Position numbers and translations under genes: made by a program. From assembly GCF_003574625.1 (NCBI RefSeq), contig NZ_QNUJ01000006.1:1-64000 (forward strand): a DNA stretch of 64,000 nt, given 5' to 3'. Under the pieces are notes generated by a model that saw only the letters and a program-made list of their open reading frames with translations, was not told the DNA's origin and did no database searches. Below are positions 1-64,000 of the stretch, in pieces. The first letter of the stretch is position 1. Every line of letters starts with the position of its first letter. This DNA is from Shinella zoogloeoides (lineage in GTDB: Bacteria > Pseudomonadota > Alphaproteobacteria > Rhizobiales > Rhizobiaceae).

Positions 1-182
1 GGACCGGCGATGACGATGCGCTCGCCTTTCATGACCTTGAGGTTGATGTCGCGCAGAACGTGGAAGTCGCCGTACCACTTGTTCATGTTGGTGATCTCGA
101 CGGCGACGTCCGTTGCGGAGACCTGCATTCTTGTCGTGTCGGCATCGAGATCGTCGGCACGTACTACATTTTCGCCCGCCAT
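1..182 (-). CDS. Amino-acid ABC transporter ATP-binding protein (AapP/GlnQ type), 3' part missing
   Basis: This is the first ~60 residues of an ATPase that energises polar amino-acid uptake. The fragment begins MAGENVVRADDL, carries the family signature MNKWYGDFHVLRDINL, and runs off the window at ...IVIAGP, just before the Walker A loop. It is the last visible gene of the minus-strand operon that starts at 8080 and supplies the ATPase for the two permeases and binding protein upstream. The extended acidic N-terminus is typical of Aap-type ATPases. The family is clear. The substrate is inferred only from the operon. Confidence 0.85.
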   Translation of the reverse strand, partial: MAGENVVRADDLDADTTRMQVSATDVAVEITNMNKWYGDFHVLRDINLKVMKGERIVIAG

Positions 183-235
183 CGAGCATCCTCCTGCATT
201 GCTGCGCCTTGCCTCCTCGGCCGCGCGGTTGATCG

Positions 236-1558
236 TTAAAGAGTGGCCAGCACCTCGTCGCAGACCTGCAAAAGCTCGTCCGCGTCGGCGATGGAGAAGG
301 GCAGCGGCGGCCGGATCTTCAGCACATGGCCGAGCGGCCCGGATGCGCTGATGAGCACGCGGCGGCGGCGGAGCGCATTGACGAGGTCGCCCGCGGCGCC
401 AGGAGAGGGCGCGCCGTCGGCGCCGAGAATGTCGACGCCGAGGAAGAGACCCTGGCCGCGGACGTTGCCGATGGCACCGTGGCGCTTGGCCAGTGTTTCG
501 AAGCCGGCCTTCATATGCGCGCCGACCTTCGACGCATTCGCCAGCAGGTCCTCGTCCCGAAGGATATCGAGAACCGCCGTGGCTGCGGCGCAGGCGACCG
601 GGTTGCCGCCGAAGGTGTTGAAGTAGCGCGCCTCGCGGGCGAAGCGTTCCAGCACCTCCTCGCGCGCGACGACGCCGGCGATGGGATAGCCGTTGCCCAT
701 GGGCTTGCCCATGGTGACGAGGTCGGGCACCAGCCCGTGGCGCTGGAAGCCCCACATATGCGAGCCCATGCGGCCGAAGCCGGCCTGAACCTCGTCGGCG
801 ATGAAGAGGCCGCCTGCCTCGCGGATCGCGGCGACCGCGCCGGCAAGGAAGCCGGCCGGCTCCGAAAAGACGCCGTCGCTGGAGAAGATCGTGTCGACCA
901 GCAGAGCGGCGGGGCGGATGCCGTGGCGCTGCATGTCGGCGATGGCGGCGCGCACCTCGCGCTCGAAGAAGGCGCCGACCGCTTCCGGCGACCCGGCAAG
1001 GCGCGGATCGGGCGCGGCGACGGTGCGCACATCCACGGCCAGCGGCACGTTCAGGCCGAGGGACGGGGACATGGCGGCAATCGCGTGGCTGATGCCGTGA
1101 TAGGCGTTGGCGGTGACGATGAAGCCGGTGCCGCCGGTGTGGTTGCGGGCGATACGCAGGGCGAGGTCGTTCGCTTCGCTGCCGGTGCAGGTCAGCATCA
1201 GGCGGTTGGTCTCGGCCGGGAAATGGGCAAGCAGCCGCTCGGCATAGCCGACGATGCTCTCGTCGAGATAGCGCGTGTGCACGTTGAGCCGTGCGGCCTG
1301 CTCGGCGATGGCCGCGACGACGCGCGGGTGGCAATGGCCGACGCAGGGTACGTTGTTATAGGCGTCGAGATAGGCATTGCCCGCCGCATCGTAAAGGCGC
1401 ACGCCGCTCGCCCAGTCGAAATGCACCGGCTCCTCATAGAACATGCGGTAGGGCTGGCCGAGGACGCGCTGGCGGCGCTCCACGAGATCGCGCGTGCGCT
1501 CGTCGAGGTTTGCGGCGTTCGCGCTGTCGAACGCGTTGATCATCACGGGTACGCTCAT
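236..1558 (-). CDS. Class III PLP enzyme of the phospho-lyase/aminotransferase group, candidate 5-phosphohydroxylysine phospho-lyase
   Basis: A 440-residue fold-type I PLP enzyme. The PLP lysine is K285 in VTMGKPMGNG, with the cofactor aspartate D255 in IADEVQ. The segment YNNVPCVGHCHP (residues 67-78) and FNTFGGNPV resemble the AGXT2L/ETNPPL/PHYKPL phospho-lyases more than ordinary omega-aminotransferases. These enzymes eliminate phosphate and ammonia from phosphorylated amino alcohols. The ATG at 1558 is chosen because GAAGG lies 8-9 bases upstream; a GTG at 1567 overlaps that site. It lies 18 bp after the APH kinase gene and on the same operon. Kinase plus phospho-lyase suggests hydroxylysine breakdown. 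An ordinary aminotransferase role remains possible. Confidence 0.85.
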   Translation of the reverse strand: MSVPVMINAFDSANAANLDERTRDLVERRQRVLGQPYRMFYEEPVHFDWASGVRLYDAAGNAYLDAYNNVPCVGHCHPRVVAAIAEQAARLNVHTRYLDESIVGYAERLLAHFPAETNRLMLTCTGSEANDLALRIARNHTGGTGFIVTANAYHGISHAIAAMSPSLGLNVPLAVDVRTVAAPDPRLAGSPEAVGAFFEREVRAAIADMQRHGIRPAALLVDTIFSSDGVFSEPAGFLAGAVAAIREAGGLFIADEVQAGFGRMGSHMWGFQRHGLVPDLVTMGKPMGNGYPIAGVVAREEVLERFAREARYFNTFGGNPVACAAATAVLDILRDEDLLANASKVGAHMKAGFETLAKRHGAIGNVRGQGLFLGVDILGADGAPSPGAAGDLVNALRRRRVLISASGPLGHVLKIRPPLPFSIADADELLQVCDEVLATL

Positions 1559-1576
1559 GGCATGCACCTTCGTTCT

Positions 1577-2566
1577 CTAGAGGGCGGTCCTGAATGGATC
1601 TTGCGGAAACGACGACAGCCGCTCCAGCCGCATCCAGGAGGCGGGATTGTTCTTCATGATATAGGGGCGGTTGACCGGGTCGCGGTCCGCGAGGATTTCC
1701 GTGACCACGACATTGATCACGCAGCGCGCGATCATGAATTCCGGCAGAAGCTCGATCTCCAGCGCCTCCAGCGGCGAGGCCCGGTGATAGGCGCTGATGA
1801 CATCGGCGGCATCTCGCAGATCATCCTCTCCGCCGCGAACCTGCAGCAGCGCCGCGCCGGCGAGATCGACGAGACGGGGCGCGTGGACGAGATCGCCGAA
1901 ATCGAGGAAGCCGGAAAGACGGTCCGTCGCATCGCTGTCGACGAGGATATTCTGGCCGTTCATGTCGCTATGGACGGCCTGCGCGGGCAGTGCGGCCATG
2001 TGCGGCCCCGCGGCCGCCTCGAAGCGGTCGAGCATGGCTTCGGCGAGCGGCCGGCGCGCCTCGTCGATCAGCGTCAGGAAGGGGCGCAGACGGGCGATGT
2101 GCTTGACGTCCCAGATGAGGTCGCGCTCGCGCGAAAAGGGATGATAGAAGCTCGCCAGCGCCATGTCGAGACGGGCGACGGCGTCTCCAATGGCGTGGCG
2201 CAGTGTTGGCGTCGGTGCCTCAATGAAGGAAAACGGCGTGCCTTCGAGATAGGTCAGCAGGCGCAGGTAGCGGCCATCTTCAGTGCCGAGGAAGACGGCC
2301 TCTTCGCCGGTGAGGGCGGGCACGACGCGCGGGGCTGCGATATCAGGGGCGGTGTGCGCAATGTGGAGAAGCGCGGCGCTTTCGAGCATCGTGCCGTCGG
2401 CGCTTTCCGCGGGGTCCGAGACCTTCAGCGTAAAGGAAACGCCCTCGGCCGTGCGGATGCGGAAATTCTGGGTGCGCTCGCCGCCAAGCTCCGTCGCGCG
2501 GCCATCTACGCCGAAATGGCGAAGGGCGAGGGCTTCGGCCTTCGCGGTATCGAGCCGCGCCGTCAT
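1577..2566 (-). CDS. APH-fold small-molecule kinase, hydroxylysine-kinase-like
   Basis: A 329-residue aminoglycoside-phosphotransferase-fold kinase. The catalytic loop is HSDMNGQN (D201) and the metal-binding motif LDFGD ends at D225. The block LIWDVKHIARLRPFL and NILVDSD...GFLDFGD resemble vertebrate hydroxylysine kinase (HYKK/AGPHD1) and the APH domains found beside class III aminotransferases in bacteria. It would phosphorylate the hydroxyl of an amino alcohol so that the next gene's enzyme can eliminate the phosphate. Its ATG overlaps the stop of the GntR gene (ATGA), so translation is coupled. Homoserine-kinase-like or ethanolamine-type substrates cannot be excluded from sequence alone. 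Confidence 0.82.
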   Translation of the reverse strand: MTARLDTAKAEALALRHFGVDGRATELGGERTQNFRIRTAEGVSFTLKVSDPAESADGTMLESAALLHIAHTAPDIAAPRVVPALTGEEAVFLGTEDGRYLRLLTYLEGTPFSFIEAPTPTLRHAIGDAVARLDMALASFYHPFSRERDLIWDVKHIARLRPFLTLIDEARRPLAEAMLDRFEAAAGPHMAALPAQAVHSDMNGQNILVDSDATDRLSGFLDFGDLVHAPRLVDLAGAALLQVRGGEDDLRDAADVISAYHRASPLEALEIELLPEFMIARCVINVVVTEILADRDPVNRPYIMKNNPASWMRLERLSSFPQDPFRTAL

Positions 2567-3264
2567 TCGTCCGCTCCCTGGAAGGAATCCGCGAGGATGC
2601 CGAAGCAGTTGACGACGTCGGAGACGACGGCCCTGCGCGCGGCCGCCGCGTCGTTTGCGGCGATGGCGGCGAAGGCCGTCTCATGGTCGGGAATGGCGTC
2701 GGTCAGCTTGCCGGGCTCTGCTTTGGCGAGGCGCACCGATGGCCCCATGCGCAGCCAGAGCGGTTCGATCATGTCGCGCAGGATCGGCGAGTTGCTCATG
2801 TCGGCGATATGCAGGTGGAAGCGGGCATTGGCACGCAAGAACCGGCTGGTGTCGTTGGCGTGCGCGGCTTCCGCCATGGCGTCGAAATGGACGCGCAGGC
2901 CCGCAAGGCTCTCGGGCGTTGCCGCCCGTGCCGCACGGGCGGCGGAAAGGCCTTCCAGCGCCACGCGGATATCGCGGATCTCCGTGAGTTCCGCGATGGT
3001 CAGCAGCGGCACGATGAAGGTGCGCTCGAGCCGCAGGGCACCGAGGCTTTCGAGCTTCTGCAGCGCATCGCGCACGGGCACCACGCTGGTTCCGAGGGCG
3101 GCGGCGAGGTTTCTGAGGACCAGCCGGTCACCGGGGCGGAATTCCCCGATGATCAGCTTCTCCTTGATCTGCTGGTAGATCTGCTCGTTGAGGGTATCCT
3201 GGACGAGCGTCCGGTAGGTGGGCATGGAGCCGCCGTCCGCCAGCGCGATTTCCTTCCTGTCCAT
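2563..3264 (-). CDS. GntR-family (FCD) transcriptional regulator, probable operon repressor
   Basis: 233 residues. The N-terminal winged helix reads LIIGEFRPGDRLVLRNLAAA...SVVPVRDALQKLESLG, and is followed by a helical FCD ligand-binding domain with the metal-site pattern D..FH..I (RFHLHIADMSN). It starts 2 bp after the permease stop codon. An alternative ATG at 3225 (MPTYRTLVQD) would also give a normal GntR protein. Encoded inside the transport/catabolic operon, it is likely an autoregulator responding to the substrate or an intermediate. The palindrome at 8119-8128 ahead of the operon is a candidate operator. Confidence 0.88.
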   Translation of the reverse strand: MDRKEIALADGGSMPTYRTLVQDTLNEQIYQQIKEKLIIGEFRPGDRLVLRNLAAALGTSVVPVRDALQKLESLGALRLERTFIVPLLTIAELTEIRDIRVALEGLSAARAARAATPESLAGLRVHFDAMAEAAHANDTSRFLRANARFHLHIADMSNSPILRDMIEPLWLRMGPSVRLAKAEPGKLTDAIPDHETAFAAIAANDAAAARRAVVSDVVNCFGILADSFQGADE

Positions 3265-3266
3265 GC

Positions 3267-4346
3267 CTAGTGCTTCTCGCTGGAGAACTCCCGCTCGAGG
3301 CGGCGGGAATGGAGGGAGAGGATGAAGCAGAAGATGAAGAAGGCACCGCCGACGACAAGGTAGGCCTCGCGGTAGAAGCCCAGCCATGCGCCGTCGGCGA
3401 TGGCCCCGCGTGCTCCGCCAAGCACGTCGATGAGGCCGATGATGCTGATCAGCGTCGTGTCCTTGATGGACTCGATGAAGGTGTTGATGATCGCCGGCAG
3501 CGCGATGCGGAAGGCCTGCGGCAGCACGATGAGGCGGGAGATCAGGCCGCTGGAAAGCCCGAGGCTGTGGCCGGCCTCCGACTGGCCGCGCGGCACGGCT
3601 TCGAGACCGCCGCGGATCGCTTCTGCCAGATAGGCCGCCTGGAAGAGGATCAGCGCCACCTGCGCGCGCAGGATATTGTCGATCAGGTTGCCGCCGGGCA
3701 GCAGGAAGGGCAGCATGGTTGAGGCGATGAATAGCACCGCGATCAGCGGCAGGCCGCGCACGATCTCCACATAGAGCGAGCAGAATCGGCGGATGACGGC
3801 GGCCTTGGAGCGGCGGCCGAGCACAATGAAGACCGACAGCGGCAGGGCGAGCACGATGCCGAAGGCGGAAAGGCCGACGGTGAGCGGCAGGCCGCCCCAG
3901 CGGCTGGTGGAAACCGAGGGCAGGCCGAGGATGCCGCCACCCATCAGGACGAGGCTGATCACCATGACGGCGATCCAGGCGAGCGCGAGCGCCGGTTTCC
4001 AGAAGCGGCGGAAGCCGCTGAGGATGAGGATCGCGAGCACCAGCACGACGGCGAGCGTCGGGCGCCAGTACTGGTCGGCCGGATAGCTGCCGAAGAGGAT
4101 GATGTGGTAGCGCTCGTGCAGGAAGGCCCAGCAGGCGCCCGCCGCCGCGCGGCAGGTATCGGGAGAGGCTTGTCCGAACACGGCATCGGTGACGGCCCAG
4201 CGGTAGAAGCGCGCGAGGACGTAGACGAGGCTGCCGGTGATCGCCACCGTCAGCAGGGCATGCGGCCACGGATTAAAGTAGGGGCGCAGCCAGCCGGCGA
4301 GGCCGCCATTGGAGGGGCGGGGGAGTGCGGCGGTAATTTCGCTCAT
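3267..4346 (-). CDS. Amino-acid ABC transporter permease (AapM type)
   Basis: A 359-residue inner-membrane permease with several hydrophobic segments and the HisMQ-type cytoplasmic EAA loop (EAIRGGLEAVPRGQSEAGHS...LPQAFRIALP). The long N-terminal extension before the core permease domain is characteristic of AapM rather than the short HisM/GlnP proteins. Its ATG overlaps the upstream permease stop by four bases (ATGA). It pairs with the next permease to form the transmembrane heterodimer. Confidence 0.92.
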   Translation of the reverse strand: MSEITAALPRPSNGGLAGWLRPYFNPWPHALLTVAITGSLVYVLARFYRWAVTDAVFGQASPDTCRAAAGACWAFLHERYHIILFGSYPADQYWRPTLAVVLVLAILILSGFRRFWKPALALAWIAVMVISLVLMGGGILGLPSVSTSRWGGLPLTVGLSAFGIVLALPLSVFIVLGRRSKAAVIRRFCSLYVEIVRGLPLIAVLFIASTMLPFLLPGGNLIDNILRAQVALILFQAAYLAEAIRGGLEAVPRGQSEAGHSLGLSSGLISRLIVLPQAFRIALPAIINTFIESIKDTTLISIIGLIDVLGGARGAIADGAWLGFYREAYLVVGGAFFIFCFILSLHSRRLEREFSSEKH

Positions 4347-5467
4347 GACTTCACCAGTTGCGCGCGCTTTTCCAGCCAGCGGATGACCGCGGAGGTCACG
4401 AGGCTGAGCGACAGGTAGATCAGAAGGTAGATGGACACGGTCTCGATGGCCCGGCCGGTCTGGTTGAGCGCGGTGTTGCCGACGGAAACCAGGTCCGGAT
4501 AGCCGATGAGAACGGCGAGCGTCGTGTTCTTGATGGCGTTGAGATACTGGTTGGCGAGCGGCGGCAGCATGAGCCGCATCGCCTGCGGGGCGAGCACCAG
4601 ATAGAGCGTCAGGATGGGGCTGAGGCCGAGCGAATGGGCGGCCTCCGACTGGCCTTTGGGCAGGGCGGCGAGGCTGCCCCGCACGATCTCGGCGATGAAG
4701 CCGGACGTATAGAACGAGAGCCCCACCAGCATTGCCAGATATTCCGGCGTCATGCCCATGCCGCCGCGGAAGTTGAAGCCCATCAGCGTCGGCTTCTGGA
4801 TCTCGCCCCAGCCGAGCGCATAGACGATGACGCCGATGAGCGCGGCGGCCGAGAGGAACAGGCCGCTGGTCGCGGGCCGCGGGAAGTGCCCCGTCTCGTT
4901 GCGGCCGTGCACCATGGCGCGCCAGAAGAGGAAGCCGCAGGCGAGGGCCAGCACGGCGACGGCGGCAAGGACCGGACCTGCATCGCCGACGAGCACCGTC
5001 GGGATATAGAGGCCTCGGCTGGAAATGAAGATGGATTCCCCGAAGGTCCAGGCCTGGCGCGGCGGCGGCAGAACGCGGACGGCGGTGGCGCAGACGACGA
5101 GGATGAGCAGCAGCGGCGTGTTGCGCGTCACCTCGATATAGGCTTTCGCGAGGGCACGGAGCTGCGGGTGGGCGGTGCGGCCCGCAAGGCCGATCAGGAT
5201 GCCGAGCAGGGTGGAGAGCACGATGGCGGCAAGCGCCAGCTTGACCGTGTTGAGCAACCCGACGAGCAGCGCCCGGAAATAGGTGTCGCCCGACCCGAAG
5301 GAGATCAGCGACTCGCCGATCGGGAACGACGTGGCGCTCCACAGGAAGCCGTAGTCGATGCTGATGCCGCGGGCGGCGAGGTTGGACGCAAGATTGTGCG
5401 ACAGCCACGCAAGAACTGCGATGGCTGCCGCGACAAACAGCGCGTTTTGAAGGCGCTCGCTACGCAT
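4343..5467 (-). CDS. Amino-acid ABC transporter permease (AapQ type)
   Basis: 374 residues, multi-spanning. It carries the EAA loop EIVRGSLAALPKGQSEAAHSLG followed by LAPQAMRLMLPPLANQYLN, and TRNTPLLL earlier, as in AapQ. The chosen ATG at 5467 (MRSERLQNALF) overlaps the stop codon of the binding-protein gene as TGATG. A longer frame reaching 5509 would overlap that gene and lacks family similarity. It is the second half of the permease heterodimer of this operon. Confidence 0.92.
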   Translation of the reverse strand: MRSERLQNALFVAAAIAVLAWLSHNLASNLAARGISIDYGFLWSATSFPIGESLISFGSGDTYFRALLVGLLNTVKLALAAIVLSTLLGILIGLAGRTAHPQLRALAKAYIEVTRNTPLLLILVVCATAVRVLPPPRQAWTFGESIFISSRGLYIPTVLVGDAGPVLAAVAVLALACGFLFWRAMVHGRNETGHFPRPATSGLFLSAAALIGVIVYALGWGEIQKPTLMGFNFRGGMGMTPEYLAMLVGLSFYTSGFIAEIVRGSLAALPKGQSEAAHSLGLSPILTLYLVLAPQAMRLMLPPLANQYLNAIKNTTLAVLIGYPDLVSVGNTALNQTGRAIETVSIYLLIYLSLSLVTSAVIRWLEKRAQLVKS

Positions 5468-6510
5468 CAACGCAACGGGGCCGCATACATGAGACCGCCC
5501 TTCGTCCACAGGTCGTTGAGACCGCGGTCGAGCTTGAGGGGCGAAGCCTTGCCGAGATTGCGTTCGAAGCTCTCGCCGTAGTTGCCGACGGACGAGACGA
5601 TCTTGACAACCCAGTCTTCCGAGAGGCCGAGATCCTTGCCGTTGCCCGGGGTCGTGCCGAGCAGCTGCTTGACTTCCGGATCCGGGGAGTTCTTGGCGAG
5701 ATCCGCGACATTGGCCTGCGTGATGCCGAGACGTTCGGTTTCGACGAGGGCGAACATGACCCAGCGCGCGACGAGGAAGAGTTCTTCGTCACCGCTCTTC
5801 ACGGCCGGTGCGTAGGGCTCCAGCGTGATGAAGTTCGGGAAGATGATGTAGTCGTCGACATTGCCGTTGCCCGCGCGCGAGCCGGCGAGGTTGCCGTAGT
5901 TGCCGCCGAAGGCGTCGCAACGACCGCCGAAGAAGGCCGCGTCGAGCTGTTCCCAGGCGCTGAGGACGAGCGGCGTGTAGTTGAGGCCGCGCGACTTGAA
6001 GAAGTTCTCGGTGTTCACTTCGAAGGTCGAACCCTGCAGGATGCAGACGGTGGCGTCAGCAAGCTGGTCCGGGCTGTCGACGCCGAGCGACTTCGGCACC
6101 ATGAAGGTGTAGCCGTCGAAATAGTTCGGCGAGGCGAAACGCGCGCTCTGGGCGCCTTCGCGGTTGAGCGTGGTCGTCGTGTCGTGCGCCAGCACGTCGA
6201 TCTCGCCCGAGGAAAGCAGGACGAAACGCTCGGAATAGGAGGTCTGGCGGTAGGTCACCTTGGAGGCGTCGCCGAGAATAGCGGCAGCCATGGACTTGCA
6301 GTAGTCGACGTCGATGCCGGCGAGCTCGCCATTGGCAGCAGGAGCGGAAAAGCCCGGAACGGCCTGGCCGACGCCGCAGACGAGATTGCCGCGGGCCTTG
6401 ATGGCGTCGAGCGCGGCACCGGCCTCGGCGGTGCCGGCGAAGGACATGGCGCCCATCAGCGCGGTCGCGCAGGCGAGAACTCCCAGTTTCAGTGAATTCG
6501 CAAGTTTCAT
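5467..6510 (-). CDS. Periplasmic amino-acid-binding protein (AapJ type)
   Basis: 347 residues beginning with a clear signal peptide (MKLANSLKLGVLACATALMG...AEA). The family-3 solute-binding fold is indicated by GVGQAVPGFSAPAANGELAGID, DVLAHDTTTTLNREG and the AapJ-like C-terminus LGLSEDWVVKIVSSVGNYGE. A strong Shine-Dalgarno, AAGGGG, lies upstream of the ATG. It is the specificity component of the ABC transporter in this operon. The catabolic genes suggest the ligand is a hydroxylated basic amino acid, but nothing in the sequence proves this. Confidence 0.93.
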   Translation of the reverse strand: MKLANSLKLGVLACATALMGAMSFAGTAEAGAALDAIKARGNLVCGVGQAVPGFSAPAANGELAGIDVDYCKSMAAAILGDASKVTYRQTSYSERFVLLSSGEIDVLAHDTTTTLNREGAQSARFASPNYFDGYTFMVPKSLGVDSPDQLADATVCILQGSTFEVNTENFFKSRGLNYTPLVLSAWEQLDAAFFGGRCDAFGGNYGNLAGSRAGNGNVDDYIIFPNFITLEPYAPAVKSGDEELFLVARWVMFALVETERLGITQANVADLAKNSPDPEVKQLLGTTPGNGKDLGLSEDWVVKIVSSVGNYGESFERNLGKASPLKLDRGLNDLWTKGGLMYAAPLR

Positions 6511-6586
6511 GTATTTCCCCTTTTCATGCGCATTCAGGTGAGGCCCGCAGGCACCATTGCCGGCGGGCTGCATTTCCGGCGGGCCG

Positions 6587-8080
6587 TCAGGCTGCCGATT
6601 GGGTGATGCAGACGTATTTGAGCTCGAGGAATTCCTCGATGCCGTATTTGGAGCCTTCGCGGCCGATGCCGGATTCCTTCACGCCGCCGAAGGGCGCGAC
6701 CTCGTTCGACACCAGGCCCTCGTTGACGCCGACAATGCCGGACTCGATCTGCTCGGCGACCCGCCACATGCGGTCGAGGTCGCGGGTGAAAATGTAGGCG
6801 GCAAGGCCGGAGGCGGTGGCGTTCGCGGCCTTGATGACGCTCTTCTCATCGGAGAAGCGCTGGACCGGGGCGACGGGACCGAAGGTCTCCTCGCTCTCGA
6901 AGAGCATGGTGGCATCGACATCCGTCAGCACGGTCGGCTCGAAGAAGGTCTGGCCGAGGCCGTGGCGCTTGCCGCCGGTGGCCACCTTCGCGCCCTTACC
7001 GAGTGCGTCCGCCACATGACGTTCGACCTTTGTGAGAGCCGCTTCGTTGATCAGCGGGCCCTGCTGCACGCCGTCGACGAAGCCGTCGCCGACCTTCAGC
7101 GCACCGACGGCTGCCGAAAGGCGGGCGACGAAGGCGTCGTGGACGTTTTCATGCACATAGATGCGGTTCGGGCAGATGCAGGTCTGTCCGGTGTTGCGGA
7201 ATTTCGCGTTGATGACGCCCTGCACGGCGACGTCGAGATCGGCGTCTTCGAAGACGATGAGGGGGGCATTGCCGCCGAGCTCCATCGCCACCTTTTTCAC
7301 GGTGCTGGCCGACTGTTCCATCAGCAGCTTGCCGACGCGGGTGGAGCCGGTGAAGCTGATCTTGCGCACGATCGGGCTAGAGGTCATCTCGCCGCCAATG
7401 GCCGTTGCGTCACCCGTAACGATGTTGAAGACGCCCTTGGGAATACCGGCGCGTTCGGCAAGCTCGGCCAGCGCCAGCGCCGAATAGGGCGTGAATTCGG
7501 AGGGCTTGACCACGACGGAGCAGCCGGCGGCGAAGGCCGGGGCGCATTTGCGGGTGATCATGGCCGAGGGGAAGTTCCACGGCGTGATGGCGGCGACGAC
7601 GCCGATAGGCTGCTTGAGCACCATGATGCGGGACTGGGCGCGCGGGGCGGGGATCAGGTCGCCATAGGCACGCTTGGCCTCTTCCGAGAACCATTCGGCG
7701 AAAGAAGCGGCATAGCGGATTTCGCCCTGGCTCTCGGTCAGCGGCTTGCCCTGCTCGGCGGTCATGATGGACGCGAGATCGGGAAGGTTTGCGACGATCA
7801 GGTCGAACCAGCGGCGCAGCACGACGGCGCGGTCCTTGGCAGCCAGCGCCGCCCAGCCATGACGGGCTTCTTCCGCCGCCTCGATGGCGCGGCGGGTCTC
7901 GGCGGCGCCCATGTTCGGTACCGTGCCGATCTCGATGCCCGTCGCCGGATCGGTCACGGTGACCGTATCGCCGCCATCGGCATTCACCCATTGCCCGTCG
8001 ATATAGGCCTGATGACGCAACAGGGAGGGGTCCGCCAGACGCCCGATAAGGGCGTGACGCGTAATTTGGTGCACGGTCAT
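6587..8080 (-). CDS. NAD(P)-dependent aldehyde dehydrogenase, succinate-semialdehyde-dehydrogenase family
   Basis: 497 residues with all catalytic residues of the GabD-type aldehyde dehydrogenases: N169 (ITPWNF), K192 (VKPSEF), general base E267 (MELGG) and nucleophile C301 (NTGQTC). By homology it would be called succinate-semialdehyde dehydrogenase. In this operon, beside the kinase and phospho-lyase, the more coherent substrate is 2-aminoadipate 6-semialdehyde, the product expected from phosphohydroxylysine. It is the first gene of the operon, 76 bp upstream of the binding-protein gene. Enzyme class is certain; substrate is inferred. Confidence 0.92.
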   Translation of the reverse strand: MTVHQITRHALIGRLADPSLLRHQAYIDGQWVNADGGDTVTVTDPATGIEIGTVPNMGAAETRRAIEAAEEARHGWAALAAKDRAVVLRRWFDLIVANLPDLASIMTAEQGKPLTESQGEIRYAASFAEWFSEEAKRAYGDLIPAPRAQSRIMVLKQPIGVVAAITPWNFPSAMITRKCAPAFAAGCSVVVKPSEFTPYSALALAELAERAGIPKGVFNIVTGDATAIGGEMTSSPIVRKISFTGSTRVGKLLMEQSASTVKKVAMELGGNAPLIVFEDADLDVAVQGVINAKFRNTGQTCICPNRIYVHENVHDAFVARLSAAVGALKVGDGFVDGVQQGPLINEAALTKVERHVADALGKGAKVATGGKRHGLGQTFFEPTVLTDVDATMLFESEETFGPVAPVQRFSDEKSVIKAANATASGLAAYIFTRDLDRMWRVAEQIESGIVGVNEGLVSNEVAPFGGVKESGIGREGSKYGIEEFLELKYVCITQSAA

Positions 8081-8118
8081 GGATGAAAGTTCCTAGTTCA
8101 CTCCAACAATCTGTCGAG

Positions 8119-8128
8119 TGTTATAACA
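8119..8128. promoter_or_regulatory. Candidate GntR-type operator, palindrome TGTTATAACA
   Basis: A perfect 10-bp palindrome 39 bp upstream of the dehydrogenase start. It has the GT...AC spacing typical of GntR/FCD operators and lies in the AT-rich stretch where the operon promoter is expected. It is a plausible target of the GntR protein encoded in the same operon. There is no experimental support. Confidence 0.4.
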
Positions 8129-8320
8129 AGCATCAAATTACAAAGAGTCAAGCCCCGTGCGTCGTCACGACGAGCGAAATGCCGGTCTTTTTTGAAGTGA
8201 GGGAAAGGGGAGGTGCAGCGGCCGAAGCGTTCGGCTCGTACCGACAGCTTTAAATTCAAAAGCTTGTTTGGGGGAGCTTCGGGCATTCGCCCAGGGCATC
8301 GGCTGTTTGGGCCGGAAGCG

Positions 8321-8346
8321 GGACCGGGGGCCGAAGCCTCCGGTCC
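8321..8346 (-). terminator. Hairpin downstream of the glutathione S-transferase gene
   Basis: An inverted repeat (GGACCGG and CCGGTCC arms, GGC-TTCG-GCC apex, one mismatch) lies a few bases beyond the minus-strand stop at 8354. It lacks a good T-run, so intrinsic termination is uncertain. Confidence 0.4.
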
Positions 8347-8353
8347 GCGGATA

Positions 8354-8968
<615 letters not shown>

Positions 8969-9120
8969 TCAGATTGCAGCCGGGCTTCTATCAAGTCTGG
9001 CGCGCGCGGCAACAAAGCGGATGACAATTTTTCGTGTATGGCGGCCGCATCCCGGCCGGTCGGCGATCGGTAACCATATCTTCAAGAGATCGTCGCAATG
9101 TCCCGTGCAGGAGACAGACG

Positions 9121-9762
9121 ATGGCGAAGAAGACGACCCGGCGAAAGAAGGCCTCGGGAGCGAAGCGCTCCGGCGCGCGGCGCGGCGGCGGCATGGCGCA
9201 TTGGTATGTGCTCGGCGCGGCGCTTGTCGGCGGCATTCTCTACATGGACAACTGGACGCCCGGCCCCGAGAAGGGCGCGGCGGCGATCCGCACCGCTTCC
9301 ATCGAGCGCGGGGAGAAGAAGCCCGCGCGCGAGACGGCGCTGGTGCGCGCCATGCCGACGCCGGCCGAACGGGTGGAGCAGAAGCTGCCGGCGGCCGAGA
9401 AGCTGCCGCCTTTTGCGGGGAAATGGTTCATCTGCACGACGCAGACCGATTATTGCGTGCTGGACGGCAGCACGATCCTCTATGCCGGGCGCAAGGTGCG
9501 GCTGGCCGATATCGATGCGCCGTCGATTTCCGATGCGCGCTGCGATGCAGAGCGCTCGCGGGGCGGGGACGCCAAGCTGCGGCTGCGCGAGATCCTCAAC
9601 GAGGGCGATGTATCGCTGGTGGCGGCAAGGAGCCGCGCCGCCGGCAAGGCGGGAGCGGCGCCGCATATCGTGATGCGCGGCGGCCAGTCCATCGGCCAGA
9701 GGCTGGTGCGCGAAGGCTTTGCCCGGCCCTGGGCGGGGCGGCACCAATCCTGGTGCGGCTGA
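9121..9762 (+). CDS. Thermonuclease (SNase)-like protein with N-terminal membrane anchor
   Basis: 213 residues. A very basic N-terminus (MAKKTTRRKKASGAKR) is followed by one hydrophobic segment (AHWYVLGAALVGGILYM) and then an extracytoplasmic SNase-like region: VRLADIDAP, a CDAERSRGGDAKLRLREIL helix, and GQRLVREGFARPW near the C-terminus. This is the compact SNase-like family common in rhizobia. The catalytic arginines of true thermonuclease are not all evident, so nuclease activity is unproven. The ATG at 9121 has GGAG upstream; longer in-frame extensions lack one. Confidence 0.72.
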   Translation: MAKKTTRRKKASGAKRSGARRGGGMAHWYVLGAALVGGILYMDNWTPGPEKGAAAIRTASIERGEKKPARETALVRAMPTPAERVEQKLPAAEKLPPFAGKWFICTTQTDYCVLDGSTILYAGRKVRLADIDAPSISDARCDAERSRGGDAKLRLREILNEGDVSLVAARSRAAGKAGAAPHIVMRGGQSIGQRLVREGFARPWAGRHQSWCG

Positions 9763-9871
9763 TGTTTTGACCTTGCAGACCTTGTGTCTTTCCGGCACAA
9801 GCCAGACGCAAGCCTGCGTCCCTAAGCTTTCCGTTAACCGGGATGGTGCCGGCTGGAAAGGGGACAATGAC

Positions 9872-10033
9872 ATGTCGAACGACCTCGAGCGCTACAGCGA
9901 TCCGGACAATGCAACGGTTGCGCTCTTCCTTCTCGAAAACGATGCCGACGAACTGACGGACATTCTGGTGGCCGCGTTGGACGAGGCCTTCCGCATCCTC
10001 GACGAGGACATGTCGCCCGCCACGGTGCACTGA
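9872..10033 (+). CDS. Small acidic hypothetical protein (53 aa)
   Basis: A short ORF beginning MSNDLERYSDPDNATVAL and rich in Asp/Glu, with a strong Shine-Dalgarno (GGAAAGGGG, 8-base spacing) and an intrinsic terminator directly after its stop. No recognised domain. The ribosome-binding site, isolated position and own terminator support a real gene. Confidence 0.65.
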   Translation: MSNDLERYSDPDNATVALFLLENDADELTDILVAALDEAFRILDEDMSPATVH

Positions 10034-10046
10034 TAGCCGAGACGAA

Positions 10047-10076
10047 AGAGGGGCCTTCAAGGCCCCTCTCGCTTTA
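10047..10076 (+). terminator. Intrinsic terminator after the 53-aa gene
   Basis: A near-perfect stem (GAGGGGCCTT / AAGGCCCCTC) at 10048-10068 is followed by TCGCTTT. It sits between convergent genes, and the minus-strand side also has pyrimidine-rich DNA, so it may serve both directions. Confidence 0.75.
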
Positions 10077-10107
10077 TCCGTCTGTTTCCAGGCAATTCCC
10101 GGCCGGG

Positions 10108-10947
10108 TCAGCCGGCCGCCACGGCTTGGCGCTGGACGCCGAGGCCGGCAATGGAGACTTCCATGCGGTCGCCGGGCTTGAGGTAGCGCGGGGGCTTCAT
10201 GCCCATGCCGACGCCGGGCGGCGTGCCGGTGGTGATGATATCGCCGGGTTCCAGGATCATGAACTGCGAGATGTAGTGCACGAGGAAGGGCACCTTGAAG
10301 ACCATGGTGCTGGACGAGCCGTTCTGCACCAGCTCGCCGTTGACGCTGAGCTTCATGGCGAGGTCGCTTGTGTCCACCTCGTCCTTCGTGACCAGCCAGG
10401 GGCCGATCGGGCCGAAGGTCGGGCAGCCCTTGCCCTTGGTCCACTGGCCGCCGCGCTCGATCTGGTAGGCGCGCTCGGAAACGTCGTTGCACACGCAGTA
10501 GCCGGCGACATAGTCCAGCGCCTCGGCTTCCGACACATAGGAAGCGCGCTCGCCGATGACGACGGCCAGCTCGACTTCCCAGTCGGTCTTTTCCGAGCCG
10601 CGGGGAATGAGGACCGTATCGTCCGGGCCGACGATGCAGGACGGAGCCTTGTTGAAGAGCACCGGCTCGCTCGGAACGGCCATGCCGCTTTCGGCGGCGT
10701 GGTCGGCATAGTTGAGGCCGACGGCGATGAAATTGCCGACGCGGCCGACGCAGGCGCCGTAGCGGCTACCTTCCGGGGCGAGCGGCAGGCTCTTCGGGTC
10801 GATGGCGCGCAGGCGCTCCAGCCCGGCGCGGCCGAGAACCTCGCCGGCAATGTCCGGCACCACGCCGGAAAGGTCACGGATCTTGCCGTCCGCGTCGATC
10901 AGTCCGGGCTTTTCCGCGCCCGCCGCGCCAAAGCGCACCAGCTTCAT
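10108..10947 (-). CDS. Fumarylacetoacetate hydrolase family protein
   Basis: 279 residues. The FAH C-terminal fold is shown by NFIAVGLNYADHAAESG, EPVLFNKAPSCIVGP, the metal-binding DWEVELAVVIG and GDIITTGTPPGVGMG. KGCPTFGPIGPWLV is typical of the group acting on 2,4-diketo-3-deoxy acids, and relatives are often annotated ureidoglycolate lyase or 2-hydroxyhepta-2,4-diene-dioate isomerase. The exact substrate cannot be told. The start has an ideal GGAGG five bases upstream. A GntR regulator is divergently transcribed from a 105-bp shared region and probably controls it. Confidence 0.88.
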   Translation of the reverse strand: MKLVRFGAAGAEKPGLIDADGKIRDLSGVVPDIAGEVLGRAGLERLRAIDPKSLPLAPEGSRYGACVGRVGNFIAVGLNYADHAAESGMAVPSEPVLFNKAPSCIVGPDDTVLIPRGSEKTDWEVELAVVIGERASYVSEAEALDYVAGYCVCNDVSERAYQIERGGQWTKGKGCPTFGPIGPWLVTKDEVDTSDLAMKLSVNGELVQNGSSSTMVFKVPFLVHYISQFMILEPGDIITTGTPPGVGMGMKPPRYLKPGDRMEVSIAGLGVQRQAVAAG

Positions 10948-11022
10948 AGTATCCTCCGTTGAGTGCCGGCCTTGCCGATTTCGGTTGCGCGTACCTTCCA
11001 TCCGGTTTTACATGAAGTCAAC

Positions 11023-11036
11023 GATTTTCGAAAATC
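11023..11036. promoter_or_regulatory. Candidate operator, perfect palindrome GATTTTCGAAAATC
   Basis: A 14-bp perfect palindrome in the intergenic region between the FAH-family gene and the divergent GntR gene, 16 bp before the regulator's ATG. Position and symmetry suit autoregulation with control of the divergent enzyme. Confidence 0.4.
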
Positions 11037-11052
11037 CTTGCGAGTTTATAAG

Positions 11053-11757
11053 ATGCGCAGTCAGACGGACCAGAAGCGGGCAGGCGGGCGGACGCTGGCG
11101 GGCGATGCCTACGAGGCGATCCGGCAGGCGATCCGCTCGGCGCGGTTCAAGCCCGGCGACCGGCTGCGCTTCGCCGATCTGCAGGCGCTCTGCGGCATGA
11201 GCGTGACGCCGGTGCGCGAGGCGCTGGCGCGGTTGACGGCGGAAGGCTTCACGGTCCTCGACGATCATCGCGGCTACAGCGTTGCGACACTGTCGCTCGA
11301 AGAGCTGCGCGATATCACGGCGGCCCGGCAGCTTTGCGAGAGCGAAGCGCTGCGGCTGGCGGTGGAAAAGGGGGATGCGGACTGGGAGGTGCGGGTGATC
11401 GCCGCCCACCACCTTCTCGCGCGCATCCCGCAGGTGCGCGAGGACATTCCCTCGGCGATCCGGGAGGACTGGGAGGAGCGGCACGCCGCCTTCCATGCGG
11501 CGCTGATCTCGGCCTGCGGATCGCCGATCCTTCTGGAAATCTGCGAGAAGCTGTTTTCGCGGGCCGATCGTTACCGGCGCATGTCGATCAGCGTCTCCGG
11601 CGGGGCGCGCGATGTCGAGGGCGAGCATCGCCGGCTGATGGAGCTGGCGCTCGCGCGCGACGGGAAGGGCGCGGCGGCGGCTCTGCGCGAGCATTACGGC
11701 CGCACGGCCGCCGCGCTCGACATGTTCTTCGAAACCGAAAGCGGCGGTCCCGCCTAG
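11053..11757 (+). CDS. GntR-family (FCD) transcriptional regulator
   Basis: 234 residues. The winged helix reads IRSARFKPGDRLRFADLQALCGMSVTPVREALARLTAEG, followed by an FCD helical domain (ITAARQLCESEALRL, ERHAAFHAALISACGS, GEHRRLMELALARD). It resembles CsiR/GntR regulators. It is divergent from the FAH-family hydrolase gene and most likely regulates it. The stop codon lies inside the loop of the hairpin at 11739-11772. Confidence 0.88.
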   Translation: MRSQTDQKRAGGRTLAGDAYEAIRQAIRSARFKPGDRLRFADLQALCGMSVTPVREALARLTAEGFTVLDDHRGYSVATLSLEELRDITAARQLCESEALRLAVEKGDADWEVRVIAAHHLLARIPQVREDIPSAIREDWEERHAAFHAALISACGSPILLEICEKLFSRADRYRRMSISVSGGARDVEGEHRRLMELALARDGKGAAAALREHYGRTAAALDMFFETESGGPA

Positions 11758-11772
11758 GCCGGACCGCCGCTT
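11739..11772 (+). terminator. Hairpin terminator enclosing the GntR stop codon
   Basis: A perfect 12-bp inverted repeat (AAGCGGCGGTCC / GGACCGCCGCTT) with a 10-nt loop that contains the TAG of the GntR gene. Only a weak T-rich tail follows. It may also act for the convergent NodT gene. Confidence 0.6.
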
Positions 11773-11830
11773 GGAATTCTCTCATTATATATATGCCGCC
11801 GGATGAGGCGCCCGGCGACCGCCCGACTGC

Positions 11831-13225
11831 TTACCGGCTGGCGACGGTCGGCGAACCGATCTCCGCGCCGCCGCCGATCGCGACGTTGAGCGAGACATAG
11901 TCGCGGGCAAGCTGGCGGATCGCCGAAGCGAGCGACAGGCGGGCCGAGGCGACGTTGCGTTCTGCGTCGAGCACGTCGAGGATCGTGCTGGCGCCGCCGC
12001 GATAGCTTTCGCGGGCGAGGTTCAGCGTCTGCTCGTAGGACTGCACGACCTTGCGCAGGGCGGCGACCGTCTGGCCGTCGCGGATCAGCGCGCTCTGGGC
12101 GTTCTCGACTTCTTCCACCGCGTTCAGCACCGTCGACTTCCAGGCCAGGTACTGCTGTTCGGCTTCGGAGCGGGCGATCTTGACCTGGGCCCTGAGCGCG
12201 CCGCCGTTGAAGATCGGCAGGGTCAGGGAGGGGCCGAAGGACCAGCTCGTTGCGTTCGTTGCGCCGGGGAAGATCCGCGATGCGCCGATGGAGCCGCCCA
12301 GCTCGATGCTCGGATAGAGGTCGGCCTCGGCAACGCCGATCTGTGCCGTCGCGGCCTGCAGAAGACGCTCGGCCGAGCGGATATCGGGACGGTTGCGGAT
12401 GAGATCGGCCGGCACGCCGACGCGCGTCGAATAACGCGGCATCGGCTGCGCTGAGCCCTTGGTGAGGCTGGCCGTGATCGTGCCGGCCGGCACGCCAAGA
12501 AGGGTAGCGATATGGTTGGCCGACTGCAGGAAGCCGGTTTCAAGGGCCGGCAGGTCGGCGAGCGTCTGGTTGACGAGGCCTTCGGCCTGCAGCACATCAA
12601 GGCTCGAAGCGGCGCCCGCTTCCTTGATCTCGTTTGTCAGCTTCAGGGTCTCGCGGCGCGATTCCAGGTTCTTGCGGTTCAGCGCCAGTGCTTCCTGATA
12701 GTAGCGGGCGTTCACATAGCTCGATACGAGATCGGAGAGGTAGGCAAGCCGCGCCACATTGACATTATCATAGGCGGCGTCGAGCGAAGCGTTGGCGGAC
12801 TCCTTGGCGCGGCGGTACTGGCCGAAGAAGTCGAGAAGCCACGAAGCATCCGCCCCGGCGCTCAGCGTCCGGGTCTCGCCGGTGCCATTGTTATGCCCAC
12901 CCTTTGCCGTCGCTCCCGCCGAAGCGCCGAGGCTCGGCAGCGAGCCAGCGCCAGCGACGACCACGCCCTGCTCGGCCGCGGTAATGCGCTCAAGCGCCGT
13001 CAATACGGAGAGGTTTTCGCCAATGCCCTGATGCACAAGGCTGTTCAGCCGCTTGTCGCGGAAGGATTCCCACCACGGATTGAGCGTCACGTTCTCGGCG
13101 CTCGATGTCTTGCTCTCGGTGAATTTGGCCGGAAGCGCGGTGTCGGGCTTCTGGTAATCGGGGCCGACCACGCAGCCCGACAGGAGGAGCATGCTCAGAG
13201 GGAAAAGCGTCCGTGTGAAATTCAT
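11831..13225 (-). CDS. Outer-membrane efflux lipoprotein (NodT/OprM family)
   Basis: 464 residues. A short lipoprotein signal ends at the lipobox LLLSGC (Cys18), followed by VVGPDYQKP, the usual NodT-family N-terminus. The two repeated OEP coiled-coil domains follow (ERLLQAATAQIGVAEADLYPS; NAVEEVENAQSALIR; RGGASTILDVLDAERNVASA). It forms the trimeric outer-membrane channel of RND or MFS tripartite pumps. No inner-membrane pump is adjacent, so it may serve the RND systems at 20.7-25.9 kb or 40.8-45.5 kb, neither of which has its own channel. An ATG at 13231 abuts the ribosome-binding site, so 13225 is preferred. Confidence 0.9.
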   Translation of the reverse strand: MNFTRTLFPLSMLLLSGCVVGPDYQKPDTALPAKFTESKTSSAENVTLNPWWESFRDKRLNSLVHQGIGENLSVLTALERITAAEQGVVVAGAGSLPSLGASAGATAKGGHNNGTGETRTLSAGADASWLLDFFGQYRRAKESANASLDAAYDNVNVARLAYLSDLVSSYVNARYYQEALALNRKNLESRRETLKLTNEIKEAGAASSLDVLQAEGLVNQTLADLPALETGFLQSANHIATLLGVPAGTITASLTKGSAQPMPRYSTRVGVPADLIRNRPDIRSAERLLQAATAQIGVAEADLYPSIELGGSIGASRIFPGATNATSWSFGPSLTLPIFNGGALRAQVKIARSEAEQQYLAWKSTVLNAVEEVENAQSALIRDGQTVAALRKVVQSYEQTLNLARESYRGGASTILDVLDAERNVASARLSLASAIRQLARDYVSLNVAIGGGAEIGSPTVASR

Positions 13226-13717
13226 GTTCATACCCTGCCGGTCACTGCGGCTTAATTAACACAACAAAATCGCGATTCACTCTTTATTCATGTTTCACCG
13301 GAAGATCGAGCCTCCATCGCGAAAAAGAATGGTCCCACAGCGTTTTTTCCCCGCTTCGTTTCGGGTGTGTGTCCCATGGGCAACTGGAGCATTTGCCCAA
13401 TGCGGCGATCTTCGCCCATAGGGTGAGGTGGCGGCCTTTCCGCGCCGCCGCAGGGTTGCGTCACGGCTTTTCCCCGGAATGTCCGTCTTGGCGACATATT
13501 TTCCTGGAATATGCTGCAAGCGCGAAAACTATTTTGCGATTCGAATTGTCACACAAATCCGGCAGTAATTTTTTCCAAAATTCTACGGATTTCCTTGACA
13601 AGGAAAGGAGAGCCGCTTATGTGTTGGAGCATCGCATGAGGACCGCATGCGTCTGTTTCGGTCCGTCTCTGACGCGTCCTTTTTTCAGCGTCAGCGCCAA
13701 CCAGAGGGAGTGTGTCA
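13226..13717. other. Intergenic region, about 490 bp, no convincing gene
   Basis: No convincing protein gene. It holds the promoter side of the NodT gene, an AT-rich stretch near 13530-13590, a TTGACA at 13595-13600, and overlapping GC-rich inverted repeats at 13641-13690 ending near a run of six T. These could be the ends of a short untranslated RNA, but the -10 element is poor. Confidence 0.35.
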
Positions 13718-13812
13718 TGTACGATATCAACTGCATCGCCTCCGTGCGTGTGGCGTGCTCCTGTCGTGAAACGATCAAAGGGAAAGTGCATACGGCCCTC
13801 CGCCGAATGTGA
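13718..13812 (+). CDS. Possible 31-aa small protein
   Basis: A short ORF starting MYDINCIASVRVACSC with GAGGGAG upstream of the ATG. It is cysteine-rich for its size (three Cys) and basic. There is no family assignment and it could be fortuitous. Confidence 0.25.
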
Positions 13813-13881
13813 ACTGAAGTCCCCTCCGTCGAATAAGCGCAAATTGAATTGGCTGTGCCTTTAGGCGCGGCAGGAGTTGTT

Positions 13882-14100
13882 ATGCAAAAGCAGGTTATCG
13901 AAATCGGTGGTGAGGCTGTCGGCGTCGTCGTTCCCGACGAGGATCGGCTGAAGTTCGTCGCCGTCAAATATTCCGTGTGGGACCTGGATTCCCAGCGTTT
14001 CTCCTCGGCAGACGAGGTGCGCGCCGCGATCCGCCGTCTCCTCAACGACCCGTCCGCCTCGACGCGGGCGATGTCGCCGGCCCATATCGCGGCCGCCTGA
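13882..14100 (+). CDS. Small conserved-type hypothetical protein (72 aa)
   Basis: Begins MQKQVIEIGGEAVGVVVPDE, with a beta-rich N-terminal half and the helix SADEVRAAIRRLLND. The ribosome-binding site CAGGAG precedes the ATG. The architecture resembles small rhizobial proteins of unknown function. A longer frame from a TTG at 13849 is less likely. Confidence 0.6.
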   Translation: MQKQVIEIGGEAVGVVVPDEDRLKFVAVKYSVWDLDSQRFSSADEVRAAIRRLLNDPSASTRAMSPAHIAAA

Positions 14101-14253
14101 ACCAAATTCCAGACGCTCCGGCGCAGTCGCGCCGGCATCGGCCGGCCTCGCCATCAGCGGGGCCGGTCTTGTTTTATGGACAGTGCATTCACCGGGCGCC
14201 GGCTGGCGCGGATGGCCAAATCCTGATTGGGTGCTCGCGAAAGGAGGTGCCCC

Positions 14254-15810
14254 ATGACAAGCGGCATCCATCACATCACGGGCATTACCCGGAAGATCCA
14301 GGCGAACGTCGATTTCTATGCGGGCTTCCTCGGCCTCAGGCTCGTCAAGCGGACGGCCGGCTACGAGGACGCCGACCAGCTCCATCTCTTCTATGGCGAT
14401 GCGGCGGCGAGCCCCGGCTCGCTGGTCACCTTCCTCGCCTGGGAAGACGGTTCCCCGGGGCGGGTCGGGCTCGGCCAGCCGTCGGAGATCGCCTTCGCCA
14501 TCCGGCCGGAAGCCATCGGCTTCTGGCTGACGCGCGCCCTGACGCAGAACATCGCGATGACGGGCCCGGCGCAGGAGTTCGGCGAGCCCGTGCTCCGGCT
14601 GAAGGACCCCGACGGCATCATCGTCAAGCTCGTCGGCGAGGCGGGCGTGGAAGGCCCGGCGCCGCATGTCACGAAGGACATCGCGGCAGGCGACGCCATC
14701 CAGCGCATCCGCGGCGCGACGATCCTGTCGGAAAGACCGGCGGAGACCGCCGCCTTCATCGGCGGGCATTTCGGCTTCCGCAGGGCGGCCGAGGCGGACG
14801 GCATCGTGCGGCTCGCCGGCGATGCGGGCGACGTGCTCGACATCCGCGATGCGAGCGGCTTCTGGACCTCGGCGCCCGGCACGGGCACGATCGACCATGT
14901 CGCATTGCGGGCGCCGGACCGGGCGGCCGTGGAAGCGGCGGCAGGCCGGCTTGCCGCCGAGGATGCGGGCGACACCAACATGCACGACCGCACCTATTTC
15001 TACTCGCTCTATGTCCGCGAGCCGGGCGGCTCGCTCGTCGAATATGCGACGGACGCGCCCGGCATGACGGTCGACGAGCCGCTGGAAACGCTCGGCGCCA
15101 GGCTGTTCGTTCCCCGGCATTTCCGCGCCGATCCGGATGATGTCCGTGCCCGGCTTCCGCAATTTTCCCTGCCCGGAGAAGAAAGAATGAGCGAACGGGA
15201 CCTGCCCTTCATCCACCGGGTGCATCGCCCGGAAAATCCCGATGGCACCGCGGTCGTGCTGCTGCACGGCACCGGCGGCAACGAGACCAGCCTGTTGCCG
15301 TTCGGCGCGCGGCTTGCGCCTAATGCGGTGCTGCTCAGCCCGCGCGGCCGCAGCATGGACGAGGGCTATCCGCGCTTCTTCCGCCGCCTGACGGCCGTCA
15401 CTTTCGACCAGAAGGAGCTCGCCAGCGAGGCGGAAGCCTTCGCGGCTTTCATGGAAGGGGCGAATGCCGCCTATGGGCTCGATCCGGCAAAGACGCTGTT
15501 CGTCGGCTATTCCAACGGCGCGAACATGATCGGGGCGGTGATGCTGCTGCATCCGGGCGTCATCCGCAACGCCGTGCTGCTGCGCGGCATGAACGTTCTG
15601 GAGACGGTGCCCGCCGCCGATCTTTCCGGCGCGAACGTGCTGATGGTGAGTGGCGAGACGGATCCCTACGGCCGCTATGCCGGCGACCTCGAGGCGCATC
15701 TTGCGGCAGCCGGCGCGACGATGGAGCACAAGCTGCTCGCCGCCGGCCACGATATCGGCATCGCCGATCTGGACCTGGCGAAAGCCTACAAGGAACGCGT
15801 CGTCGGCTGA
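14254..15810 (+). CDS. Fusion of VOC ring-cleaving dioxygenase (MhqO-like) and alpha/beta hydrolase (MhqD-like)
   Basis: 518 residues. Residues 1-310 hold tandem vicinal-oxygen-chelate modules (GIHHITGITRKIQANVDFY; IDHVALRAPDR; SLVEYATDAPG) as in hydroquinone-type extradiol dioxygenases. Residues 312-518 form a carboxylesterase/phospholipase-type hydrolase: VVLLHGTGGNETSLLP, nucleophile elbow GYSNGAN, late Asp GETDPY and His GHDIG. In Bacillus the equivalents MhqO and MhqD are separate proteins in quinone resistance. The start has a near-perfect AAAGGAGGTG. An internal in-frame ATG at 15187 is preceded by GGAG at an 8-base spacing, so a separate hydrolase may also be made. Confidence 0.85.
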   Translation: MTSGIHHITGITRKIQANVDFYAGFLGLRLVKRTAGYEDADQLHLFYGDAAASPGSLVTFLAWEDGSPGRVGLGQPSEIAFAIRPEAIGFWLTRALTQNIAMTGPAQEFGEPVLRLKDPDGIIVKLVGEAGVEGPAPHVTKDIAAGDAIQRIRGATILSERPAETAAFIGGHFGFRRAAEADGIVRLAGDAGDVLDIRDASGFWTSAPGTGTIDHVALRAPDRAAVEAAAGRLAAEDAGDTNMHDRTYFYSLYVREPGGSLVEYATDAPGMTVDEPLETLGARLFVPRHFRADPDDVRARLPQFSLPGEERMSERDLPFIHRVHRPENPDGTAVVLLHGTGGNETSLLPFGARLAPNAVLLSPRGRSMDEGYPRFFRRLTAVTFDQKELASEAEAFAAFMEGANAAYGLDPAKTLFVGYSNGANMIGAVMLLHPGVIRNAVLLRGMNVLETVPAADLSGANVLMVSGETDPYGRYAGDLEAHLAAAGATMEHKLLAAGHDIGIADLDLAKAYKERVVG

Positions 15811-15830
15811 GGCCTGCGACGACACAATAT

Positions 15831-15864
15831 AAAAAGGGGCGCGCCGCAAGGCGCGCCCCTTTTT
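15831..15864. terminator. Bidirectional intrinsic terminator
   Basis: A perfect 15-bp stem (AAAAAGGGGCGCGCC / GGCGCGCCCCTTTTT) closed by a GCAA tetraloop, with A- and T-tracts on either side. It lies between the convergent fusion gene and FMN-reductase gene and can stop transcription from both. Confidence 0.92.
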
Positions 15865-15870
15865 TGCCGG

Positions 15871-16428
15871 TCAGTCCTTGAAGTTGGCGACGAAGGCGGC
15901 GAAGCCGGCGATGAAGTCGCGCAATTTCCTTTCGGTCGCCTCGTCGACGATCCGGCCGTCCTCGATGACGGTGGCGGCGCGCGAGACCATCAGCTTGGCG
16001 CCGAACCACGGCACGGTGCCGAGCGTGCGCATGGTGGGAAGCCAGGCTTCCTGCGAGAGCAGCGTGCCGAAATTGCCGGGCGAGGCGCCGGCGATGGCGA
16101 AGGGCTTGCCGCCGAACACGCGGGGGATATCGGCCGGCGGGCGGCTCATCCAGTCGATGGCGTTCTTGAAGACGCCGGGAATGCCGTTGTTGTATTCCGG
16201 CGTGAAGAGGATCACGCCATCGGCTTCGGCCACCTGGTCCTTGAGGCGGGCGACCGCCTGCGGGATGCCGTCGGAGGCTTCCACGTCCGCATCGTAGAGC
16301 GGAATGCCGCGGATGGTGCCCTCGAGGATCTCGACGCCCTCCGGCGCCATGTCGAGGGCGGCGCGCAGCAGCGCCGTGTTGAAGGAGGCCTTGCGCAGGC
16401 TGCCCGAGATTGCCACCAGTCTGGTCAT
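15871..16428 (-). CDS. NADPH-dependent FMN reductase (ChrR/azoreductase-like flavodoxin fold)
   Basis: 185 residues with the FMN-phosphate loop GSLRKASFNTALLR and the family motif FTPEYNNGIPGVFKNAIDWMSR. A cytosolic flavoprotein expected to reduce quinones, azo compounds or chromate with NAD(P)H. It lies between two MhqO-like dioxygenases, so two-electron quinone reduction upstream of ring cleavage is a reasonable role. The ATG has GGAG upstream. Confidence 0.9.
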   Translation of the reverse strand: MTRLVAISGSLRKASFNTALLRAALDMAPEGVEILEGTIRGIPLYDADVEASDGIPQAVARLKDQVAEADGVILFTPEYNNGIPGVFKNAIDWMSRPPADIPRVFGGKPFAIAGASPGNFGTLLSQEAWLPTMRTLGTVPWFGAKLMVSRAATVIEDGRIVDEATERKLRDFIAGFAAFVANFKD

Positions 16429-16452
16429 GTCTTTTCTCCGCTGTGAGGGTGC

Positions 16453-16488
16453 AAAAACCCCGGCGGGGGTTCAGCCACGCCGGGGTTT
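16453..16488 (-). terminator. Intrinsic terminator of the MhqO-like gene
   Basis: On the minus strand an 11-bp stem (AAACCCCGGCG / CGCCGGGGTTT) is followed by TTTG, 10 bp beyond the stop codon of the dioxygenase gene. It separates that gene from the FMN reductase, which therefore probably has its own promoter. Confidence 0.75.
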
Positions 16489-16497
16489 CGGTTGGGG

Positions 16498-17451
16498 TCA
16501 GGCGAGCGGCTTCAGCCGGGCCTCGATCTGCGCGCGGCGCGGCTCGAGGAAGGGCGGCAGCGACAGGCTCTCGCCGAGGGTCTCGAGCGGCTCGTCCACG
16601 GCGAAGCCGGGGCCGTCCGTCGCGATCTCGAACAGGATACCGTTCGGCTCGCGGAAATAGAGCGAGCGGAAATAGAAGCGCTCGACCTCGCCGCTGGAAG
16701 GCACGCGGAAGCCGCGCAACCGCTCCGTCCAGGCATGAAGCGCCTCGATGTCCGGGGCGCGGAAGGCGACATGGTGCACGGCGCCCGCGCCCTGGTGGGC
16801 GACCGGCAGGTCCGGCTCGACGGCGACATGCAGTTCGGCCGCCGGCCCGCCGTCGCCCATCGAGAAGACGTGAACCTCGCCCGCCCCGTCCGGGTTCGGA
16901 TAGGTCGAGGTCTCCGCCATGTTCATCACCTCGGTCAGCACGATTTCCGTGTTGCGGAGATCGGGCACGCTGAGCGTGATGGGGCCGAGGCCCTTGATCT
17001 GGTGTTCGGCCGGAACGGGGCTCTTCTCCCAGGGATTGGAAGGCGCGCCGGCATTGTCCACGGTCAGGCGGAAGCGCTGGCCTTCGCCATCCTCGAAATC
17101 GAGCGTGGCGCGACCGCCGACATCGCGGATCTCGCCGGCCTTGACCTTCAGGTCGGCAAGACGGGCCTTCCACCATTCGAGCGTGTCGAGACTTGCGACG
17201 CGAAGGCCCGTGCGCGAGACGCTGTGCGTGCCGCGGCGCTCATGGCCGACCGGCCAGTCGAAGAAGGTGAGGTCCGTGCCGGGCGAGGCGAGGCCGTCGG
17301 CGTAGAAGAGGTGGTAGGCGGTCGTGTCGTCCTGGTTCACCGTCTTCTTGACGAGGCGCAGGCCGAGTACCTGCGTATAGAAATGCAGGTTCTCCGCGGC
17401 GTTCGCGGTGATTGCCGTCAGGTGATGGATGCCTGTGAGCTTAAGGGTCAT
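16498..17451 (-). CDS. VOC-family ring-cleaving dioxygenase (MhqO-like)
   Basis: 317 residues with two VOC halves. The metal ligands are expected in [31 protein letters not shown] and [30 protein letters not shown] is characteristic of the MhqO group that opens hydroquinone or catechol-type rings. A strong GGAGGAG precedes the ATG at 17451. It is the single-domain counterpart of the fusion gene at 14254, and the pair with the FMN reductase suggests a quinone-stress locus. No MhqR/HxlR regulator is present next to it. Confidence 0.88.
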
Positions 17452-17847
17452 GATAACTCCTCCCCGGAACCGTCCGGGATGTTCGGGTGCGGCGTCGGTT
17501 TCGGCGCCTTGCATTGAGGCGAATATCGCCCTTTGCGCCGCCTGCCGGAAGGCCGGGCTGGGCGAACGCATTGTTCACTTTTTCCGAACGGTCCTCCCGA
17601 GGGCGCCGCAGCCGTGAAATGCGCTCCGATGCCCTGAAAAACCGGCCTTCGGGAAAAGCGCACCAGCCGGCATTCCGTTCCGAATATCGTTCATTCGAAT
17701 TTTATCGTTTCATAAACCAGTACGCGCTTACGCTCCGGGTCTGCGAAATGACTTCGTCTCTGTTTCGCCGCGTCCGCCGGCATGTTTCCGCCATTTCCCG
17801 ACGAATGCCGGTGCGTGCCTGCACGCCCGGATGCAAGGAGACGTTTC
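17452..17847. other. Divergent intergenic region, 396 bp
   Basis: It separates the minus-strand dioxygenase gene from the plus-strand chemoreceptor gene and must hold both promoters. An AT-rich stretch at 17680-17720 is the likeliest promoter area. No gene or strong repeat was recognised. Confidence 0.4.
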
Positions 17848-20172
17848 ATGCTGCCAAAGACTGCGACTGCCCGGAACATGTTCGCCATCGTGGCGGCCGG
17901 CGTTGCCACCACCGTCGCGACCGCGGGCGTTCTGCTCTGGCTGTCCTACCGGGCGGTGGAGGAACGGTCGATCTCGGAAATGGTGAATGCTGCCGAGGCG
18001 AGCGCCGGCAAGGTCGAAACCTATTTCGCCAAGGTCAAGGCGCTGAGCTGGAACATGCGCTCCACCCTCTATGCGGTGAAGGCGACGGGTACGCCGAGCC
18101 GCGAGACGATGAACGGCATCTTCGACCGCCTGATGGCGGACAATCCCTATGCGCTCGGCGTCAGCACCGGCTGGGAGGCGAATGCCTTCGACGGCAAGGA
18201 CGAGGAATACAGGAACAAGCCGGGTCACGACGCGACGGGCCGCTACATTCCCTATTTCGTGCGCAACGAGGGCAAGGTCGGCATGGAGGCGCTGGTCGAC
18301 TACGACAAGCCCGGCCCCGGCGACTACTACCAGGTGCCCAAGGCGACCGGGAAGGACTTCCTGACCGAGCCCTACAGCTATGTCATCGGCGGCAAGAATG
18401 TGCTGATGACCTCCTTCATGGTGCCGCTCCTCTTCGACGGCGAATTCAAGGGCGAGACGGGCGTCGACATCGCGCTCGATTCGCTTGCCGCCGACATGGC
18501 GCGGCTGAAGCCGCTGGGCGAGGGCTATGTCGCGCTGCTCAGCCAGGGCGGCAGCATCATCAGTCATCCCGACCAGGCCGCGCTCGGCAAGACGCTCGGC
18601 GATTCCGGCCTCGATGCCGAGGTCTGGAAGGCGCTGCTCGCCAACCCCGAAAAGGCGATGGAAATCAAGGATGTCGGTGGTGTTTCGTCCATCGCCGTCG
18701 CCGTGCCGGTGCCGCTGGTGCCGGGCACCACATGGTTCACCGTCGTCTCCGTGCCGAAGTCGGTGCTGTTCTCGCATCTTTCCGCGCTGGCGCTTACCTC
18801 GACGGTCGTCATCGCCATCGCCGCCGGGCTGATGGTGGCGATCGGCTGGCTGCTGGCGGCTCGCTTCCGCAAGAGGCTCGACAAGGTCATCGTTGCCACC
18901 AGCGAGATCGCCGCCGGCCGCACGGATGTCGATCTTTCCGAATCCGGCCGCCAGGACGAGATCGGTGAAATGGCCCGGTCGCTGGCCGTGCTGCGCGATG
19001 CGACGCTCGCCAAGATCCGCCTCGAAGGCGAGGCGGAGCAGAACCGCGCGCTTTCCGAGGACGAACGCCGCCAGCGCGCCGAGGAGGCCGCCGAGCGCGA
19101 GCGCCAGACCCGCATGGCCGTCGAGGCGCTTGCCGAGGGGCTTCAGAAGCTTGCCGACGGCGACATGACGCACCGGATCGAACAGGCCTTCGCCGGCTCG
19201 CTCGATCAGGTTCGCCACGACTTCAATATCTCCGTCGAGAAGCTGCAATCGGCCCTTCGCTCGGTCGGCAGCAATGCCAATGCCATCCAGGCCGGCTCGG
19301 CGGAAATCCGCACGGCTTCCGACGACCTCGCCAAGCGCACCGAGCAGCAGGCCGCTTCCGTCGAGGAGACGGCGGCGGCGCTGGAGGAGATCACCACCTC
19401 GCTCAAGGACGCGACGCGCCGGGCGGAAGATGCCGGCCATCTCGTCGAGCGCACCCGTGCCAGCGCGGAAAAGTCCGGCGACGTCGTGCGACGGGCGGTG
19501 GGTGCGATGAGCGGCATCGAGGCTTCCTCGCGCGAAATCTCCAACATCATCGGGGTCATCGACGAGATCGCCTTCCAGACCAACCTTCTCGCCCTCAATG
19601 CCGGCGTGGAAGCGGCGCGGGCAGGGGAGGCCGGCAAGGGTTTTGCCGTCGTCGCGCAGGAAGTGCGCGAGCTTGCCCAGCGCTCGGCCAATGCCGCCAA
19701 GGAGATCAAGGCGCTCATCACCAAGTCGGGCGAGCAGGTGAATCTCGGTGTCGCGCTCGTCGGCGAGACCGGCTCGGCGCTCTCCGAGATCGTCGACCAG
19801 GTGCAGGAGATCGACCAGAACGTCGCGGCGATCGTGCGCTCGGCACGCGAGCAGTCGACGGGTCTCAACGAGATCAGTTCGGCGGTCAATTCCATCGACC
19901 AGGGCACGCAGAAGAATGCGGCCATGGTGGAAGAGCAGACGGCGGCAAGCCATGCGCTGGCGACCGAGGCCTCGGCCCTCAACACGCTGCTCGCGCAGTT
20001 CCGTCTCGGAATGGGCGCCACCGATGCGCGGCCCGCCGTGGCCTCATCCGCCGAGCATCGTCCGGTCGCATCCGGTGCTCGGGCTCTCGGCAGCAAGCTT
20101 GCCCGTGCCTTCGGCGGGGGCGGACAGCCGGCCGCGGCGGGCGCTGCGGCGCAGGACTGGGAAGAATTCTGA
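17848..20172 (+). CDS. Methyl-accepting chemotaxis protein with periplasmic Cache domain
   Basis: 774 residues. TM1 lies around residues 11-35, followed by a ~270-residue periplasmic double-Cache-type sensor (PYALGVSTGWEANAFDGKD; VLMTSFMVPLLFDGEFKGETGVDI), TM2 at about 311-338, a HAMP domain, and the cytoplasmic MCP domain with the conserved tip EIAFQTNLLALNAGVEAARAG (about residue 572 on). The C-terminus DWEEF matches the xWxxF tether that recruits CheR/CheB. AAGGAG lies before the ATG. The ligand is unknown. Neighbouring genes give no firm hint. Confidence 0.95.
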   Translation: MLPKTATARNMFAIVAAGVATTVATAGVLLWLSYRAVEERSISEMVNAAEASAGKVETYFAKVKALSWNMRSTLYAVKATGTPSRETMNGIFDRLMADNPYALGVSTGWEANAFDGKDEEYRNKPGHDATGRYIPYFVRNEGKVGMEALVDYDKPGPGDYYQVPKATGKDFLTEPYSYVIGGKNVLMTSFMVPLLFDGEFKGETGVDIALDSLAADMARLKPLGEGYVALLSQGGSIISHPDQAALGKTLGDSGLDAEVWKALLANPEKAMEIKDVGGVSSIAVAVPVPLVPGTTWFTVVSVPKSVLFSHLSALALTSTVVIAIAAGLMVAIGWLLAARFRKRLDKVIVATSEIAAGRTDVDLSESGRQDEIGEMARSLAVLRDATLAKIRLEGEAEQNRALSEDERRQRAEEAAERERQTRMAVEALAEGLQKLADGDMTHRIEQAFAGSLDQVRHDFNISVEKLQSALRSVGSNANAIQAGSAEIRTASDDLAKRTEQQAASVEETAAALEEITTSLKDATRRAEDAGHLVERTRASAEKSGDVVRRAVGAMSGIEASSREISNIIGVIDEIAFQTNLLALNAGVEAARAGEAGKGFAVVAQEVRELAQRSANAAKEIKALITKSGEQVNLGVALVGETGSALSEIVDQVQEIDQNVAAIVRSAREQSTGLNEISSAVNSIDQGTQKNAAMVEEQTAASHALATEASALNTLLAQFRLGMGATDARPAVASSAEHRPVASGARALGSKLARAFGGGGQPAAAGAAAQDWEEF

Positions 20173-20206
20173 GATAGCCGCCGGGAACGGAACCGGGGCT
20201 GGGGAG

Positions 20207-20239
20207 AGGGGCGGTCCGCCAAGGGCCGCCCTTCTTTTG
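20207..20239 (+). terminator. Intrinsic terminator of the chemoreceptor gene
   Basis: An 8-bp stem around GGGGCGG / CCGCCC with one wobble pair, followed by TTCTTTTG, 35 bp after the stop codon. Confidence 0.7.
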
Positions 20240-20359
20240 CGCTCGGGATTTGTACTTTGCCCAGCTTTTGAACAGATCGGGTTGACGCGCCCGCCGCCCT
20301 GCCGCGATGGGTAATCGTCAAGCCATTGAATTTACATGTCTGTGTGTCGCCTTCCGCGA

Positions 20360-20375
20360 TTGGCACGCTTCCTGC
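20360..20375 (+). promoter_or_regulatory. Sigma-54-type promoter TTGGCACG-N4-CTGC
   Basis: The sequence TTGGCACGCTTCCTGC matches the -24/-12 consensus YTGGCACG-N4-TTGC at all but one position (C for the first T of TTGC). Transcription would begin near 20386 and read straight into the hairpins at 20389-20500. Such promoters need RpoN plus an enhancer-binding protein such as NtrC. No clear enhancer site was recognised upstream. Confidence 0.6.
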
Positions 20376-20385
20376 TTTTCTTCGG

Positions 20386-20500
20386 GAAGGTCCAGAGGGG
20401 ACCGATAGAAGCGCTGGAAAACGGCGCTCCGATAAAGCCGCCGTGCAGCCGCAGAGAAACACCAACGTTTCCGGGCTGCCCGGCGGCTTTCTCGTCTTGA
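20386..20500 (+). ncRNA. Structured leader or small RNA ending in an intrinsic terminator
   Basis: Three consecutive hairpins follow the sigma-54-type promoter. Hairpin 1 is GGTCC/GGACC (20389-20403). Hairpin 2 is AGCGCTG/CGGCGCT (20410-20428). Hairpin 3 is long: AAAGCCGCCG with CGGCGGCTTT (20434-20490), an inner GCAGCC/GGCTGC stem, and a GAAAC/GTTTC tip with hexaloop ACCAAC. TTTCTCGTCTT follows it. CCGATA follows both of the first two hairpins. The architecture resembles ANTAR/NasT-type antitermination leaders of nitrate-assimilation operons, but no such genes follow. The next genes are an efflux operon with its own promoter-like sequence, so this may be a stand-alone RNA. Confidence 0.5.
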
Positions 20501-20704
20501 AGGACGGGCGACGGCTACGTCCCTGAGGCGAATGACTTATTCTATTTTTCGCCGCAGCACGTTCCCCGATTGGCTTTTCGGAAAGACTTCGCCACACTCT
20601 GCCCCGGCACGCTCAACGCCCGATGGTGTGAAGGCTTGCCAGTCTGCTCTTCGCGATATAATGAGGACCCACACTAAATGGGTTCTGCAACGGTGGAGAC
20701 GACG
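20501..20704 (+). promoter_or_regulatory. Upstream region of the RND operon with candidate housekeeping promoter
   Basis: A TATAAT at 20657-20662 is preceded by CTTGCC at 20635-20640 (16-bp spacing), close to rhizobial RpoD promoters, 43 bp before the adaptor ATG at 20705. The rest of the interval shows no gene. Confidence 0.5.
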
Positions 20705-21775
20705 ATGACCCGATCGGGCAGAATGATGCTGGCAGCGCTGCTGCTGTCCGCCACGGCCATGCCGGCGCTTGCCGATGGTGCGTCGCGTCCGGTGCGCACG
20801 GCGCCGGTCCACTTCGAGGAACGCGAGCAGACGGTCACCATCACCGGCGAGGTGGTGGCGCGGGTGGAGACGGATCTCTCCTTCCGTGTCGGCGGGCGCA
20901 TCACCGGGTGGTTCGTCGATGTGGGCGACGCGGTGAAGGAAGGCCAGGTCCTGGCGCGCCTCGATCCTGAGGAGCAGAAGGCGGATGTGGAGGCCGGAGA
21001 GGCCGGCATTCGCGCCGCCGAGGCCCAGCTCAAGCTCGCCCGCGCCAATTTCGACCGCCAGAAATCCCTCCTCAACGACGGTATCAGCACGCGGCGTGAC
21101 TTCGACGACGCGGAGACCGCGCTGCGCACGGCCGAAAGCGCCCGCGAGGCCGCCATCGCCCAGAGCGACACGGCGAAGGAACTCCTTTCCTATACCGAGC
21201 TGCGCGCGCCGGCGGACGGCATCGTGACCGCGCGCCTCGCCGAGGCGGGGCAGGTGGCGCAGGCGGCGCAGACCATGTTCACCATCGCCGATACCGGTCC
21301 GCGCGACGCCGTCTTCAACGTCTACGAATCGCTCTTCTTCGAGCAGCCTTCCAAGGACGGCGTGATCGTCACGCTGCTGAGGGACGACAAGGTCCGCACG
21401 ACCGGTCATGTGCGCGAGGTGTCCCCGACCATCGACACGCAGACCGGTACCGTGCGCGTCAAGATCGCCATGGACCAGACGCCGCCGGAAATGACGCTCG
21501 GCGCGTCCGTCGTCGGCGTCGGCTCGCTCGCGCCCCGCCGCGTCGCGGTCGTGCCGTGGCAGGCGCTTTCCGGCGTCGGCAGCAGACCCGCGCTCTGGAT
21601 CGTCGACAAGGCGAACAACACCGTCAGTCTTCGCCCGGTCGAGGTGCTTTCCTTCGAGACCGGCTCGGCGCTCGTTTCGGGCGGCATCGAGGAAGGCGAG
21701 ACCTATGTCGCCGACGGCACGAAGCTCTTGCGGCCCGGCCAGACCGTCACCGCCCTCGAAGGAGGCGCCCAATGA
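20705..21775 (+). CDS. RND efflux periplasmic adaptor subunit (HlyD/AcrA family), first of two
   Basis: 356 residues. A signal peptide (MTRSGRMMLAALLLSATAMPALA) is followed by the biotinyl-lipoyl half-motif GGRITGWFVDVGDAVKEGQVLARLD, a coiled-coil hairpin, the second half RAPADGIVTARLAEAGQV, and beta-barrel and membrane-proximal domains. It bridges the inner-membrane pump and an outer-membrane channel. GGAG lies ahead of the ATG. The stop overlaps the next start (ATGA), so the two adaptors are translationally coupled. Confidence 0.92.
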   Translation: MTRSGRMMLAALLLSATAMPALADGASRPVRTAPVHFEEREQTVTITGEVVARVETDLSFRVGGRITGWFVDVGDAVKEGQVLARLDPEEQKADVEAGEAGIRAAEAQLKLARANFDRQKSLLNDGISTRRDFDDAETALRTAESAREAAIAQSDTAKELLSYTELRAPADGIVTARLAEAGQVAQAAQTMFTIADTGPRDAVFNVYESLFFEQPSKDGVIVTLLRDDKVRTTGHVREVSPTIDTQTGTVRVKIAMDQTPPEMTLGASVVGVGSLAPRRVAVVPWQALSGVGSRPALWIVDKANNTVSLRPVEVLSFETGSALVSGGIEEGETYVADGTKLLRPGQTVTALEGGAQ

Positions 21776-22845
21776 GGATGTCCGTTCCGCTGGCCATCGC
21801 CGTTATCGCCGCGCTGGCGCTTGCCGGCTGCAAGAAGGAGGAAGAGGCGGCCGCGCCGCCCCGGCCGGTGCTGTCGCTGGTCGTCGCGCCCTCCGCGCTG
21901 CCCGGCACGCGTTTTGCCGGCACGGTGCAGGCGAAGGTCCAGGCCGCTCTCGGTTCGCGCGTCGCCGGCCGCCTCGTCTCGCGCAGCGTCCATGTCGGCG
22001 ATCTGGTGCAGAAGGGCGACGTGCTCGCCGTGCTCGACGCCACGGCCTATGAGCTCGCCGTCCGCTCGGCGCGCGCCGAGCTTTCCAGCGCGGAGGCGAC
22101 GCTTGCGAGCGCCGTCGCCAACCAGGAGCGGCAGAAGACGCTGCTCCAGTCGAATGCCGCCGCCAAGGCGGCCGTCGAGAGCGCCGAGCAGTCCCGCGAG
22201 GCGGCCGATGCCGGCGTGACGCGGGCGCGCACGGCGCTGGTGAAGGCGGAAGAGCAGCTTTCCTATACCCGTATCCTGGCCGAATTCGACGGGGTCGTGG
22301 TGGCGACGGGCGCGGAAGTCGGCCAGACGGTCTCGCCGGGCGAGGCCATCGTCACGGTCGCGCGGCCGGACGAGCGCGATGCGGTCGTCGACATTCCGGA
22401 AACTTCCGGCGGCGTGGCCGTCGGCAGCCGCTTCGAGGTGTCGCTGCAGATCAATCCCGCCGTCACCGTCAAGGGCGTGGTGCGCGAGGTCGCTCCCTCC
22501 GCCGATGCGGCGACCCGCACGCGGCGCGTCAAGATCGCGCTGGAGAACCCGCCGGATACGGTGCGGCTCGGCACGACGATCACCGCCGAACTCGAAGGGC
22601 CGGATCTCACCGCCCTCATGGTGCCGGAAAGCGCGGTGCTGACCAAGGACGGCAAGCCGCATGTCTGGCTGGTCGATGTGGGCAAGGGCGAGGTGCATCT
22701 CGTGCCCGTCGAGACGGGAACGACCGCCGGGCACTCCCTTGCCGTGACGAGCGGCCTCAAGGAGGGCGACCGTGTCGTCACCGCCGGCGTGCACAGCCTT
22801 GAAGAAGGCCAGAAAGTGAAGATCGAGGACGAGGCAAGCCTATGA
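21772..22845 (+). CDS. RND efflux adaptor lipoprotein, second of two
   Basis: 357 residues. The N-terminus ends in a lipobox (LALAGCKKEEE), so this adaptor is lipid-anchored, unlike the first, soluble-type one. RVAGRLVSRSVHVGDLVQKGD and AEFDGVVVATGAEVGQTV are the two lipoyl halves flanking a coiled coil. GGAGG six bases upstream supports the ATG at 21772. The stop overlaps the pump gene start (ATGA). Two different adaptors may assemble as a mixed hexamer with the pump that follows. Confidence 0.92.
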   Translation: MRMSVPLAIAVIAALALAGCKKEEEAAAPPRPVLSLVVAPSALPGTRFAGTVQAKVQAALGSRVAGRLVSRSVHVGDLVQKGDVLAVLDATAYELAVRSARAELSSAEATLASAVANQERQKTLLQSNAAAKAAVESAEQSREAADAGVTRARTALVKAEEQLSYTRILAEFDGVVVATGAEVGQTVSPGEAIVTVARPDERDAVVDIPETSGGVAVGSRFEVSLQINPAVTVKGVVREVAPSADAATRTRRVKIALENPPDTVRLGTTITAELEGPDLTALMVPESAVLTKDGKPHVWLVDVGKGEVHLVPVETGTTAGHSLAVTSGLKEGDRVVTAGVHSLEEGQKVKIEDEASL

Positions 22846-25800
22846 AGAAGTTCAACCTTTCGGACTGGGCGCTCGAACATGCTTCGCTCGTCTGGTACTT
22901 CATGATCGTCTTCGCGCTGCTCGGTTTCTTCACCTACCAGAATCTCGGCCGCGAGGAGGATCCGTCCTTCGTCATCAAAACGATGACGATCAGCGCGGCC
23001 TGGCCCGGCGCCTCCGTCGAGGAGACGACGCGGCAGGTGACCGAGCGCATCGAGCGCAAGCTGGAAGAGCTGGAATCGCTCGATTTCAGCCGCAGCATCA
23101 CGACGCCCGGCCAGACGCTCGTCTTCGTCAACCTGAAGCCGACGACCCGCGCGCGCGATGTCGCGCCGACCTGGCTGACCGTCCGCAACATGATTAACGA
23201 CATTCGCGGTGAGTTTCCCTCTGGCGTCGTCGGCCCCGCCTTCAACGACCGGTTCGGCGACGTCTTCGGCAATATCTATGCTTTCACCGCCGACGGCCTG
23301 ACCTCCCGCCAGTTGCGCGACTATGTGGAGGACGCCCGCCGCCGCGTGCTCACCGTGCCGAATATCGGCAAGGTCGACCTCATCGGCGCGCAGGACGAGG
23401 TCATCTATCTCGAGTTCTCGACGCGCCAGCTTGCCGCGCTCGGCATCTCCACCCAGCAGGTGGTCGCCACGCTGCAGGCGCAGAACGCGATTTCACCCTC
23501 CGGCGTGGTGCAGGGCGACGGCGAGCGCGTCGCCGTGCGCGTCGGCGGGCAGTTCACCTCGCAGGAAAGCCTTCGCGAAGTGAACCTTCGCGTCAACAAC
23601 CGCTTCTTCCGCCTCAGCGACATCGCCACGATCACCCGCGGCTACCAGGACCCGCCGTCGTCGCTCTTCCGCTTCAACGGCGAGCCGGCCATCGGCCTTG
23701 CCATCGGCATGAAGCAGGGCTCGAACCTCCTGGAATTCGGCGCGGCCGTCGAGAAGGAGATCGAGCAGCTTTCGCACGAGCTGCCGGTGGGCGTCGACGT
23801 GCATCTCGTTTCCGACCAGCCGAAGGTGGTGGAGGAGGCCGTTTCCGGCTTTACCCGCGCGCTCTTCGAGGCGGTCGCCATCGTGCTCGTCGTCAGCTTC
23901 GTCAGCCTCGGCCTTCGCGCCGGGCTCGTCGTGGCACTCTCCATCCCGCTGACGCTCGGCATCACCTTCGTCTTCATGTATTACGACGGCATATCCCTGC
24001 AGCGCGTGTCGCTCGGGGCGCTTATCATCGCGCTCGGCCTTCTCGTCGACGATGCCATGATCGCGGTGGAGATGATGGTGGCGCGGCTCGAGGCGGGGGA
24101 TTCGCTGCGCAAGGCGGCGACGTATGTCTATACCTCCACCGCCTTCCCGATGCTGACCGGCACGCTGGTGACGGTCGCGGGCTTCATCCCGATCGGTCTC
24201 AACAACAGCGCGGCCGGCGAGTTCACCTTCAGTCTCTTCGTCGTCATCGCGATCTCGCTCGTCGTCTCCTGGGTCGTCGCGGTGATCTTCACGCCGCTGC
24301 TCGGCGTCACCATCCTGCCGAAGAGCATGAAGAAGCATCACGACGAGAAGGGCTGGTTCGCCCGCACCTTCGCGCGCATCCTCGATACTTGCATGCGCTG
24401 GAAGTGGACGACCATCGTCGCGACCGTGCTCATCTTCTTCGTCTCGGTCTTCGGCATGCGCTTCGTGCAGGAGCAGTTCTTCCCGTCCTCGGACCGGCCG
24501 GAACTGGTGATCGACTGGGGTCTGCCGCAGAACGCCTCGATCGCCGACACCAATGCGCAGATCGCGAAACTCGAGGAGGAAAAGCTCAAGGGCAATCCGG
24601 ACATCGAGCGCTGGTCCTCCTATGTCGGCGAGGGCGCGGTGCGCTTCCTGCTCTCCTTCGACGTGCAGCCACCGTCGCCGGCCTTCGGCCAGACGGTCAT
24701 CGTCAGCAAGGACCTGGAGGCGCGCGACCGTCTCAAGGCGGACCTGCAGGATTACCTGCGCAAGACCTTCGTCGGCACGGACGCGCTTGTGAAGCTCCTC
24801 GACATCGGCCCGCCGGTCGGCCGGCCGATCCAGTACCGCGTCAGCGGGCCGGATATCCAGGAAGTGCGCAAGCAGGCGCTCGCCTTCGGCGAACTCATCG
24901 GCAAGAACGACCATCTCGGCGACATCGTCTACGACTGGAACGAGCCGGCCCGCGTCGTGAAGGTCGATGTGCTGCAGGACAAGGCCCGCCAGCTCGGCGT
25001 GACCTCGCAGGACATTTCCTCGGCGCTGAACGGCGTCGTCGGCGGTACGACCGTCACCCAGATCCGCGACGACGTCTACCTGATCGACGTCATCGGCCGG
25101 GCGCGGGCGGACGAGCGCCAGTCCATCGAGACGCTGCGCCAGCTCCAGCTCCCGACGGCGAACGGGACCTCCGTGCCGCTCGCGGCCGTCGCGAACTTCC
25201 GCTACGAGATGGAGCAGCCGGTCGTCTGGCGCCGCTCGCGCCAGCCCACCATCACCGTCAAGGCGAGCGTCACCGGCGGCGTGCAGCCGGCCACCATCGT
25301 CTCGCAGCTGGACAAGGACGTCGCGAGCTTCCGGCAGGGCATGCCCTCCGGCTACAAGGTCGTCGTCGGCGGCACGGTGGAGGAAAGCGCCAACAGCCAG
25401 GCGCCCATCGTCGCCGTCGTGCCGCTGATGCTGTTCGCCATGGCGACGATCCTGATGCTGCAGCTCCAGAGCTTTTCGCGGCTCTTCCTCGTCTTCGCGG
25501 TGGCGCCGCTGGCGCTCATCGGCGTGGTCATCGCGCTGCTCGGCAGCGGGGCGCCGCTCGGCTTCGTGGCGATCCTCGGGGTGCTGGCGCTCATCGGCAT
25601 CCTGATCCGCAACTCGGTCATCCTCGTCGTGCAGATCGAGGACCTGAGGCGCGAAGGCATGCATGCCTGGGATGCCGTGCGCGAGGCGACGGAGCATCGC
25701 ATGCGGCCGATCATGCTGACGGCGGCGGCGGCGAGCCTGGCGCTCATTCCCATCTCGCGCGAAGTGTTCTGGGGGCCGATGGCCTATGCCATGATGGGCG

Positions 25801-25940
25801 GCATCATCGTCGGGACGGTGCTGACGCTGCTCTTCCTGCCGGCGCTCTACATCGCCTGGTTCCGCATCAAGCCGGAGGACCGGGACGGGGAGGTGCCTGC
25901 GCCCGAGCCCGAACCCGTCGAGCCGCTTCCGGCAGTGTGA
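22842..25940 (+). CDS. RND efflux transporter permease (AcrB/MmpL-like HAE family)
   Basis: 1032 residues with the 12-TM RND organisation: TM1, large periplasmic loop (about residues 40-330), TM2-7, second loop, TM8-12. TM4 carries the proton-relay acidic pair in LGLLVDDAMIAVEMMVARLE. The RND core motifs GREEDPSFVIKTM and WPGASVEETTRQV are clear. It exports hydrophobic or amphiphilic compounds by proton antiport. No outer-membrane channel is encoded in the operon. The C-terminus ends in a Pro/Glu-rich tail. Confidence 0.95.
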   Translation: MKKFNLSDWALEHASLVWYFMIVFALLGFFTYQNLGREEDPSFVIKTMTISAAWPGASVEETTRQVTERIERKLEELESLDFSRSITTPGQTLVFVNLKPTTRARDVAPTWLTVRNMINDIRGEFPSGVVGPAFNDRFGDVFGNIYAFTADGLTSRQLRDYVEDARRRVLTVPNIGKVDLIGAQDEVIYLEFSTRQLAALGISTQQVVATLQAQNAISPSGVVQGDGERVAVRVGGQFTSQESLREVNLRVNNRFFRLSDIATITRGYQDPPSSLFRFNGEPAIGLAIGMKQGSNLLEFGAAVEKEIEQLSHELPVGVDVHLVSDQPKVVEEAVSGFTRALFEAVAIVLVVSFVSLGLRAGLVVALSIPLTLGITFVFMYYDGISLQRVSLGALIIALGLLVDDAMIAVEMMVARLEAGDSLRKAATYVYTSTAFPMLTGTLVTVAGFIPIGLNNSAAGEFTFSLFVVIAISLVVSWVVAVIFTPLLGVTILPKSMKKHHDEKGWFARTFARILDTCMRWKWTTIVATVLIFFVSVFGMRFVQEQFFPSSDRPELVIDWGLPQNASIADTNAQIAKLEEEKLKGNPDIERWSSYVGEGAVRFLLSFDVQPPSPAFGQTVIVSKDLEARDRLKADLQDYLRKTFVGTDALVKLLDIGPPVGRPIQYRVSGPDIQEVRKQALAFGELIGKNDHLGDIVYDWNEPARVVKVDVLQDKARQLGVTSQDISSALNGVVGGTTVTQIRDDVYLIDVIGRARADERQSIETLRQLQLPTANGTSVPLAAVANFRYEMEQPVVWRRSRQPTITVKASVTGGVQPATIVSQLDKDVASFRQGMPSGYKVVVGGTVEESANSQAPIVAVVPLMLFAMATILMLQLQSFSRLFLVFAVAPLALIGVVIALLGSGAPLGFVAILGVLALIGILIRNSVILVVQIEDLRREGMHAWDAVREATEHRMRPIMLTAAAASLALIPISREVFWGPMAYAMMGGIIVGTVLTLLFLPALYIAWFRIKPEDRDGEVPAPEPEPVEPLPAV

Positions 25941-26011
25941 GATGCGCAGAATGATTGGCGCGGTGTGACTTGCGTCGCGACGCTCAAGCTGTCACCCGCG
26001 CCCTCTCCTCG

Positions 26012-26088
26012 GTCATGCTCGGGCTTGATCCGAGCATCCACACGCAGCGGATGGAGCATGAATCCTCGGGTCAAGCCCGAGGATGACG
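26012..26088. repeat. Pair of inverted REP-like palindromic repeats
   Basis: Two related palindromic units face each other. The first, at 26012-26039, has arms GCTCGGGCTTGATCCGAGC. The second, at 26062-26088, has arms CCTCGGG-TCAAGCCCGAGG. Elements of this TCATGCTCGGGCTTGACCCGAGCATCC type are dispersed in rhizobial and related genomes. They lie between the convergent RND and cysQ genes and could form terminator-like structures. Confidence 0.75.
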
Positions 26089-26105
26089 TCGGGATTGGGG
26101 ATCGG

Positions 26106-26921
26106 TCAATTTCCCCCGCCCGCGCTCCACCCCGTCCGTGCGGCGATGAAGTTCGGATTGGCGAAATCCGCGTCGTGGGGCTGGTTGCGCTTGCCGTAGG
26201 TGAGCGGCGTGCCGTCGAGCATGCGTGTTTCGCCGCCGGCGGCGCGCAGCACGGCGTCGCCCGCCGCCGTGTCCCATTCCATCGTCCGGCTGAAGCGGGG
26301 ATAGACGTCGGCGAGGCCCTCGGCGACGAGGCAGAATTTCAGCGACGACCCGATGGCGGTGCAGGCGTCGATGCCGTGGTCGTCGAGGAAGCGCGCCGTC
26401 TCGGGCGTGTCGTGCGAGCGGCTGGCGACGGCCGTCAGCGCGCTGCCGCGGCCGCGGCAGCCGATGGGCCGGCGTTCGACGATCGCGCCGCCGTCGACCG
26501 TGAAGCGCTCGGCGCGTCCGTCGACGGCGGTGAAGCCGTTCGACAGCGCCGGGGCGTAGACGATGCCGGCGATGGGCGCGCCGTTTTCGACGAGGGCGAT
26601 GTTGACGGTGAATTCGCTGCGTCCGGCGACGAATTCCTTCGTGCCGTCGAGCGGATCGACGAGGAAGAAGAGACCGTCGGAAATATCAGGCACCAGCCCG
26701 GCCGCGACCGCTTCTTCCGCCACGACGGGGATGGCGGGAAAGTGTTGCCGCAGGGCGGCGAGGATCAGCCGCTCGGCCTCCTCGTCGGCTTCCGTCACCG
26801 GGGAGCTGTCGGGCTTGTAATGCACGTCCGCTCCGCTGCCGCGGATCGTCATGATGGCGCGGCCCGCGGCAAGCGCCGCGTCTTCCATCACCTGTCTCAG
26901 CTCTTCGAGGTCGCTCTGCAT
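26106..26921 (-). CDS. cysQ: 3'(2'),5'-bisphosphate nucleotidase CysQ
   Basis: 271 residues of the inositol-monophosphatase/FIG superfamily. Metal-site motif 1 is VAEEA. Motif 2 is DPLDGTKEFVAG, the CysQ-specific form. The third is WDTAAGDAVLRAAGG. It hydrolyses 3'-phosphoadenosine 5'-phosphate to AMP, recycling the by-product of sulfate assimilation and sulfotransfer. It is monocistronic and divergent from the sox operon. Confidence 0.92.
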   Translation of the reverse strand: MQSDLEELRQVMEDAALAAGRAIMTIRGSGADVHYKPDSSPVTEADEEAERLILAALRQHFPAIPVVAEEAVAAGLVPDISDGLFFLVDPLDGTKEFVAGRSEFTVNIALVENGAPIAGIVYAPALSNGFTAVDGRAERFTVDGGAIVERRPIGCRGRGSALTAVASRSHDTPETARFLDDHGIDACTAIGSSLKFCLVAEGLADVYPRFSRTMEWDTAAGDAVLRAAGGETRMLDGTPLTYGKRNQPHDADFANPNFIAARTGWSAGGGN

Positions 26922-27073
26922 GGCTCATGGCTTAGCTCCCGCATGGGGCGAAAGCAATGTGGCGCATCGCTGCAACCATGTGGAAAGAACCGTGCGACAG
27001 GGGCTGCGACGCTCTCCCGTCTTGCCGTTTGTGCTGCATATGCGAATGTGTGTCGACTGATCCGGGATTTCGC

Positions 27074-28324
27074 ATGCGCTACTCCGCCTTTTCCATCCTG
27101 AAACAAGCCTTTGCCGGAAACCTCGGCTGGAAGCCCGCTTGGCGGGAGCCGCAGCCGAAGCCGCATTACGACGTGATCATCGTCGGGGGCGGCGGGCATG
27201 GGCTCGCGACGGCCTATTACCTTGCGAAGGAATTCGGCATCCGCAATGTCGCGGTGGTGGAGAAGGGCTATCTCGGCTCCGGCAATGTCGGCCGCAACAC
27301 GACCATCGTGCGCTCGAACTACATGCTGCCCGGCAACGAGCCGTTCTACGAATTCTCGCTGAAGCTCTGGGAAGGGCTGGAGCGGGAACTCAACTACAAT
27401 GTGATGTTCTCGCAGCGCGGCGTCATCAATCTCTATCACAATGACGGGCAGCGCGACCGGTATGTCCGGCGCGGCAATGCCATGATGATGGAGGGCGTCG
27501 CGGCCGAGCTTCTCGACCGCGAGACGCTGAAGAAGATGATGCCTTTCCTGAACTTCGACCATGCCCGCTTCCCCATCATGGGCGGTCTTTTGCAGCGGCG
27601 CGCGGGCACGGCGCGGCACGATGCCGTCGCCTGGGGCTTTGCGCGCGGCGCGGACCGGCTCGGCGTCGACCTCATCCAGAACTGCGAGGTCACGGGCATC
27701 CGCCGCGAGAATGGTATTGTCACCGGCGTCGAGACGACGAAGGGTTTTATCGGCTGCAACAAGCTGGCGCTCGCCGCCGCCGGCAATTCCTCCCGTGTCG
27801 GCGAGATGGCCGGGCTGAAGCTGCCGATCGAGACCCATGTCCTGCAGGCCTTCGTCACCGAGGGGCTGAAGCCCTGCCTCGACCATGTCGTCACCTATGG
27901 CGCGGGCCATTTCTACATTTCCCAGTCCGACAAGGGCGGGCTGGTCTTCGGCGCGGAGCTGGATGGCTATTCCTCCTATGCCCAGCGCGGCAACCTTGCG
28001 ACCGTGGAGCATGTGATGGAGGAAGGGGTGGCGATGATCCCCGGTCTTTCCCGCGTGCGTGTGCTGCGTGCCTGGGGCGGCGTCATGGACATGTCTATGG
28101 ACGGCTCGCCGATCATCGACCGCACGCCCGTCGAGAACCTCTATCTCAACTGCGGCTGGTGCTATGGCGGCTTCAAGGCGACGCCGGCATCCGGCTTCTG
28201 CTTCGCGCATCTGATCGCGAAGGAGGAGAGCCATCACGTCGCGCGGGCGCTGCGTCTCGACCGCTTCCAGCGCGGGTTCCCCATCGATGAGCTGGGCGCC
28301 GGCACCCAGCCGAACCTGCATTGA
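27074..28324 (+). CDS. soxB: Sarcosine oxidase subunit beta
   Basis: 416 residues. The FAD dinucleotide fold begins YDVIIVGGGGHGLATAYYLA. Residue H182 in AGTARHDAVAWG corresponds to the histidine that carries covalent FMN in heterotetrameric sarcosine oxidases. The family N-terminus MRYSAFSILKQAFAGNLGW supports the ATG at 27074. The enzyme oxidatively demethylates sarcosine to glycine, delivering the C1 unit to tetrahydrofolate. First gene of soxBDAG. Confidence 0.95.
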   Translation: MRYSAFSILKQAFAGNLGWKPAWREPQPKPHYDVIIVGGGGHGLATAYYLAKEFGIRNVAVVEKGYLGSGNVGRNTTIVRSNYMLPGNEPFYEFSLKLWEGLERELNYNVMFSQRGVINLYHNDGQRDRYVRRGNAMMMEGVAAELLDRETLKKMMPFLNFDHARFPIMGGLLQRRAGTARHDAVAWGFARGADRLGVDLIQNCEVTGIRRENGIVTGVETTKGFIGCNKLALAAAGNSSRVGEMAGLKLPIETHVLQAFVTEGLKPCLDHVVTYGAGHFYISQSDKGGLVFGAELDGYSSYAQRGNLATVEHVMEEGVAMIPGLSRVRVLRAWGGVMDMSMDGSPIIDRTPVENLYLNCGWCYGGFKATPASGFCFAHLIAKEESHHVARALRLDRFQRGFPIDELGAGTQPNLH

Positions 28325-28331
28325 GGCCAGC

Positions 28332-28607
28332 ATGGCGAGCCTGATTTCCTGTCCGCATTGCGGCACGCGCCCCAAGGAAGAATTCTACATTCGCGGCGAT
28401 GCGACGCCCGTCCGTCCCGGCCCAATGGCCGATGACGAGGCCTGGCACGACTATGTACATGTGCGCGCCAATCCGCGTGGGCGCATCCACGAGCACTGGC
28501 ATCATGCCGCCGGCTGCCGGCGCTGGCTGGTGGTGGAGCGGGACAATTTCACCCATGAAGTCTTTACGGTAACCGATGCGGCAGCGCAGAAGGAGGGCGC
28601 GGCATGA
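28332..28607 (+). CDS. soxD: Sarcosine oxidase subunit delta
   Basis: 91 residues, the small zinc-binding subunit. The pattern CPHCGTRP near the N-terminus with HWHHAAGCRRWLVVERDN matches SoxD. It begins 7 bp after soxB, and its stop overlaps the soxA start (ATGA), as expected for a co-assembled complex. Confidence 0.95.
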   Translation: MASLISCPHCGTRPKEEFYIRGDATPVRPGPMADDEAWHDYVHVRANPRGRIHEHWHHAAGCRRWLVVERDNFTHEVFTVTDAAAQKEGAA

Positions 28608-31561
28608 CCGGCTATCGCCTTACCTCCGGCGGCCTCATCGACCGCAGCCATGCGGTGCGCTTCTCCTTCGACGGCGCAAGCCTTGCCGGCCATGCCGGCG
28701 ACACGCTCGCCTCGGCCTTGCTGGCCAATGACAGGCTGCTCGTCGGCCGCAGCTTCAAGTATCATCGCCCGCGCGGCATCGTGACGGCCGGCCCCTCCGA
28801 GCCGAATGCGCTCGTCACCGTCGGCAGCGGCGCGCGGCGCGACCCGAACACCAGGGCGACGGTCGCCGAACTTTACGACGGCCTCGTCGCCACCAGCCAG
28901 AACCGCTGGCCGAGCCTTGCCCGTGATATCGGCGCGGTGAACGACCTGATGTCGCGCTTCCTGTCGGCGGGGTTCTACTACAAGACCTTCATGTGGCCGG
29001 CGGCCTTCTGGGAGAAGGTCTACGAGCCGCTGATCCGCCGGGCGGCGGGCCTCGGCCGCACCAAGCTGCCGCGTGATCCGGACGGCTACGAGAAGAGCTG
29101 GGCGCATTGCGACCTGCTCGTGGTCGGCTCGGGGCCCGCGGGCCTTGCGGCCGCGCTGGTCGCGGCGCGCGCGGGGTTGCGGGTTATCCTCGCCGAGCAG
29201 GATTTCGTGTTCGGCGGCGCCTTGCTCGGCGAGACGACGCGGCTTAATGGCGAGGCGCCCTTCCTCTTCGCCCGTCATGCGGTCGACGAACTGCATAACA
29301 GCCCGAACGTCACGCTCCTGCCGCGCACCACCGTCTTCGGCTGGTACGACGACAATGTCTTCGGCGCCCTTGAGCGCGTGCAGAAGCATGGCGCCGCAAT
29401 CGACGCCGCAAGGCCCGTCGAGCGCCTGTGGCGCATCGTGGCGAAGCACGCGATCCTCGCCACCGGCGCGGAAGAGCGGCCGCTGGTCTTCGGCGGCAAC
29501 GACCGGCCGGGCGTCCTGATGGCGGACGCCGCGCGCATCTATGCCAACCGCTTCGGCGTCGCCGTCGGCAAATCCGTCGCGGTCTTCACCAACGGCTCGT
29601 CCGGCTACCGCACGGCCGCAGACCTCTCGGCGCAGGGCATCGAGATCGCCGCGCTCATCGATACGCGCACCAACGCTCCGGATGCGGCGCCGGAAGGCGT
29701 GCGGCTCATTCGTGGCGCTTCCGTCGTCGATACGAAAGGCCGGCAGCGGGTGCGTGCCGTCGTCAGCGACCGCGGCGGCTTCGAGGAGCTGATCGCCTGC
29801 GATGCCGTGGCCATGTCCGGTGGCTGGAGCCCGGTGATCCACCTTGCCTGCCAGCGCGGCGGCAAGCCCGTCTGGTCGGAGGCGCTGCAGGCGTTCCTGG
29901 CGCCGGATGCCGGCCCGGGGCTGATCACGGCCGGTGCCGCGGCGGGGCGCTACCGCCTTTCGGAATGCTTCGAGGACGGCGCGCGCAAGGCGTCGGCCAT
30001 CGCCGAGGCGCTCGGACGGCCCGCTGCCGCATTCACGCCCCCTGTCGTCGGCGAGGAGGTGGATCCGTCCTTCACGGCGCTCTGGCATGTGCCCGGCGCG
30101 AAATCCAAGGCCTTCGTCGATTTCCAGAACGACGTCCATACCGGGGATCTCGGCCTTGCCGTGCGCGAGGGCTTCGGCCATGTCGAGCATGCCAAGCGCT
30201 ATACGACGAGCGGCATGGCGACCGACCAGGGCAAGCTCGGCAACATCAACGCCGTCGGCATCCTGGCGGGCATGCGCGGCGTCAGCCCGGCGGAGGTCGG
30301 CACCACGACTTTCCGGCCCTTCTACACGCCGGTTTCCTTCGGCGCGCTTGCGGGAACGTCGGCGGGCGAGCATGCCATGCCGGTCCGCCGCTCGCCGCTG
30401 CATGGCTGGGCGGCGCGCAACGGCGCGGTCTTTATCGATGCGGGGCTCTGGTATCGCCCGGCCTGGTTCCCGAGAGCGGGGGAGACGGCCTGGCGCGAGA
30501 GCGTCGACCGCGAGGTGCGCACCGTGCGCGAGAGCGCCGGCCTCTGCGATGTCTCGACGCTCGGCAAGATCGAGGTCTTCGGGCCGGATGCCGCCGAATT
30601 CCTCAATCGGCTCTACTGCAACCCCATGTTCCGGCTGCCTGTCGGCAAGGCCCGCTACGGCCTCATGCTGCGCGAGGACGGCATGGTCTTCGACGACGGC
30701 ACGGTGAGCCGGCTAGGCGAGGAGCATTTCCTGATCACCACCACGACGGCCATGGCCAGCGGCGTGCTGGCGCATATGGAATTCGCCGCGCAGGCTCTGT
30801 GGCCGGAGCTTCGTGTGCGCTTCCTGTCCGTTTCCGACCAGTGGGCGCAGATGTCGATTGCCGGGCCCAAGGCGCGGACGATCCTCCAGGCGCTGGTCGA
30901 GGACGACATTTCCAGCGCGGCCTTCCCGTTCCTTGCCGCCCGCGAGGTGCGCCTCAAGGGCAATCTCAGGGCGCGGCTCTTCCGTATCTCCTTCTCGGGG
31001 GAACTGGCCTATGAGCTGGCGGTGCCGGCCGGCTACGGCGAGGCGGTCGCGGATGCGCTCATGCGGGCGGGCGCGCCGCACGGCATCTGCGCCTATGGCG
31101 TCGAGACGCTTAACGTGCTGCGCATCGAGAAGGGCCATGTCACCCATGCTGAGCTCGACGGCCGCGTCACGCCCGACGATGCAGGCCTCGGCCGGATGCT
31201 GGCGGGCGGCAAGCCGGACTTCATCGGCAAGCGGCTCTCCACCCGCTTCGGCCTGACGGCGGCTGATCGCGCGCAACTCGTCGGGCTGCGCGCGCTGGAG
31301 GCCGACAAGGATATCCGCGCCGGGGCGCATCTCCTGAAGGACGGCGCCAAGCCCTCGACGCTCAACGACCAGGGCTGGGTCAGCTCCGCCTGCTTCTCGC
31401 CGACGGTGGGCGGGCCCATCGCGCTCGCCTTCCTGAAATCGGGGCGCGAGCGCTACGGCGAGAAGATCGTGGTGTGGGACCAGTTGCGCGGCGTCGAGAC
31501 CATGGCGGAAGTCTGCGATCCGGTCTTCGTCGATCCGGGCAATGCGAAGCTGATGGCGTGA
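28604..31561 (+). CDS. soxA: Sarcosine oxidase subunit alpha
   Basis: 985 residues. An N-terminal ferredoxin-like domain (VRFSFDGASLAGHAGDTLASAL) is followed by an NAD-binding domain with LLVVGSGPAGLAAALVAA near residue 170, a linker, and a C-terminal aminomethyltransferase (GcvT-like) folate domain from about residue 600 (AGLCDVSTLGKIEVFGPDA; LRIEKGHVTHAELDGRVTPDD). It channels the imine to tetrahydrofolate. Length and order match the family. Confidence 0.96.
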   Translation: MTGYRLTSGGLIDRSHAVRFSFDGASLAGHAGDTLASALLANDRLLVGRSFKYHRPRGIVTAGPSEPNALVTVGSGARRDPNTRATVAELYDGLVATSQNRWPSLARDIGAVNDLMSRFLSAGFYYKTFMWPAAFWEKVYEPLIRRAAGLGRTKLPRDPDGYEKSWAHCDLLVVGSGPAGLAAALVAARAGLRVILAEQDFVFGGALLGETTRLNGEAPFLFARHAVDELHNSPNVTLLPRTTVFGWYDDNVFGALERVQKHGAAIDAARPVERLWRIVAKHAILATGAEERPLVFGGNDRPGVLMADAARIYANRFGVAVGKSVAVFTNGSSGYRTAADLSAQGIEIAALIDTRTNAPDAAPEGVRLIRGASVVDTKGRQRVRAVVSDRGGFEELIACDAVAMSGGWSPVIHLACQRGGKPVWSEALQAFLAPDAGPGLITAGAAAGRYRLSECFEDGARKASAIAEALGRPAAAFTPPVVGEEVDPSFTALWHVPGAKSKAFVDFQNDVHTGDLGLAVREGFGHVEHAKRYTTSGMATDQGKLGNINAVGILAGMRGVSPAEVGTTTFRPFYTPVSFGALAGTSAGEHAMPVRRSPLHGWAARNGAVFIDAGLWYRPAWFPRAGETAWRESVDREVRTVRESAGLCDVSTLGKIEVFGPDAAEFLNRLYCNPMFRLPVGKARYGLMLREDGMVFDDGTVSRLGEEHFLITTTTAMASGVLAHMEFAAQALWPELRVRFLSVSDQWAQMSIAGPKARTILQALVEDDISSAAFPFLAAREVRLKGNLRARLFRISFSGELAYELAVPAGYGEAVADALMRAGAPHGICAYGVETLNVLRIEKGHVTHAELDGRVTPDDAGLGRMLAGGKPDFIGKRLSTRFGLTAADRAQLVGLRALEADKDIRAGAHLLKDGAKPSTLNDQGWVSSACFSPTVGGPIALAFLKSGRERYGEKIVVWDQLRGVETMAEVCDPVFVDPGNAKLMA

Positions 31562-31571
31562 GGTAGGGGCG

Positions 31572-32126
31572 ATGGCTTACGATTATCAGGCGGTTCACCC
31601 GCTCGACGGCACGATCGGCGCGATCTCCGCGCGGCGCGCCAATCATCTCGCCGTCCACCGGGCGCTCGCGATCGCCGTGGTGCTGGCGGCGCCCGGCCGC
31701 AAGGCGGAGGCGGCCGGCATCCTCGTCGCCGACGGCGCGTTCGAGGCACGCTTTGCCGGCCCCGGCGAATGGTTGGTCCTGTCGGAGGCGCATGCGCCGG
31801 AAACGCTGGCCGCCGAGCTTGCCGTCCGGCTCGGCGATCATGCCCATGTCGTCGACCAGAGCCACGGCCGGACGGCCGTGACGCTTTCGGGTCCCGATGC
31901 CGCGCGCATCCTGACAAACGGCGTCGGCATCGATCTGCATATCGACGCGTTTCCTGTCGGGCGCGCGGCGAACGTCCTGTGCAACCACCTCTCCGTCAAT
32001 CTCGCCCGCACCGGAGAGACGCGTTTCGATCTCGTGGCGATGCGCAGCTTCGCCGGGGCGCTGGTGGACGATCTCAAGATCATGGCACGCAGCCACGATC
32101 TGTCGGTGGATTTCGCGACGCGATGA
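31572..32126 (+). CDS. soxG: Sarcosine oxidase subunit gamma
   Basis: 184 residues, the least conserved subunit. Recognisable features are FAGPGEWLVLSE, VVDQSHGRTAVTLSGPDAARIL and CNHLSVNLARTGETRFDLVAMRSF. It starts 10 bp after soxA and completes the BDAG order. No folD/purU/glyA genes follow, unlike many sox loci. Confidence 0.93.
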   Translation: MAYDYQAVHPLDGTIGAISARRANHLAVHRALAIAVVLAAPGRKAEAAGILVADGAFEARFAGPGEWLVLSEAHAPETLAAELAVRLGDHAHVVDQSHGRTAVTLSGPDAARILTNGVGIDLHIDAFPVGRAANVLCNHLSVNLARTGETRFDLVAMRSFAGALVDDLKIMARSHDLSVDFATR

Positions 32127-32130
32127 GTTG

Positions 32131-32151
32131 CCTGTTCCACATTGGAACGGG
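32131..32151 (+). terminator. Possible terminator after soxG
   Basis: An 8-bp stem (CCTGTTCC / GGAACGGG with one wobble) a few bases after the soxG stop, without a clear T-run. Confidence 0.35.
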
Positions 32152-32352
32152 CGTCTCGTGATTCTGCGCATCCTTGAGGGCAAAATGCCGATTTCGCTGC
32201 CGAATTTTTGGTTTTCGTGGCGTTAAACGCGCCATTTAACGCTTCCGGCCAAAGAAATTGTCGATCCGGGCATTTTGGGCTTCCCTTTTGTCTCGAAAGC
32301 GGTATGGAATCCCCTTGTCGAACAAGCTCTAAAATGAGCGGTAAGAAAAAGA

Positions 32353-32384
32353 GATGCGGCCCTTCAGGAACCGCATCCGGGGGA
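32353..32384 (+). promoter_or_regulatory. Hairpin directly ahead of the livH ribosome-binding site
   Basis: A 7-bp stem (GATGCGG / CCGCATC) at 32353-32377 sits two bases before the Shine-Dalgarno GGGGGA (32379-32384), with the ATG at 32393. No T-run follows, so it is not an ordinary terminator. It could tune translation or mRNA stability of the liv operon. Confidence 0.4.
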
Positions 32385-32392
32385 TTATATAT

Positions 32393-33295
<903 letters not shown>

Positions 33296-33298
33296 TCC

Positions 33299-34690
33299 AT
33301 GTCCAACATTTCGAATACCAATGAGAGCGCCGGCGGGAACCTGACGGCGCGGGCTCTGCGCGAGGGCTTTTTCGCCGGCCTCGTCTCGCTCGGCCTCTTC
33401 GTCCTCTTTGTCGGCCTCGAGACCACCCAGAACATCCGCAACGAGCTGGTTCTCAACCAGCGCTGGGGACTGCTGGCGATCTTCGTGATCGTCGCCGCCG
33501 TCGGCCGCTTCCTCACCGTCGCCTATCTGCGCCCCTGGATGGCCGCCCGCAAGGCCGCCGCCGCGGCAAAGCCGGCCGTGGAAGCCGAAGAGAGCTTCTT
33601 CAAGCGCAATTTCAGCAAGATCGCCATTGCGTTCCTGCTGATCTATCCTTTCCTCGCCGTATCGATCTTCGGCGTGCAGGGCTCGCTGAAATGGGTCGAT
33701 AACTTCGGCATCCAGATCCTGATCTACGTGATGCTCGCCTGGGGCCTCAACATCGTCGTCGGCCTTGCCGGCCTGCTCGACCTCGGCTACGTCGCCTTCT
33801 ATGCGGTCGGCGCCTATTCCTATGCGCTGCTGTCGCAGTATTTCGGCCTGTCCTTCTGGGTCCTGCTGCCGCTGGCCGGCATCCTTGCCGCCTTCTGGGG
33901 CATAATCCTCGGCTTCCCGGTGCTGCGCCTGAAGGGCGATTACCTCGCCATCGTGACGCTCGCCTTCGGCGAGATCATCCGCCTCGTCCTCATCAACTGG
34001 ACGGAAGTCACCAAGGGCACCTTTGGCGTCTCGGGCATTCCCAAGGCCTCGGTCTTCGGCATCTGGTCCTTCGACGTTTCCGCGCCGAACAACTTCACCA
34101 AGGCCTTTGGCCTGCCGATGTCCTCGGCCTATTACAAGATCTTCCTGTTCTATCTCATCCTGGCGCTGGCGCTGCTCACCGCCTATGTGACGATCCGCCT
34201 GCGCCGCATGCCGATCGGCAGGGCCTGGGAAGCGCTGCGCGAGGACGAGATCGCCTGCCGCTCGCTCGGCATCAACACGGTGACGACCAAGCTGACGGCC
34301 TTCGCCACGGGCGCCATGTTCGGCGGTATCGCCGGCTCGTTCTTCGCCGTGCGCCAGGGCTTCGTCTCGCCGGAGAGCTTCGTCTTCCTCGAATCGGCGA
34401 TCATTCTCGCCATCGTGGTTCTCGGCGGCATGGGCTCGCTGGTCGGCATCGCCGTCGCCGCGGCGCTGATGGTCGGGGGCACGGAACTCCTGCGCGAGAT
34501 GCAGTTCCTCAAGCAGGTCTTCGGGCCCGACTTCACCCCGGAACTCTACCGCATGCTGATCTTCGGCCTCGCCATGGTCACCGTCATGGTCTGGAAGCCG
34601 CGCGGCTTCGTCGGAAGCCGTGAGCCGACCGCCTTCCTCAAGGAGCGCAAGGCCGTCTCCGGCAGCTTCACCAAGGAAGGGCACGGCTGA
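33299..34690 (+). CDS. livM: Branched-chain amino-acid ABC transporter permease LivM
   Basis: 463 residues. An N-terminal extension with extra hydrophobic segments, typical of rhizobial LivM, precedes the conserved NIVVGLAGLLDLGYVAFYAVGAY, LRLKGDYLAIVTLAFGEI and GMFGGIAGSFFAVRQGFVSPESF. It starts 3 bp after livH and ends TGATG into livG. It forms the permease heterodimer with LivH. Confidence 0.95.
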   Translation: MSNISNTNESAGGNLTARALREGFFAGLVSLGLFVLFVGLETTQNIRNELVLNQRWGLLAIFVIVAAVGRFLTVAYLRPWMAARKAAAAAKPAVEAEESFFKRNFSKIAIAFLLIYPFLAVSIFGVQGSLKWVDNFGIQILIYVMLAWGLNIVVGLAGLLDLGYVAFYAVGAYSYALLSQYFGLSFWVLLPLAGILAAFWGIILGFPVLRLKGDYLAIVTLAFGEIIRLVLINWTEVTKGTFGVSGIPKASVFGIWSFDVSAPNNFTKAFGLPMSSAYYKIFLFYLILALALLTAYVTIRLRRMPIGRAWEALREDEIACRSLGINTVTTKLTAFATGAMFGGIAGSFFAVRQGFVSPESFVFLESAIILAIVVLGGMGSLVGIAVAAALMVGGTELLREMQFLKQVFGPDFTPELYRMLIFGLAMVTVMVWKPRGFVGSREPTAFLKERKAVSGSFTKEGHG

Positions 34691-35589
34691 TGGCGCCCGG
34701 AACGGATACAGCGACCCATACGATGACGAAAGATCCCATTCTCAAGGTCGAGCATCTGTCGATGCGCTTCGGCGGCCTGATGGCCATCAACGACTTCTCC
34801 TTCGAGGCCGAGCGCGGCGAGATCACCGCGCTGATCGGTCCCAACGGCGCAGGCAAGACCACGGTGTTCAACTGCGTCACCGGCTTCTACAAGCCGACCA
34901 TGGGCATGATCACCATGCGCCAGAAGGGGGGCAGGGAATTTCTCCTCGAGCGCATGGCGGATTTCGAGATCACGCGTGATGCCAAGGTGGCGCGCACCTT
35001 CCAGAACATCCGGCTCTTCTCGGGCCTGACCGTGCTGGAGAACCTGCTCGTCGCCCAGCACAACAAGCTGATGAAGGCCTCGGGCTACACGATCCTCGGC
35101 CTCCTCGGCCTGCCGGCCTACAAGAAGGCTTCGGCGGAATCGATCGATGTCGCCAAGCACTGGCTGGAGAAGGCGGACCTCATCGAGCGCGCCGACGACC
35201 CGGCGGGGGACCTGCCCTACGGTGCGCAGCGGCGCCTGGAAATCGCCCGCGCCATGTGCACGGGGCCGGAATTCCTGTGCCTCGACGAGCCGGCGGCCGG
35301 CCTCAACCCGCGCGAATCCCTCGCGCTCAACGAACTGCTGCGCTCCATCCGCAAGGACAGCGGCACGTCGATCCTGCTCATCGAGCACGACATGTCGGTC
35401 GTCATGGAGATCTCCGACCATGTGGTCGTGCTCGAATACGGGCAGAAGATCTCCGACGGCACGCCGGAGCATGTGAAGAACGATCCGAAGGTTATCGCGG
35501 CCTATCTCGGTGTCGAAGATGATGAGGTCGAAGAGGTGATCGAGGAAATCGAAGAGATCGAAAGCACTGAGGGAGGATCGCAGGAATGA
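34690..35589 (+). CDS. livG: Branched-chain amino-acid ABC transporter ATPase LivG
   Basis: 299 residues. Walker A is GPNGAGKT, the LivG-type Q-loop is ARTFQNIRLFSGLTVLEN, the signature region is LPYGAQRRLEIARAM, and Walker B is FLCLDEPAAGLNP, followed by LLIEHDMSVVMEISDHVVVLE. An unusual acidic tail (DDEVEEVIEEIEEIES) follows residue 275. The stop overlaps livF (ATGA). Confidence 0.96.
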   Translation: MAPGTDTATHTMTKDPILKVEHLSMRFGGLMAINDFSFEAERGEITALIGPNGAGKTTVFNCVTGFYKPTMGMITMRQKGGREFLLERMADFEITRDAKVARTFQNIRLFSGLTVLENLLVAQHNKLMKASGYTILGLLGLPAYKKASAESIDVAKHWLEKADLIERADDPAGDLPYGAQRRLEIARAMCTGPEFLCLDEPAAGLNPRESLALNELLRSIRKDSGTSILLIEHDMSVVMEISDHVVVLEYGQKISDGTPEHVKNDPKVIAAYLGVEDDEVEEVIEEIEEIESTEGGSQE

Positions 35590-36311
35590 GCGATACGCTT
35601 CTCAGCGTGAAGGGCGTGGAGACCTATTACGGCAATATCCGCGCGCTGGCCGGTGTCGACGTCGAGGTCAACAAGGGCGAGATCGTCTCGCTGATCGGTG
35701 CCAACGGCGCCGGCAAGTCGACCCTGATGATGACGATCTGCGGCAGCCCGCAGGCCCGCGCCGGTACGGTCACCTTCGACGGCGAGGACATCACGCGCCT
35801 GCCGACGCACCTGATCGCCCGCCGCCGCATCGCCCAGTCGCCGGAAGGCCGCCGCATCTTCCCGCGCATGACGGTGTTCGAGAACCTCCAGATGGGGGCG
35901 AGCCTCGACAACCTGAAATATTTCAACGAAGACGTGGAGAAGATCTTCACGCTCTTCCCGCGCCTCAAGGAACGCCAGGCCCAGCGTGGCGGCACGCTTT
36001 CGGGCGGCGAGCAGCAGATGCTGTCCATCGGCCGCGCGCTGATGGCCCGTCCGAAGCTGCTGCTTCTCGACGAACCCTCGCTCGGCCTCGCGCCGCTGAT
36101 CGTCAAGGGCATCTTCGACGCCATCAAGGTGCTGAACCAGGAACAGGGCCTGACCGTGTTCCTCGTCGAGCAGAACGCCTTCGCCGCCCTCAAGCTCTCC
36201 GACCGGGCCTATGTGATGGTCAACGGCCAGGTGACGATGAGCGGTTCGGGCAAGGAACTGCTGGCCAATCCGGAAGTGCGCGCCGCCTATCTCGAAGGCG
36301 GCAGGCACTAG
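35586..36311 (+). CDS. livF: Branched-chain amino-acid ABC transporter ATPase LivF
   Basis: 241 residues. Walker A is GANGAGKSTLMMTICG, RIAQSPEGRRIFPRMTVFENL is characteristic of LivF, the signature is LSGGEQQMLSIGRALM, and Walker B is LLLLDEPSLGLAP. It pairs with LivG to power the transporter. Confidence 0.96.
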   Translation: MSDTLLSVKGVETYYGNIRALAGVDVEVNKGEIVSLIGANGAGKSTLMMTICGSPQARAGTVTFDGEDITRLPTHLIARRRIAQSPEGRRIFPRMTVFENLQMGASLDNLKYFNEDVEKIFTLFPRLKERQAQRGGTLSGGEQQMLSIGRALMARPKLLLLDEPSLGLAPLIVKGIFDAIKVLNQEQGLTVFLVEQNAFAALKLSDRAYVMVNGQVTMSGSGKELLANPEVRAAYLEGGRH

Positions 36312-36337
36312 ACGGGTCCGGCAGGGGAGACAGGACA

Positions 36338-36682
36338 ATGCAGGGAATTCTCTACGAAGAACCGTCGATCTGGCAGTTCCTCTTCATCACCGTCATCATG
36401 GGCGGCTGGACCGCCTGGCGCACCGGCAAGAGCGTTGCGGAGAACTGGCAGAGCTACGGCACGCTCGTCATCTACGTGCTGCTGCTGGGCGCCGGCATCC
36501 GCTTCATCCACCACGCGCTCTTCCACGGCACCATGCTCACGCCGCAATACTATGCCGTGGACACCGTCGTGCTTTTGCTGTTTGCTACGCTCGGCTACCG
36601 CTACTACCGTACGCGGCAGATGACCAACAACTACTACTGGCTCTATGAAAAGGCCTCGCCCTTCTCCTGGAAAGCCAAATAA
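36338..36682 (+). CDS. Small inner-membrane protein of the liv operon (DUF6867-like)
   Basis: 114 residues with three hydrophobic segments (WQFLFITVIMGGWTAWR; GTLVIYVLLLGAGIRFIHHAL; AVDTVVLLLFATLGYRYYR) and a cytoplasmic C-terminus. It lies 26 bp after livF and about 110 bp before the binding-protein gene. Small proteins of this kind recur in rhizobial liv operons, but their role in transport is unknown. GGGGAGACAGG upstream serves as ribosome-binding site. Confidence 0.8.
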   Translation: MQGILYEEPSIWQFLFITVIMGGWTAWRTGKSVAENWQSYGTLVIYVLLLGAGIRFIHHALFHGTMLTPQYYAVDTVVLLLFATLGYRYYRTRQMTNNYYWLYEKASPFSWKAK

Positions 36683-36790
36683 TCAGAGGGAACCCCGCAG
36701 CCGGCTTCGGCGGCGGAATAAATACCGGCGCAATGAATGCGGGTGTTGCGCCCGGTCGAAATCAACCCGCTTCAAATTGGGAGTAATAAT

Positions 36791-37909
36791 ATGAAGAAGT
36801 CTCTCATGTCGGCTGTTGCTTTGGCTGCAATGGTCGCTTTCAGCGGCAGCGCCTGGGCCGATGTGCTTTTGGGTATCGGTGCTCCGATCACGGGCCCCAA
36901 CGCCGCTTTCGGCGCGCAGATCCAGAAGGGCGCCGAGCAGGCGGTCGCAGACCTCAACGCAGCCGGCGGCATCAACGGCGAACAGATCAAGGTCTCGATC
37001 GGCGACGACGTGTCGGACGCCAAGCAGGGCGTTTCGGTCGCCAACAAGTTCGTCGCTGACGGCGTGAAGTTCGTTGTCGGCCACTTCAACTCGGGCGTTT
37101 CCATCCCGGCTTCGGAAGTCTATGCCGAAAACGGCATCCTGGAAGTCTCGCCGGCGGCCACCAGCCCGACCTATACGGAGCGTGGCCTGTGGAACACGTT
37201 CCGCACCTGCGGCCGTGACGACCAGCAGGGCTCCGTGGCAGGCTCCTTCATCGCGGCCAACTTCAAGGACGCCAAGGTTGCCGTTCTGCACGACAAGACG
37301 CCTTACGGTCAGGGCCTTGCCGACGAAACCAAGAAGTTCATGAACGAAGCCGGCGTGACCGAGACCCTCTATGAAGGCGTCAATGTCGGCGACAAGGACT
37401 TCTCGGCCCTCATCGCCAAGATGAAGGAAGCCGGCGTGACGGTCGTCTACTGGGGCGGCCTGCACACCGAGTTCGGCCTTATCGAGCGCCAGTCCGCCGA
37501 CCAGGGCCTGAAGGCCCAGTTCATCTCGGGCGACGGTATCGTTTCGAACGAACTGGCTTCGATCGCCGGCGACGCCGTCGACGGCACGCTGATGACCTTC
37601 GCTCCGGACCCGCGCAAGAACCCCGCCGCAAAGGAGCTCGTCGAGAAGTTCCGTGCTGCCGGTTTCGAGCCGGAAGCCTATACGCTCTACGCTTACGCGG
37701 CCGTTCAGGTCATCGCGCAGGCCGCAGCGGCAGCCGGCGGCAACGACCCGCAGGCCGTGGCCGAAGCCCTGAAGTCGAAGGGTCCGTTCAAGACCGTCAT
37801 CGGCGAACTGAGCTTCGACGAGAAGGGTGACATCACCCGTCCGGACTACGTCCTGTACACCTGGAAGAAGGGTGAAGACGGCAAGTACACCTACTCCCAG
37901 AACGAATAG
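36791..37909 (+). CDS. Branched-chain amino-acid-binding periplasmic protein (LivJ/LivK type)
   Basis: 372 residues with a signal peptide ([23 protein letters not shown]). The type I periplasmic fold is shown by [45 protein letters not shown] and [18 protein letters not shown]. It captures Leu/Ile/Val or related ligands for LivHMGF. GGGAG precedes the ATG. In rhizobia a liv cluster often stands next to the urease operon, as its remains do here. Confidence 0.94.
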
Positions 37910-37923
37910 TCCTCGTTCCGGAA

Positions 37924-37987
37924 CGGGCGGCGCATGCACGCCGCCCGACCGCCTCGACTTCGGCCCGGCCTTCGCGCCGGGCTTTTT
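37924..37987 (+). terminator. Two tandem hairpins, the second an intrinsic terminator
   Basis: The first stem is a perfect 9 bp (CGGGCGGCG / CGCCGCCCG, 37924-37947). The second is GCCCGGC / GCCGGGC (37963-37982) followed by TTTTT. Together they end the liv operon. Confidence 0.85.
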
Positions 37988-38193
37988 CGTGGGCGAAGGG
38001 GCCGGGCGCGTGCCCCGTCACTTGCGCGAGCAGCCGCATCGGTTCCGGCCACCGGCGGACATGCACATGGTGCTGTCATCGCCGAAGACGGCTTCGCCCT
38101 CGGAAAAAGCTGCATCCCCGCATTTCGCACTTGCTTGATGGCGTTGGCGTGCCAAAAATCGGGAATCTCTAGAGGACAATCGACGGGTCGCCG

Positions 38194-38364
38194 ATGAACC
38201 TGACACCCCGTGAAAAGGACGAACTGCCGATCGAGGCGGGTGCGCATGTCCTGACGCGTGGCCGGGCCATGGAGCGAATCCCCGGGATGATCCACGACAT
38301 CCAGGTGAAAGTGACCTTTTCCGGCGGCACGAAGCGCGTGACCGTCCACGAACCGATACGGTAG
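38194..38364 (+). pseudogene. ureA: Collapsed urease gamma subunit gene (ureA remnant)
   Basis: The 56-codon ORF starts [13 protein letters not shown] and continues [43 protein letters not shown]. These are the N-terminal ~13 and C-terminal ~43 residues of UreA, normally about 100 residues. Some 44 residues between them are missing without loss of frame. Several normally conserved positions are altered (TFSGGTKR for the usual TFPDGTKL). It cannot form a normal gamma subunit. It lies 284 bp after the liv operon with no ureD visible between. Confidence 0.85.
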
Positions 38365-38369
38365 GCCCC

Positions 38370-38624
38370 ATGCTCGAGATCAGACCGAACTGCGAATGCT
38401 GTGACCGCGACCTTCCGCCGGAGAGCCGCGAGGCGATGATCTGCACCTTCGAATGCACGTTCTGCGCGGATTGCGTTGCGGGCACCCTCGGCGGCGCCTG
38501 CCCGAATTGCGGCGGCGAATTCGTCCCCCGGCCGATCCGGCCGGCGGCGCTTCTTGCGAAATATCCGGCATCCACCAAGCGGGTCCTGAAAGCCGAAGGC
38601 TGCGGGCCGGCAGAAGCTGCATGA
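38370..38624 (+). CDS. DUF1272 cysteine-rich zinc-binding-type protein
   Basis: 84 residues. The N-terminus MLEIRPNCECCDRDLPPES and CTFECTFCADCVAGTLGGACPNCGGEFVPRP match DUF1272, with at least nine cysteines arranged like a double zinc ribbon. It begins 5 bp after the ureA remnant and precedes the ureB remnant, the place it holds in rhizobial urease operons. It appears intact. Function unknown. Confidence 0.88.
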   Translation: MLEIRPNCECCDRDLPPESREAMICTFECTFCADCVAGTLGGACPNCGGEFVPRPIRPAALLAKYPASTKRVLKAEGCGPAEAA

Positions 38625-38631
38625 GGAAAGC

Positions 38632-38793
38632 ATGATCCCGAGGGAAATCATCGCCGCCGAAGGCGACCGGCCGAGCCAGATCGGCAGCCACTACCATTCC
38701 AATCTCCTCCGGACCGGCAGGGTCGGGCTCATCCCCTTTGTCGGCAATCGGGAAATCCACGGTCTGCGCCCATGCATGATGGGGAGGCTCTGA
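38632..38793 (+). pseudogene. ureB: Collapsed urease beta subunit gene (ureB remnant)
   Basis: A 53-codon ORF starting MIPREIIAAEG, jumping to DRPSQIGSHYH and then to LIPFVGNREIHGLRPCMMGRL. Each block aligns with UreB (about 101 residues): its N-terminus, the conserved GDRPIQVGSHYHF region, and the C-terminal REVYGFR..VMG. Two internal in-frame deletions remove about half the protein. Together with the ureA remnant and the absence of ureC it shows loss of urease at this locus. Confidence 0.82.
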
Positions 38794-38794
38794 G

Positions 38795-39220
38795 ATGCGT
38801 CGCCACCTTCTTCTCGCGTCCGCGGCACTCCTCCTTTCATCCGCCTTCGCCATGGCGCAGGCGGAAGAGCCCGAGGTCGATTGCGACAACGCCATGACCC
38901 AGGCGGATATGAACATTTGCGCCCGGCGCGACTATGAGGAGGCCGACAAGGCGCTCAACGTCGCCTATCGCAAGGCGATGGCCGCGGCGCAGACGATGGA
39001 CGCGGACGCCCGCGGCATGGGCGAGCAATATGTCGGCGCCGTCAACGCGCTGAAGAACGCCCAGCGCGCATGGATCGGCTATCGCGACGGCCAGTGCGAG
39101 CTTGCCGGTTTCGAGGCGCGCGGCGGCTCCATGGAGCCGCTGCTGGTTTCCGGTTGTCTTGCCGACCTCACGCGCAAGCGCACCGAGGAACTGAAAGCCG
39201 TCTACGAGCAGGAAAACTGA
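38795..39220 (+). CDS. LprI-like (DUF1311) periplasmic protein
   Basis: 141 residues with a signal peptide (MRRHLLLASAALLLSSAFAMAQA). The DUF1311 pattern follows: CDNAMTQADMNICARRDYEEADKALNVAYRKAM, WIGYRDGQCELAGF, SGCLADLTRKRTEEL, with four cysteines likely paired. Related proteins include the lysozyme inhibitor LprI. It starts one base after the ureB remnant stop and keeps its ancestral place in the urease operon although the enzyme is gone. Confidence 0.85.
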   Translation: MRRHLLLASAALLLSSAFAMAQAEEPEVDCDNAMTQADMNICARRDYEEADKALNVAYRKAMAAAQTMDADARGMGEQYVGAVNALKNAQRAWIGYRDGQCELAGFEARGGSMEPLLVSGCLADLTRKRTEELKAVYEQEN

Positions 39221-39230
39221 GGGGGCATCG

Positions 39231-39866
39231 GTGTCGCGCAGGATTGTCATCGTCGGCAACGGCGACATTCCGGACGGGGTGGCCGGAACGATCGACGCCG
39301 CGGATGTGGTGATCCGCTTCAACGGGTGCCGCTCGGCGGGGCGCGGCGGCCGCAAGACTGACGTCGTCGCCGTGTGCAATACCGGCCGCCCGGCGATGGA
39401 GATGCTTGCCGGCGGACGATGGAAGGCGAGCGAGACCGTGCGGCAGGCCGGGGAAATCTGGTGCGTGCGCGCCTCGGAGGTCTTCGCCGCGCTGCGTGCG
39501 CCGCTTGCCGAAAGCCATCCGGACCTCGACGATTTCTGCGACGACCATACCGACGGCTTCCGCACCTTCGCCGAGATGACGGGCCGGCGCCTGAAGGTCG
39601 TCCCCGCCGCCGTGCATCACGCGGTCGTCGCCTCGCTCGGGGCCTTCGATCCGGCGCCCTATGTGGTGCCGAGTTCCGGGCTTATCGTCATCGCCCATGT
39701 GCTCGACAACGTGGCCGAGGCCGGCGACCATGTATCCCTTGCCGGTTTCGGCCATGAGGGCTGGATGTGGCATCCCTTCGCCGCCGAGCGGCGCTGGGTG
39801 GACGCCCGCATCGCCGCTGGCCGCCTCGACCGTCTCGATCCTCCTTCCGCCTGCCGGAGAAGCTGA
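39231..39866 (+). CDS. Urease-operon accessory protein (glycosyltransferase 29-like)
   Basis: 211 residues. It opens MSRRIVIVGNGDIPDGVAG with DVVIRFNGCRSAG, the sialyltransferase-like pattern found in proteins annotated 'urease operon accessory protein' in rhizobia, and has HVSLAGFGHEGWMWHPFAAERRWV near the end. Start 39231 is GTG, with GAGGGGGCATC upstream. It follows the LprI-like gene by 10 bp. Intact, but ureC and the nickel-insertion genes expected downstream are absent. Whether it ever acted on urease is unknown. Confidence 0.75.
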   Translation: MSRRIVIVGNGDIPDGVAGTIDAADVVIRFNGCRSAGRGGRKTDVVAVCNTGRPAMEMLAGGRWKASETVRQAGEIWCVRASEVFAALRAPLAESHPDLDDFCDDHTDGFRTFAEMTGRRLKVVPAAVHHAVVASLGAFDPAPYVVPSSGLIVIAHVLDNVAEAGDHVSLAGFGHEGWMWHPFAAERRWVDARIAAGRLDRLDPPSACRRS

Positions 39867-39981
39867 TCCCGTCTATAGGATGCCGGGCATAAGCGCGTGT
39901 GCCTCTTCGTCTAATTCGACATGAAGCGCGGCGACGGTCGACCGGATCGTCGATGTCCTCAGGGTCGAGGGCAGGCTCTGA

Positions 39982-40665
39982 TCAGACGCGCCGCAATGCC
40001 TCGGGATCGCCTATATGGACGAGGCGGCCGCGCACGCTGACGCCGTGGCTGCGCAGCAGCGAGAAGGCGCGGGAAAGCGCTTCCGGCGCGAGGCCGAGCT
40101 TTCCGGCAAGCAGGCTCTTCTGGTAGGGCAGGCGGAAGCTGGAAGGCTTGCCGTCCACCGAGCAATGGGAGAGCAGGTAGCGCGCAACGCGTTGCGGCGC
40201 GGTGTGCAGCCGGTCGTCGGAAAGGCTTGCGAAGGCCCGGCCGAGCTGGCTGGAAAGGGTTGCCGCCAGCGCCATGGCAAGATCGGGCCGGCGGGCGGCA
40301 ATGTCGCGCACGCGCTTCAGGTCGAAGCGGGCGATGAGCGACGGTTCTGCCGCCTGCGCGGTGGCCGGATAGCGTCCACCTTCCAGCACGACGCTGGCGC
40401 CCACCAGGTCGCCGGGACCGTAGAGCTCCACGTCGGCCTCACGCCCGTCGGGGTCGAGCTTGTAGACGCGGATATAGCCCGAGAGCACGCAAAGCAGCAT
40501 GTCGGCGGGCTCGCCCTCGCGGAACAGCATCTGGCGCGCCGGCAGGTTGCCGATCACCGCGATTTCCATCATCGCCGCGACGCTCTCCACGCCGAGCATG
40601 GAAAGAAGGCCGGCGTTCAGCAGCGTTTCGCGTTCCCGTGCACCGGGTTTCATCAGCCTGTTCAT
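39982..40665 (-). CDS. Crp/Fnr-family transcriptional regulator
   Basis: 227 residues. The N-terminal cyclic-nucleotide-binding-type beta roll (RQMLFREGEPADMLLCVLSGYIRVYKL; GDLVGASVVLEGGRYPATAQA), dimer helix and C-terminal winged helix (YQKSLLAGKLGLAPEALSRAFSLLRSHG) are present. It lacks the N-terminal cysteine cluster of oxygen-sensing FNR, so it would not carry an Fe-S cluster, and resembles Dnr/FixK-like or orphan Crp types. GGAG precedes the ATG at 40665. A perfect FNR-type box lies 78 bp upstream. Confidence 0.9.
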   Translation of the reverse strand: MNRLMKPGARERETLLNAGLLSMLGVESVAAMMEIAVIGNLPARQMLFREGEPADMLLCVLSGYIRVYKLDPDGREADVELYGPGDLVGASVVLEGGRYPATAQAAEPSLIARFDLKRVRDIAARRPDLAMALAATLSSQLGRAFASLSDDRLHTAPQRVARYLLSHCSVDGKPSSFRLPYQKSLLAGKLGLAPEALSRAFSLLRSHGVSVRGRLVHIGDPEALRRV

Positions 40666-40742
40666 CGATCTCACTCCGGGCTCCCGCAGGCATCCTGTGG
40701 TCTTGGATGGAAGAACGATAGTCGAGGATCGGCCAGGCTTGC

Positions 40743-40756
40743 TTGATTTCGATCAA
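40743..40756. promoter_or_regulatory. FNR/FixK-type box TTGATTTCGATCAA
   Basis: An exact match to TTGAT-N4-ATCAA, 78 bp upstream of the Crp/Fnr-family ATG, placed where an activator would sit about 40 bp ahead of a start site near 40708. Suggests control by FnrN/FixK or autoregulation, linking the gene to low oxygen. Confidence 0.65.
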
Positions 40757-40762
40757 ACAACG

Positions 40763-40800
40763 AAAACGGCCGGCCCGCTTTTGCGAGGGCCGGCCGTTTT
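40763..40800 (-). terminator. Intrinsic terminator of the RND efflux operon
   Basis: A perfect 14-bp stem (AAAACGGCCGGCCC / GGGCCGGCCGTTTT). The minus-strand continuation TTTTCGTTG follows, 18 bp beyond the pump stop codon. Symmetric, so it may act in both directions. Confidence 0.9.
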
Positions 40801-40817
40801 ATTTCGGCGGGTGGCGC

Positions 40818-43800
40818 CTATTCGGCCGCGAGCGGCGAGTGATGCACCACGCTGAAGGGCTTGCGCTCGCCGTTCTTCCTTTCGAGCGTGTCGATCCGCT
40901 TTTCGAGATCGGCGACGTCGCGGGCGGTCTGGTCGGCAAGGCGGGTGAGGTCTTCCGGCTTCATGGCGAGCTGCTCGTCGTCCTTCCTGCCGACGAAGCG
41001 GCCGAAGAGCCAGCCGAGGAAGCGGGAGACGTCGTCCATGATGAGGAAGAAGGACGGCACGACGACGAGCGAGAGCACCGTCGAGACGATGATGCCGCCG
41101 ATCACCGCGATCGCCATGGGCGAGCGGAACGAGCCGCCTTCGCCGACGCCGAGCGCCGAGGGCAGCATGCCCGCCGACATGGCGATGGAGGTCATGACGA
41201 TCGGACGGGCGCGCTTGCGGCCGGCCTCGATCATCGCGTGCACGCGCTCCATGCCGTGGTGCATCATCTCGATGGCGAAGTCGACCAGCAGGATGGCGTT
41301 CTTCGTCACGATGCCCATCAGCATCAGGATGCCGATGAGGACGGGCATGGAAAGCGCGTTCTGCGTCAGGATGAGGCCCGCCGCCACGCCGCCGATGGCG
41401 AGCGGCAGCGAGAGGATGATGGTGAAGGGCTGGATCACGTCCTTGAAGAGCAGGATCAGCACCATCAGCACCAGGAGAAGACCGAGCAGCATGGCGTTGC
41501 CGAAGGACTGCTGCATCTCCGCCTGCACCTCCGCATCGCCGCTTTCGGCGAACTGCACGGTCGGCGGCATGTCGATGCCGGAGGCGATCTCCTTGAAGCG
41601 GGCGGTCGCCGTGTCGAGGGCGACGCCCTGCCTGAGGTCGGAGCCGATGGAGACGACGCGGTTGCGGTCATGCCGCTTCACCGAGCTCGGGCCTTCCGAA
41701 TAGTCGATGTCGGCGACCGAGGAGAGCGGCACGAACTGGCCGGCCGCCGTCTGGATCTTCAGGTTGCGGATGGCGGCAAGGTCGGTGCGGAAGCTGCGGT
41801 CGACCTGGACGCGGATCGGAATGAGGCGGTCGTCGAGCGAGACCTTGCTGAGCTGGGAGTCGATATCGCCGATGGTGGCGACGCGCACGACCTCGGCGAT
41901 CTGCGCTGTGGTGATGCCGAAGCGGGCCATCTGGTCGTCGCGCGGGCGAATCTGCAGCTCCGGCCGCGGCAGCGAGCCTTCCGAGCTGACATTGGCGAGC
42001 AGCGGATCGGCGCGCAGCCTGGATTCCAGCACCGCGACGGTATCGTTGAGGGCCGCCTCGTCGTTGGAGAGCAGGTTGAAGGCAAGGTCGCGCTCGCCGC
42101 GGTCGTTGAGCTTGATGATGCGCACGTCGGGAATGTCGCGCAGGGTCGCGAAGAGCTCCTTCTCGATATCCCATTGCGGCCGCAGCCGGCCCTTGGCCTC
42201 CATCTTCGGCAGGTACGGGCCGATGAAGGGAATGCGGCCCAGCACGTCGTTCACCAGCTTGTGGGTGAGCGAATGCTCCAGCTTGTCGAGGATGACGGTG
42301 ACGGAGGCGCGGCGCAGTTCCAGGTCGCCCTTCGGCGAGGAGCCGCCGAGCACGAAGACGCTCTGCACGCCGTCGATGTTCTTGATGCGGTCGTAGATCT
42401 GCGTCGTGGTGCGATCCGTGTCGTCCAGCATGGCGTCCGGCGGCAGCTCGACCGAGAGCACGACGCGCGAGGCGTCTTCCGGCGGCAGGAAGCTGCCGGG
42501 CACGGTGGAGAGCAGGGCGACGGAGGCGACGAGGAAGGCGATGGCCGCGAGCAGCGTCGCATAGCGGGCATACCACCTGCTCGTCGTCTTGCTGACGAGC
42601 CAGGTATAGAAGCGCATGAAGGCGCCTTCCTTCTCCTCGCCGTGGCCGTCCGCATCGCCGGAGCGCATGAGATAGGCCGCCATGACGGGCGTGATGAGGC
42701 GCGCCACCATGAGCGAGAAGAACACGGCGACGGCGACCGTCAGGCCGAACTGGATGAAATACTGGCCCGGAATGCCCGGCATGAAGGAGACCGGCACGAA
42801 GACCGCGATGATGGTGAAGGTCGTCGCGATGACGGCAAGGCCGATCTCGTCGGCGGCCTCGATGGCGGCCCGGTAGGGCGTCTTGCCCATGCGGATATGC
42901 CGCGCGATGTTCTCGATCTCCACGATGGCGTCGTCGACGAGGATACCGGTCGCCAGCGTCAGCGCCAGGAACGAGACGAGGTTCAGCGAGAAGCCGAGCA
43001 GGTCCATGACGAAGAAGGTGGGGATTGCCGACAGCGGCAGCGCCACCGCGGAAATCAGCGTCGCCCGCCAGTTGCGCAGGAAGAGGAACACGACGATGAC
43101 GGCGAGCAGCGCGCCCTCCATCAGCGTGTGAAGCGCCGCCTCGTAGTTGCCGTAGGTGAAGTAGACGGAATCGTCGACCATCTCGATGGAGACGTTCGGA
43201 TATTGCGTGCGCACCTTTTCGAGCGATTTGGCGACGGATTCGGCCACCGTCACCTCGCTGGCGCCCTTGGAGCGGAAGACCGCGAAGGTCACGACCGGGG
43301 TGCCGTTGAAGCGCGAGAAGGAGCGCGGTTCCTCATAGGTATCGCTGATCTTGCCGAGCTCGGAGAGCCGCACGAAGCGGCCGTTCGGCAGCGCGATCAT
43401 CGTGTTGGTGAGCTTTTCCACCGAGCGGGCGTCGCCCAGCGTGCGGATCGCCTGTTCGGCGCCGGCGATCTGGCCGCGGCCGGAGCCGGCATCCGCATTC
43501 ATGCTGCGGATCTGCCGGTTCACGTCGGCGGCGGAGACGCCGAAGGATTCCAGCTTGTCGGGGTTGAGGTCGACGCGCACCTCGCGGTCGGCGCCGCCGA
43601 AGCGGTCGATCTTGCCGATGCCGGGCTGGCCCTGCAGGGCGCGCTTGACCTTGTCGTCGACGAACCAGGACAGCTCTTCCAGCGTCATGTTGGGCGAGGA
43701 GACGGCGAAGGTCTGGATCGCCTGGCCCTCGACGTCGATCTTGGTGACGACCGGCTCCTCGATGGAGGCCGGCAGGTCGCTACGGATGCGGTCGATGGCG

Positions 43801-44129
43801 TCCTTGACGTCCTGCAGCGCCTGATTGGTCGGCTTCTCGATCTCGAAGAGCACCGAGGTGACGGAGCTGCCGTCGGTGACGGTGGACATGATGTCCTTGA
43901 CGCCCTCGATGCCGGCGACCGCGTCCTCGATCTCCTTGGTGACCTGCACCTCGAGCTCGGCCGGCGCGGCGCCGCTCTGCGTCACGGAAATGGCGACGAC
44001 GGGCACGTCGATATTGGGGAACCGCGTGATCGGCAGCGAATAGAACGACTGGATGCCGACATAGAGCAGCAGGAAAAACGCGAGCAGTGGCGCAATCGGG
44101 TTGCGAATGGACCAGGCTGAAAAATTCAT
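40818..44129 (-). CDS. RND multidrug efflux permease (AcrB/HAE family)
   Basis: 1103 residues with the RND fold. TM4 contains TGILVDDAIVEIENIARH with the proton-relay Asp pair; FPNIDVPVVAISVTQSGAAP and TKNAILLVDFAIEMMHHGMER are hallmarks of AcrB-type pumps. A C-terminal cytoplasmic extension of about 55 residues (LTRLADQTARDVADLEKRIDTLERK) is predicted to be coiled coil, beyond the usual end. The adaptor gene lies 121 bp upstream on the same strand. No outer-membrane channel is adjacent. Confidence 0.95.
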   Translation of the reverse strand: MNFSAWSIRNPIAPLLAFFLLLYVGIQSFYSLPITRFPNIDVPVVAISVTQSGAAPAELEVQVTKEIEDAVAGIEGVKDIMSTVTDGSSVTSVLFEIEKPTNQALQDVKDAIDRIRSDLPASIEEPVVTKIDVEGQAIQTFAVSSPNMTLEELSWFVDDKVKRALQGQPGIGKIDRFGGADREVRVDLNPDKLESFGVSAADVNRQIRSMNADAGSGRGQIAGAEQAIRTLGDARSVEKLTNTMIALPNGRFVRLSELGKISDTYEEPRSFSRFNGTPVVTFAVFRSKGASEVTVAESVAKSLEKVRTQYPNVSIEMVDDSVYFTYGNYEAALHTLMEGALLAVIVVFLFLRNWRATLISAVALPLSAIPTFFVMDLLGFSLNLVSFLALTLATGILVDDAIVEIENIARHIRMGKTPYRAAIEAADEIGLAVIATTFTIIAVFVPVSFMPGIPGQYFIQFGLTVAVAVFFSLMVARLITPVMAAYLMRSGDADGHGEEKEGAFMRFYTWLVSKTTSRWYARYATLLAAIAFLVASVALLSTVPGSFLPPEDASRVVLSVELPPDAMLDDTDRTTTQIYDRIKNIDGVQSVFVLGGSSPKGDLELRRASVTVILDKLEHSLTHKLVNDVLGRIPFIGPYLPKMEAKGRLRPQWDIEKELFATLRDIPDVRIIKLNDRGERDLAFNLLSNDEAALNDTVAVLESRLRADPLLANVSSEGSLPRPELQIRPRDDQMARFGITTAQIAEVVRVATIGDIDSQLSKVSLDDRLIPIRVQVDRSFRTDLAAIRNLKIQTAAGQFVPLSSVADIDYSEGPSSVKRHDRNRVVSIGSDLRQGVALDTATARFKEIASGIDMPPTVQFAESGDAEVQAEMQQSFGNAMLLGLLLVLMVLILLFKDVIQPFTIILSLPLAIGGVAAGLILTQNALSMPVLIGILMLMGIVTKNAILLVDFAIEMMHHGMERVHAMIEAGRKRARPIVMTSIAMSAGMLPSALGVGEGGSFRSPMAIAVIGGIIVSTVLSLVVVPSFFLIMDDVSRFLGWLFGRFVGRKDDEQLAMKPEDLTRLADQTARDVADLEKRIDTLERKNGERKPFSVVHHSPLAAE

Positions 44130-44250
44130 GTCCCCAAAATCCTCTTTGCGAGACCGGACGTTCCCTCGGAGCGATCCGCCCCGGACCGTCCGTCATGCCG
44201 CCGGGCGCCCCAGCCCGGCATCGCAGCCCCGCGACCTGCGGGACCTCCCG

Positions 44251-45459
44251 TCATTTCGTGGCCGAGGCTTCCTCGGCATGGACCGGGTTGATGCGGTCGC
44301 CGTCGCGCACATAGGCGCCGGCCTTGGCGACCACCTCGTCGCCGGCCGCAAGACCGCTGACGATCTCGATCACCTGGCCGTCCTGAATGCCGGTCTCCAC
44401 CGGAACCAGCTTCACCACGCCGTTCTCGACCCTGCGGGCCACCGTCTTGCCGTCCGCGGTTGTGATGGCGGAAAGCGGCAGGACGATGCCCTGCCGTTCC
44501 TCGATGACGATCTCCGCGCTCGCGAACATGCCGGCGCGCGCCTTGCCCGGTTCGTCGAAGCGGATATAGACGCGGCCGAGCCGGCTTTGCGCGTCGAGCG
44601 TCGGCTCGACGAGGCGCACGTCGCCCTTGAGCTTCGCCACGCCGCCGGCGAGCGTAACGGTCGCCTTCTGCCCCGGGGCGAGCTTGAGGATCGCATCTTC
44701 CGAGACGTCGGCCTTCAGTTCGATGGCCCCGTCGCGGATGACGGTGAAGAGGGGGGAGGAGGCGCCGCTGGCAATCGCGCCGATCTTGGCCGTGCGGGCA
44801 GAAACCACGCCGGCGACCGGCGACTTGACGGCGGTGCGGGCAAGCTTCAGGTCGATGTCGTCGATCTGCGACTGGGCCACCTTGATGTCGGCCTCGGAGA
44901 CGGCGATCGCCTGTTCGGCGGAATTGACGCGGGCGAGCGCGGCGTCGGCGGCGGCAAGCGCCTGATCGGCATTCGCCTGCGACTGCGAGCCGGACTTGAC
45001 GAGGCGCTGGGCGCGGTCGCGGGCGCGCACGGCCTCGTCCGCATTGGCCTTCGCCTCGACGAGCTGGGCTTTGATCTGCGCGAGGGCGGCGTTCGCCTTG
45101 GCAAGCGAGGCCTCGGTCTGGCTCTTCTGGAGGACGAGCGCGTCGTCGTTGAGCGTCGCCAGCGTGCCGTTCGCCTCCACCCGGTCGCCGACATCGGCGG
45201 CGAGCGTGCGGATGGAGAGGCCATCGACGAGCGGCGTCACATAGACCTCTTCCACCGCCTGGACGGTGCCGGTGGCGATCACGCGGTCGACAACGGGGCG
45301 CTTTTCAGCGGCGGTGACGACGATTGCCGGAAGATTTTGCGTCTGTTCCTGCCCGGCGGTATCGCCCGTCGACGCATCGGCGGCAAAGGCGAGGGCAGGC
45401 GCGGCCATCATGAATGCAGCGACGGAAAAAGAGAGAACTGTCCTGTGTCCAGAAGCCAT
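44251..45459 (-). CDS. RND efflux periplasmic adaptor subunit
   Basis: 402 residues. A signal peptide (FSVAAFMMAAPALAFAA) precedes the lipoyl half VDGLSIRTLAADVGDRVEANGTLATL, an Ala/Gln-rich coiled-coil hairpin (about residues 110-200), the second lipoyl half VKSPVAGVVSARTAKIGAIA, and beta-barrel domains. It couples the downstream pump to an outer-membrane channel. The ribosome-binding site at 45459 is weak, so the start is less certain. Confidence 0.92.
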   Translation of the reverse strand: MASGHRTVLSFSVAAFMMAAPALAFAADASTGDTAGQEQTQNLPAIVVTAAEKRPVVDRVIATGTVQAVEEVYVTPLVDGLSIRTLAADVGDRVEANGTLATLNDDALVLQKSQTEASLAKANAALAQIKAQLVEAKANADEAVRARDRAQRLVKSGSQSQANADQALAAADAALARVNSAEQAIAVSEADIKVAQSQIDDIDLKLARTAVKSPVAGVVSARTAKIGAIASGASSPLFTVIRDGAIELKADVSEDAILKLAPGQKATVTLAGGVAKLKGDVRLVEPTLDAQSRLGRVYIRFDEPGKARAGMFASAEIVIEERQGIVLPLSAITTADGKTVARRVENGVVKLVPVETGIQDGQVIEIVSGLAAGDEVVAKAGAYVRDGDRINPVHAEEASATK

Positions 45460-45699
45460 AGGCCGAACTTTCCCAAAAGCATGACTTTATGATCTTGGTC
45501 CGGGCGCTCTTCTTTTGATTATGCCGGACTTATTCCTGCCAGTATGGCGGACGCGGAACGGCTTCCGGCCTCTCCAGGTTCCAACTGCGCGGTCTATGTA
45601 ATCGGCGTTTCCAGCGCTTACAAGGGGTAACGAAATGGTGCCTCATTATTTTAGGTGTTTGGCATTTCCATGGCGGCGGAAGGATGCCGGGACGATACC
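45460..45699. other. Intergenic region upstream of the RND adaptor gene
   Basis: Holds the minus-strand promoter of the adaptor/pump operon. TTGTAA and TACATA separated by 17 bp near 45590-45625 on the minus strand are a weak candidate. No regulator gene and no convincing ORF lie here. Confidence 0.3.
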
Positions 45700-45736
45700 T
45701 CAAAACGAAACGTGCGGGGCGCAGGGCCCCGCACGT
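45700..45736 (-). terminator. Intrinsic terminator of the pyrimidine-type ABC transporter operon
   Basis: An 11-bp stem (ACGTGCGGGGC / GCCCCGCACGT) 25 bp past the minus-strand stop at 45761, followed on that strand by TTTCGTTTTG. Confidence 0.85.
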
Positions 45737-45760
45737 CGCAAATATCCGGCAAGTCACTGA

Positions 45761-46753
45761 TTACTTGAGCGCTTCGTCGGTGATCTCGTGCGTCCAGGCG
45801 CCCTGCGGCTCCTTGGAGATGACCGGATCGGAACCGCCGGCGAGCAGCGATTCGACGGTGCGCTTGTAGTCGACCTCGTCGAGCGCGCCGTTGGAGCCGG
45901 CAGTCAGCTTGGCGACCTCGCCCATCATGAACTTCTGGTGCGCCTCGGTCTGCGCGCCGGTCGAGTCGTTCTCCAGAACGATCTCGGCGGCCTCGTCCGG
46001 ATGCTCCTCGGCATATTTCCAGCCCTTCATGGAGGCGCGCACGAACTTGACCATCTTCTCCTTGAAGGCCGGATCCTTGAGCTTGTCCTCCAGCACGTAG
46101 AGGCCGTCTTCCAGCGTCGCGACGCCCTGGTCCTCATATTTGAAGGTGACGAGGTCTTCCGGCTTGATGCCGGCATCGAGGACCTGGCCGTATTCGTTAT
46201 AGGTCATGGTCGAGATGCAGGCGGCCTGCTTCTGGATCAGCGGATCGACGTTGAAGCCCTGCTTGAGGACGGTCACGCCGTCCGGCCCGCCCTCGGTCGG
46301 GATCTTCAGGTGGCTCATCCAGGAGAGGAAGGGATATTCGTTGCCGAAGAACCAGACGCCGAGCGTCTTGCCCTTGAAGTCGTCCGGGCCCTTGACGCCG
46401 GATTCCTTCAGACAGGTCAGCATCATGCCCGAGGACTTGAAGGGCTGGGCGATGTTGACGAGCGGCACGCCCTTCTCGCGCGTTGCCAGCGCCGAGGGCA
46501 TCCAGTCGACGATGACATCGGCGCCGCCACCGGCGATCACCTGCGCGGGGGCGATGTCCGGGCCGCCCGGCTTGATCTCGACGTCGAGGCCCTCTTCCTC
46601 GTAGAAGCCCTTGTCTTTCGCGACATAGTAGCCGCCGAACTGGGCCTGGGTCACCCATTTGAGCTGGAGCGTCACCTTGTCGGCGGCCCCGGCCTGGGAC
46701 GCGGCAAGCGAGAAGGCGCTTGCCATAAGCAGCGATGCGATCTTCGTTTTCAT
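45761..46753 (-). CDS. NMT1/SsuA-type periplasmic binding protein, probable pyrimidine or pyrimidine-derivative uptake
   Basis: 330 residues with a signal peptide (MKTKIASLLMASAFSLAASQAGA). The NMT1/THI5-like motifs LQLKWVTQAQFGGYYVAKDKGFYEEEGLDV and GGGADVIVDWMPSALATREKG are those of ThiY-like binding proteins. Hydroxymethylpyrimidine precursors are one possible ligand. The catabolic genes nearby (dihydropyrimidinase, carbamoyl-beta-alanine hydrolase, PreTA) point to uracil, thymine or dihydropyrimidines instead. GAGGGAA lies before the ATG. Last gene of its operon. Confidence 0.87.
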   Translation of the reverse strand: MKTKIASLLMASAFSLAASQAGAADKVTLQLKWVTQAQFGGYYVAKDKGFYEEEGLDVEIKPGGPDIAPAQVIAGGGADVIVDWMPSALATREKGVPLVNIAQPFKSSGMMLTCLKESGVKGPDDFKGKTLGVWFFGNEYPFLSWMSHLKIPTEGGPDGVTVLKQGFNVDPLIQKQAACISTMTYNEYGQVLDAGIKPEDLVTFKYEDQGVATLEDGLYVLEDKLKDPAFKEKMVKFVRASMKGWKYAEEHPDEAAEIVLENDSTGAQTEAHQKFMMGEVAKLTAGSNGALDEVDYKRTVESLLAGGSDPVISKEPQGAWTHEITDEALK

Positions 46754-46775
46754 GTCAGTTCCCTCTTTCTTCTTG

Positions 46776-47645
46776 TTAAGCCTGTCCACCGCGGACAGAC
46801 GGATGCCAGAACGTGACGACCCGCTCGACAAGCGCGACGATCCCGTAGAAGACGGAGCCAGCCACCGCGGCGACCGCGATTTCGGCCCAGACCATGTCGA
46901 CATTCATGCGGCCCACTTCCGTGGAGATCCGGAAACCCATGCCGACGATGGGCGTTCCGAAGAACTCGGCCACGATGGCGCCGATGAGGGCCAGCGTGGA
47001 ATTGATCTTGAGGGCATTGAAGATGAAGGGCCAGGCGGCCGGCAGGCGCAGTTTCACCAGCGTCTGGAACCAGTCGGCGGCATAGGTGCGCATCAGGTCG
47101 CGCTCCATGTGGCTGGTGGCGGCAAGGCCGGAAACGGTGTTCACCAGCATGGGGAAGAAGGTCATGATGACGACGACGGCGACCTTCGACTGCCAGTCGA
47201 AGCCGAACCACATGACCATGATCGGCGCGACACCGATGACCGGCAAAGCCGACACGAAATTGCCGAGCGGCAGCAGGCCCTTCTGCAGGAAGGGCGAGCG
47301 GTCGATGAGGATGGCGACGAGGAAACCGAGGCCGCAGCCGAGCGCATAGCCGACCAGCACGGATTTCAGGAAGGTCTGGCGGAAATCCGCCCAGAGCGTC
47401 GGCACGGAGCCGATGAGCCGCGTCCAGATCATGCTCGGCGGCGGCAGCAGGACGGAGGGGACGTTGAAGCCCCGGACAATGCCTTCCCAGAGCACGAGGA
47501 TGGTGGCGCCGAAGATCAGCGGCACGGCAAGGCGCGCGGCGCGGTCGGCAACGGGACTCAGGAATTTCCGGCGCACCAGCCATTCGTTGAACGCCCAGGC
47601 GGCGAGCCAGAAGACGACGGCGGCGATCAGGATCGATGCATTCAT
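46776..47645 (-). CDS. ABC transporter permease (SsuC/ThiX type)
   Basis: 289 residues, multi-spanning. It carries the BPD_transp_1 signature and EAA loop (ATSHMERDLMRTYAADWFQTLVKLRLPAAWPFIFNALK), preceded by FVSALPVIGVAPIMVMWFGF. The start overlaps the upstream permease stop (ATGA). It would heterodimerise with that permease. Confidence 0.92.
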   Translation of the reverse strand: MNASILIAAVVFWLAAWAFNEWLVRRKFLSPVADRAARLAVPLIFGATILVLWEGIVRGFNVPSVLLPPPSMIWTRLIGSVPTLWADFRQTFLKSVLVGYALGCGLGFLVAILIDRSPFLQKGLLPLGNFVSALPVIGVAPIMVMWFGFDWQSKVAVVVIMTFFPMLVNTVSGLAATSHMERDLMRTYAADWFQTLVKLRLPAAWPFIFNALKINSTLALIGAIVAEFFGTPIVGMGFRISTEVGRMNVDMVWAEIAVAAVAGSVFYGIVALVERVVTFWHPSVRGGQA

Positions 47646-48526
47646 GCCCGTGCCCCCATGCGCTTGAGGACGAGATTGTGCGCGATGCCGACGATGATGA
47701 CGAGCAGCGCCGCAACGCCCGCCGCCATGAAGAGCGCCGCCCAGATCTGCACCGTCTGGCCGTAATAGGAGCCGGCGAGGAGGCGCGCGCCCAGGCCGGC
47801 GACGGCGCCCGTCGGCAGCTCCCCGACGATGGCGCCGACCAGCGAGATCGCGACCGCCACCTTCAGCGAGGTGAAGAGATAGGGCATGGAGGCGGGCCAG
47901 CGCAGCTTCCAGAAGGTCTGTGCCGGGGAGGCATTGTAGGTGTGCATCAGGTCGAGCTGTATCTGCTCGGGGCTGCGCAGCCCCTTCACCATGCCGACGA
48001 CGATGGGGAAGAACGAAAGGTAGGTCGAGATCAGCGCCTTCGGCATCAGGCCCGATATGCCGATGGCGTTCAGCACGACGATGATCATCGGCGCGATGGC
48101 GAGGATGGGGATGGTCTGGCTGGCGATGACCCAGGGCATCAGCGAGCGGTCCATGGCGCGGTTATGCACGATGGCGATGGCGAGCAGGATGCCGAGCAGG
48201 GCCCCCATGGCAAAGCCGAGCAGCGTCGCCGACAGCGTGACCCAGGCATGATAGACGAGGCTGCGCTTGGAGGTGATCGCCTTGTTGACGGTGGTGTCCC
48301 AGAGCTCGGCGAAGACCTGGTGCGGCGCCGGCAGCACCGGCCGCTCCTGTGCCATGGTCTTCGGCAGCAGCTCCATGAAGCCGATCGTCCCGCCGGCCCG
48401 CGCCGCGGTGTCGCGCTCGAAGGGCGCGTTGAGCACGGCGGAGAAGACATACCAGAGAGCGATGAGGGCGATAAGGACGGTGCCTATCGGAAGCAGGCGG
48501 TCGCGAAGGAAACTTGCCTGTTCCAT
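47642..48526 (-). CDS. ABC transporter permease (SsuC/ThiX type), second
   Basis: 294 residues. Hydrophobic segments and the family blocks VIASQTIPILAIAPMIIVVLN and EQIQLDLMHTYNASPAQTFWKLRWPASMPYLFTSLK identify it as a nitrate/sulfonate/pyrimidine-class permease. A periplasmic loop near residues 30-75 is longer than usual. A DUF559 gene separates it from the ATPase gene of the same operon. Confidence 0.92.
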   Translation of the reverse strand: MEQASFLRDRLLPIGTVLIALIALWYVFSAVLNAPFERDTAARAGGTIGFMELLPKTMAQERPVLPAPHQVFAELWDTTVNKAITSKRSLVYHAWVTLSATLLGFAMGALLGILLAIAIVHNRAMDRSLMPWVIASQTIPILAIAPMIIVVLNAIGISGLMPKALISTYLSFFPIVVGMVKGLRSPEQIQLDLMHTYNASPAQTFWKLRWPASMPYLFTSLKVAVAISLVGAIVGELPTGAVAGLGARLLAGSYYGQTVQIWAALFMAAGVAALLVIIVGIAHNLVLKRMGARA

Positions 48527-48558
48527 GGGTCAGCTCCGCGACGGGGAGGATCGGGGCA

Positions 48559-48939
48559 TCAGGCGGTCTCCTTCCTCAGATGGGCGGCGATACCGGCTTC
48601 AATCGTCACCGCGACGTGGTCCGGGCCGTCGAGAACCTGATCGTTGTCGAAGCGCAGCACGGTGAAGCCGTGGGATCGAAGGAAAGCGTCGCGGCGGGTA
48701 TCATGCCGCCGGCCGCTTTCCGTCTCATGGCTGTCGCCGTCGACCTCGACGATGATCTTGGCCGAGAGCCATGCGAAATCCGCGATATAGGGGCCGACAG
48801 GCGTTTCCCGGCGAAAGCGGGCGCCGCGTGGGCGGAAATCGCGCAGGATGTCCCACATCGCCTGCTCAGCCTTCGTTCGTTCGTGGCGGAGCGTTTGGGC
48901 GCGTGTTCTTGTTCTTGCCGGGACGTTCGAGTGCGGCAT
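48559..48939 (-). CDS. DUF559 endonuclease-like protein inserted in the transporter operon
   Basis: 126 residues. The DUF559 (Vsr/restriction-endonuclease-like fold) pattern reads LRHERTKAEQAMWDILRDFRPRGARFRRETPVG, YIADFAWLSAKIIVEVDGDSH, RDAFLRSHGFTVLRFDND, retaining the acidic/Gln-type catalytic positions. The ATG at 48939 is preferred; an upstream frame to 49134 only translates the repeat beside it. The gene breaks an otherwise conventional ATPase-permease-permease-binding protein order and abuts a 42-bp inverted repeat, suggesting insertion. Function not established. Confidence 0.8.
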   Translation of the reverse strand: MPHSNVPARTRTRAQTLRHERTKAEQAMWDILRDFRPRGARFRRETPVGPYIADFAWLSAKIIVEVDGDSHETESGRRHDTRRDAFLRSHGFTVLRFDNDQVLDGPDHVAVTIEAGIAAHLRKETA

Positions 48940-48942
48940 TGC

Positions 48943-49108
48943 GAAGACCCCTCCCCAACCCCTCCCCACAAGGGGGAGGGACTTAATCTGCCGATCCGCT
49001 TTGCACTTTCGCGCCGTTTCTACTTGCAGCAGCCTTATTGAAGAATCACAGCCGGCGCGGCATCGTAAGTCCCTCCCCCTTGTGGGGAGGGGTTGGGGAG
49101 GGGTCTTC
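48943..49108. repeat. Pair of perfect 42-bp inverted repeats (G/C-rich palindromic element)
   Basis: The arm at 48943-48984 (GAAGACCCCTCCCCAACC...GGAGGGACTT) is repeated exactly in reverse complement at 49067-49108, around an 82-bp centre. Each arm also contains a smaller CCCTCCCC/GGGGAGGG-type palindrome. Sequences of this type are dispersed in rhizobial genomes. The size suggests a small non-autonomous (MITE/REP-like) element. No target-site duplication was resolved. Confidence 0.85.
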
Positions 49109-49123
49109 ATCACGAACGCGACC

Positions 49124-49921
49124 TCACTCCTCATAGCTATGCCCCGATCTCAAACCTTCCCGCACCCGATGCGCGATCTCCAGGAATTCCGGCGTCTCGC
49201 GGATGCCGAGGGGGCGGTCCTTCGGCAGCGGGGATTCGATCACGTCGGTGACGCGGCCGGGGCGGGGGCTCATGACGACGATCTTCGTCGAGAGATAGAC
49301 GGCCTCGGGGATGGAGTGGGTGACGAAGCAGATGGTCTTCCGCGTTGCGGCCCAGAGTTTCAGGAGCTGTTCGTTGAGATGGTCGCGGACGATCTCGTCG
49401 AGGGCGCCGAAGGGTTCGTCCATCAGGAGGAGGTCGGCGTCGAAGGCGAGCGCGCGGGCGATGGAGGCACGCTGCTGCATGCCGCCGGAGAGCTGCCAGG
49501 GATATTTCTTGCCGAAGCCCGAAAGGTTGACGAGATCGAGGGTGCGTTCGATGCGCGCCTTCCGATCCTCCTTCGAATAGCCCATGATTTCGAGCGGCAG
49601 GGCGACGTTGTTCTCGATGGTGCGCCAGGGATAGAGCGCGGCGGCCTGGAAGACATAGCCGTAGGCGCGGTGCCGGCGGGCTTCCTCCGGCGTCATGCCG
49701 TTGACGGTGATCGCCCCGGAAGTCGGCTTTTCGAGATCGGCGATGACGCGCAGGAACGTCGTCTTGCCGCAGCCGGACGGGCCGATGAAGGAGACGAAAT
49801 CGCCCTTCTCGACGGAAAGGTTGACGTCGGAAAGCGCCGTGACGGGGCCGTCGGCCGTCTGGAAGGTCAGGCCGAGATCTTTCGCGGAGACGACGGTATC
49901 GGACGAGGACATACGGGTCAT
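49124..49921 (-). CDS. ABC transporter ATP-binding protein (SsuB/ThiZ type)
   Basis: 265 residues. Walker A is GPSGCGKTTFLR, the Q-loop is YVFQAAALYPWRTIENNVALP, the signature is LSGGMQQRASIARALA, and Walker B is LLLMDEPFGALDE, followed by ICFVTHSIPEAVYLS. The last residues stop 16 bp from the 42-bp repeat. It powers the two permeases downstream. An ATG at 49912 is an alternative start. Confidence 0.93.
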   Translation of the reverse strand: MTRMSSSDTVVSAKDLGLTFQTADGPVTALSDVNLSVEKGDFVSFIGPSGCGKTTFLRVIADLEKPTSGAITVNGMTPEEARRHRAYGYVFQAAALYPWRTIENNVALPLEIMGYSKEDRKARIERTLDLVNLSGFGKKYPWQLSGGMQQRASIARALAFDADLLLMDEPFGALDEIVRDHLNEQLLKLWAATRKTICFVTHSIPEAVYLSTKIVVMSPRPGRVTDVIESPLPKDRPLGIRETPEFLEIAHRVREGLRSGHSYEE

Positions 49922-50046
49922 CTTTCGGCACCTGCAAGGGCGCGGTTTTCGGCAGACTGCATGTCCGTTCCCGGCATTGCAATCGGCATTGTCTGCGGTA
50001 TCACTTTAGGCACGGAATTCTCACGCTGGGATCGGTGGAGGAGACG

Positions 50047-50460
50047 ATGGCGGTGGAAACGACGGCCGAATGCCGGGTGGTGCGCCCGGGCGGAACCTAT
50101 GACGGAAAGCAGGGGTTCAGCTATTTCGAGGGCATTGCCCGCGAGACGGTGGGCGCCTCCGGCATCTGCATGCATCTGCTGACGATCCCCCCCGGCGGGA
50201 GGGCGAAGGCGCATCTGCACGAGAGCCACGAAACGGCGATCTACGTGCTCTCCGGCGAGGCGCATACCTGGTACGGCGCGCGGCTGGAGAACCATGTCGT
50301 CGTCAGGGCCGGCGAGATGTTCTACATTCCCGCCGGCGTGCCGCATCTTCCCGCCAATCTCTCCGACGCGCCGGTCTGCGCCGTCGTCGCCCGGACAGAT
50401 CCCCACGAGCAGGAGAGCGTGGTGCTTCTGCCGCATCTCGATGCGCTGGTTCCCGCGTAG
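50047..50460 (+). CDS. Cupin-domain protein
   Basis: 137 residues forming one double-stranded beta-helix cupin. The metal-binding motif 1 is AHLHESHETAIYVLSGEAH and motif 2 is GEMFYIPAGVPHLPANLS. GGAGGAG precedes the ATG at 50047. It is divergent from the ABC ATPase gene and convergent with the dihydropyrimidinase operon. Substrate unknown; the position suggests but does not prove a link to pyrimidine metabolism. Confidence 0.85.
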   Translation: MAVETTAECRVVRPGGTYDGKQGFSYFEGIARETVGASGICMHLLTIPPGGRAKAHLHESHETAIYVLSGEAHTWYGARLENHVVVRAGEMFYIPAGVPHLPANLSDAPVCAVVARTDPHEQESVVLLPHLDALVPA

Positions 50461-50486
50461 GCGTCTATATGCCGGATGCCCACCCG

Positions 50487-50861
50487 TCACTTCTTGCACC
50501 GCATCAGCGGCCCCCAGCGCGTGCCGTCGGCAAAGCCGACTGTGTAGCCGCCATGGTCCGGCGTCAGCGTCATCTCGTAGGGCGTCGCCTCGGTCGCGCC
50601 CTCCTCGTGGCATTCGGCCGACACCACCGTCGCGCCGCCCACCTTCCGGCCGTCGCCCTTGAAGGCGCAGTAGGAGACGGCGGTGGTCACGCCTTCCCTG
50701 TTGAGAAGGAAGAAGATGTCGCTGCCCGAGGATTCGCCGGTTTCGGAATAGAGGCAGCCTTCCTTGTCGCCATAGCTGCCGTCGACCACGGCCGCCGCCC
50801 CCGCCGGACCGGCGAGGACGATGCCGAACAGAAGAGCGGGAAGCGAACGGCCGGCGCCCAT
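50487..50861 (-). CDS. Small secreted hypothetical protein, coupled to the dihydropyrimidinase gene
   Basis: 124 residues. A signal peptide (LPALLFGIVLAGPAGAAA) precedes a ~100-residue periplasmic domain with four cysteines (GCLYSE, SYCAFKG, AECHEEG, MRCKK), likely two disulfides, and many Gly/Asp. The start overlaps the dihydropyrimidinase stop as TGATG. No family recognised. Its coupling to the catabolic gene may be functional or fortuitous. Confidence 0.7.
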   Translation of the reverse strand: MGAGRSLPALLFGIVLAGPAGAAAVVDGSYGDKEGCLYSETGESSGSDIFFLLNREGVTTAVSYCAFKGDGRKVGGATVVSAECHEEGATEATPYEMTLTPDHGGYTVGFADGTRWGPLMRCKK

Positions 50862-52315
50862 CAGACGCCGCTCGCCGGAATGCCGGTACGCTCCACCTTG
50901 CGCGGCGCGGTGATCTCCTTCCAGGTGGAGAGCGCCTTGTTGACCGCCGTGAAGGGCTCGCGCCTGACGAACTGGCCATGGCCCTCGCGGGTCTTGATGG
51001 TGCTTTCCTCGACGGCGACGACGCCGCGCGTCAGCGTGTAGCGCGGCAGGCCGGTCACGTCCTTGCCCTCGAAGACATTGTATTCGATGGAGGATTGCTG
51101 GTTCTTCGCCGAGATGGTCTTGCTGCGCTTCGGGTCCCAGACGACGATATCGGCATCGGCGCCGACAAGGATCGCGCCCTTGCGCGGATAGACGTTGAGG
51201 ATCTTGGCGATGTTGGTGGAGGTGACGGCGACGAACTCGTTCATGGTGAGGCGGCCGGTGTTGACGCCGTGCGTCCAGAGCATCGGCATGCGGTCTTCCA
51301 AGCCCCCGGTGCCGTTCGGGATCTTGCGGAAATCGCCGATGCCGGTGCGCTTCTGTTCGGTCGTGAAGGCGCAATGGTCGGTCGCCACCACCTGCAGCGA
51401 GCCGCTGGCTAGGCCGGCCCAGAGCGAATCCTGGTGCTGCCTGTTGCGGAAGGGCGGGCTCATGACGCGGCGGGCGGCATGGTCCCAGTCCTTGTCGAAA
51501 TATTCGCTCTCGTCGAGCGTCAGGTGCTGGATCAGCGGCTCACCGTAGACGCGCATGCCGTTCTGCCGGGCGCGGCGGATGGCCTCGTGCGACTGTTCGC
51601 AGGAGGTGTGCACGACATAGAGCGGGGCGCCCGCCATGTCGGCGATGATGATGGCGCGGTTCGTCGCCTCGCCCTCGACGGAGGGCGGGCGGGAATAGGC
51701 GTGGCCTTCCGGCCCGTTGTTGCCTTCGTCCATCAGCTTCTGCTGCATGGCGGCGACGACGTCGCCGTTCTCCGCATGGACGAGCGGCAGTGCGCCGAGC
51801 GCGGCGCAGCGCTGGAACGAGGCGAACATCTCGTCGTCGTTCACCATCAGCGCGCCCTTGTAGGCCATGAAGTGCTTGAAGGTGTTGATGCCCTTTTCCT
51901 CGACGACGGTCTTCATCTCGTCGAAGACCTGCTCGCCCCACCAGGTCACGGACATGTGGAAGGAATAGTCGCAGTTGGCGCGGGTCGACTTGTTGTCCCA
52001 GCGCTTCAAGGCGTCGAGCAGCGACTGGCCGGGATCGGGCAGGCAGAAATCGACCACCATGGTCGTGCCGCCGGCAAGGCCGGCCCGCGTGCCGCTTTCG
52101 AAATCGTCGGCCGAATAGGTGCCCATGAAGGGCATTTCGAGATGGACATGCGGATCGATGCCGCCCGGCATGACATAACAGCCCGCCGCATCCAGCACCT
52201 CGTCGCCGGAAAGGTCCGGGCCGATCCCGACGATCTTCCCACCCTCGATCTTCACGTCCGCCTTGTAGGTCAGGTCGGCGGTGACAATGGTACCGCCCTT
52301 GATGACTGTGCTCAT
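50861..52315 (-). CDS. hydA: Dihydropyrimidinase (D-hydantoinase)
   Basis: 484 residues of the amidohydrolase superfamily. The binuclear zinc site is complete: DPHVHLEMPF, the carboxylated lysine in FKHFMAYKGAL, LVHAENGDV, YVVHTSCEQ and VATDHCAF. It opens 5,6-dihydrouracil or dihydrothymine to N-carbamoyl-beta-amino acids. AGGGAACGG upstream favours the ATG at 52315 over one at 52348. It lies 73 bp after the Zn-dependent hydrolase gene that catalyses the next step. Confidence 0.94.
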   Translation of the reverse strand: MSTVIKGGTIVTADLTYKADVKIEGGKIVGIGPDLSGDEVLDAAGCYVMPGGIDPHVHLEMPFMGTYSADDFESGTRAGLAGGTTMVVDFCLPDPGQSLLDALKRWDNKSTRANCDYSFHMSVTWWGEQVFDEMKTVVEEKGINTFKHFMAYKGALMVNDDEMFASFQRCAALGALPLVHAENGDVVAAMQQKLMDEGNNGPEGHAYSRPPSVEGEATNRAIIIADMAGAPLYVVHTSCEQSHEAIRRARQNGMRVYGEPLIQHLTLDESEYFDKDWDHAARRVMSPPFRNRQHQDSLWAGLASGSLQVVATDHCAFTTEQKRTGIGDFRKIPNGTGGLEDRMPMLWTHGVNTGRLTMNEFVAVTSTNIAKILNVYPRKGAILVGADADIVVWDPKRSKTISAKNQQSSIEYNVFEGKDVTGLPRYTLTRGVVAVEESTIKTREGHGQFVRREPFTAVNKALSTWKEITAPRKVERTGIPASGV

Positions 52316-52388
52316 GTTGGTCCGTTCCCTGTCTTGATTTTCGTGCACGCAACGCGTGGAACCGCCCGGCTGGCTGGGCGGCTGAGGA

Positions 52389-53639
52389 TCACTCGGCGAT
52401 GCCCGCCGTCTCGATCACCGCATGGAGCAGCACGTCCGCGCCGGCGGCGGCCCATTCCTTCGAGATGTCCTCCGCCTCGTTGTGCGAGAGGCCGCCGACG
52501 CAGGGGCACATGATCATCGTGGCGGGGGCGACCTTAGCGGCCCAGCAGGCGTCATGGCCTGCGCCGGAGATGAGGTTCATGTGGCTGTAGCCGAGGTCCT
52601 CGGCGGCCTTGCGGACGGTCGCGACGAGCGTCGGGTCGAAGGTGACGGGGTCGAAATGACCAACCGCCTCGACGGAACAGCCGACGCCGAGCGCCTCGCA
52701 GATCTTCGGCGCTTCCGCCTCGATGCGGGCGCGCATGCCGTCGAGCTTCTTCTGGTCGGGCGAGCGGATGTCGACGGTGAAGACGACCTTGCCGGGCAGC
52801 ACGTTGCGCGAATTCGGCGAGAAGAACACCTGGCCGACGCCGCCGACGGCACCCGGCTGGTTCTCCATGGCGACCGTCTGCACCATTTCGAGGATGCGTG
52901 ACATGGCAAGGCCGGCATTGACGCGCATCGCCATCGGCGTCGAGCCGGTATGCGCCTCGCGGCCGGTCAGCGTGAATTCCAGCCACCACAGGCCCTGACA
53001 GTGGGTGACGACGCCGATTTCCTTCTTCTCGGCTTCGAGGATCGGTCCCTGCTCGATGTGGTATTCGAAATAGGCGTGCATCTTGCGCGCGCCGACCTCT
53101 TCGTCGCCGACCCAGCCGATGCGCTTCAGTTCGTCGCCGAAGGTCTTGCCCTCCGGGTCCTTGCGGCCATAGGCGTAGTCCTGCGTGTGCACGCCGGCGA
53201 AGACGCCGGAGGCGAGCATGGCCGGGGCGAAGCGGGCGCCTTCCTCGTTCGTCCAGTTGGTGACGACGATCGGGTGCTTCGTTTCGATGCCGAGATCGTT
53301 CAGCGAGCGCACGACCTCCAGGCCCGCGAGCACGCCGAGCACGCCGTCATACTTGCCGCCGGTCGGCTGGGTATCGAGATGCGAGCCGACATAGACGGGC
53401 AGGGCGTCTGGATCGGTGCCGGCGCGCGTCATGAACATGTTGCCCATCGTGTCGACGCCCATGGTCAGGCCCGCGTCGTCGCACCATGTCTGGAAGAGGC
53501 GCCGGCCCTCGGCGTCTGAATCGGTCAGCGTCTGGCGATTGTTGCCGCCGGCGATGCCGGGGCCGATCTTCGCCATGTCCATGAGGGAATCCCACAGGCG
53601 GTCCGCGTTGACACGCATGTTCTCGCCGGGTGCGGCCAT
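52389..53639 (-). CDS. Zn-dependent N-carbamoyl-beta-alanine amidohydrolase (beta-ureidopropionase, PydC type)
   Basis: 416 residues of the M20/AmaB-HyuC family. Metal ligands are in VGSHLDTQPTGGKYDG, WTNEEGARFAPAM, YHIEQGPILE and ISGAGHDACW. The lid-domain motif GREAHTGSTPM is also present. It hydrolyses N-carbamoyl-beta-alanine to beta-alanine, CO2 and ammonia. GGGAGC before the ATG at 53639 (MAAPGENMRV) decides that start over a GTG at 53690. Related allantoate or L-carbamoylase activity is possible, but the neighbours favour beta-ureidopropionase. Confidence 0.9.
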   Translation of the reverse strand: MAAPGENMRVNADRLWDSLMDMAKIGPGIAGGNNRQTLTDSDAEGRRLFQTWCDDAGLTMGVDTMGNMFMTRAGTDPDALPVYVGSHLDTQPTGGKYDGVLGVLAGLEVVRSLNDLGIETKHPIVVTNWTNEEGARFAPAMLASGVFAGVHTQDYAYGRKDPEGKTFGDELKRIGWVGDEEVGARKMHAYFEYHIEQGPILEAEKKEIGVVTHCQGLWWLEFTLTGREAHTGSTPMAMRVNAGLAMSRILEMVQTVAMENQPGAVGGVGQVFFSPNSRNVLPGKVVFTVDIRSPDQKKLDGMRARIEAEAPKICEALGVGCSVEAVGHFDPVTFDPTLVATVRKAAEDLGYSHMNLISGAGHDACWAAKVAPATMIMCPCVGGLSHNEAEDISKEWAAAGADVLLHAVIETAGIAE

Positions 53640-53765
53640 GTCGTATGCTCCCACGTCTTCGGGCTCTTTGAGGCCCCATTTTGTTCCCACCGGCCGGCAG
53701 CGCGATTGTTGTTTTTGCGCCGTCCGTTCAGAGCAGTTGCCTTTACTTGATAACTGTCTGATAAT

Positions 53766-53781
53766 TTGACCGGTTGGTAAA
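53766..53781. promoter_or_regulatory. Putative RutR operator upstream of the hydrolase gene
   Basis: TTGACCGGTTGGTAAA matches the E. coli RutR palindrome TTGACCA-NN-TGGTCAA at 12 of 14 defined positions. It lies between the divergent hydrolase and rutR genes, 127 bp before the hydrolase ATG, and resembles the site at 61584-61599. Confidence 0.6.
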
Positions 53782-53914
53782 CATTACAGCTTCCGTTGCG
53801 GCACTCAAGCCGAAAAACCAAAAACCTTTGGTGAGCGCCAAGAAAATGGCGGCTGGTTAAACTGGTGAATTTGACGGCACTTTTCCGCGCGGCGGAGGAC
53901 GCCGAGGGGGCACG

Positions 53915-54565
53915 ATGGCACTACCGAGGGCGGCGAGGACACAGCGGCGCACGCGCATCCAGGAAGCCAAGGAAGAGCAGATCCTCGAAGCGGCGCTGGA
54001 GGTCTTTTCGCTGCACGGCTTCCGCGGCGCGACGGTGGACCAGATCGCCGAGGTCGCCGGCATGTCCAAGCCGAACCTCCTCTACTATTTCCGCACCAAG
54101 GAGGCGATGCACCGGGCGCTGATCACCCGCGTCCTCGACACCTGGCTCGATCCGCTGCGCGAGTTCGACGCGGGCGGCAATCCGGTCTCGGAGATCCGCA
54201 GCTATATCCGCCGCAAGCTGGAGATGGCGCGGGATTTCCCGCGCGAAAGCCGGCTTTTCGCCAACGAGATCCTGCAGGGCGCGCCCAATATCGAGGATGA
54301 GCTGAAGGGGCCGCTGAAGGCGCTGGTCGACGAGAAGGCGGAGGTCATCCGCAGCTGGGCGAAGGCCGGCAAGATCGCCAAATGCGATCCCTATCACCTC
54401 ATCTTCTCCATCTGGTCCACCACGCAGCACTATGCCGACTTCGACGTGCAGGTGCGTGCGGTGCTCGGGCAGGGGCAGTCCGGCGAGGGGCGGTTCGAGG
54501 ATGCGGCGCGCTTCCTCGAACAGCTTTTCGTCGCCGGGCTCAATATCAGCGAGCAGCAGATCTAG
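53915..54565 (+). CDS. rutR: RutR-family TetR regulator of pyrimidine catabolism
   Basis: 216 residues. The TetR HTH (ILEAALEVFSLHGFRGATVDQIAEVAGMSKPNLLYYFRTKEA) is followed by a C-terminal domain closely following E. coli RutR (RDFPRESRLFANEILQGAP, LKALVDEKAEVIRSW, HLIFSIWSTTQHYADFDVQV), the uracil/thymine-sensing repressor. It is divergent from the carbamoyl-beta-alanine hydrolase and dihydropyrimidinase genes. GAGGGGG precedes the ATG. The last 20 bp overlap the convergent opgC gene. Confidence 0.92.
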   Translation: MALPRAARTQRRTRIQEAKEEQILEAALEVFSLHGFRGATVDQIAEVAGMSKPNLLYYFRTKEAMHRALITRVLDTWLDPLREFDAGGNPVSEIRSYIRRKLEMARDFPRESRLFANEILQGAPNIEDELKGPLKALVDEKAEVIRSWAKAGKIAKCDPYHLIFSIWSTTQHYADFDVQVRAVLGQGQSGEGRFEDAARFLEQLFVAGLNISEQQI

Positions 54566-55769
54566 ACTTCGTTTCCACCGGTTCGGCCTTCGGCTGGCCG
54601 AAGAGGCTGGCGGCGATCTGCTCGCGTTCGCGCCAGAGGGCGGGCAGGGGCAGCAGCGCGATGCAGACGAGGGCGATCGTCGTCTTGGTGAGCTGCGAAA
54701 GTGCGGGCGTGCGGCCATCCGCATAATAGACCGCATAGACGATGGCGACGTGCCAGACATAGACCTGCAGCGAATGGCGGCCGAGCAGGCGCAGGAAGCG
54801 CAGCGTGAAGACCGCCGTCACGCCGCGGGCAAGCGCACGGACGAAGGCATTGTGATGCTTCGGGCCGGCGATCAGCAGCCAGGCGAGGCCCGTCGCCACG
54901 GCGGCGAAGTTGAGGAGGTAGACCGGGCCGAAATCGGCGCGGATCTCCATCGTCGCGAATTTGTCGAGCACGGCTTGCGGCAACAGGTCCCAGGCGGTGA
55001 CGATGCGCAGCGGCAGGAAGAACAGGCAGATGGCGAGCGCGGCCTTGGGCAGCAATGTCCTCTCCGGCGAGAAGATGGCCTGCCAGTCGATCTTCTTCTG
55101 CGCGGTGAGGACGCCGATCACCATGGCGGAGAAGAAGACGATCTGCCAGCCGAGCATGTTGAAGCTGGCGCGGATGCCCTGGCCGTCGGCGCCGGTGACG
55201 AGGGCGTTCAGCGGCTCGGTGGCGAAGCGCTGCAGGCCGAGCTGCGCGGCCATCCAGGCGATCAGCGACCCGGCGAGCACATGCGCCCACTTGCCCCGCA
55301 GGCACAGCCAGACGAGCGGCGGCGCGAAGATCATGTAGACGATATATTGCGGCAGGATATCCATGAAGGTCGGCTGGAAGAGGAAGGTGGCGATGGCCGC
55401 CAGCCGCAGCGGCTCGTCGAAATTCGTGGTGCCGAGCCAGTTGTACCAGAGCCGGTAGGCATCGGGCAGGAACATCTGCACGACGAGCACCGCCATCACC
55501 GTGCCCATGGCATAGCGGTAGAGCTCGAAGGCGCGGTTGCGGATGAGTTGGCGCCCGGTGTCGTAGCCGTATTTCAGCATCTTGCGGGCATAGACCATGC
55601 CGATCAGCAGGCCGGAGAGGAAGACGAAGCCCTGCGCGTCCTCCACGAAGGCGAACTGACGGTGGTTCACCTCCATCATCCAGTAGCCGCCGACGAATAT
55701 CAGGTGGTTGATGAGCATGAAGACGAGGAAATAGCCCCGCATGCCATCGATGATCTCAAATCGCTTCAA
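54546..55769 (-). CDS. opgC: OpgC-type integral membrane acyltransferase
   Basis: 407 residues, about ten membrane segments. MKRFEIIDGMRGYFLVFMLI and HRQFAFVEDAQGFVFLSGLL are OpgC motifs. The family succinylates or otherwise decorates osmoregulated periplasmic glucans, cyclic beta-glucans in rhizobia. No ATG fits; a TTG at 55769 with GGAG eight bases upstream is the best start. Its 3' end overlaps the rutR 3' end by 20 bp. Confidence 0.88.
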   Translation of the reverse strand: MKRFEIIDGMRGYFLVFMLINHLIFVGGYWMMEVNHRQFAFVEDAQGFVFLSGLLIGMVYARKMLKYGYDTGRQLIRNRAFELYRYAMGTVMAVLVVQMFLPDAYRLWYNWLGTTNFDEPLRLAAIATFLFQPTFMDILPQYIVYMIFAPPLVWLCLRGKWAHVLAGSLIAWMAAQLGLQRFATEPLNALVTGADGQGIRASFNMLGWQIVFFSAMVIGVLTAQKKIDWQAIFSPERTLLPKAALAICLFFLPLRIVTAWDLLPQAVLDKFATMEIRADFGPVYLLNFAAVATGLAWLLIAGPKHHNAFVRALARGVTAVFTLRFLRLLGRHSLQVYVWHVAIVYAVYYADGRTPALSQLTKTTIALVCIALLPLPALWREREQIAASLFGQPKAEPVETKSRSAAR

Positions 55770-55848
55770 AATGCGCACTCCGTCGCTGCTCAAGGTGCGC
55801 CCCAACAGGGCGGCAACGCGCGGCGCGGCGGATCGTTCCGAAAAAAGT

Positions 55849-56787
55849 TCAGTCGGGCAGGAAAGCCATCAGCGCGAGGCCGCAGGCCGTGACCAGCGCG
55901 CCGGCCAGCACCGGCAGGCTCGCCCAGCCATGGCCGAGCAGGCCTTCCAGCAGGATGATGAAGCTCGGCGTCAGGTAGCCGTAGCCGAGCAGCTTGGAGG
56001 CCGGCAGGCGCATCGAGGCATATTGCAGCAGCAGGAAGGTGAGGGCCGTGGTGACGACCGCGAGATAGGCGACGGCGGCGTAGACGGTGAGGGGGAGGGC
56101 CGAGAAGTCGGTCTGGACGAGGCCTCTTATGCCGGGCGGTATCAGCCAGAGCGTCGCGCCCACCGTGACCCAGAAGCCGAAGGCGACGGCATGCTCGCCC
56201 CGGTCGAAGCGGCGGATCAGCGGCACATAGAGCGCATGGCAGATGACGCCGACGAAGAAGATCATCTCGCCGGTACCGACATCGAAGGAAAGGATCGCAT
56301 CGACATTGCCGCGGAAGATCACCCAGACCGCGCCCGCGGCGGCGATGATGAGGCCCGCCAGCACGCCCGGTCTGGTGCGCTGGCCGAGCACCGGCAGCGC
56401 GAAGGCGGCGCTCAGCAGCGGCATCAGGGTGAAGACCGCGCCGGTGGCGACGGGGCTGGTGAATTCCAGCGCCATGAACATGGTCAGCATATAGGCCGCG
56501 ATGAGGCCGCCGAGCAGCAGGAAGCGCCACGCCTGCTTCGGCAGGGCCGTGGGGACGCGGAAGACGCCGAAGGCGAGCACGGCCATGACGACGATGGTCA
56601 GGATATAGCGCCAGAGCATCAGCGGCTCGGCCTTCATGTAGCGGGCCGCGAGCCCGCCGAAGGAGAAGGAGCCGGCGATCAGCACGGCGAAGAGCAGCAT
56701 GGCGAGATGGCCCTTCAGCTTCTCGTGGCCCTTGGCGTGGGTGGAAAGGCCCGCCGGGGCCGGCATACGCTTCGTCAAGAAAATCAT
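55849..56787 (-). CDS. EamA/DMT-family transporter
   Basis: 312 residues with ten predicted membrane segments in two EamA repeats (LLFAVLIAGSFSFGGLAARYM...; GEMIFFVGVICHALYVPLIRRF...). Drug/metabolite transporter superfamily; such proteins export amino acids, purines or metabolites, and the substrate is unknown. Start uncertain between 56787 and 56766 because neither has a strong ribosome-binding site. Confidence 0.85.
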   Translation of the reverse strand: MIFLTKRMPAPAGLSTHAKGHEKLKGHLAMLLFAVLIAGSFSFGGLAARYMKAEPLMLWRYILTIVVMAVLAFGVFRVPTALPKQAWRFLLLGGLIAAYMLTMFMALEFTSPVATGAVFTLMPLLSAAFALPVLGQRTRPGVLAGLIIAAAGAVWVIFRGNVDAILSFDVGTGEMIFFVGVICHALYVPLIRRFDRGEHAVAFGFWVTVGATLWLIPPGIRGLVQTDFSALPLTVYAAVAYLAVVTTALTFLLLQYASMRLPASKLLGYGYLTPSFIILLEGLLGHGWASLPVLAGALVTACGLALMAFLPD

Positions 56788-56918
56788 CCTATCGTCTGCG
56801 GCGCGGCTTGCCCGCCTCCCGCCCCGTTGCTCATAGCCTTGGGCGAGAGGATGCGCCAGAGCCCATAGGAAAGCCGCATTCCCCGCCCACAGACACGCGG
56901 CACGGCAAAGGACAGTTC

Positions 56919-57557
56919 ATGACGGCAGCCATCGGCTTCAAGGATACCGACCGCAAGACGAGCGAACTGCTCGAGGACATCCTCCATTCGATCCGGGGCG
57001 AGCACATCACGCTGCGCGACCTTCTCACGATGATGGGGGAAAGCGGTCTCCTTCTGCTCTGCGCCTTCCTGTCGCTGCCCTTCCTCTTTCCCGTGTCGAT
57101 CCCCGGCGTCTCCACCGTCTTCGGCGCGGGCATCGTGCTGATCAGCGCGGCGATCACGCTGAACCGGCTGCCCTGGCTGCCGGAAAAGGTCGCCGACCGG
57201 CGGCTGGAAAGCGGCCGGCTGCGGCCGGTGCTGCAGCGCGGCGTGACGTTCCTGCGCCGGATCGACCGCTTCTTCAAGCCGCGCTTCGCCTCGGTGACGA
57301 CGGGCGCCGTGATGAACCGGATCAACGGGCTGGCGCTGATGGGGGCGGGGCTGCTGCTGATGGCGCCGCTCGGGCTCATTCCCTTTTCCAACACGCTGCC
57401 GGGCGTCGCTATCCTGCTGCTCGCCGCCGGTATCTCGCAGCGCGACGGGCTGGTGGTGCTCGCCGGCTACGCAATGGTGGTGCTGACCGTCGTTTATTTC
57501 ACGGCGCTCGCCTTCCTCGCCTATAGCGCGGGGCAGAGCTTCAACATCTTCGAGTAA
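56919..57557 (+). CDS. exoD: Exopolysaccharide synthesis protein ExoD
   Basis: 212 residues. The ExoD pattern is TSELLEDILHSI, LRDLLTMMGESGLLLLCAFLSLPFLFPVSIPGVST with GIVLISAAITLNRLPWLP, and hydrophobic C-terminal segments. ExoD is an inner-membrane protein needed for exopolysaccharide production and alkaline tolerance in Sinorhizobium meliloti. AAAGGA lies before the ATG at 56919. Convergent with the rhodanese gene. Confidence 0.92.
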   Translation: MTAAIGFKDTDRKTSELLEDILHSIRGEHITLRDLLTMMGESGLLLLCAFLSLPFLFPVSIPGVSTVFGAGIVLISAAITLNRLPWLPEKVADRRLESGRLRPVLQRGVTFLRRIDRFFKPRFASVTTGAVMNRINGLALMGAGLLLMAPLGLIPFSNTLPGVAILLLAAGISQRDGLVVLAGYAMVVLTVVYFTALAFLAYSAGQSFNIFE

Positions 57558-57563
57558 GGGGCA

Positions 57564-58097
57564 TCAGGCCGGCTGCCGGTTCCAGGGCATGCGCGCCAGC
57601 AGCATCGCCATGCCACACCAGCCCGTCGTGCCGGCGAAGGCCAACATGATGCCGATGACGCCGGCGAGGGCGAAGGCGGCGGTCAGGCCGGAAAAGCCCA
57701 GCGCGACCAGAGCGGCGATCAGGATGCCGACCGCGATCTGGACCTGCCGGAAGAGCGGGATCGCCGCCGACCGGGCACCGCCGACGACGGGCAGGCCGGC
57801 TTCCTTCCATGCGGCAATACCGCCTTCGAGATTGTAAACCGCACGGCCTGCGCCGGCTGCTTCGGCCGTCCGGCAGGCCGCTTCGCCGCGCGCGCCTTTC
57901 AGGCACTGGAAGATCATCTTGCGGTCGGCAGGTATCTGCGCGCCGGCAAGCGCGTGGTCGAGCGAAGAAAGCGGGATCGAGGCGGCGCAGGCGATGTGCT
58001 CGGCACGGAACTCGTCCGGTTCGCGCACGTCGACCAGCACGGCCTCGCCGGAGGCGAGCCACAGGGCGGCGTCTTTCGGGGACACGGATGCGGTCAT
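57564..58097 (-). CDS. Rhodanese-domain protein with C-terminal DUF2892-like membrane segments
   Basis: 177 residues. The rhodanese domain (residues 1-105) has active-site Cys65 in FQCLKGARG and DVREPDEFRAEHI. Two hydrophobic helices follow (VQIAVGILIAALVALGFSG; AGVIGIMLAFAGTTGWCGMAMLL), as in DUF2892 proteins with an extra membrane cysteine. It handles sulfane sulfur at the membrane. It starts 2 bp after the ArsR-type repressor, forming a two-gene operon like those of BigR/SqrR systems. Confidence 0.9.
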   Translation of the reverse strand: MTASVSPKDAALWLASGEAVLVDVREPDEFRAEHIACAASIPLSSLDHALAGAQIPADRKMIFQCLKGARGEAACRTAEAAGAGRAVYNLEGGIAAWKEAGLPVVGGARSAAIPLFRQVQIAVGILIAALVALGFSGLTAAFALAGVIGIMLAFAGTTGWCGMAMLLARMPWNRQPA

Positions 58098-58099
58098 GG

Positions 58100-58408
58100 T
58101 CAGTCCTTTGCGCAGAAGCGGGCGTAGAGCACGGCCATGATTTCCATCACGGCCGGATGGTCGATGGCGTAGAAAAGAGTGCGGTGATCGCGCCGGAAGC
58201 GCACGATCCCTTCCTCCTTCAATTTGGCGAGGTGCTGCGACATCGAGGTCTGGGCGATGCCCGTCTCCCCGATCAGCTCGTTCACGTTGCGCTCGCCGTT
58301 CGCCAGCGCACACAGGATCAGGAGGCGGTGGGAACTGGCGAGTCCCTTCAGGAAATTCGCCACCGTCTCGGCCTTCGCCGGCATCTCTTCGGTAATCGTC
58401 ACGGGCAT
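58100..58408 (-). CDS. ArsR-family regulator, BigR/SqrR-like persulfide sensor
   Basis: 102 residues. The winged helix reads LLILCALANGERNVNELIGETGIAQTSMSQHLAKLKEEG. Two cysteines, C33 in the alpha-2 region and C99 near the C-terminus (ARFCAKD), correspond to the pair that forms a tetrasulfide or disulfide bridge in BigR and SqrR. It probably represses itself and the rhodanese gene, with derepression by H2S or persulfide. The 66-bp divergent region is AT-rich, with a repeated TTATGAT that may be its operator. Confidence 0.87.
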   Translation of the reverse strand: MPVTITEEMPAKAETVANFLKGLASSHRLLILCALANGERNVNELIGETGIAQTSMSQHLAKLKEEGIVRFRRDHRTLFYAIDHPAVMEIMAVLYARFCAKD

Positions 58409-58409
58409 C

Positions 58410-58442
58410 TCTTTATGATTTATATTTTTATGATATCAAGAA
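58410..58442. promoter_or_regulatory. AT-rich candidate operator of the BigR-like regulator
   Basis: TTATGAT occurs twice, separated by TTATATTT, in the otherwise GC-rich gap between the ArsR-type gene and the divergent AhpD-like gene. AT-rich operators are usual for this family. Low certainty. Confidence 0.4.
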
Positions 58443-58474
58443 AATATGAAATGTAAAGCTGCAAGGAGCGAGCC

Positions 58475-58819
58475 ATGACGAAGGACTACAAGGCGATCAC
58501 AAGGGATATCTCGGCCTATATGGGCGAGCTGCGCAAGCTTGCGCCGGAAGCGATGCAGGGCTTTTCGGCGCTCGCGAAGGGCGCGGGCGCCGAAGGCGCG
58601 CTGGACAGGAAGACGAAGGAATTGATCGCGCTCGCCATTGGCGTGACGCAGCGCTGCGACGGCTGCATCGGCTTCCATGCCAAGGCGCTGCACGAGCTGG
58701 GCGCCAGCCGACAGGAGGTCGCAGAGGTGATGGTGATGTGCGTCTATATGGGGGGCGGGCCGGCACTGATGTATGCGGCCGATGCCCTGCGCGCCTACGA
58801 CCAGTTCGCCGGGGCCTGA
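58475..58819 (+). CDS. Carboxymuconolactone decarboxylase/AhpD-like protein
   Basis: 114 residues, all-helical. The AhpD-type redox motif is C61-DG-C64 with His68 (QRCDGCIGFHAKAL), and YMGGGPALMYAADAL closes the fold. It has peroxidase or thiol-disulfide activity rather than true decarboxylase function. Divergent from the BigR-like gene, it is probably part of the same sulfide/oxidative response. AAGGAG precedes the ATG. Confidence 0.88.
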   Translation: MTKDYKAITRDISAYMGELRKLAPEAMQGFSALAKGAGAEGALDRKTKELIALAIGVTQRCDGCIGFHAKALHELGASRQEVAEVMVMCVYMGGGPALMYAADALRAYDQFAGA

Positions 58820-58828
58820 GGCCCCGGC
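58808..58828. terminator. Hairpin with the AhpD-like stop codon in its loop
   Basis: A perfect 9-bp stem (GCCGGGGCC / GGCCCCGGC) whose three-base loop is the TGA stop of the AhpD-like gene. It lies between convergent genes. No T-run. Confidence 0.4.
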
Positions 58829-58836
58829 GGGTTGGC

Positions 58837-60150
58837 TTACTCCGCTGCCTGGCGGGCCGCCGGGTTGTTCGGATGGGTCGTCCAGTTGGCGTAGTTCGGG
58901 TCGACGGGCTTGCCGGTGCGCTGGTCGAGCGTGCCGGGTTCGAGGCCCACCATGGTGATGCAGTTCTCGACCGGGCAGACGTTGACGCAGAGATTGCAGC
59001 CGACGCACTCGTCCTCCATCACCTCGAAATGCCGGACGCCGTCGACGAACTGGGTGATCGCCTGGTGCGAGGTGTCCTCGCAGGCGATGTGGCAGCGGCC
59101 GCACTTGATGCAGGCATCCTGGTCGATATGGGCTTTGGCGATGTAGTTGAGGTTGAGATACTGCCAGTCCGTGACGTTCGGCACGGCGCGGCCGCAGATG
59201 TCGTCAAGGCTGCGGTGGCCCTTGGCGTCCATCCAGTCGGAAAGGCCTGAGATCATCTCCTGCACGATCTTGAAGCCGTAGGTCATGGCTGCCGTGCAGA
59301 CCTGCACGTTGCCTGCGCCGAGCGCCAGGAACTCGGCGGCGTCGCGCCATGTCGTCACGCCGCCGATGCCGGAGATCGGCAGGCCGTAGGTCTCCGGGTC
59401 GCGGGCGATCTCGGCCACCATGTTGAGTGCGATGGGTTTGACCGCCGGCCCACAATAGCCGCCATGCGTGCCCTTGCCGCCGACCGTCGGGTTGGGGGCG
59501 AAGCTGTCGAGATTGACCGACACGATGGAGTTGATCGTGTTGATCAGCGACACGGCGTCTGTGCCGCCGGCCTTGGCCGCGCGGGCGGGCTTGCGGATAT
59601 CGGTGATGTTCGGCGTCAGCTTGGTGATGACGGGCATGCGGGTATACTGCTTGCACCAGCGCACGACCATCTCGATATATTCCGGCACCTGGCCGACCGC
59701 CGCGCCCATGCCGCGCTCGGACATGCCGTGCGGACAGCCGAAATTGAGCTCGATGCCGTCCGCGCCGGTCTCTTCCACCAGCGGCAGGATCGCTTTCCAG
59801 CTCTCCTCCTCGCAGGGCACCATGATCGAGGCGATCAGCGCCCGGTCCGGCCAGTTCATCTTGACCTGCTTCATCTCGATCAGGTTCGTGTAGAGATCGC
59901 GGTCGGTGATGAGCTCGATATTGTTGAGACCGAGGAGGCGGCGGTCGGCGCCCCAGATCGCGCCGTAGCGCGGGCCGTTGACGTTGACGACCGGCGGGCC
60001 TTCTTCGCCGAGCGTCTTCCAGACCACGCCGCCCCAGCCCGCCTTGAAGGCGCGCTCGACATTGTAGGCCTTGTCGGTCGGCGGCGCGGAGGCCAGCCAG
60101 AACGGGTTGGGCGACTTGATGCCGACGAAATTGTTGCGAAGATCAGCCAT
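58837..60150 (-). CDS. preA: NAD-dependent dihydropyrimidine dehydrogenase subunit PreA
   Basis: 437 residues. The N-terminal FMN-binding TIM barrel resembles dihydroorotate dehydrogenase (NPFWLASAPPTDKAYNVERAF; GIELNFGCPHGMSERGMG). Two C-terminal 4Fe-4S clusters are formed by CIKCGRCHIACEDTSHQ and CVGCNLCVNVCPVENC. It reduces uracil and thymine to the 5,6-dihydro forms, with electrons delivered by PreT. It lies 12 bp after preT. Confidence 0.95.
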   Translation of the reverse strand: MADLRNNFVGIKSPNPFWLASAPPTDKAYNVERAFKAGWGGVVWKTLGEEGPPVVNVNGPRYGAIWGADRRLLGLNNIELITDRDLYTNLIEMKQVKMNWPDRALIASIMVPCEEESWKAILPLVEETGADGIELNFGCPHGMSERGMGAAVGQVPEYIEMVVRWCKQYTRMPVITKLTPNITDIRKPARAAKAGGTDAVSLINTINSIVSVNLDSFAPNPTVGGKGTHGGYCGPAVKPIALNMVAEIARDPETYGLPISGIGGVTTWRDAAEFLALGAGNVQVCTAAMTYGFKIVQEMISGLSDWMDAKGHRSLDDICGRAVPNVTDWQYLNLNYIAKAHIDQDACIKCGRCHIACEDTSHQAITQFVDGVRHFEVMEDECVGCNLCVNVCPVENCITMVGLEPGTLDQRTGKPVDPNYANWTTHPNNPAARQAAE

Positions 60151-60162
60151 GTCTCATCTCCC

Positions 60163-61524
60163 TCAAGCGACGGCAACGGAAGGCTGCGCGCCGGCAGCCA
60201 GTATGCGGTTGATCGAATCGGCCGCGTCGCGCCCTTGCGCGACAGAGGTGACCGTCAGGTCCTCGCCGGCCTTCACGCAGTCGCCGCCGGCCCAGACATT
60301 GGGAACGGAGGTGCGGCCCTCGGCGTCGACGGCGATGCGGTTGCCGGCCATGGCGAGCAGGCCGAGCCCGGCCGCCTCGAAGGTCTGGCCGATGGCCTTG
60401 AAGATCTGGTCGGCGGCGAGCGCCCCGGTCTCGCCGGTGCCGACGAGCCTGCCGTCGCGCATCTCGGTATATTCCACCTCGATGCCGGCGACATGGCCGT
60501 CGCGGGCGATGACGCGCTTCGGCTGGAGCCAGTGGCGGATCATCACGCCCTTGGAGGCGGCGAGGTCCTGCTCGAAGGGCGAGGCGTTCATGTGCTCCTT
60601 GCCGCGGCGGTAGCAGATCGTCACCTCTTCCGCGCCGAGGAGCTTTGCCTGCACGGCGGCGTCGATGGCCGTCATGCCGCCGCCGATGACGACGACGCGC
60701 CGGCCGACCGGCACGCTCGCCTTGTCCCCGGCCTGCCGCAGCTCGGCGATGAAATCGACGGCATCCACGACGCCGGGCAGGGTCTCGCCTTCCGCGCCGA
60801 GCGCGTTGACGCCGGCAAGGCCCATGCCGAGGAAGACGGCGTCGAAATTGGCGGTGAGGTCGGCGAGCGTGAAGTCACGACCGAGCTTCAGGCCGTTCTT
60901 CACCTCGATGCCGCCGATGGCAAGCACGTAGTCGACCTCGCGCTGGGCGAAGTCGTCGACGGCCTTGTAGGTGGCGATGCCGTATTCGTTGAGGCCGCCG
61001 GCCTTCTCGCGCGCCTCGAAGATCACGACGTCATGGCCGTTCATGGCGAGGCGGTGGGCGCAGGCGAGACCCGCCGGGCCGGCGCCGACGACGGCCACGG
61101 CTTTGCCCGTGTGGGCCGCGCGCTCGTAGAAATGCTGGTTCTCCGTCATCGCGACGTCGGTCGCGTAGCGCTGGAGACGACCGATTTCGACGGGGCGATG
61201 CTCGGCGGTGTTGCGCACGCAGGCCTGCTCGCAGAGCGTCTCGGTGGGACAGACGCGGGCGCACATGCCGCCGAGGATGTTCTGGTCGAAGATGGTCTTC
61301 GCCGAACCGATCGGGTTGCCCGTCGAGATCTGGCGGATGAACAGCGGAATGTCGATGGAGGTGGGACAGGCCGTCATGCACGGCGCGTCGTAGCAGAAGT
61401 AGCAGCGGTCGGCTGCGACCAGCGCCTCATGGTCGTCGAGGCGCGGGTGGAGGTCGGAAAAGTTCGTCTCGTATTCGGCCGGCGCAAGACGCCCCCGATG
61501 AATCCCAGATTGCGTCGTTCCCAT
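60163..61524 (-). CDS. preT: NAD-dependent dihydropyrimidine dehydrogenase subunit PreT
   Basis: 453 residues. The N-terminal cysteine-rich Fe-S domain (RCYFCYDAPCMTACPTSIDI; GGMCARVCPTETLCEQACVR) is followed by an FAD site (AVVGAGPAGLACAHRL) and an NAD site (VVVIGGGMTAIDAAVQAKLLG). As in GltD-type flavoproteins, it passes electrons from NADH to PreA. It is the first gene of preTA, with a RutR-like palindrome 60 bp upstream. Confidence 0.95.
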   Translation of the reverse strand: MGTTQSGIHRGRLAPAEYETNFSDLHPRLDDHEALVAADRCYFCYDAPCMTACPTSIDIPLFIRQISTGNPIGSAKTIFDQNILGGMCARVCPTETLCEQACVRNTAEHRPVEIGRLQRYATDVAMTENQHFYERAAHTGKAVAVVGAGPAGLACAHRLAMNGHDVVIFEAREKAGGLNEYGIATYKAVDDFAQREVDYVLAIGGIEVKNGLKLGRDFTLADLTANFDAVFLGMGLAGVNALGAEGETLPGVVDAVDFIAELRQAGDKASVPVGRRVVVIGGGMTAIDAAVQAKLLGAEEVTICYRRGKEHMNASPFEQDLAASKGVMIRHWLQPKRVIARDGHVAGIEVEYTEMRDGRLVGTGETGALAADQIFKAIGQTFEAAGLGLLAMAGNRIAVDAEGRTSVPNVWAGGDCVKAGEDLTVTSVAQGRDAADSINRILAAGAQPSVAVA

Positions 61525-61583
61525 AGTTATCTCCCATTCGAGTGGGCTTTTTGAATAGAAGAACGGTAACCCAGCTTTATTTT

Positions 61584-61599
61584 TTTATCAAACGGTAAA
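61584..61599. promoter_or_regulatory. Putative RutR operator upstream of preT
   Basis: On the minus strand TTTACCGTTTGATAAA, identical at 13 of 16 positions to the site at 53766-53781 and similar to the E. coli RutR consensus. It sits 60 bp upstream of the preT ATG, within the promoter region, which also serves the divergent SorC-family gene. Confidence 0.5.
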
Positions 61600-61781
61600 A
61601 CTTCAAAAGAAATGCTGGTTTTTCAATGGTTGCAGCGAAAATAAACATGAGTAATCGGGTTATCTTTTTGCGGCGTCAATAAAGCCGTGCGGCCTTGCCT
61701 GTCTTTCCTGCGCCATCACGCGGCGTTTGACAGGCCGGGGGAAAAGATGCAGCAAATCTTATGAAACGAACGGGGTAGACG

Positions 61782-62735
61782 ATGGCGAAGCGGACGGAAA
61801 CAGCCGGGCGGCTGGACGATGCGGCAAGGGCCGGCTGGCTCTACTATGTCGCCGGCCGCACGCAGGACGAGATCGCCTCGGCCATGGGCATTTCCCGCCA
61901 GTCGGCGCAGCGCCTCGTGTCGCTTGCCGTCGCCGAGCGGCTGATCAAGGTTCGCCTCGACCATCCCATCGCCGAATGCCTGGAGCTGGGCGAAGCGCTC
62001 AAGCGGAAATTCGGCCTCGTGCATGTCGATATCGTGCCGAGCGATCCGGGCTCCACCTCCACGACGATCGGCATCGCCGAGGCGGGGGCGGCCGAGATCG
62101 AGCGCTGGCTTAAGAAGAGCGAGCCCATCGTGCTCGCCGTCGGTACCGGGCGCACGCTGAAGGCGGCGATCGACCAGCTTCCGGCGATGGAGTGCCCGCA
62201 GCACCGTATCCTGTCTCTCACCGGCAATATCGGGCCGGACGGCTCGGCCGCCTATTACAACGTCATCTTCTCCATGGCCGACGCGGTGAAGGCCCGGCAC
62301 TATCCGATGCCGCTGCCCGTCCTCGTCTCCTCGACGGAGGAGCGCGATCTCCTGCACCGGCAGAGCCTCGTGCAGTCGACGCTTCAGCTCGGCCGCGAGG
62401 CGGATGTCGCCTTCGTCGGCATCGGCGAGCTCGGCGCCGACGCGCCGCTCTGCCTCGACGGTTTCCTCGATCCCGAAGAGATGGCGCGGCTGATGGAGGA
62501 GGGCGCGGCCGGCGAGATCTGCGGCTGGATGTTCGACAGTAATGGAAGGCTGCTCGACGGCAGCATCAACGAGCGCGTCGCCTCCGTGCCGCTGCCGCCG
62601 CGCGAGACGACCACGGTCATCGGCCTTGCCAAGGGCAAGCGCAAATATGCCGCCCTTCTCGCCGCCCTCAGGGGCCGCATGATCAATGGCGTGATCACCG
62701 ACGAAGCGACGGCGCGCGACCTGCTTTCGGCCTGA
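61782..62735 (+). CDS. SorC/DeoR-family sugar-responsive transcriptional regulator
   Basis: 317 residues. The N-terminal HTH reads YVAGRTQDEIASAMGISRQSAQRLVSLAVAERLIKV. The C-terminal sugar-phosphate-binding domain follows (VLAVGTGRTLKAAIDQLP, LSLTGNIGPDGSAAYYNV, ADVAFVGIGELG, INGVITDEATARDLL). It resembles SmoC-like regulators of polyol transport in rhizobia. Immediately upstream of a sugar/polyol ABC transporter, it is probably that operon's regulator. Confidence 0.92.
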   Translation: MAKRTETAGRLDDAARAGWLYYVAGRTQDEIASAMGISRQSAQRLVSLAVAERLIKVRLDHPIAECLELGEALKRKFGLVHVDIVPSDPGSTSTTIGIAEAGAAEIERWLKKSEPIVLAVGTGRTLKAAIDQLPAMECPQHRILSLTGNIGPDGSAAYYNVIFSMADAVKARHYPMPLPVLVSSTEERDLLHRQSLVQSTLQLGREADVAFVGIGELGADAPLCLDGFLDPEEMARLMEEGAAGEICGWMFDSNGRLLDGSINERVASVPLPPRETTTVIGLAKGKRKYAALLAALRGRMINGVITDEATARDLLSA

Positions 62736-62892
62736 CGGCGTTTTCGCCCGGCAGAAATTTTCCATGAGATTCAAGGCATGGCTGCGTGCATTGTGCATTG
62801 CAGCAACGAATGGTCGTTGACTTCCTGCGGCATTGTGTGAGTAATTGCCCATGAGCGAAGCAAATGCTCATAACCCTTCTGGGAGGAAGATG

Positions 62893-64000
62893 ATGAATTT
62901 GAGAACCCTTCTGCTGGGCACCTGCTCGGCTGCTCTTCTTGCCGGTTTCGCCAATGCCGAAACCCTCACGATCGCTACCGTCAACAACGGCGACATGATC
63001 CGCATGCAGGGGCTGACGGAAGACTTCACCACCAAGAATCCGGACATTCAGCTCGAGTGGGTGACGCTCGAGGAAAACGTGCTGCGCGAGCGCGTCACGA
63101 CCGATATCGCGACGAAGGGCGGCCAGTACGACATCGTCACGATCGGCAACTACGAAGTTCCGATCTGGGCGAAGCAGGGCTGGCTGGTCGCGCTCGACGG
63201 CCTCGGCGACGACTATGACGTCGACGACCTCCTGCCGGCGATCCGCGGCGGCCTTTCCGTCGACGGCAAGCTCTATGCCGCGCCGTTCTACGGCGAATCC
63301 GCCATGATCATGTACCGCAAGGACCTGTTCGAGAAGGCCGGCCTCAAGATGCCCGATTCCCCGACCTGGGAATTCATCGGCGATGCCGCCCGCAAGATCA
63401 CCGACCGCAGCGCCGACATCAACGGCATCTGCCTTCGTGGCAAGGCGGGCTGGGGCGAGAACATGGCGTTTCTCTCCGCGCTCAACAACTCCTTCGGCGG
63501 TCGCTGGTTCGACGAGAAGTGGCAGCCGCAGTTCGACCAGCCGGAGTGGAAGGCCTCCCTCCAGTTCTATGTCGACCTGATGAAGGATGCCGGCCCGCAG
63601 GGCGCCTCGTCCAACGGCTTCAACGAGAATCTGACGCTCTTCCAGCAGGGCAAGTGCGGCATGTGGATCGATGCGACGGTCGCCGCTTCCTTCGTTTCCA
63701 ACCCGAAGGACTCGACGGTCGCCGACAAGGTCGGCTACGCGATCTTCCCGGATACGGGTAACGGCAACCATGGCCATTGGCTGTGGTCGTGGAACCTCGC
63801 CATTCCGGCAAGCTCGACCAAGGCGGAAGCCGCGCAGAAGTTCATCGCTTGGGCGACCGGCAAGGGCTACACCGAGCTCGTCGCCAGCAAGGAAGGCTGG
63901 GCGAACGTTCCTCCGGGCACGCGCACCTCGCTCTACAAGAATGCCGAGTACGAGAAGGCAGCGCCCTTCGCGGCTCCGACCCTTGCGGCGATGGACGCGG
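62893..64000 (+). CDS. Sugar/polyol ABC transporter substrate-binding protein (SmoE-like), 3' end beyond window
   Basis: The first ~369 residues of a family-1 extracellular solute-binding protein. A signal peptide (MNLRTLLLGTCSAALLAGFANA) precedes NGDMIRMQGLTEDFTTKNPDIQLEWV, GGQYDIVTIGNYEVPIWAKQG, YAAPFYGESAMIMYRKDLFEKAG and WSWNLAIPASSTKAEAA. Closest in appearance to sorbitol/mannitol-binding proteins. GGGAGGA at 62881-62887 gives better spacing to the ATG at 62893 than to the one at 62890. The transporter permeases and ATPase are presumably just outside the window. Confidence 0.9.
   Translation, partial: MNLRTLLLGTCSAALLAGFANAETLTIATVNNGDMIRMQGLTEDFTTKNPDIQLEWVTLEENVLRERVTTDIATKGGQYDIVTIGNYEVPIWAKQGWLVALDGLGDDYDVDDLLPAIRGGLSVDGKLYAAPFYGESAMIMYRKDLFEKAGLKMPDSPTWEFIGDAARKITDRSADINGICLRGKAGWGENMAFLSALNNSFGGRWFDEKWQPQFDQPEWKASLQFYVDLMKDAGPQGASSNGFNENLTLFQQGKCGMWIDATVAASFVSNPKDSTVADKVGYAIFPDTGNGNHGHWLWSWNLAIPASSTKAEAAQKFIAWATGKGYTELVASKEGWANVPPGTRTSLYKNAEYEKAAPFAAPTLAAMDA

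What the first reader, a model, noticed from the sequence alone, without database searches (positions are those of the whole stretch)
1..8080. Candidate bacterial 5-hydroxylysine catabolic operon
Seen: one minus-strand operon with overlapping or near-overlapping genes encodes an Aap-type amino-acid transporter, a GntR regulator, an APH-fold kinase with HYKK-like motifs (HSDMNGQN, LDFGD), a class III PLP enzyme with the AGXT2L-like NNVPCVGHCHP block, and an SSADH-family dehydrogenase. Known: vertebrate hydroxylysine breakdown uses hydroxylysine kinase, then 5-phosphohydroxylysine phospho-lyase, giving 2-aminoadipate semialdehyde, which a dehydrogenase oxidises. Inference: the operon supplies uptake plus the same three steps, so the genes usually annotated as aminotransferase, phosphotransferase and GabD would form one pathway. 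Ethanolamine or another amino alcohol is the main alternative.
Basis: partly seen in the sequence, partly recalled or inferred. Interest (0 to 1): 0.75.

Follow-up and report, generated by a model that had tools for sequence, protein, structure and literature searches.

The report
Phosphorylate-then-eliminate amino-hydroxy-acid catabolic operon
A soil bacterium carries an operon that appears to import a small amino-hydroxy-acid, put a phosphate on it and then strip off phosphate and ammonia; the genes around it point to 4-amino-3-hydroxybutyrate rather than hydroxylysine as the food molecule, but no test has been done.

Summary
The operon is real (window 1-8080, minus strand): SSADH-type aldehyde dehydrogenase, Aap-type binding protein, two permeases, GntR, APH-fold kinase, class III PLP enzyme, ATPase (cut by the contig end). 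The PLP enzyme groups with phospho-lyases apart from 15 aminotransferase rows, and 77 of 80 loci collected by it have an APH-type kinase match within 4.5 kb. Kinase plus phospho-lyase is well supported; hydroxylysine is not. The dehydrogenase keeps all 8 ALDH5 residues checked. The binding protein has Asn where 30 of 31 generic relatives have Asp (10 of 10 operon-type). In Shinella sp. PSBB067 and four other genomes the same transporter/dehydrogenase/GntR set has no kinase/lyase in the locus but an omega-aminotransferase and a tartrate/D-malate dehydrogenase; the window genome has that pair on another contig, collinear with PSBB067. A compound giving succinate semialdehyde by phospho-elimination and malate semialdehyde by transamination is 4-amino-3-hydroxybutyrate (GABOB): my best, untested, explanation. 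A fused kinase-lyase gene elsewhere in this genome, beside a binding protein that keeps the Asp, is a better hydroxylysine candidate.

The parts
6587..8080 (-). aldehyde dehydrogenase, ALDH5/SSADH type (497 aa)
   Evidence: TIGR01780 707 bits (cut-off 646), PRK11241 746 bits (below its cut-off 828); nearest solved chains SSADH 4v6h, 3jz4, 8s33; 8 of 8 ALDH5 signature residues
5467..6510 (-). periplasmic binding protein, Aap-type, with remodelled ligand-site motifs (HDTTTT, GGN)
   Evidence: SBP_bac_3; nearest solved chain 4z9n; motif comparison
4343..5467 (-). ABC permease 1
   Evidence: BPD_transp_1; amino-acid permease models
3267..4346 (-). ABC permease 2
   Evidence: BPD_transp_1 (the query there began further upstream, at 4442)
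2563..3264 (-). GntR-family regulator
   Evidence: ORF; 91% identical to the gene annotated GntR in L222 and 93% to L039
1577..2566 (-). APH-fold small-molecule kinase (HSDMNGQN, FLDFGD)
   Evidence: PF01636 79 bits; kinase part of PRK06148 234 bits; only solved chain matched is homoserine kinase 2ppq, E 3e-4
236..1558 (-). class III PLP phospho-lyase family enzyme
   Evidence: 5g4i 386 bits, 6tor 311 bits, GabT 174 bits; trees
1..182 (-). ABC ATPase, first 60 codons; contig ends inside the gene at a stretch shared with contig C11
   Evidence: codons 130-267 at the end of contig C23

Best explanation
The operon imports and breaks down a short omega-amino acid with a hydroxyl next to the amine, most likely 4-amino-3-hydroxybutyrate (GABOB). 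Shown by sequence: uptake system, APH-fold kinase, phospho-lyase-family enzyme, ALDH5. Inferred: the kinase makes 3-phospho-GABOB; the PLP enzyme eliminates phosphate and ammonia to give succinate semialdehyde; the ALDH5 oxidises it to succinate. A second module of the same locus (omega-aminotransferase, then the same ALDH5, then tartrate/D-malate dehydrogenase and an Ldh-family oxidoreductase) would take GABOB through malate semialdehyde and malate to pyruvate or oxaloacetate, and stands alone in relatives whose locus lacks the kinase/lyase pair.
For: (1) PLP enzyme in the phospho-lyase family; APH-type kinase match within 4.5 kb in 77 of 80 PLP-collected loci. (2) ALDH5 residues R213, K214, E306, R334, C340, C342, S498, E515 (named in PMC11681614, passages; placing them on the window by motif is mine) kept in 9 of 9 operon-type ALDHs, 14 of 22 rows overall. 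(3) Binding protein: N in 10 of 10 distinct operon-type sequences where generic Aap-type ones have D (30 of 31, the other E); the motif Arg is kept in the 9 operon-type rows that cover it. (4) L222 (Shinella PSBB067): same ALDH-SBP(98%)-permeases-GntR-ATPase without kinase/lyase in the locus, then Ldh, tartrate dehydrogenase, aminotransferase, GntR2. (5) G108, G729, G290, G207: one-strand ALDH-SBP-perm-perm-GntR-AT-ATPase-TTC, no kinase/lyase in the 20 kb read. (6) The window genome has AT (96%) and TTC (97%) at the end of contig C23, collinear with L222. (7) TTC is TIGR02089, 563 bits, cut-off 470. (8) Parallel: in Acinetobacter, carnitine (trimethyl-GABOB, recalled chemistry) goes to malate semialdehyde in a cluster with a predicted tartrate dehydrogenase and a potential malate semialdehyde dehydrogenase (PMC6562126, passages). 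(9) TTC (87%) sits beside an SSADH-type ALDH with the full signature in R. leguminosarum L243.
Against: No assay and no ligand-bound structure. The role of the binding-protein Asp is recalled from related proteins, and Asp to Asn need not exclude an alpha-amino ligand. In the window lineage the AT-TTC module has its own GntR and the opposite strand, so it might serve another compound; L223 has the transporter and AT without this ALDH and without TTC. Kinase-lyase relatives sit in very different neighbourhoods (L046 with glutaryl-CoA dehydrogenase and succinate--glutarate CoA-transferase), so specificity varies in this family. AT relatives (at least 45% identical) lie within 9 kb of kinase-lyase pairs in 7 of 49 loci, 5 of them without this transporter, which could mean sequential rather than alternative steps. 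ALDH5 of the window type was found near the pair in only 3 of 49 such loci, all of them this same operon. GabD-like enzymes also take C5 substrates (recalled).
Confidence: 0.45

Rival explanations
1. One reading: uptake and breakdown of 5-hydroxy-L-lysine through 5-phosphohydroxylysine and 2-aminoadipate semialdehyde.
For: Kinase and phospho-lyase belong to the right superfamilies; amino-acid type ABC transporter.
Against: ALDH5, not the piperidine-6-carboxylate dehydrogenase type; binding-protein Asp lost; the AT+TTC replacement in sister loci would give no usable product from hydroxylysine (inference); the same genome has a better candidate for an alpha-amino acid substrate (fused gene plus a binding protein that keeps the Asp).
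Confidence: 0.12
2. Substrate is the C5 homologue 5-amino-4-hydroxyvalerate, giving glutarate semialdehyde and glutarate.
For: L046 (PLP 60% identical) has glutaryl-CoA dehydrogenase and succinate--glutarate CoA-transferase directly upstream on the same strand; GabD-type enzymes take glutarate semialdehyde (recalled).
Against: Transamination and oxidation would give 2-hydroxyglutarate, not a substrate for a beta-decarboxylating tartrate/malate dehydrogenase (chemistry, inference); GcdH and CoA-transferase relatives were found near the pair only in L046, 1 of 49 loci.
Confidence: 0.15
3. Substrate is a diamine or a more oxidised analogue, such as 2-hydroxyputrescine or 4-amino-2,3-dihydroxybutyrate, with AT and kinase/lyase perhaps working in sequence rather than as alternatives.
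For: AT relatives and kinase-lyase pairs share several unrelated loci (L228 and L242); relatives of the L056 binding protein, whose nearest solved chains include GABA sensors and an Atu polyamine/GABA-type protein, lie near the pair in 8 of 49 loci, L056 included.
Against: Five sister loci lack the kinase/lyase altogether, which does not suit an obligatory sequence; the window binding protein is Aap-type with its motif Arg kept, expected for a carboxylate (inference).
Confidence: 0.15
4. Ethanolamine or another simple amino alcohol without a carboxylate.
For: Nearest characterised relatives are a phospholyase and an ethanolamine-phosphate phospho-lyase.
Against: ALDH5 carboxylate-binding residues kept; amino-acid type transporter; another kinase type (C1) goes with the 5g4i clade.
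Confidence: 0.08

Closest known systems
Vertebrate hydroxylysine kinase and 5-phosphohydroxylysine / ethanolamine-phosphate phospho-lyases (Veiga-da-Cunha 2012, seen only as a reference in PMC8154272)
   Same: Kinase plus class III PLP phospho-lyase acting on a beta-amino alcohol; 6tor is the second nearest solved chain
   Different: Bacterial operon with transporter and ALDH5; substrate probably a C4 omega-amino-hydroxy acid; clade separate from the 6tor branch
Arthrobacter phospholyase 5g4i/5g4j (molecule name 'phospholyase'; organism and role in ethanolamine use recalled)
   Same: Same PLP family, nearest solved chain (386 bits)
   Different: Falls with PLP genes that sit beside a different APH kinase type (C1), often with an amino-acid permease
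Acinetobacter carnitine locus (PMC6562126, passages)
   Same: A predicted tartrate dehydrogenase and a potential malate semialdehyde dehydrogenase downstream of a 3-hydroxy-4-aminobutyrate skeleton
   Different: There the amine leaves as trimethylamine through a Rieske oxygenase; here, by inference, through transamination or phospho-elimination
GabT-GabD route for GABA (recalled)
   Same: Omega-amino acid to succinate semialdehyde to succinate; the dehydrogenase is GabD-like
   Different: Kinase plus lyase in place of GabT; no amino acceptor, one nucleoside triphosphate spent (inference)

Membership tests
Class III PLP phospho-lyase family (AGXT2L-type) | Groups with known phospho-lyases and away from omega-aminotransferases | tested here: met
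   24 lyase-family rows against 15 aminotransferase rows, one branch, 100/99
Class III PLP phospho-lyase family (AGXT2L-type) | Kinase partner encoded nearby | tested here: met
   window, and 77 of 80 PLP-collected loci
Class III PLP phospho-lyase family (AGXT2L-type) | Phospho-lyase activity, no transamination | not testable with these tools
   needs enzyme assay
ALDH5 (succinate semialdehyde dehydrogenase) | Signature R213, K214, E306, R334, C340, C342, S498, E515 | tested here: met
   (placement of the numbers by motif is mine)
ALDH5 (succinate semialdehyde dehydrogenase) | Subfamily model above cut-off | tested here: met
   TIGR01780 707 against 646; the narrower equivalog PRK11241 is below its cut-off, 746 against 828
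Hydroxylysine catabolic pathway (kinase, phospho-lyase, AASA dehydrogenase) | Dehydrogenase of the AASA / piperidine-6-carboxylate type | tested here: not met
   best models are SSADH; pip_6_carb_DH 269 bits, cut-off 730
Hydroxylysine catabolic pathway (kinase, phospho-lyase, AASA dehydrogenase) | Transporter for an alpha-amino acid | tested here: inconclusive
   family fits, but the Asp of the ligand site is Asn in 10 of 10 operon-type sequences; its role is recalled
Hydroxylysine catabolic pathway (kinase, phospho-lyase, AASA dehydrogenase) | Kinase acts on 5-hydroxylysine | not testable with these tools
   needs enzyme assay
Aap-type amino-acid ABC transporter | SBP_bac_3 protein, two permeases and ATPase in one operon | tested here: met

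The most novel reading that the evidence does not exclude
A dedicated GABOB locus with two interchangeable deamination modules behind one transporter and one dehydrogenase: transamination to malate semialdehyde, or phosphorylation and elimination to succinate semialdehyde. The kinase/lyase pair would be a cassette that comes and goes between GntR and the ATPase gene, and would show that hydroxylysine-type kinase/phospho-lyase chemistry has been put to use on small hydroxy-omega-amino acids.
Probability: 0.38. Interest if true: 0.65.

Novelty: new variant of a known kind. Interest (0 to 1): 0.52.

Why it matters
If true it gives a substrate and a route to a kinase plus class III PLP pair that recurs in many bacterial genomes and that the annotated plasmid records read here call phosphotransferase and aminotransferase. 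It would give a genetic basis for GABOB use in soil bacteria and show two chemically different ways of removing the same amine swapped at one locus. It also moves the hunt for bacterial hydroxylysine breakdown to fused kinase-lyase genes that pair with a binding protein of the ordinary Aap type.

Tried and rejected
Ethanolamine, hydroxylysine and the C5 acid were held against the dehydrogenase residues, binding-protein motifs and sister loci and ranked lower. Pfam scans of 20 chosen neighbours of other kinase-lyase pairs (20 of 1,676 ORFs called in 100 loci) gave no single shared pathway: contexts are diverse. Of plasmid kinase hits H1-H40, 10 were fetched (H1 and H3 have no annotation), with the same result. 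All 10 paper searches covered a bacterial hydroxylysine kinase pathway, phosphohydroxylysine, phospholyase operons, ethanolamine phospho-lyase, and GABOB or 4-amino-3-hydroxybutyrate breakdown. I saw only the listed rows (for some searches 12-20 of hundreds or thousands) and none was a paper on such an operon. The 2012 JBC paper (PMC3293546) is not held. Passages only were read of PMC8154272, PMC11681614, PMC2131755 (GABOB only in its reference list) and PMC6562126. The concatenated transporter/ALDH tree has weak inner support, so I do not decide whether the kinase/lyase pair was gained or lost in L222. The first PLP tree held one aminotransferase row only; I therefore added with 15.
Full report
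OBSERVATION. The window starts at base 1 of contig C24 of a 5.38 Mb genome. The contig probably breaks there because a second Aap-type locus carries the same stretch: the last 99 bases of contig C11 are identical to the first 99 of the window (127 are not).

CONSERVATION. The same gene order is found in Shinella sp. SUS2 (L039, also cut in the ATPase), Brucella rhizosphaerae (L040) and an Ochrobactrum quorumnocens plasmid (L160). Against the window, PLP identity is 88-93% and kinase identity 67-77%. The L040 kinase has one in-frame stop, and the L160 tartrate dehydrogenase matches only in three pieces, one with a stop. In 297 genomes of the same family the best kinase match outside the window genome is 39% identical; among 385 genomes of the class 10 passed E 1e-50, the window's own included, and the best other is 43%. 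A stand-alone paralogous pair (kinase 33%, PLP 59%) and a fused gene (PLP part 44%) lie elsewhere in the same genome.

KINASE AND PHOSPHO-LYASE. The PLP enzyme's best solved relatives are 5g4i (phospholyase, 386 bits) and 6tor (ethanolamine-phosphate phospho-lyase, 311 bits); GabT follows at 174 bits. In a first tree of 114 rows it sits in a 57-row set (SH-aLRT 98) in which 45 rows have the window's kinase type nearby; that tree held one aminotransferase, on a very long branch. A second, careful tree of 39 rows with 15 aminotransferases puts all 24 lyase-family rows on one side of one branch (100/99, 200 of 200 bootstrap trees as reported). An APH-type kinase match lies within 4.5 kb in 107 of 110 loci; 30 of those were collected through the kinase, and in the 80 collected through the PLP enzyme it is 77 of 80. 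Activity itself is not shown.

WHY NOT HYDROXYLYSINE. First, the dehydrogenase is ALDH5: TIGR01780 707 bits against a cut-off of 646, while the piperidine-6-carboxylate dehydrogenase model gets 269 of 730. Of the ALDH5 residues named in PMC11681614 (passages) three bind the carboxy group of succinate semialdehyde. All eight checked are kept in 9 of 9 operon-type ALDHs; over all 22 rows compared 14 have the full set and 8 do not. Second, the binding protein: in 30 of 31 distinct generic Aap-type sequences among the loci at hand the ligand-site motif has Asp (the other has Glu); in 10 of 10 operon-type ones it is Asn. The Arg of the first motif stays and Trp becomes Thr in the 9 operon-type rows that cover it. 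That this Asp holds the alpha-ammonium is recalled from related proteins, not tested. Both points suggest a ligand with a carboxylate but no alpha-amine (inference).

THE SISTER LOCI. Shinella sp. PSBB067 carries, on a plasmid, the same ALDH (93%), SBP (98%), permeases and GntR, then directly the ATPase, with no kinase or lyase in the locus. After the ATPase come an Ldh-family oxidoreductase and, on the other strand, genes annotated tartrate dehydrogenase and aminotransferase, then a second GntR. They are the only matches at E 1e-110 or better besides the window's own among 394 family genomes; among 385 of the class there was only the window's own. L040 and L160 have both sets. Sinorhizobium americanum (L223) has the transporter, GntR, ATPase, AT and GntR2 but neither this ALDH nor TTC, and a separate kinase 30% / PLP 52% pair about 8-10 kb away. 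The window genome has AT (96%), TTC (97%), Ldh (93%) and the end of the ATPase at the end of contig C23; the ends of C23 and the window match L222 collinearly at 92% over 2,598 and 93% over 5,591 bases. The inferred full order is ALDH-SBP-perm-perm-GntR-kinase-PLP-ATPase-Ldh, then TTC-AT on the opposite strand, then GntR2. ATPase residues 61-129 fall in the gap, so that the two contigs are neighbours is an inference from L222.

READING. TTC belongs to the tartrate dehydrogenase model TIGR02089 (563 bits against 470); that this family also takes D-malate is recalled. The Ldh protein is of the type 2 malate/lactate dehydrogenase family (1vbi, 1v9n; its only NCBIfam match is sulfolactate dehydrogenase at 151 of 500 bits). 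The aminotransferase's nearest solved chains are 6tb1 and 6g4b (recalled as a Pseudomonas omega-transaminase of 6-aminohexanoate use). Aminotransferase, then ALDH5, then malate-type dehydrogenases suggests an omega-amino-hydroxy acid ending as malate. Kinase, then phospho-lyase, then ALDH5 suggests an amine next to the hydroxyl and a product that ALDH5 takes. GABOB satisfies both: succinate semialdehyde by one route, malate semialdehyde by the other. An acid made in the same way from hydroxylysine or 5-amino-4-hydroxyvalerate would lack the beta-carboxylate that TTC chemistry needs (chemistry, inference here). Acinetobacter carnitine breakdown, which reaches malate semialdehyde, has a predicted tartrate dehydrogenase and a potential malate semialdehyde dehydrogenase in its cluster (PMC6562126, passages). 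R. leguminosarum has the same TTC (87%) beside an SSADH-type ALDH with the full signature, and R. binae such an ALDH one gene away from a related aminotransferase.

AGAINST. No assay. AT and TTC have their own regulator and the opposite strand in the window lineage. AT relatives also lie near kinase-lyase pairs without this transporter in 5 of 49 loci, and in L228 and L242, which may mean consecutive steps on a diamine. The window-type ALDH was near the pair in 3 of 49 loci, all of them this operon, and TTC in 1 of 49. L046 shows a kinase-lyase pair behind glutaryl-CoA dehydrogenase and glutarate CoA-transferase genes, a C5 theme. The kinase-lyase family appears to be used for several substrates.

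A BETTER HYDROXYLYSINE CANDIDATE. The same genome has a fused kinase-lyase gene (L149, C21) whose PLP part falls with 6tor (100/98 with one Acidobacteria row). Next to it is an Aap-type binding protein with the ordinary motif (Trp, Arg and Asp present). Among 151 family genomes the ten best matches to that binding protein (65-100% identical; the next is 62%) all lie within about 4 kb of a kinase match, read by comparing coordinates; nine of those ten kinase frames exceed 1,000 aa, one (G147) is 641 aa. The reverse does not hold: by my hand count, of 34 listed kinase frames of at least 970 aa in these genomes 9 have it beside them and 25 do not. The motif was read only in L149, and no dehydrogenase was recognised beside L149.

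NOVELTY. A known chemistry, apparently on a new kind of substrate, with a swap of deamination modules. PMC8154272 (2021, passages) names ethanolamine-phosphate phospho-lyase and one closely related enzyme as the only lyases documented in the class III subgroup until then. None of the rows listed by ten paper searches in the open-licence library was a paper on such an operon; subscription papers were not searchable.

Noticed in passing
L149:6431-10633 (own genome C21, about 151430-155630): Fused kinase-lyase gene (about 1033 aa) with an Aap-type binding protein that keeps the Trp/Arg/Asp motif; the ten best matches of that binding protein in 151 family genomes all lie beside a kinase match, though 25 of 34 long kinase frames lack it. 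Better candidate for bacterial hydroxylysine breakdown than the window operon.
   Followed up: partly
L046:5433-11257: Aureimonas: glutaryl-CoA dehydrogenase, succinate--glutarate CoA-transferase, kinase and phospho-lyase in a row on one strand, with a divergent GcvA-like LysR gene, suggesting a kinase-lyase route into glutarate.
   Followed up: partly
L040:7366-8343 and L160:15331-16051: In B. rhizosphaerae the kinase has one in-frame stop while TTC is open; in O. quorumnocens TTC is in pieces while the kinase is open: reciprocal decay of the two modules, if not sequencing error.
   Followed up: partly
L168:7950-10336: A kinase/phospho-lyase pair with ABC transporter genes on a conjugative Pseudomonas plasmid, a few kb from a class 1 integron with resistance genes.
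   Followed up: no
window 1-182 and contigs C11, C23: The assembly breaks inside the ATPase gene at a stretch of at least 99 bases shared with contig C11; the locus is split over contigs C23 and C24.
   Followed up: yes
L049-L118, 58 loci: A second APH kinase type (C1) is the one nearby in 58 of 110 loci, among them those of the 5g4i clade; an amino-acid permease relative (at least 35% identical to that of L049) lies within 9 kb in 25 of these 58 against 0 of 49 loci of the window's kinase type.
   Followed up: partly
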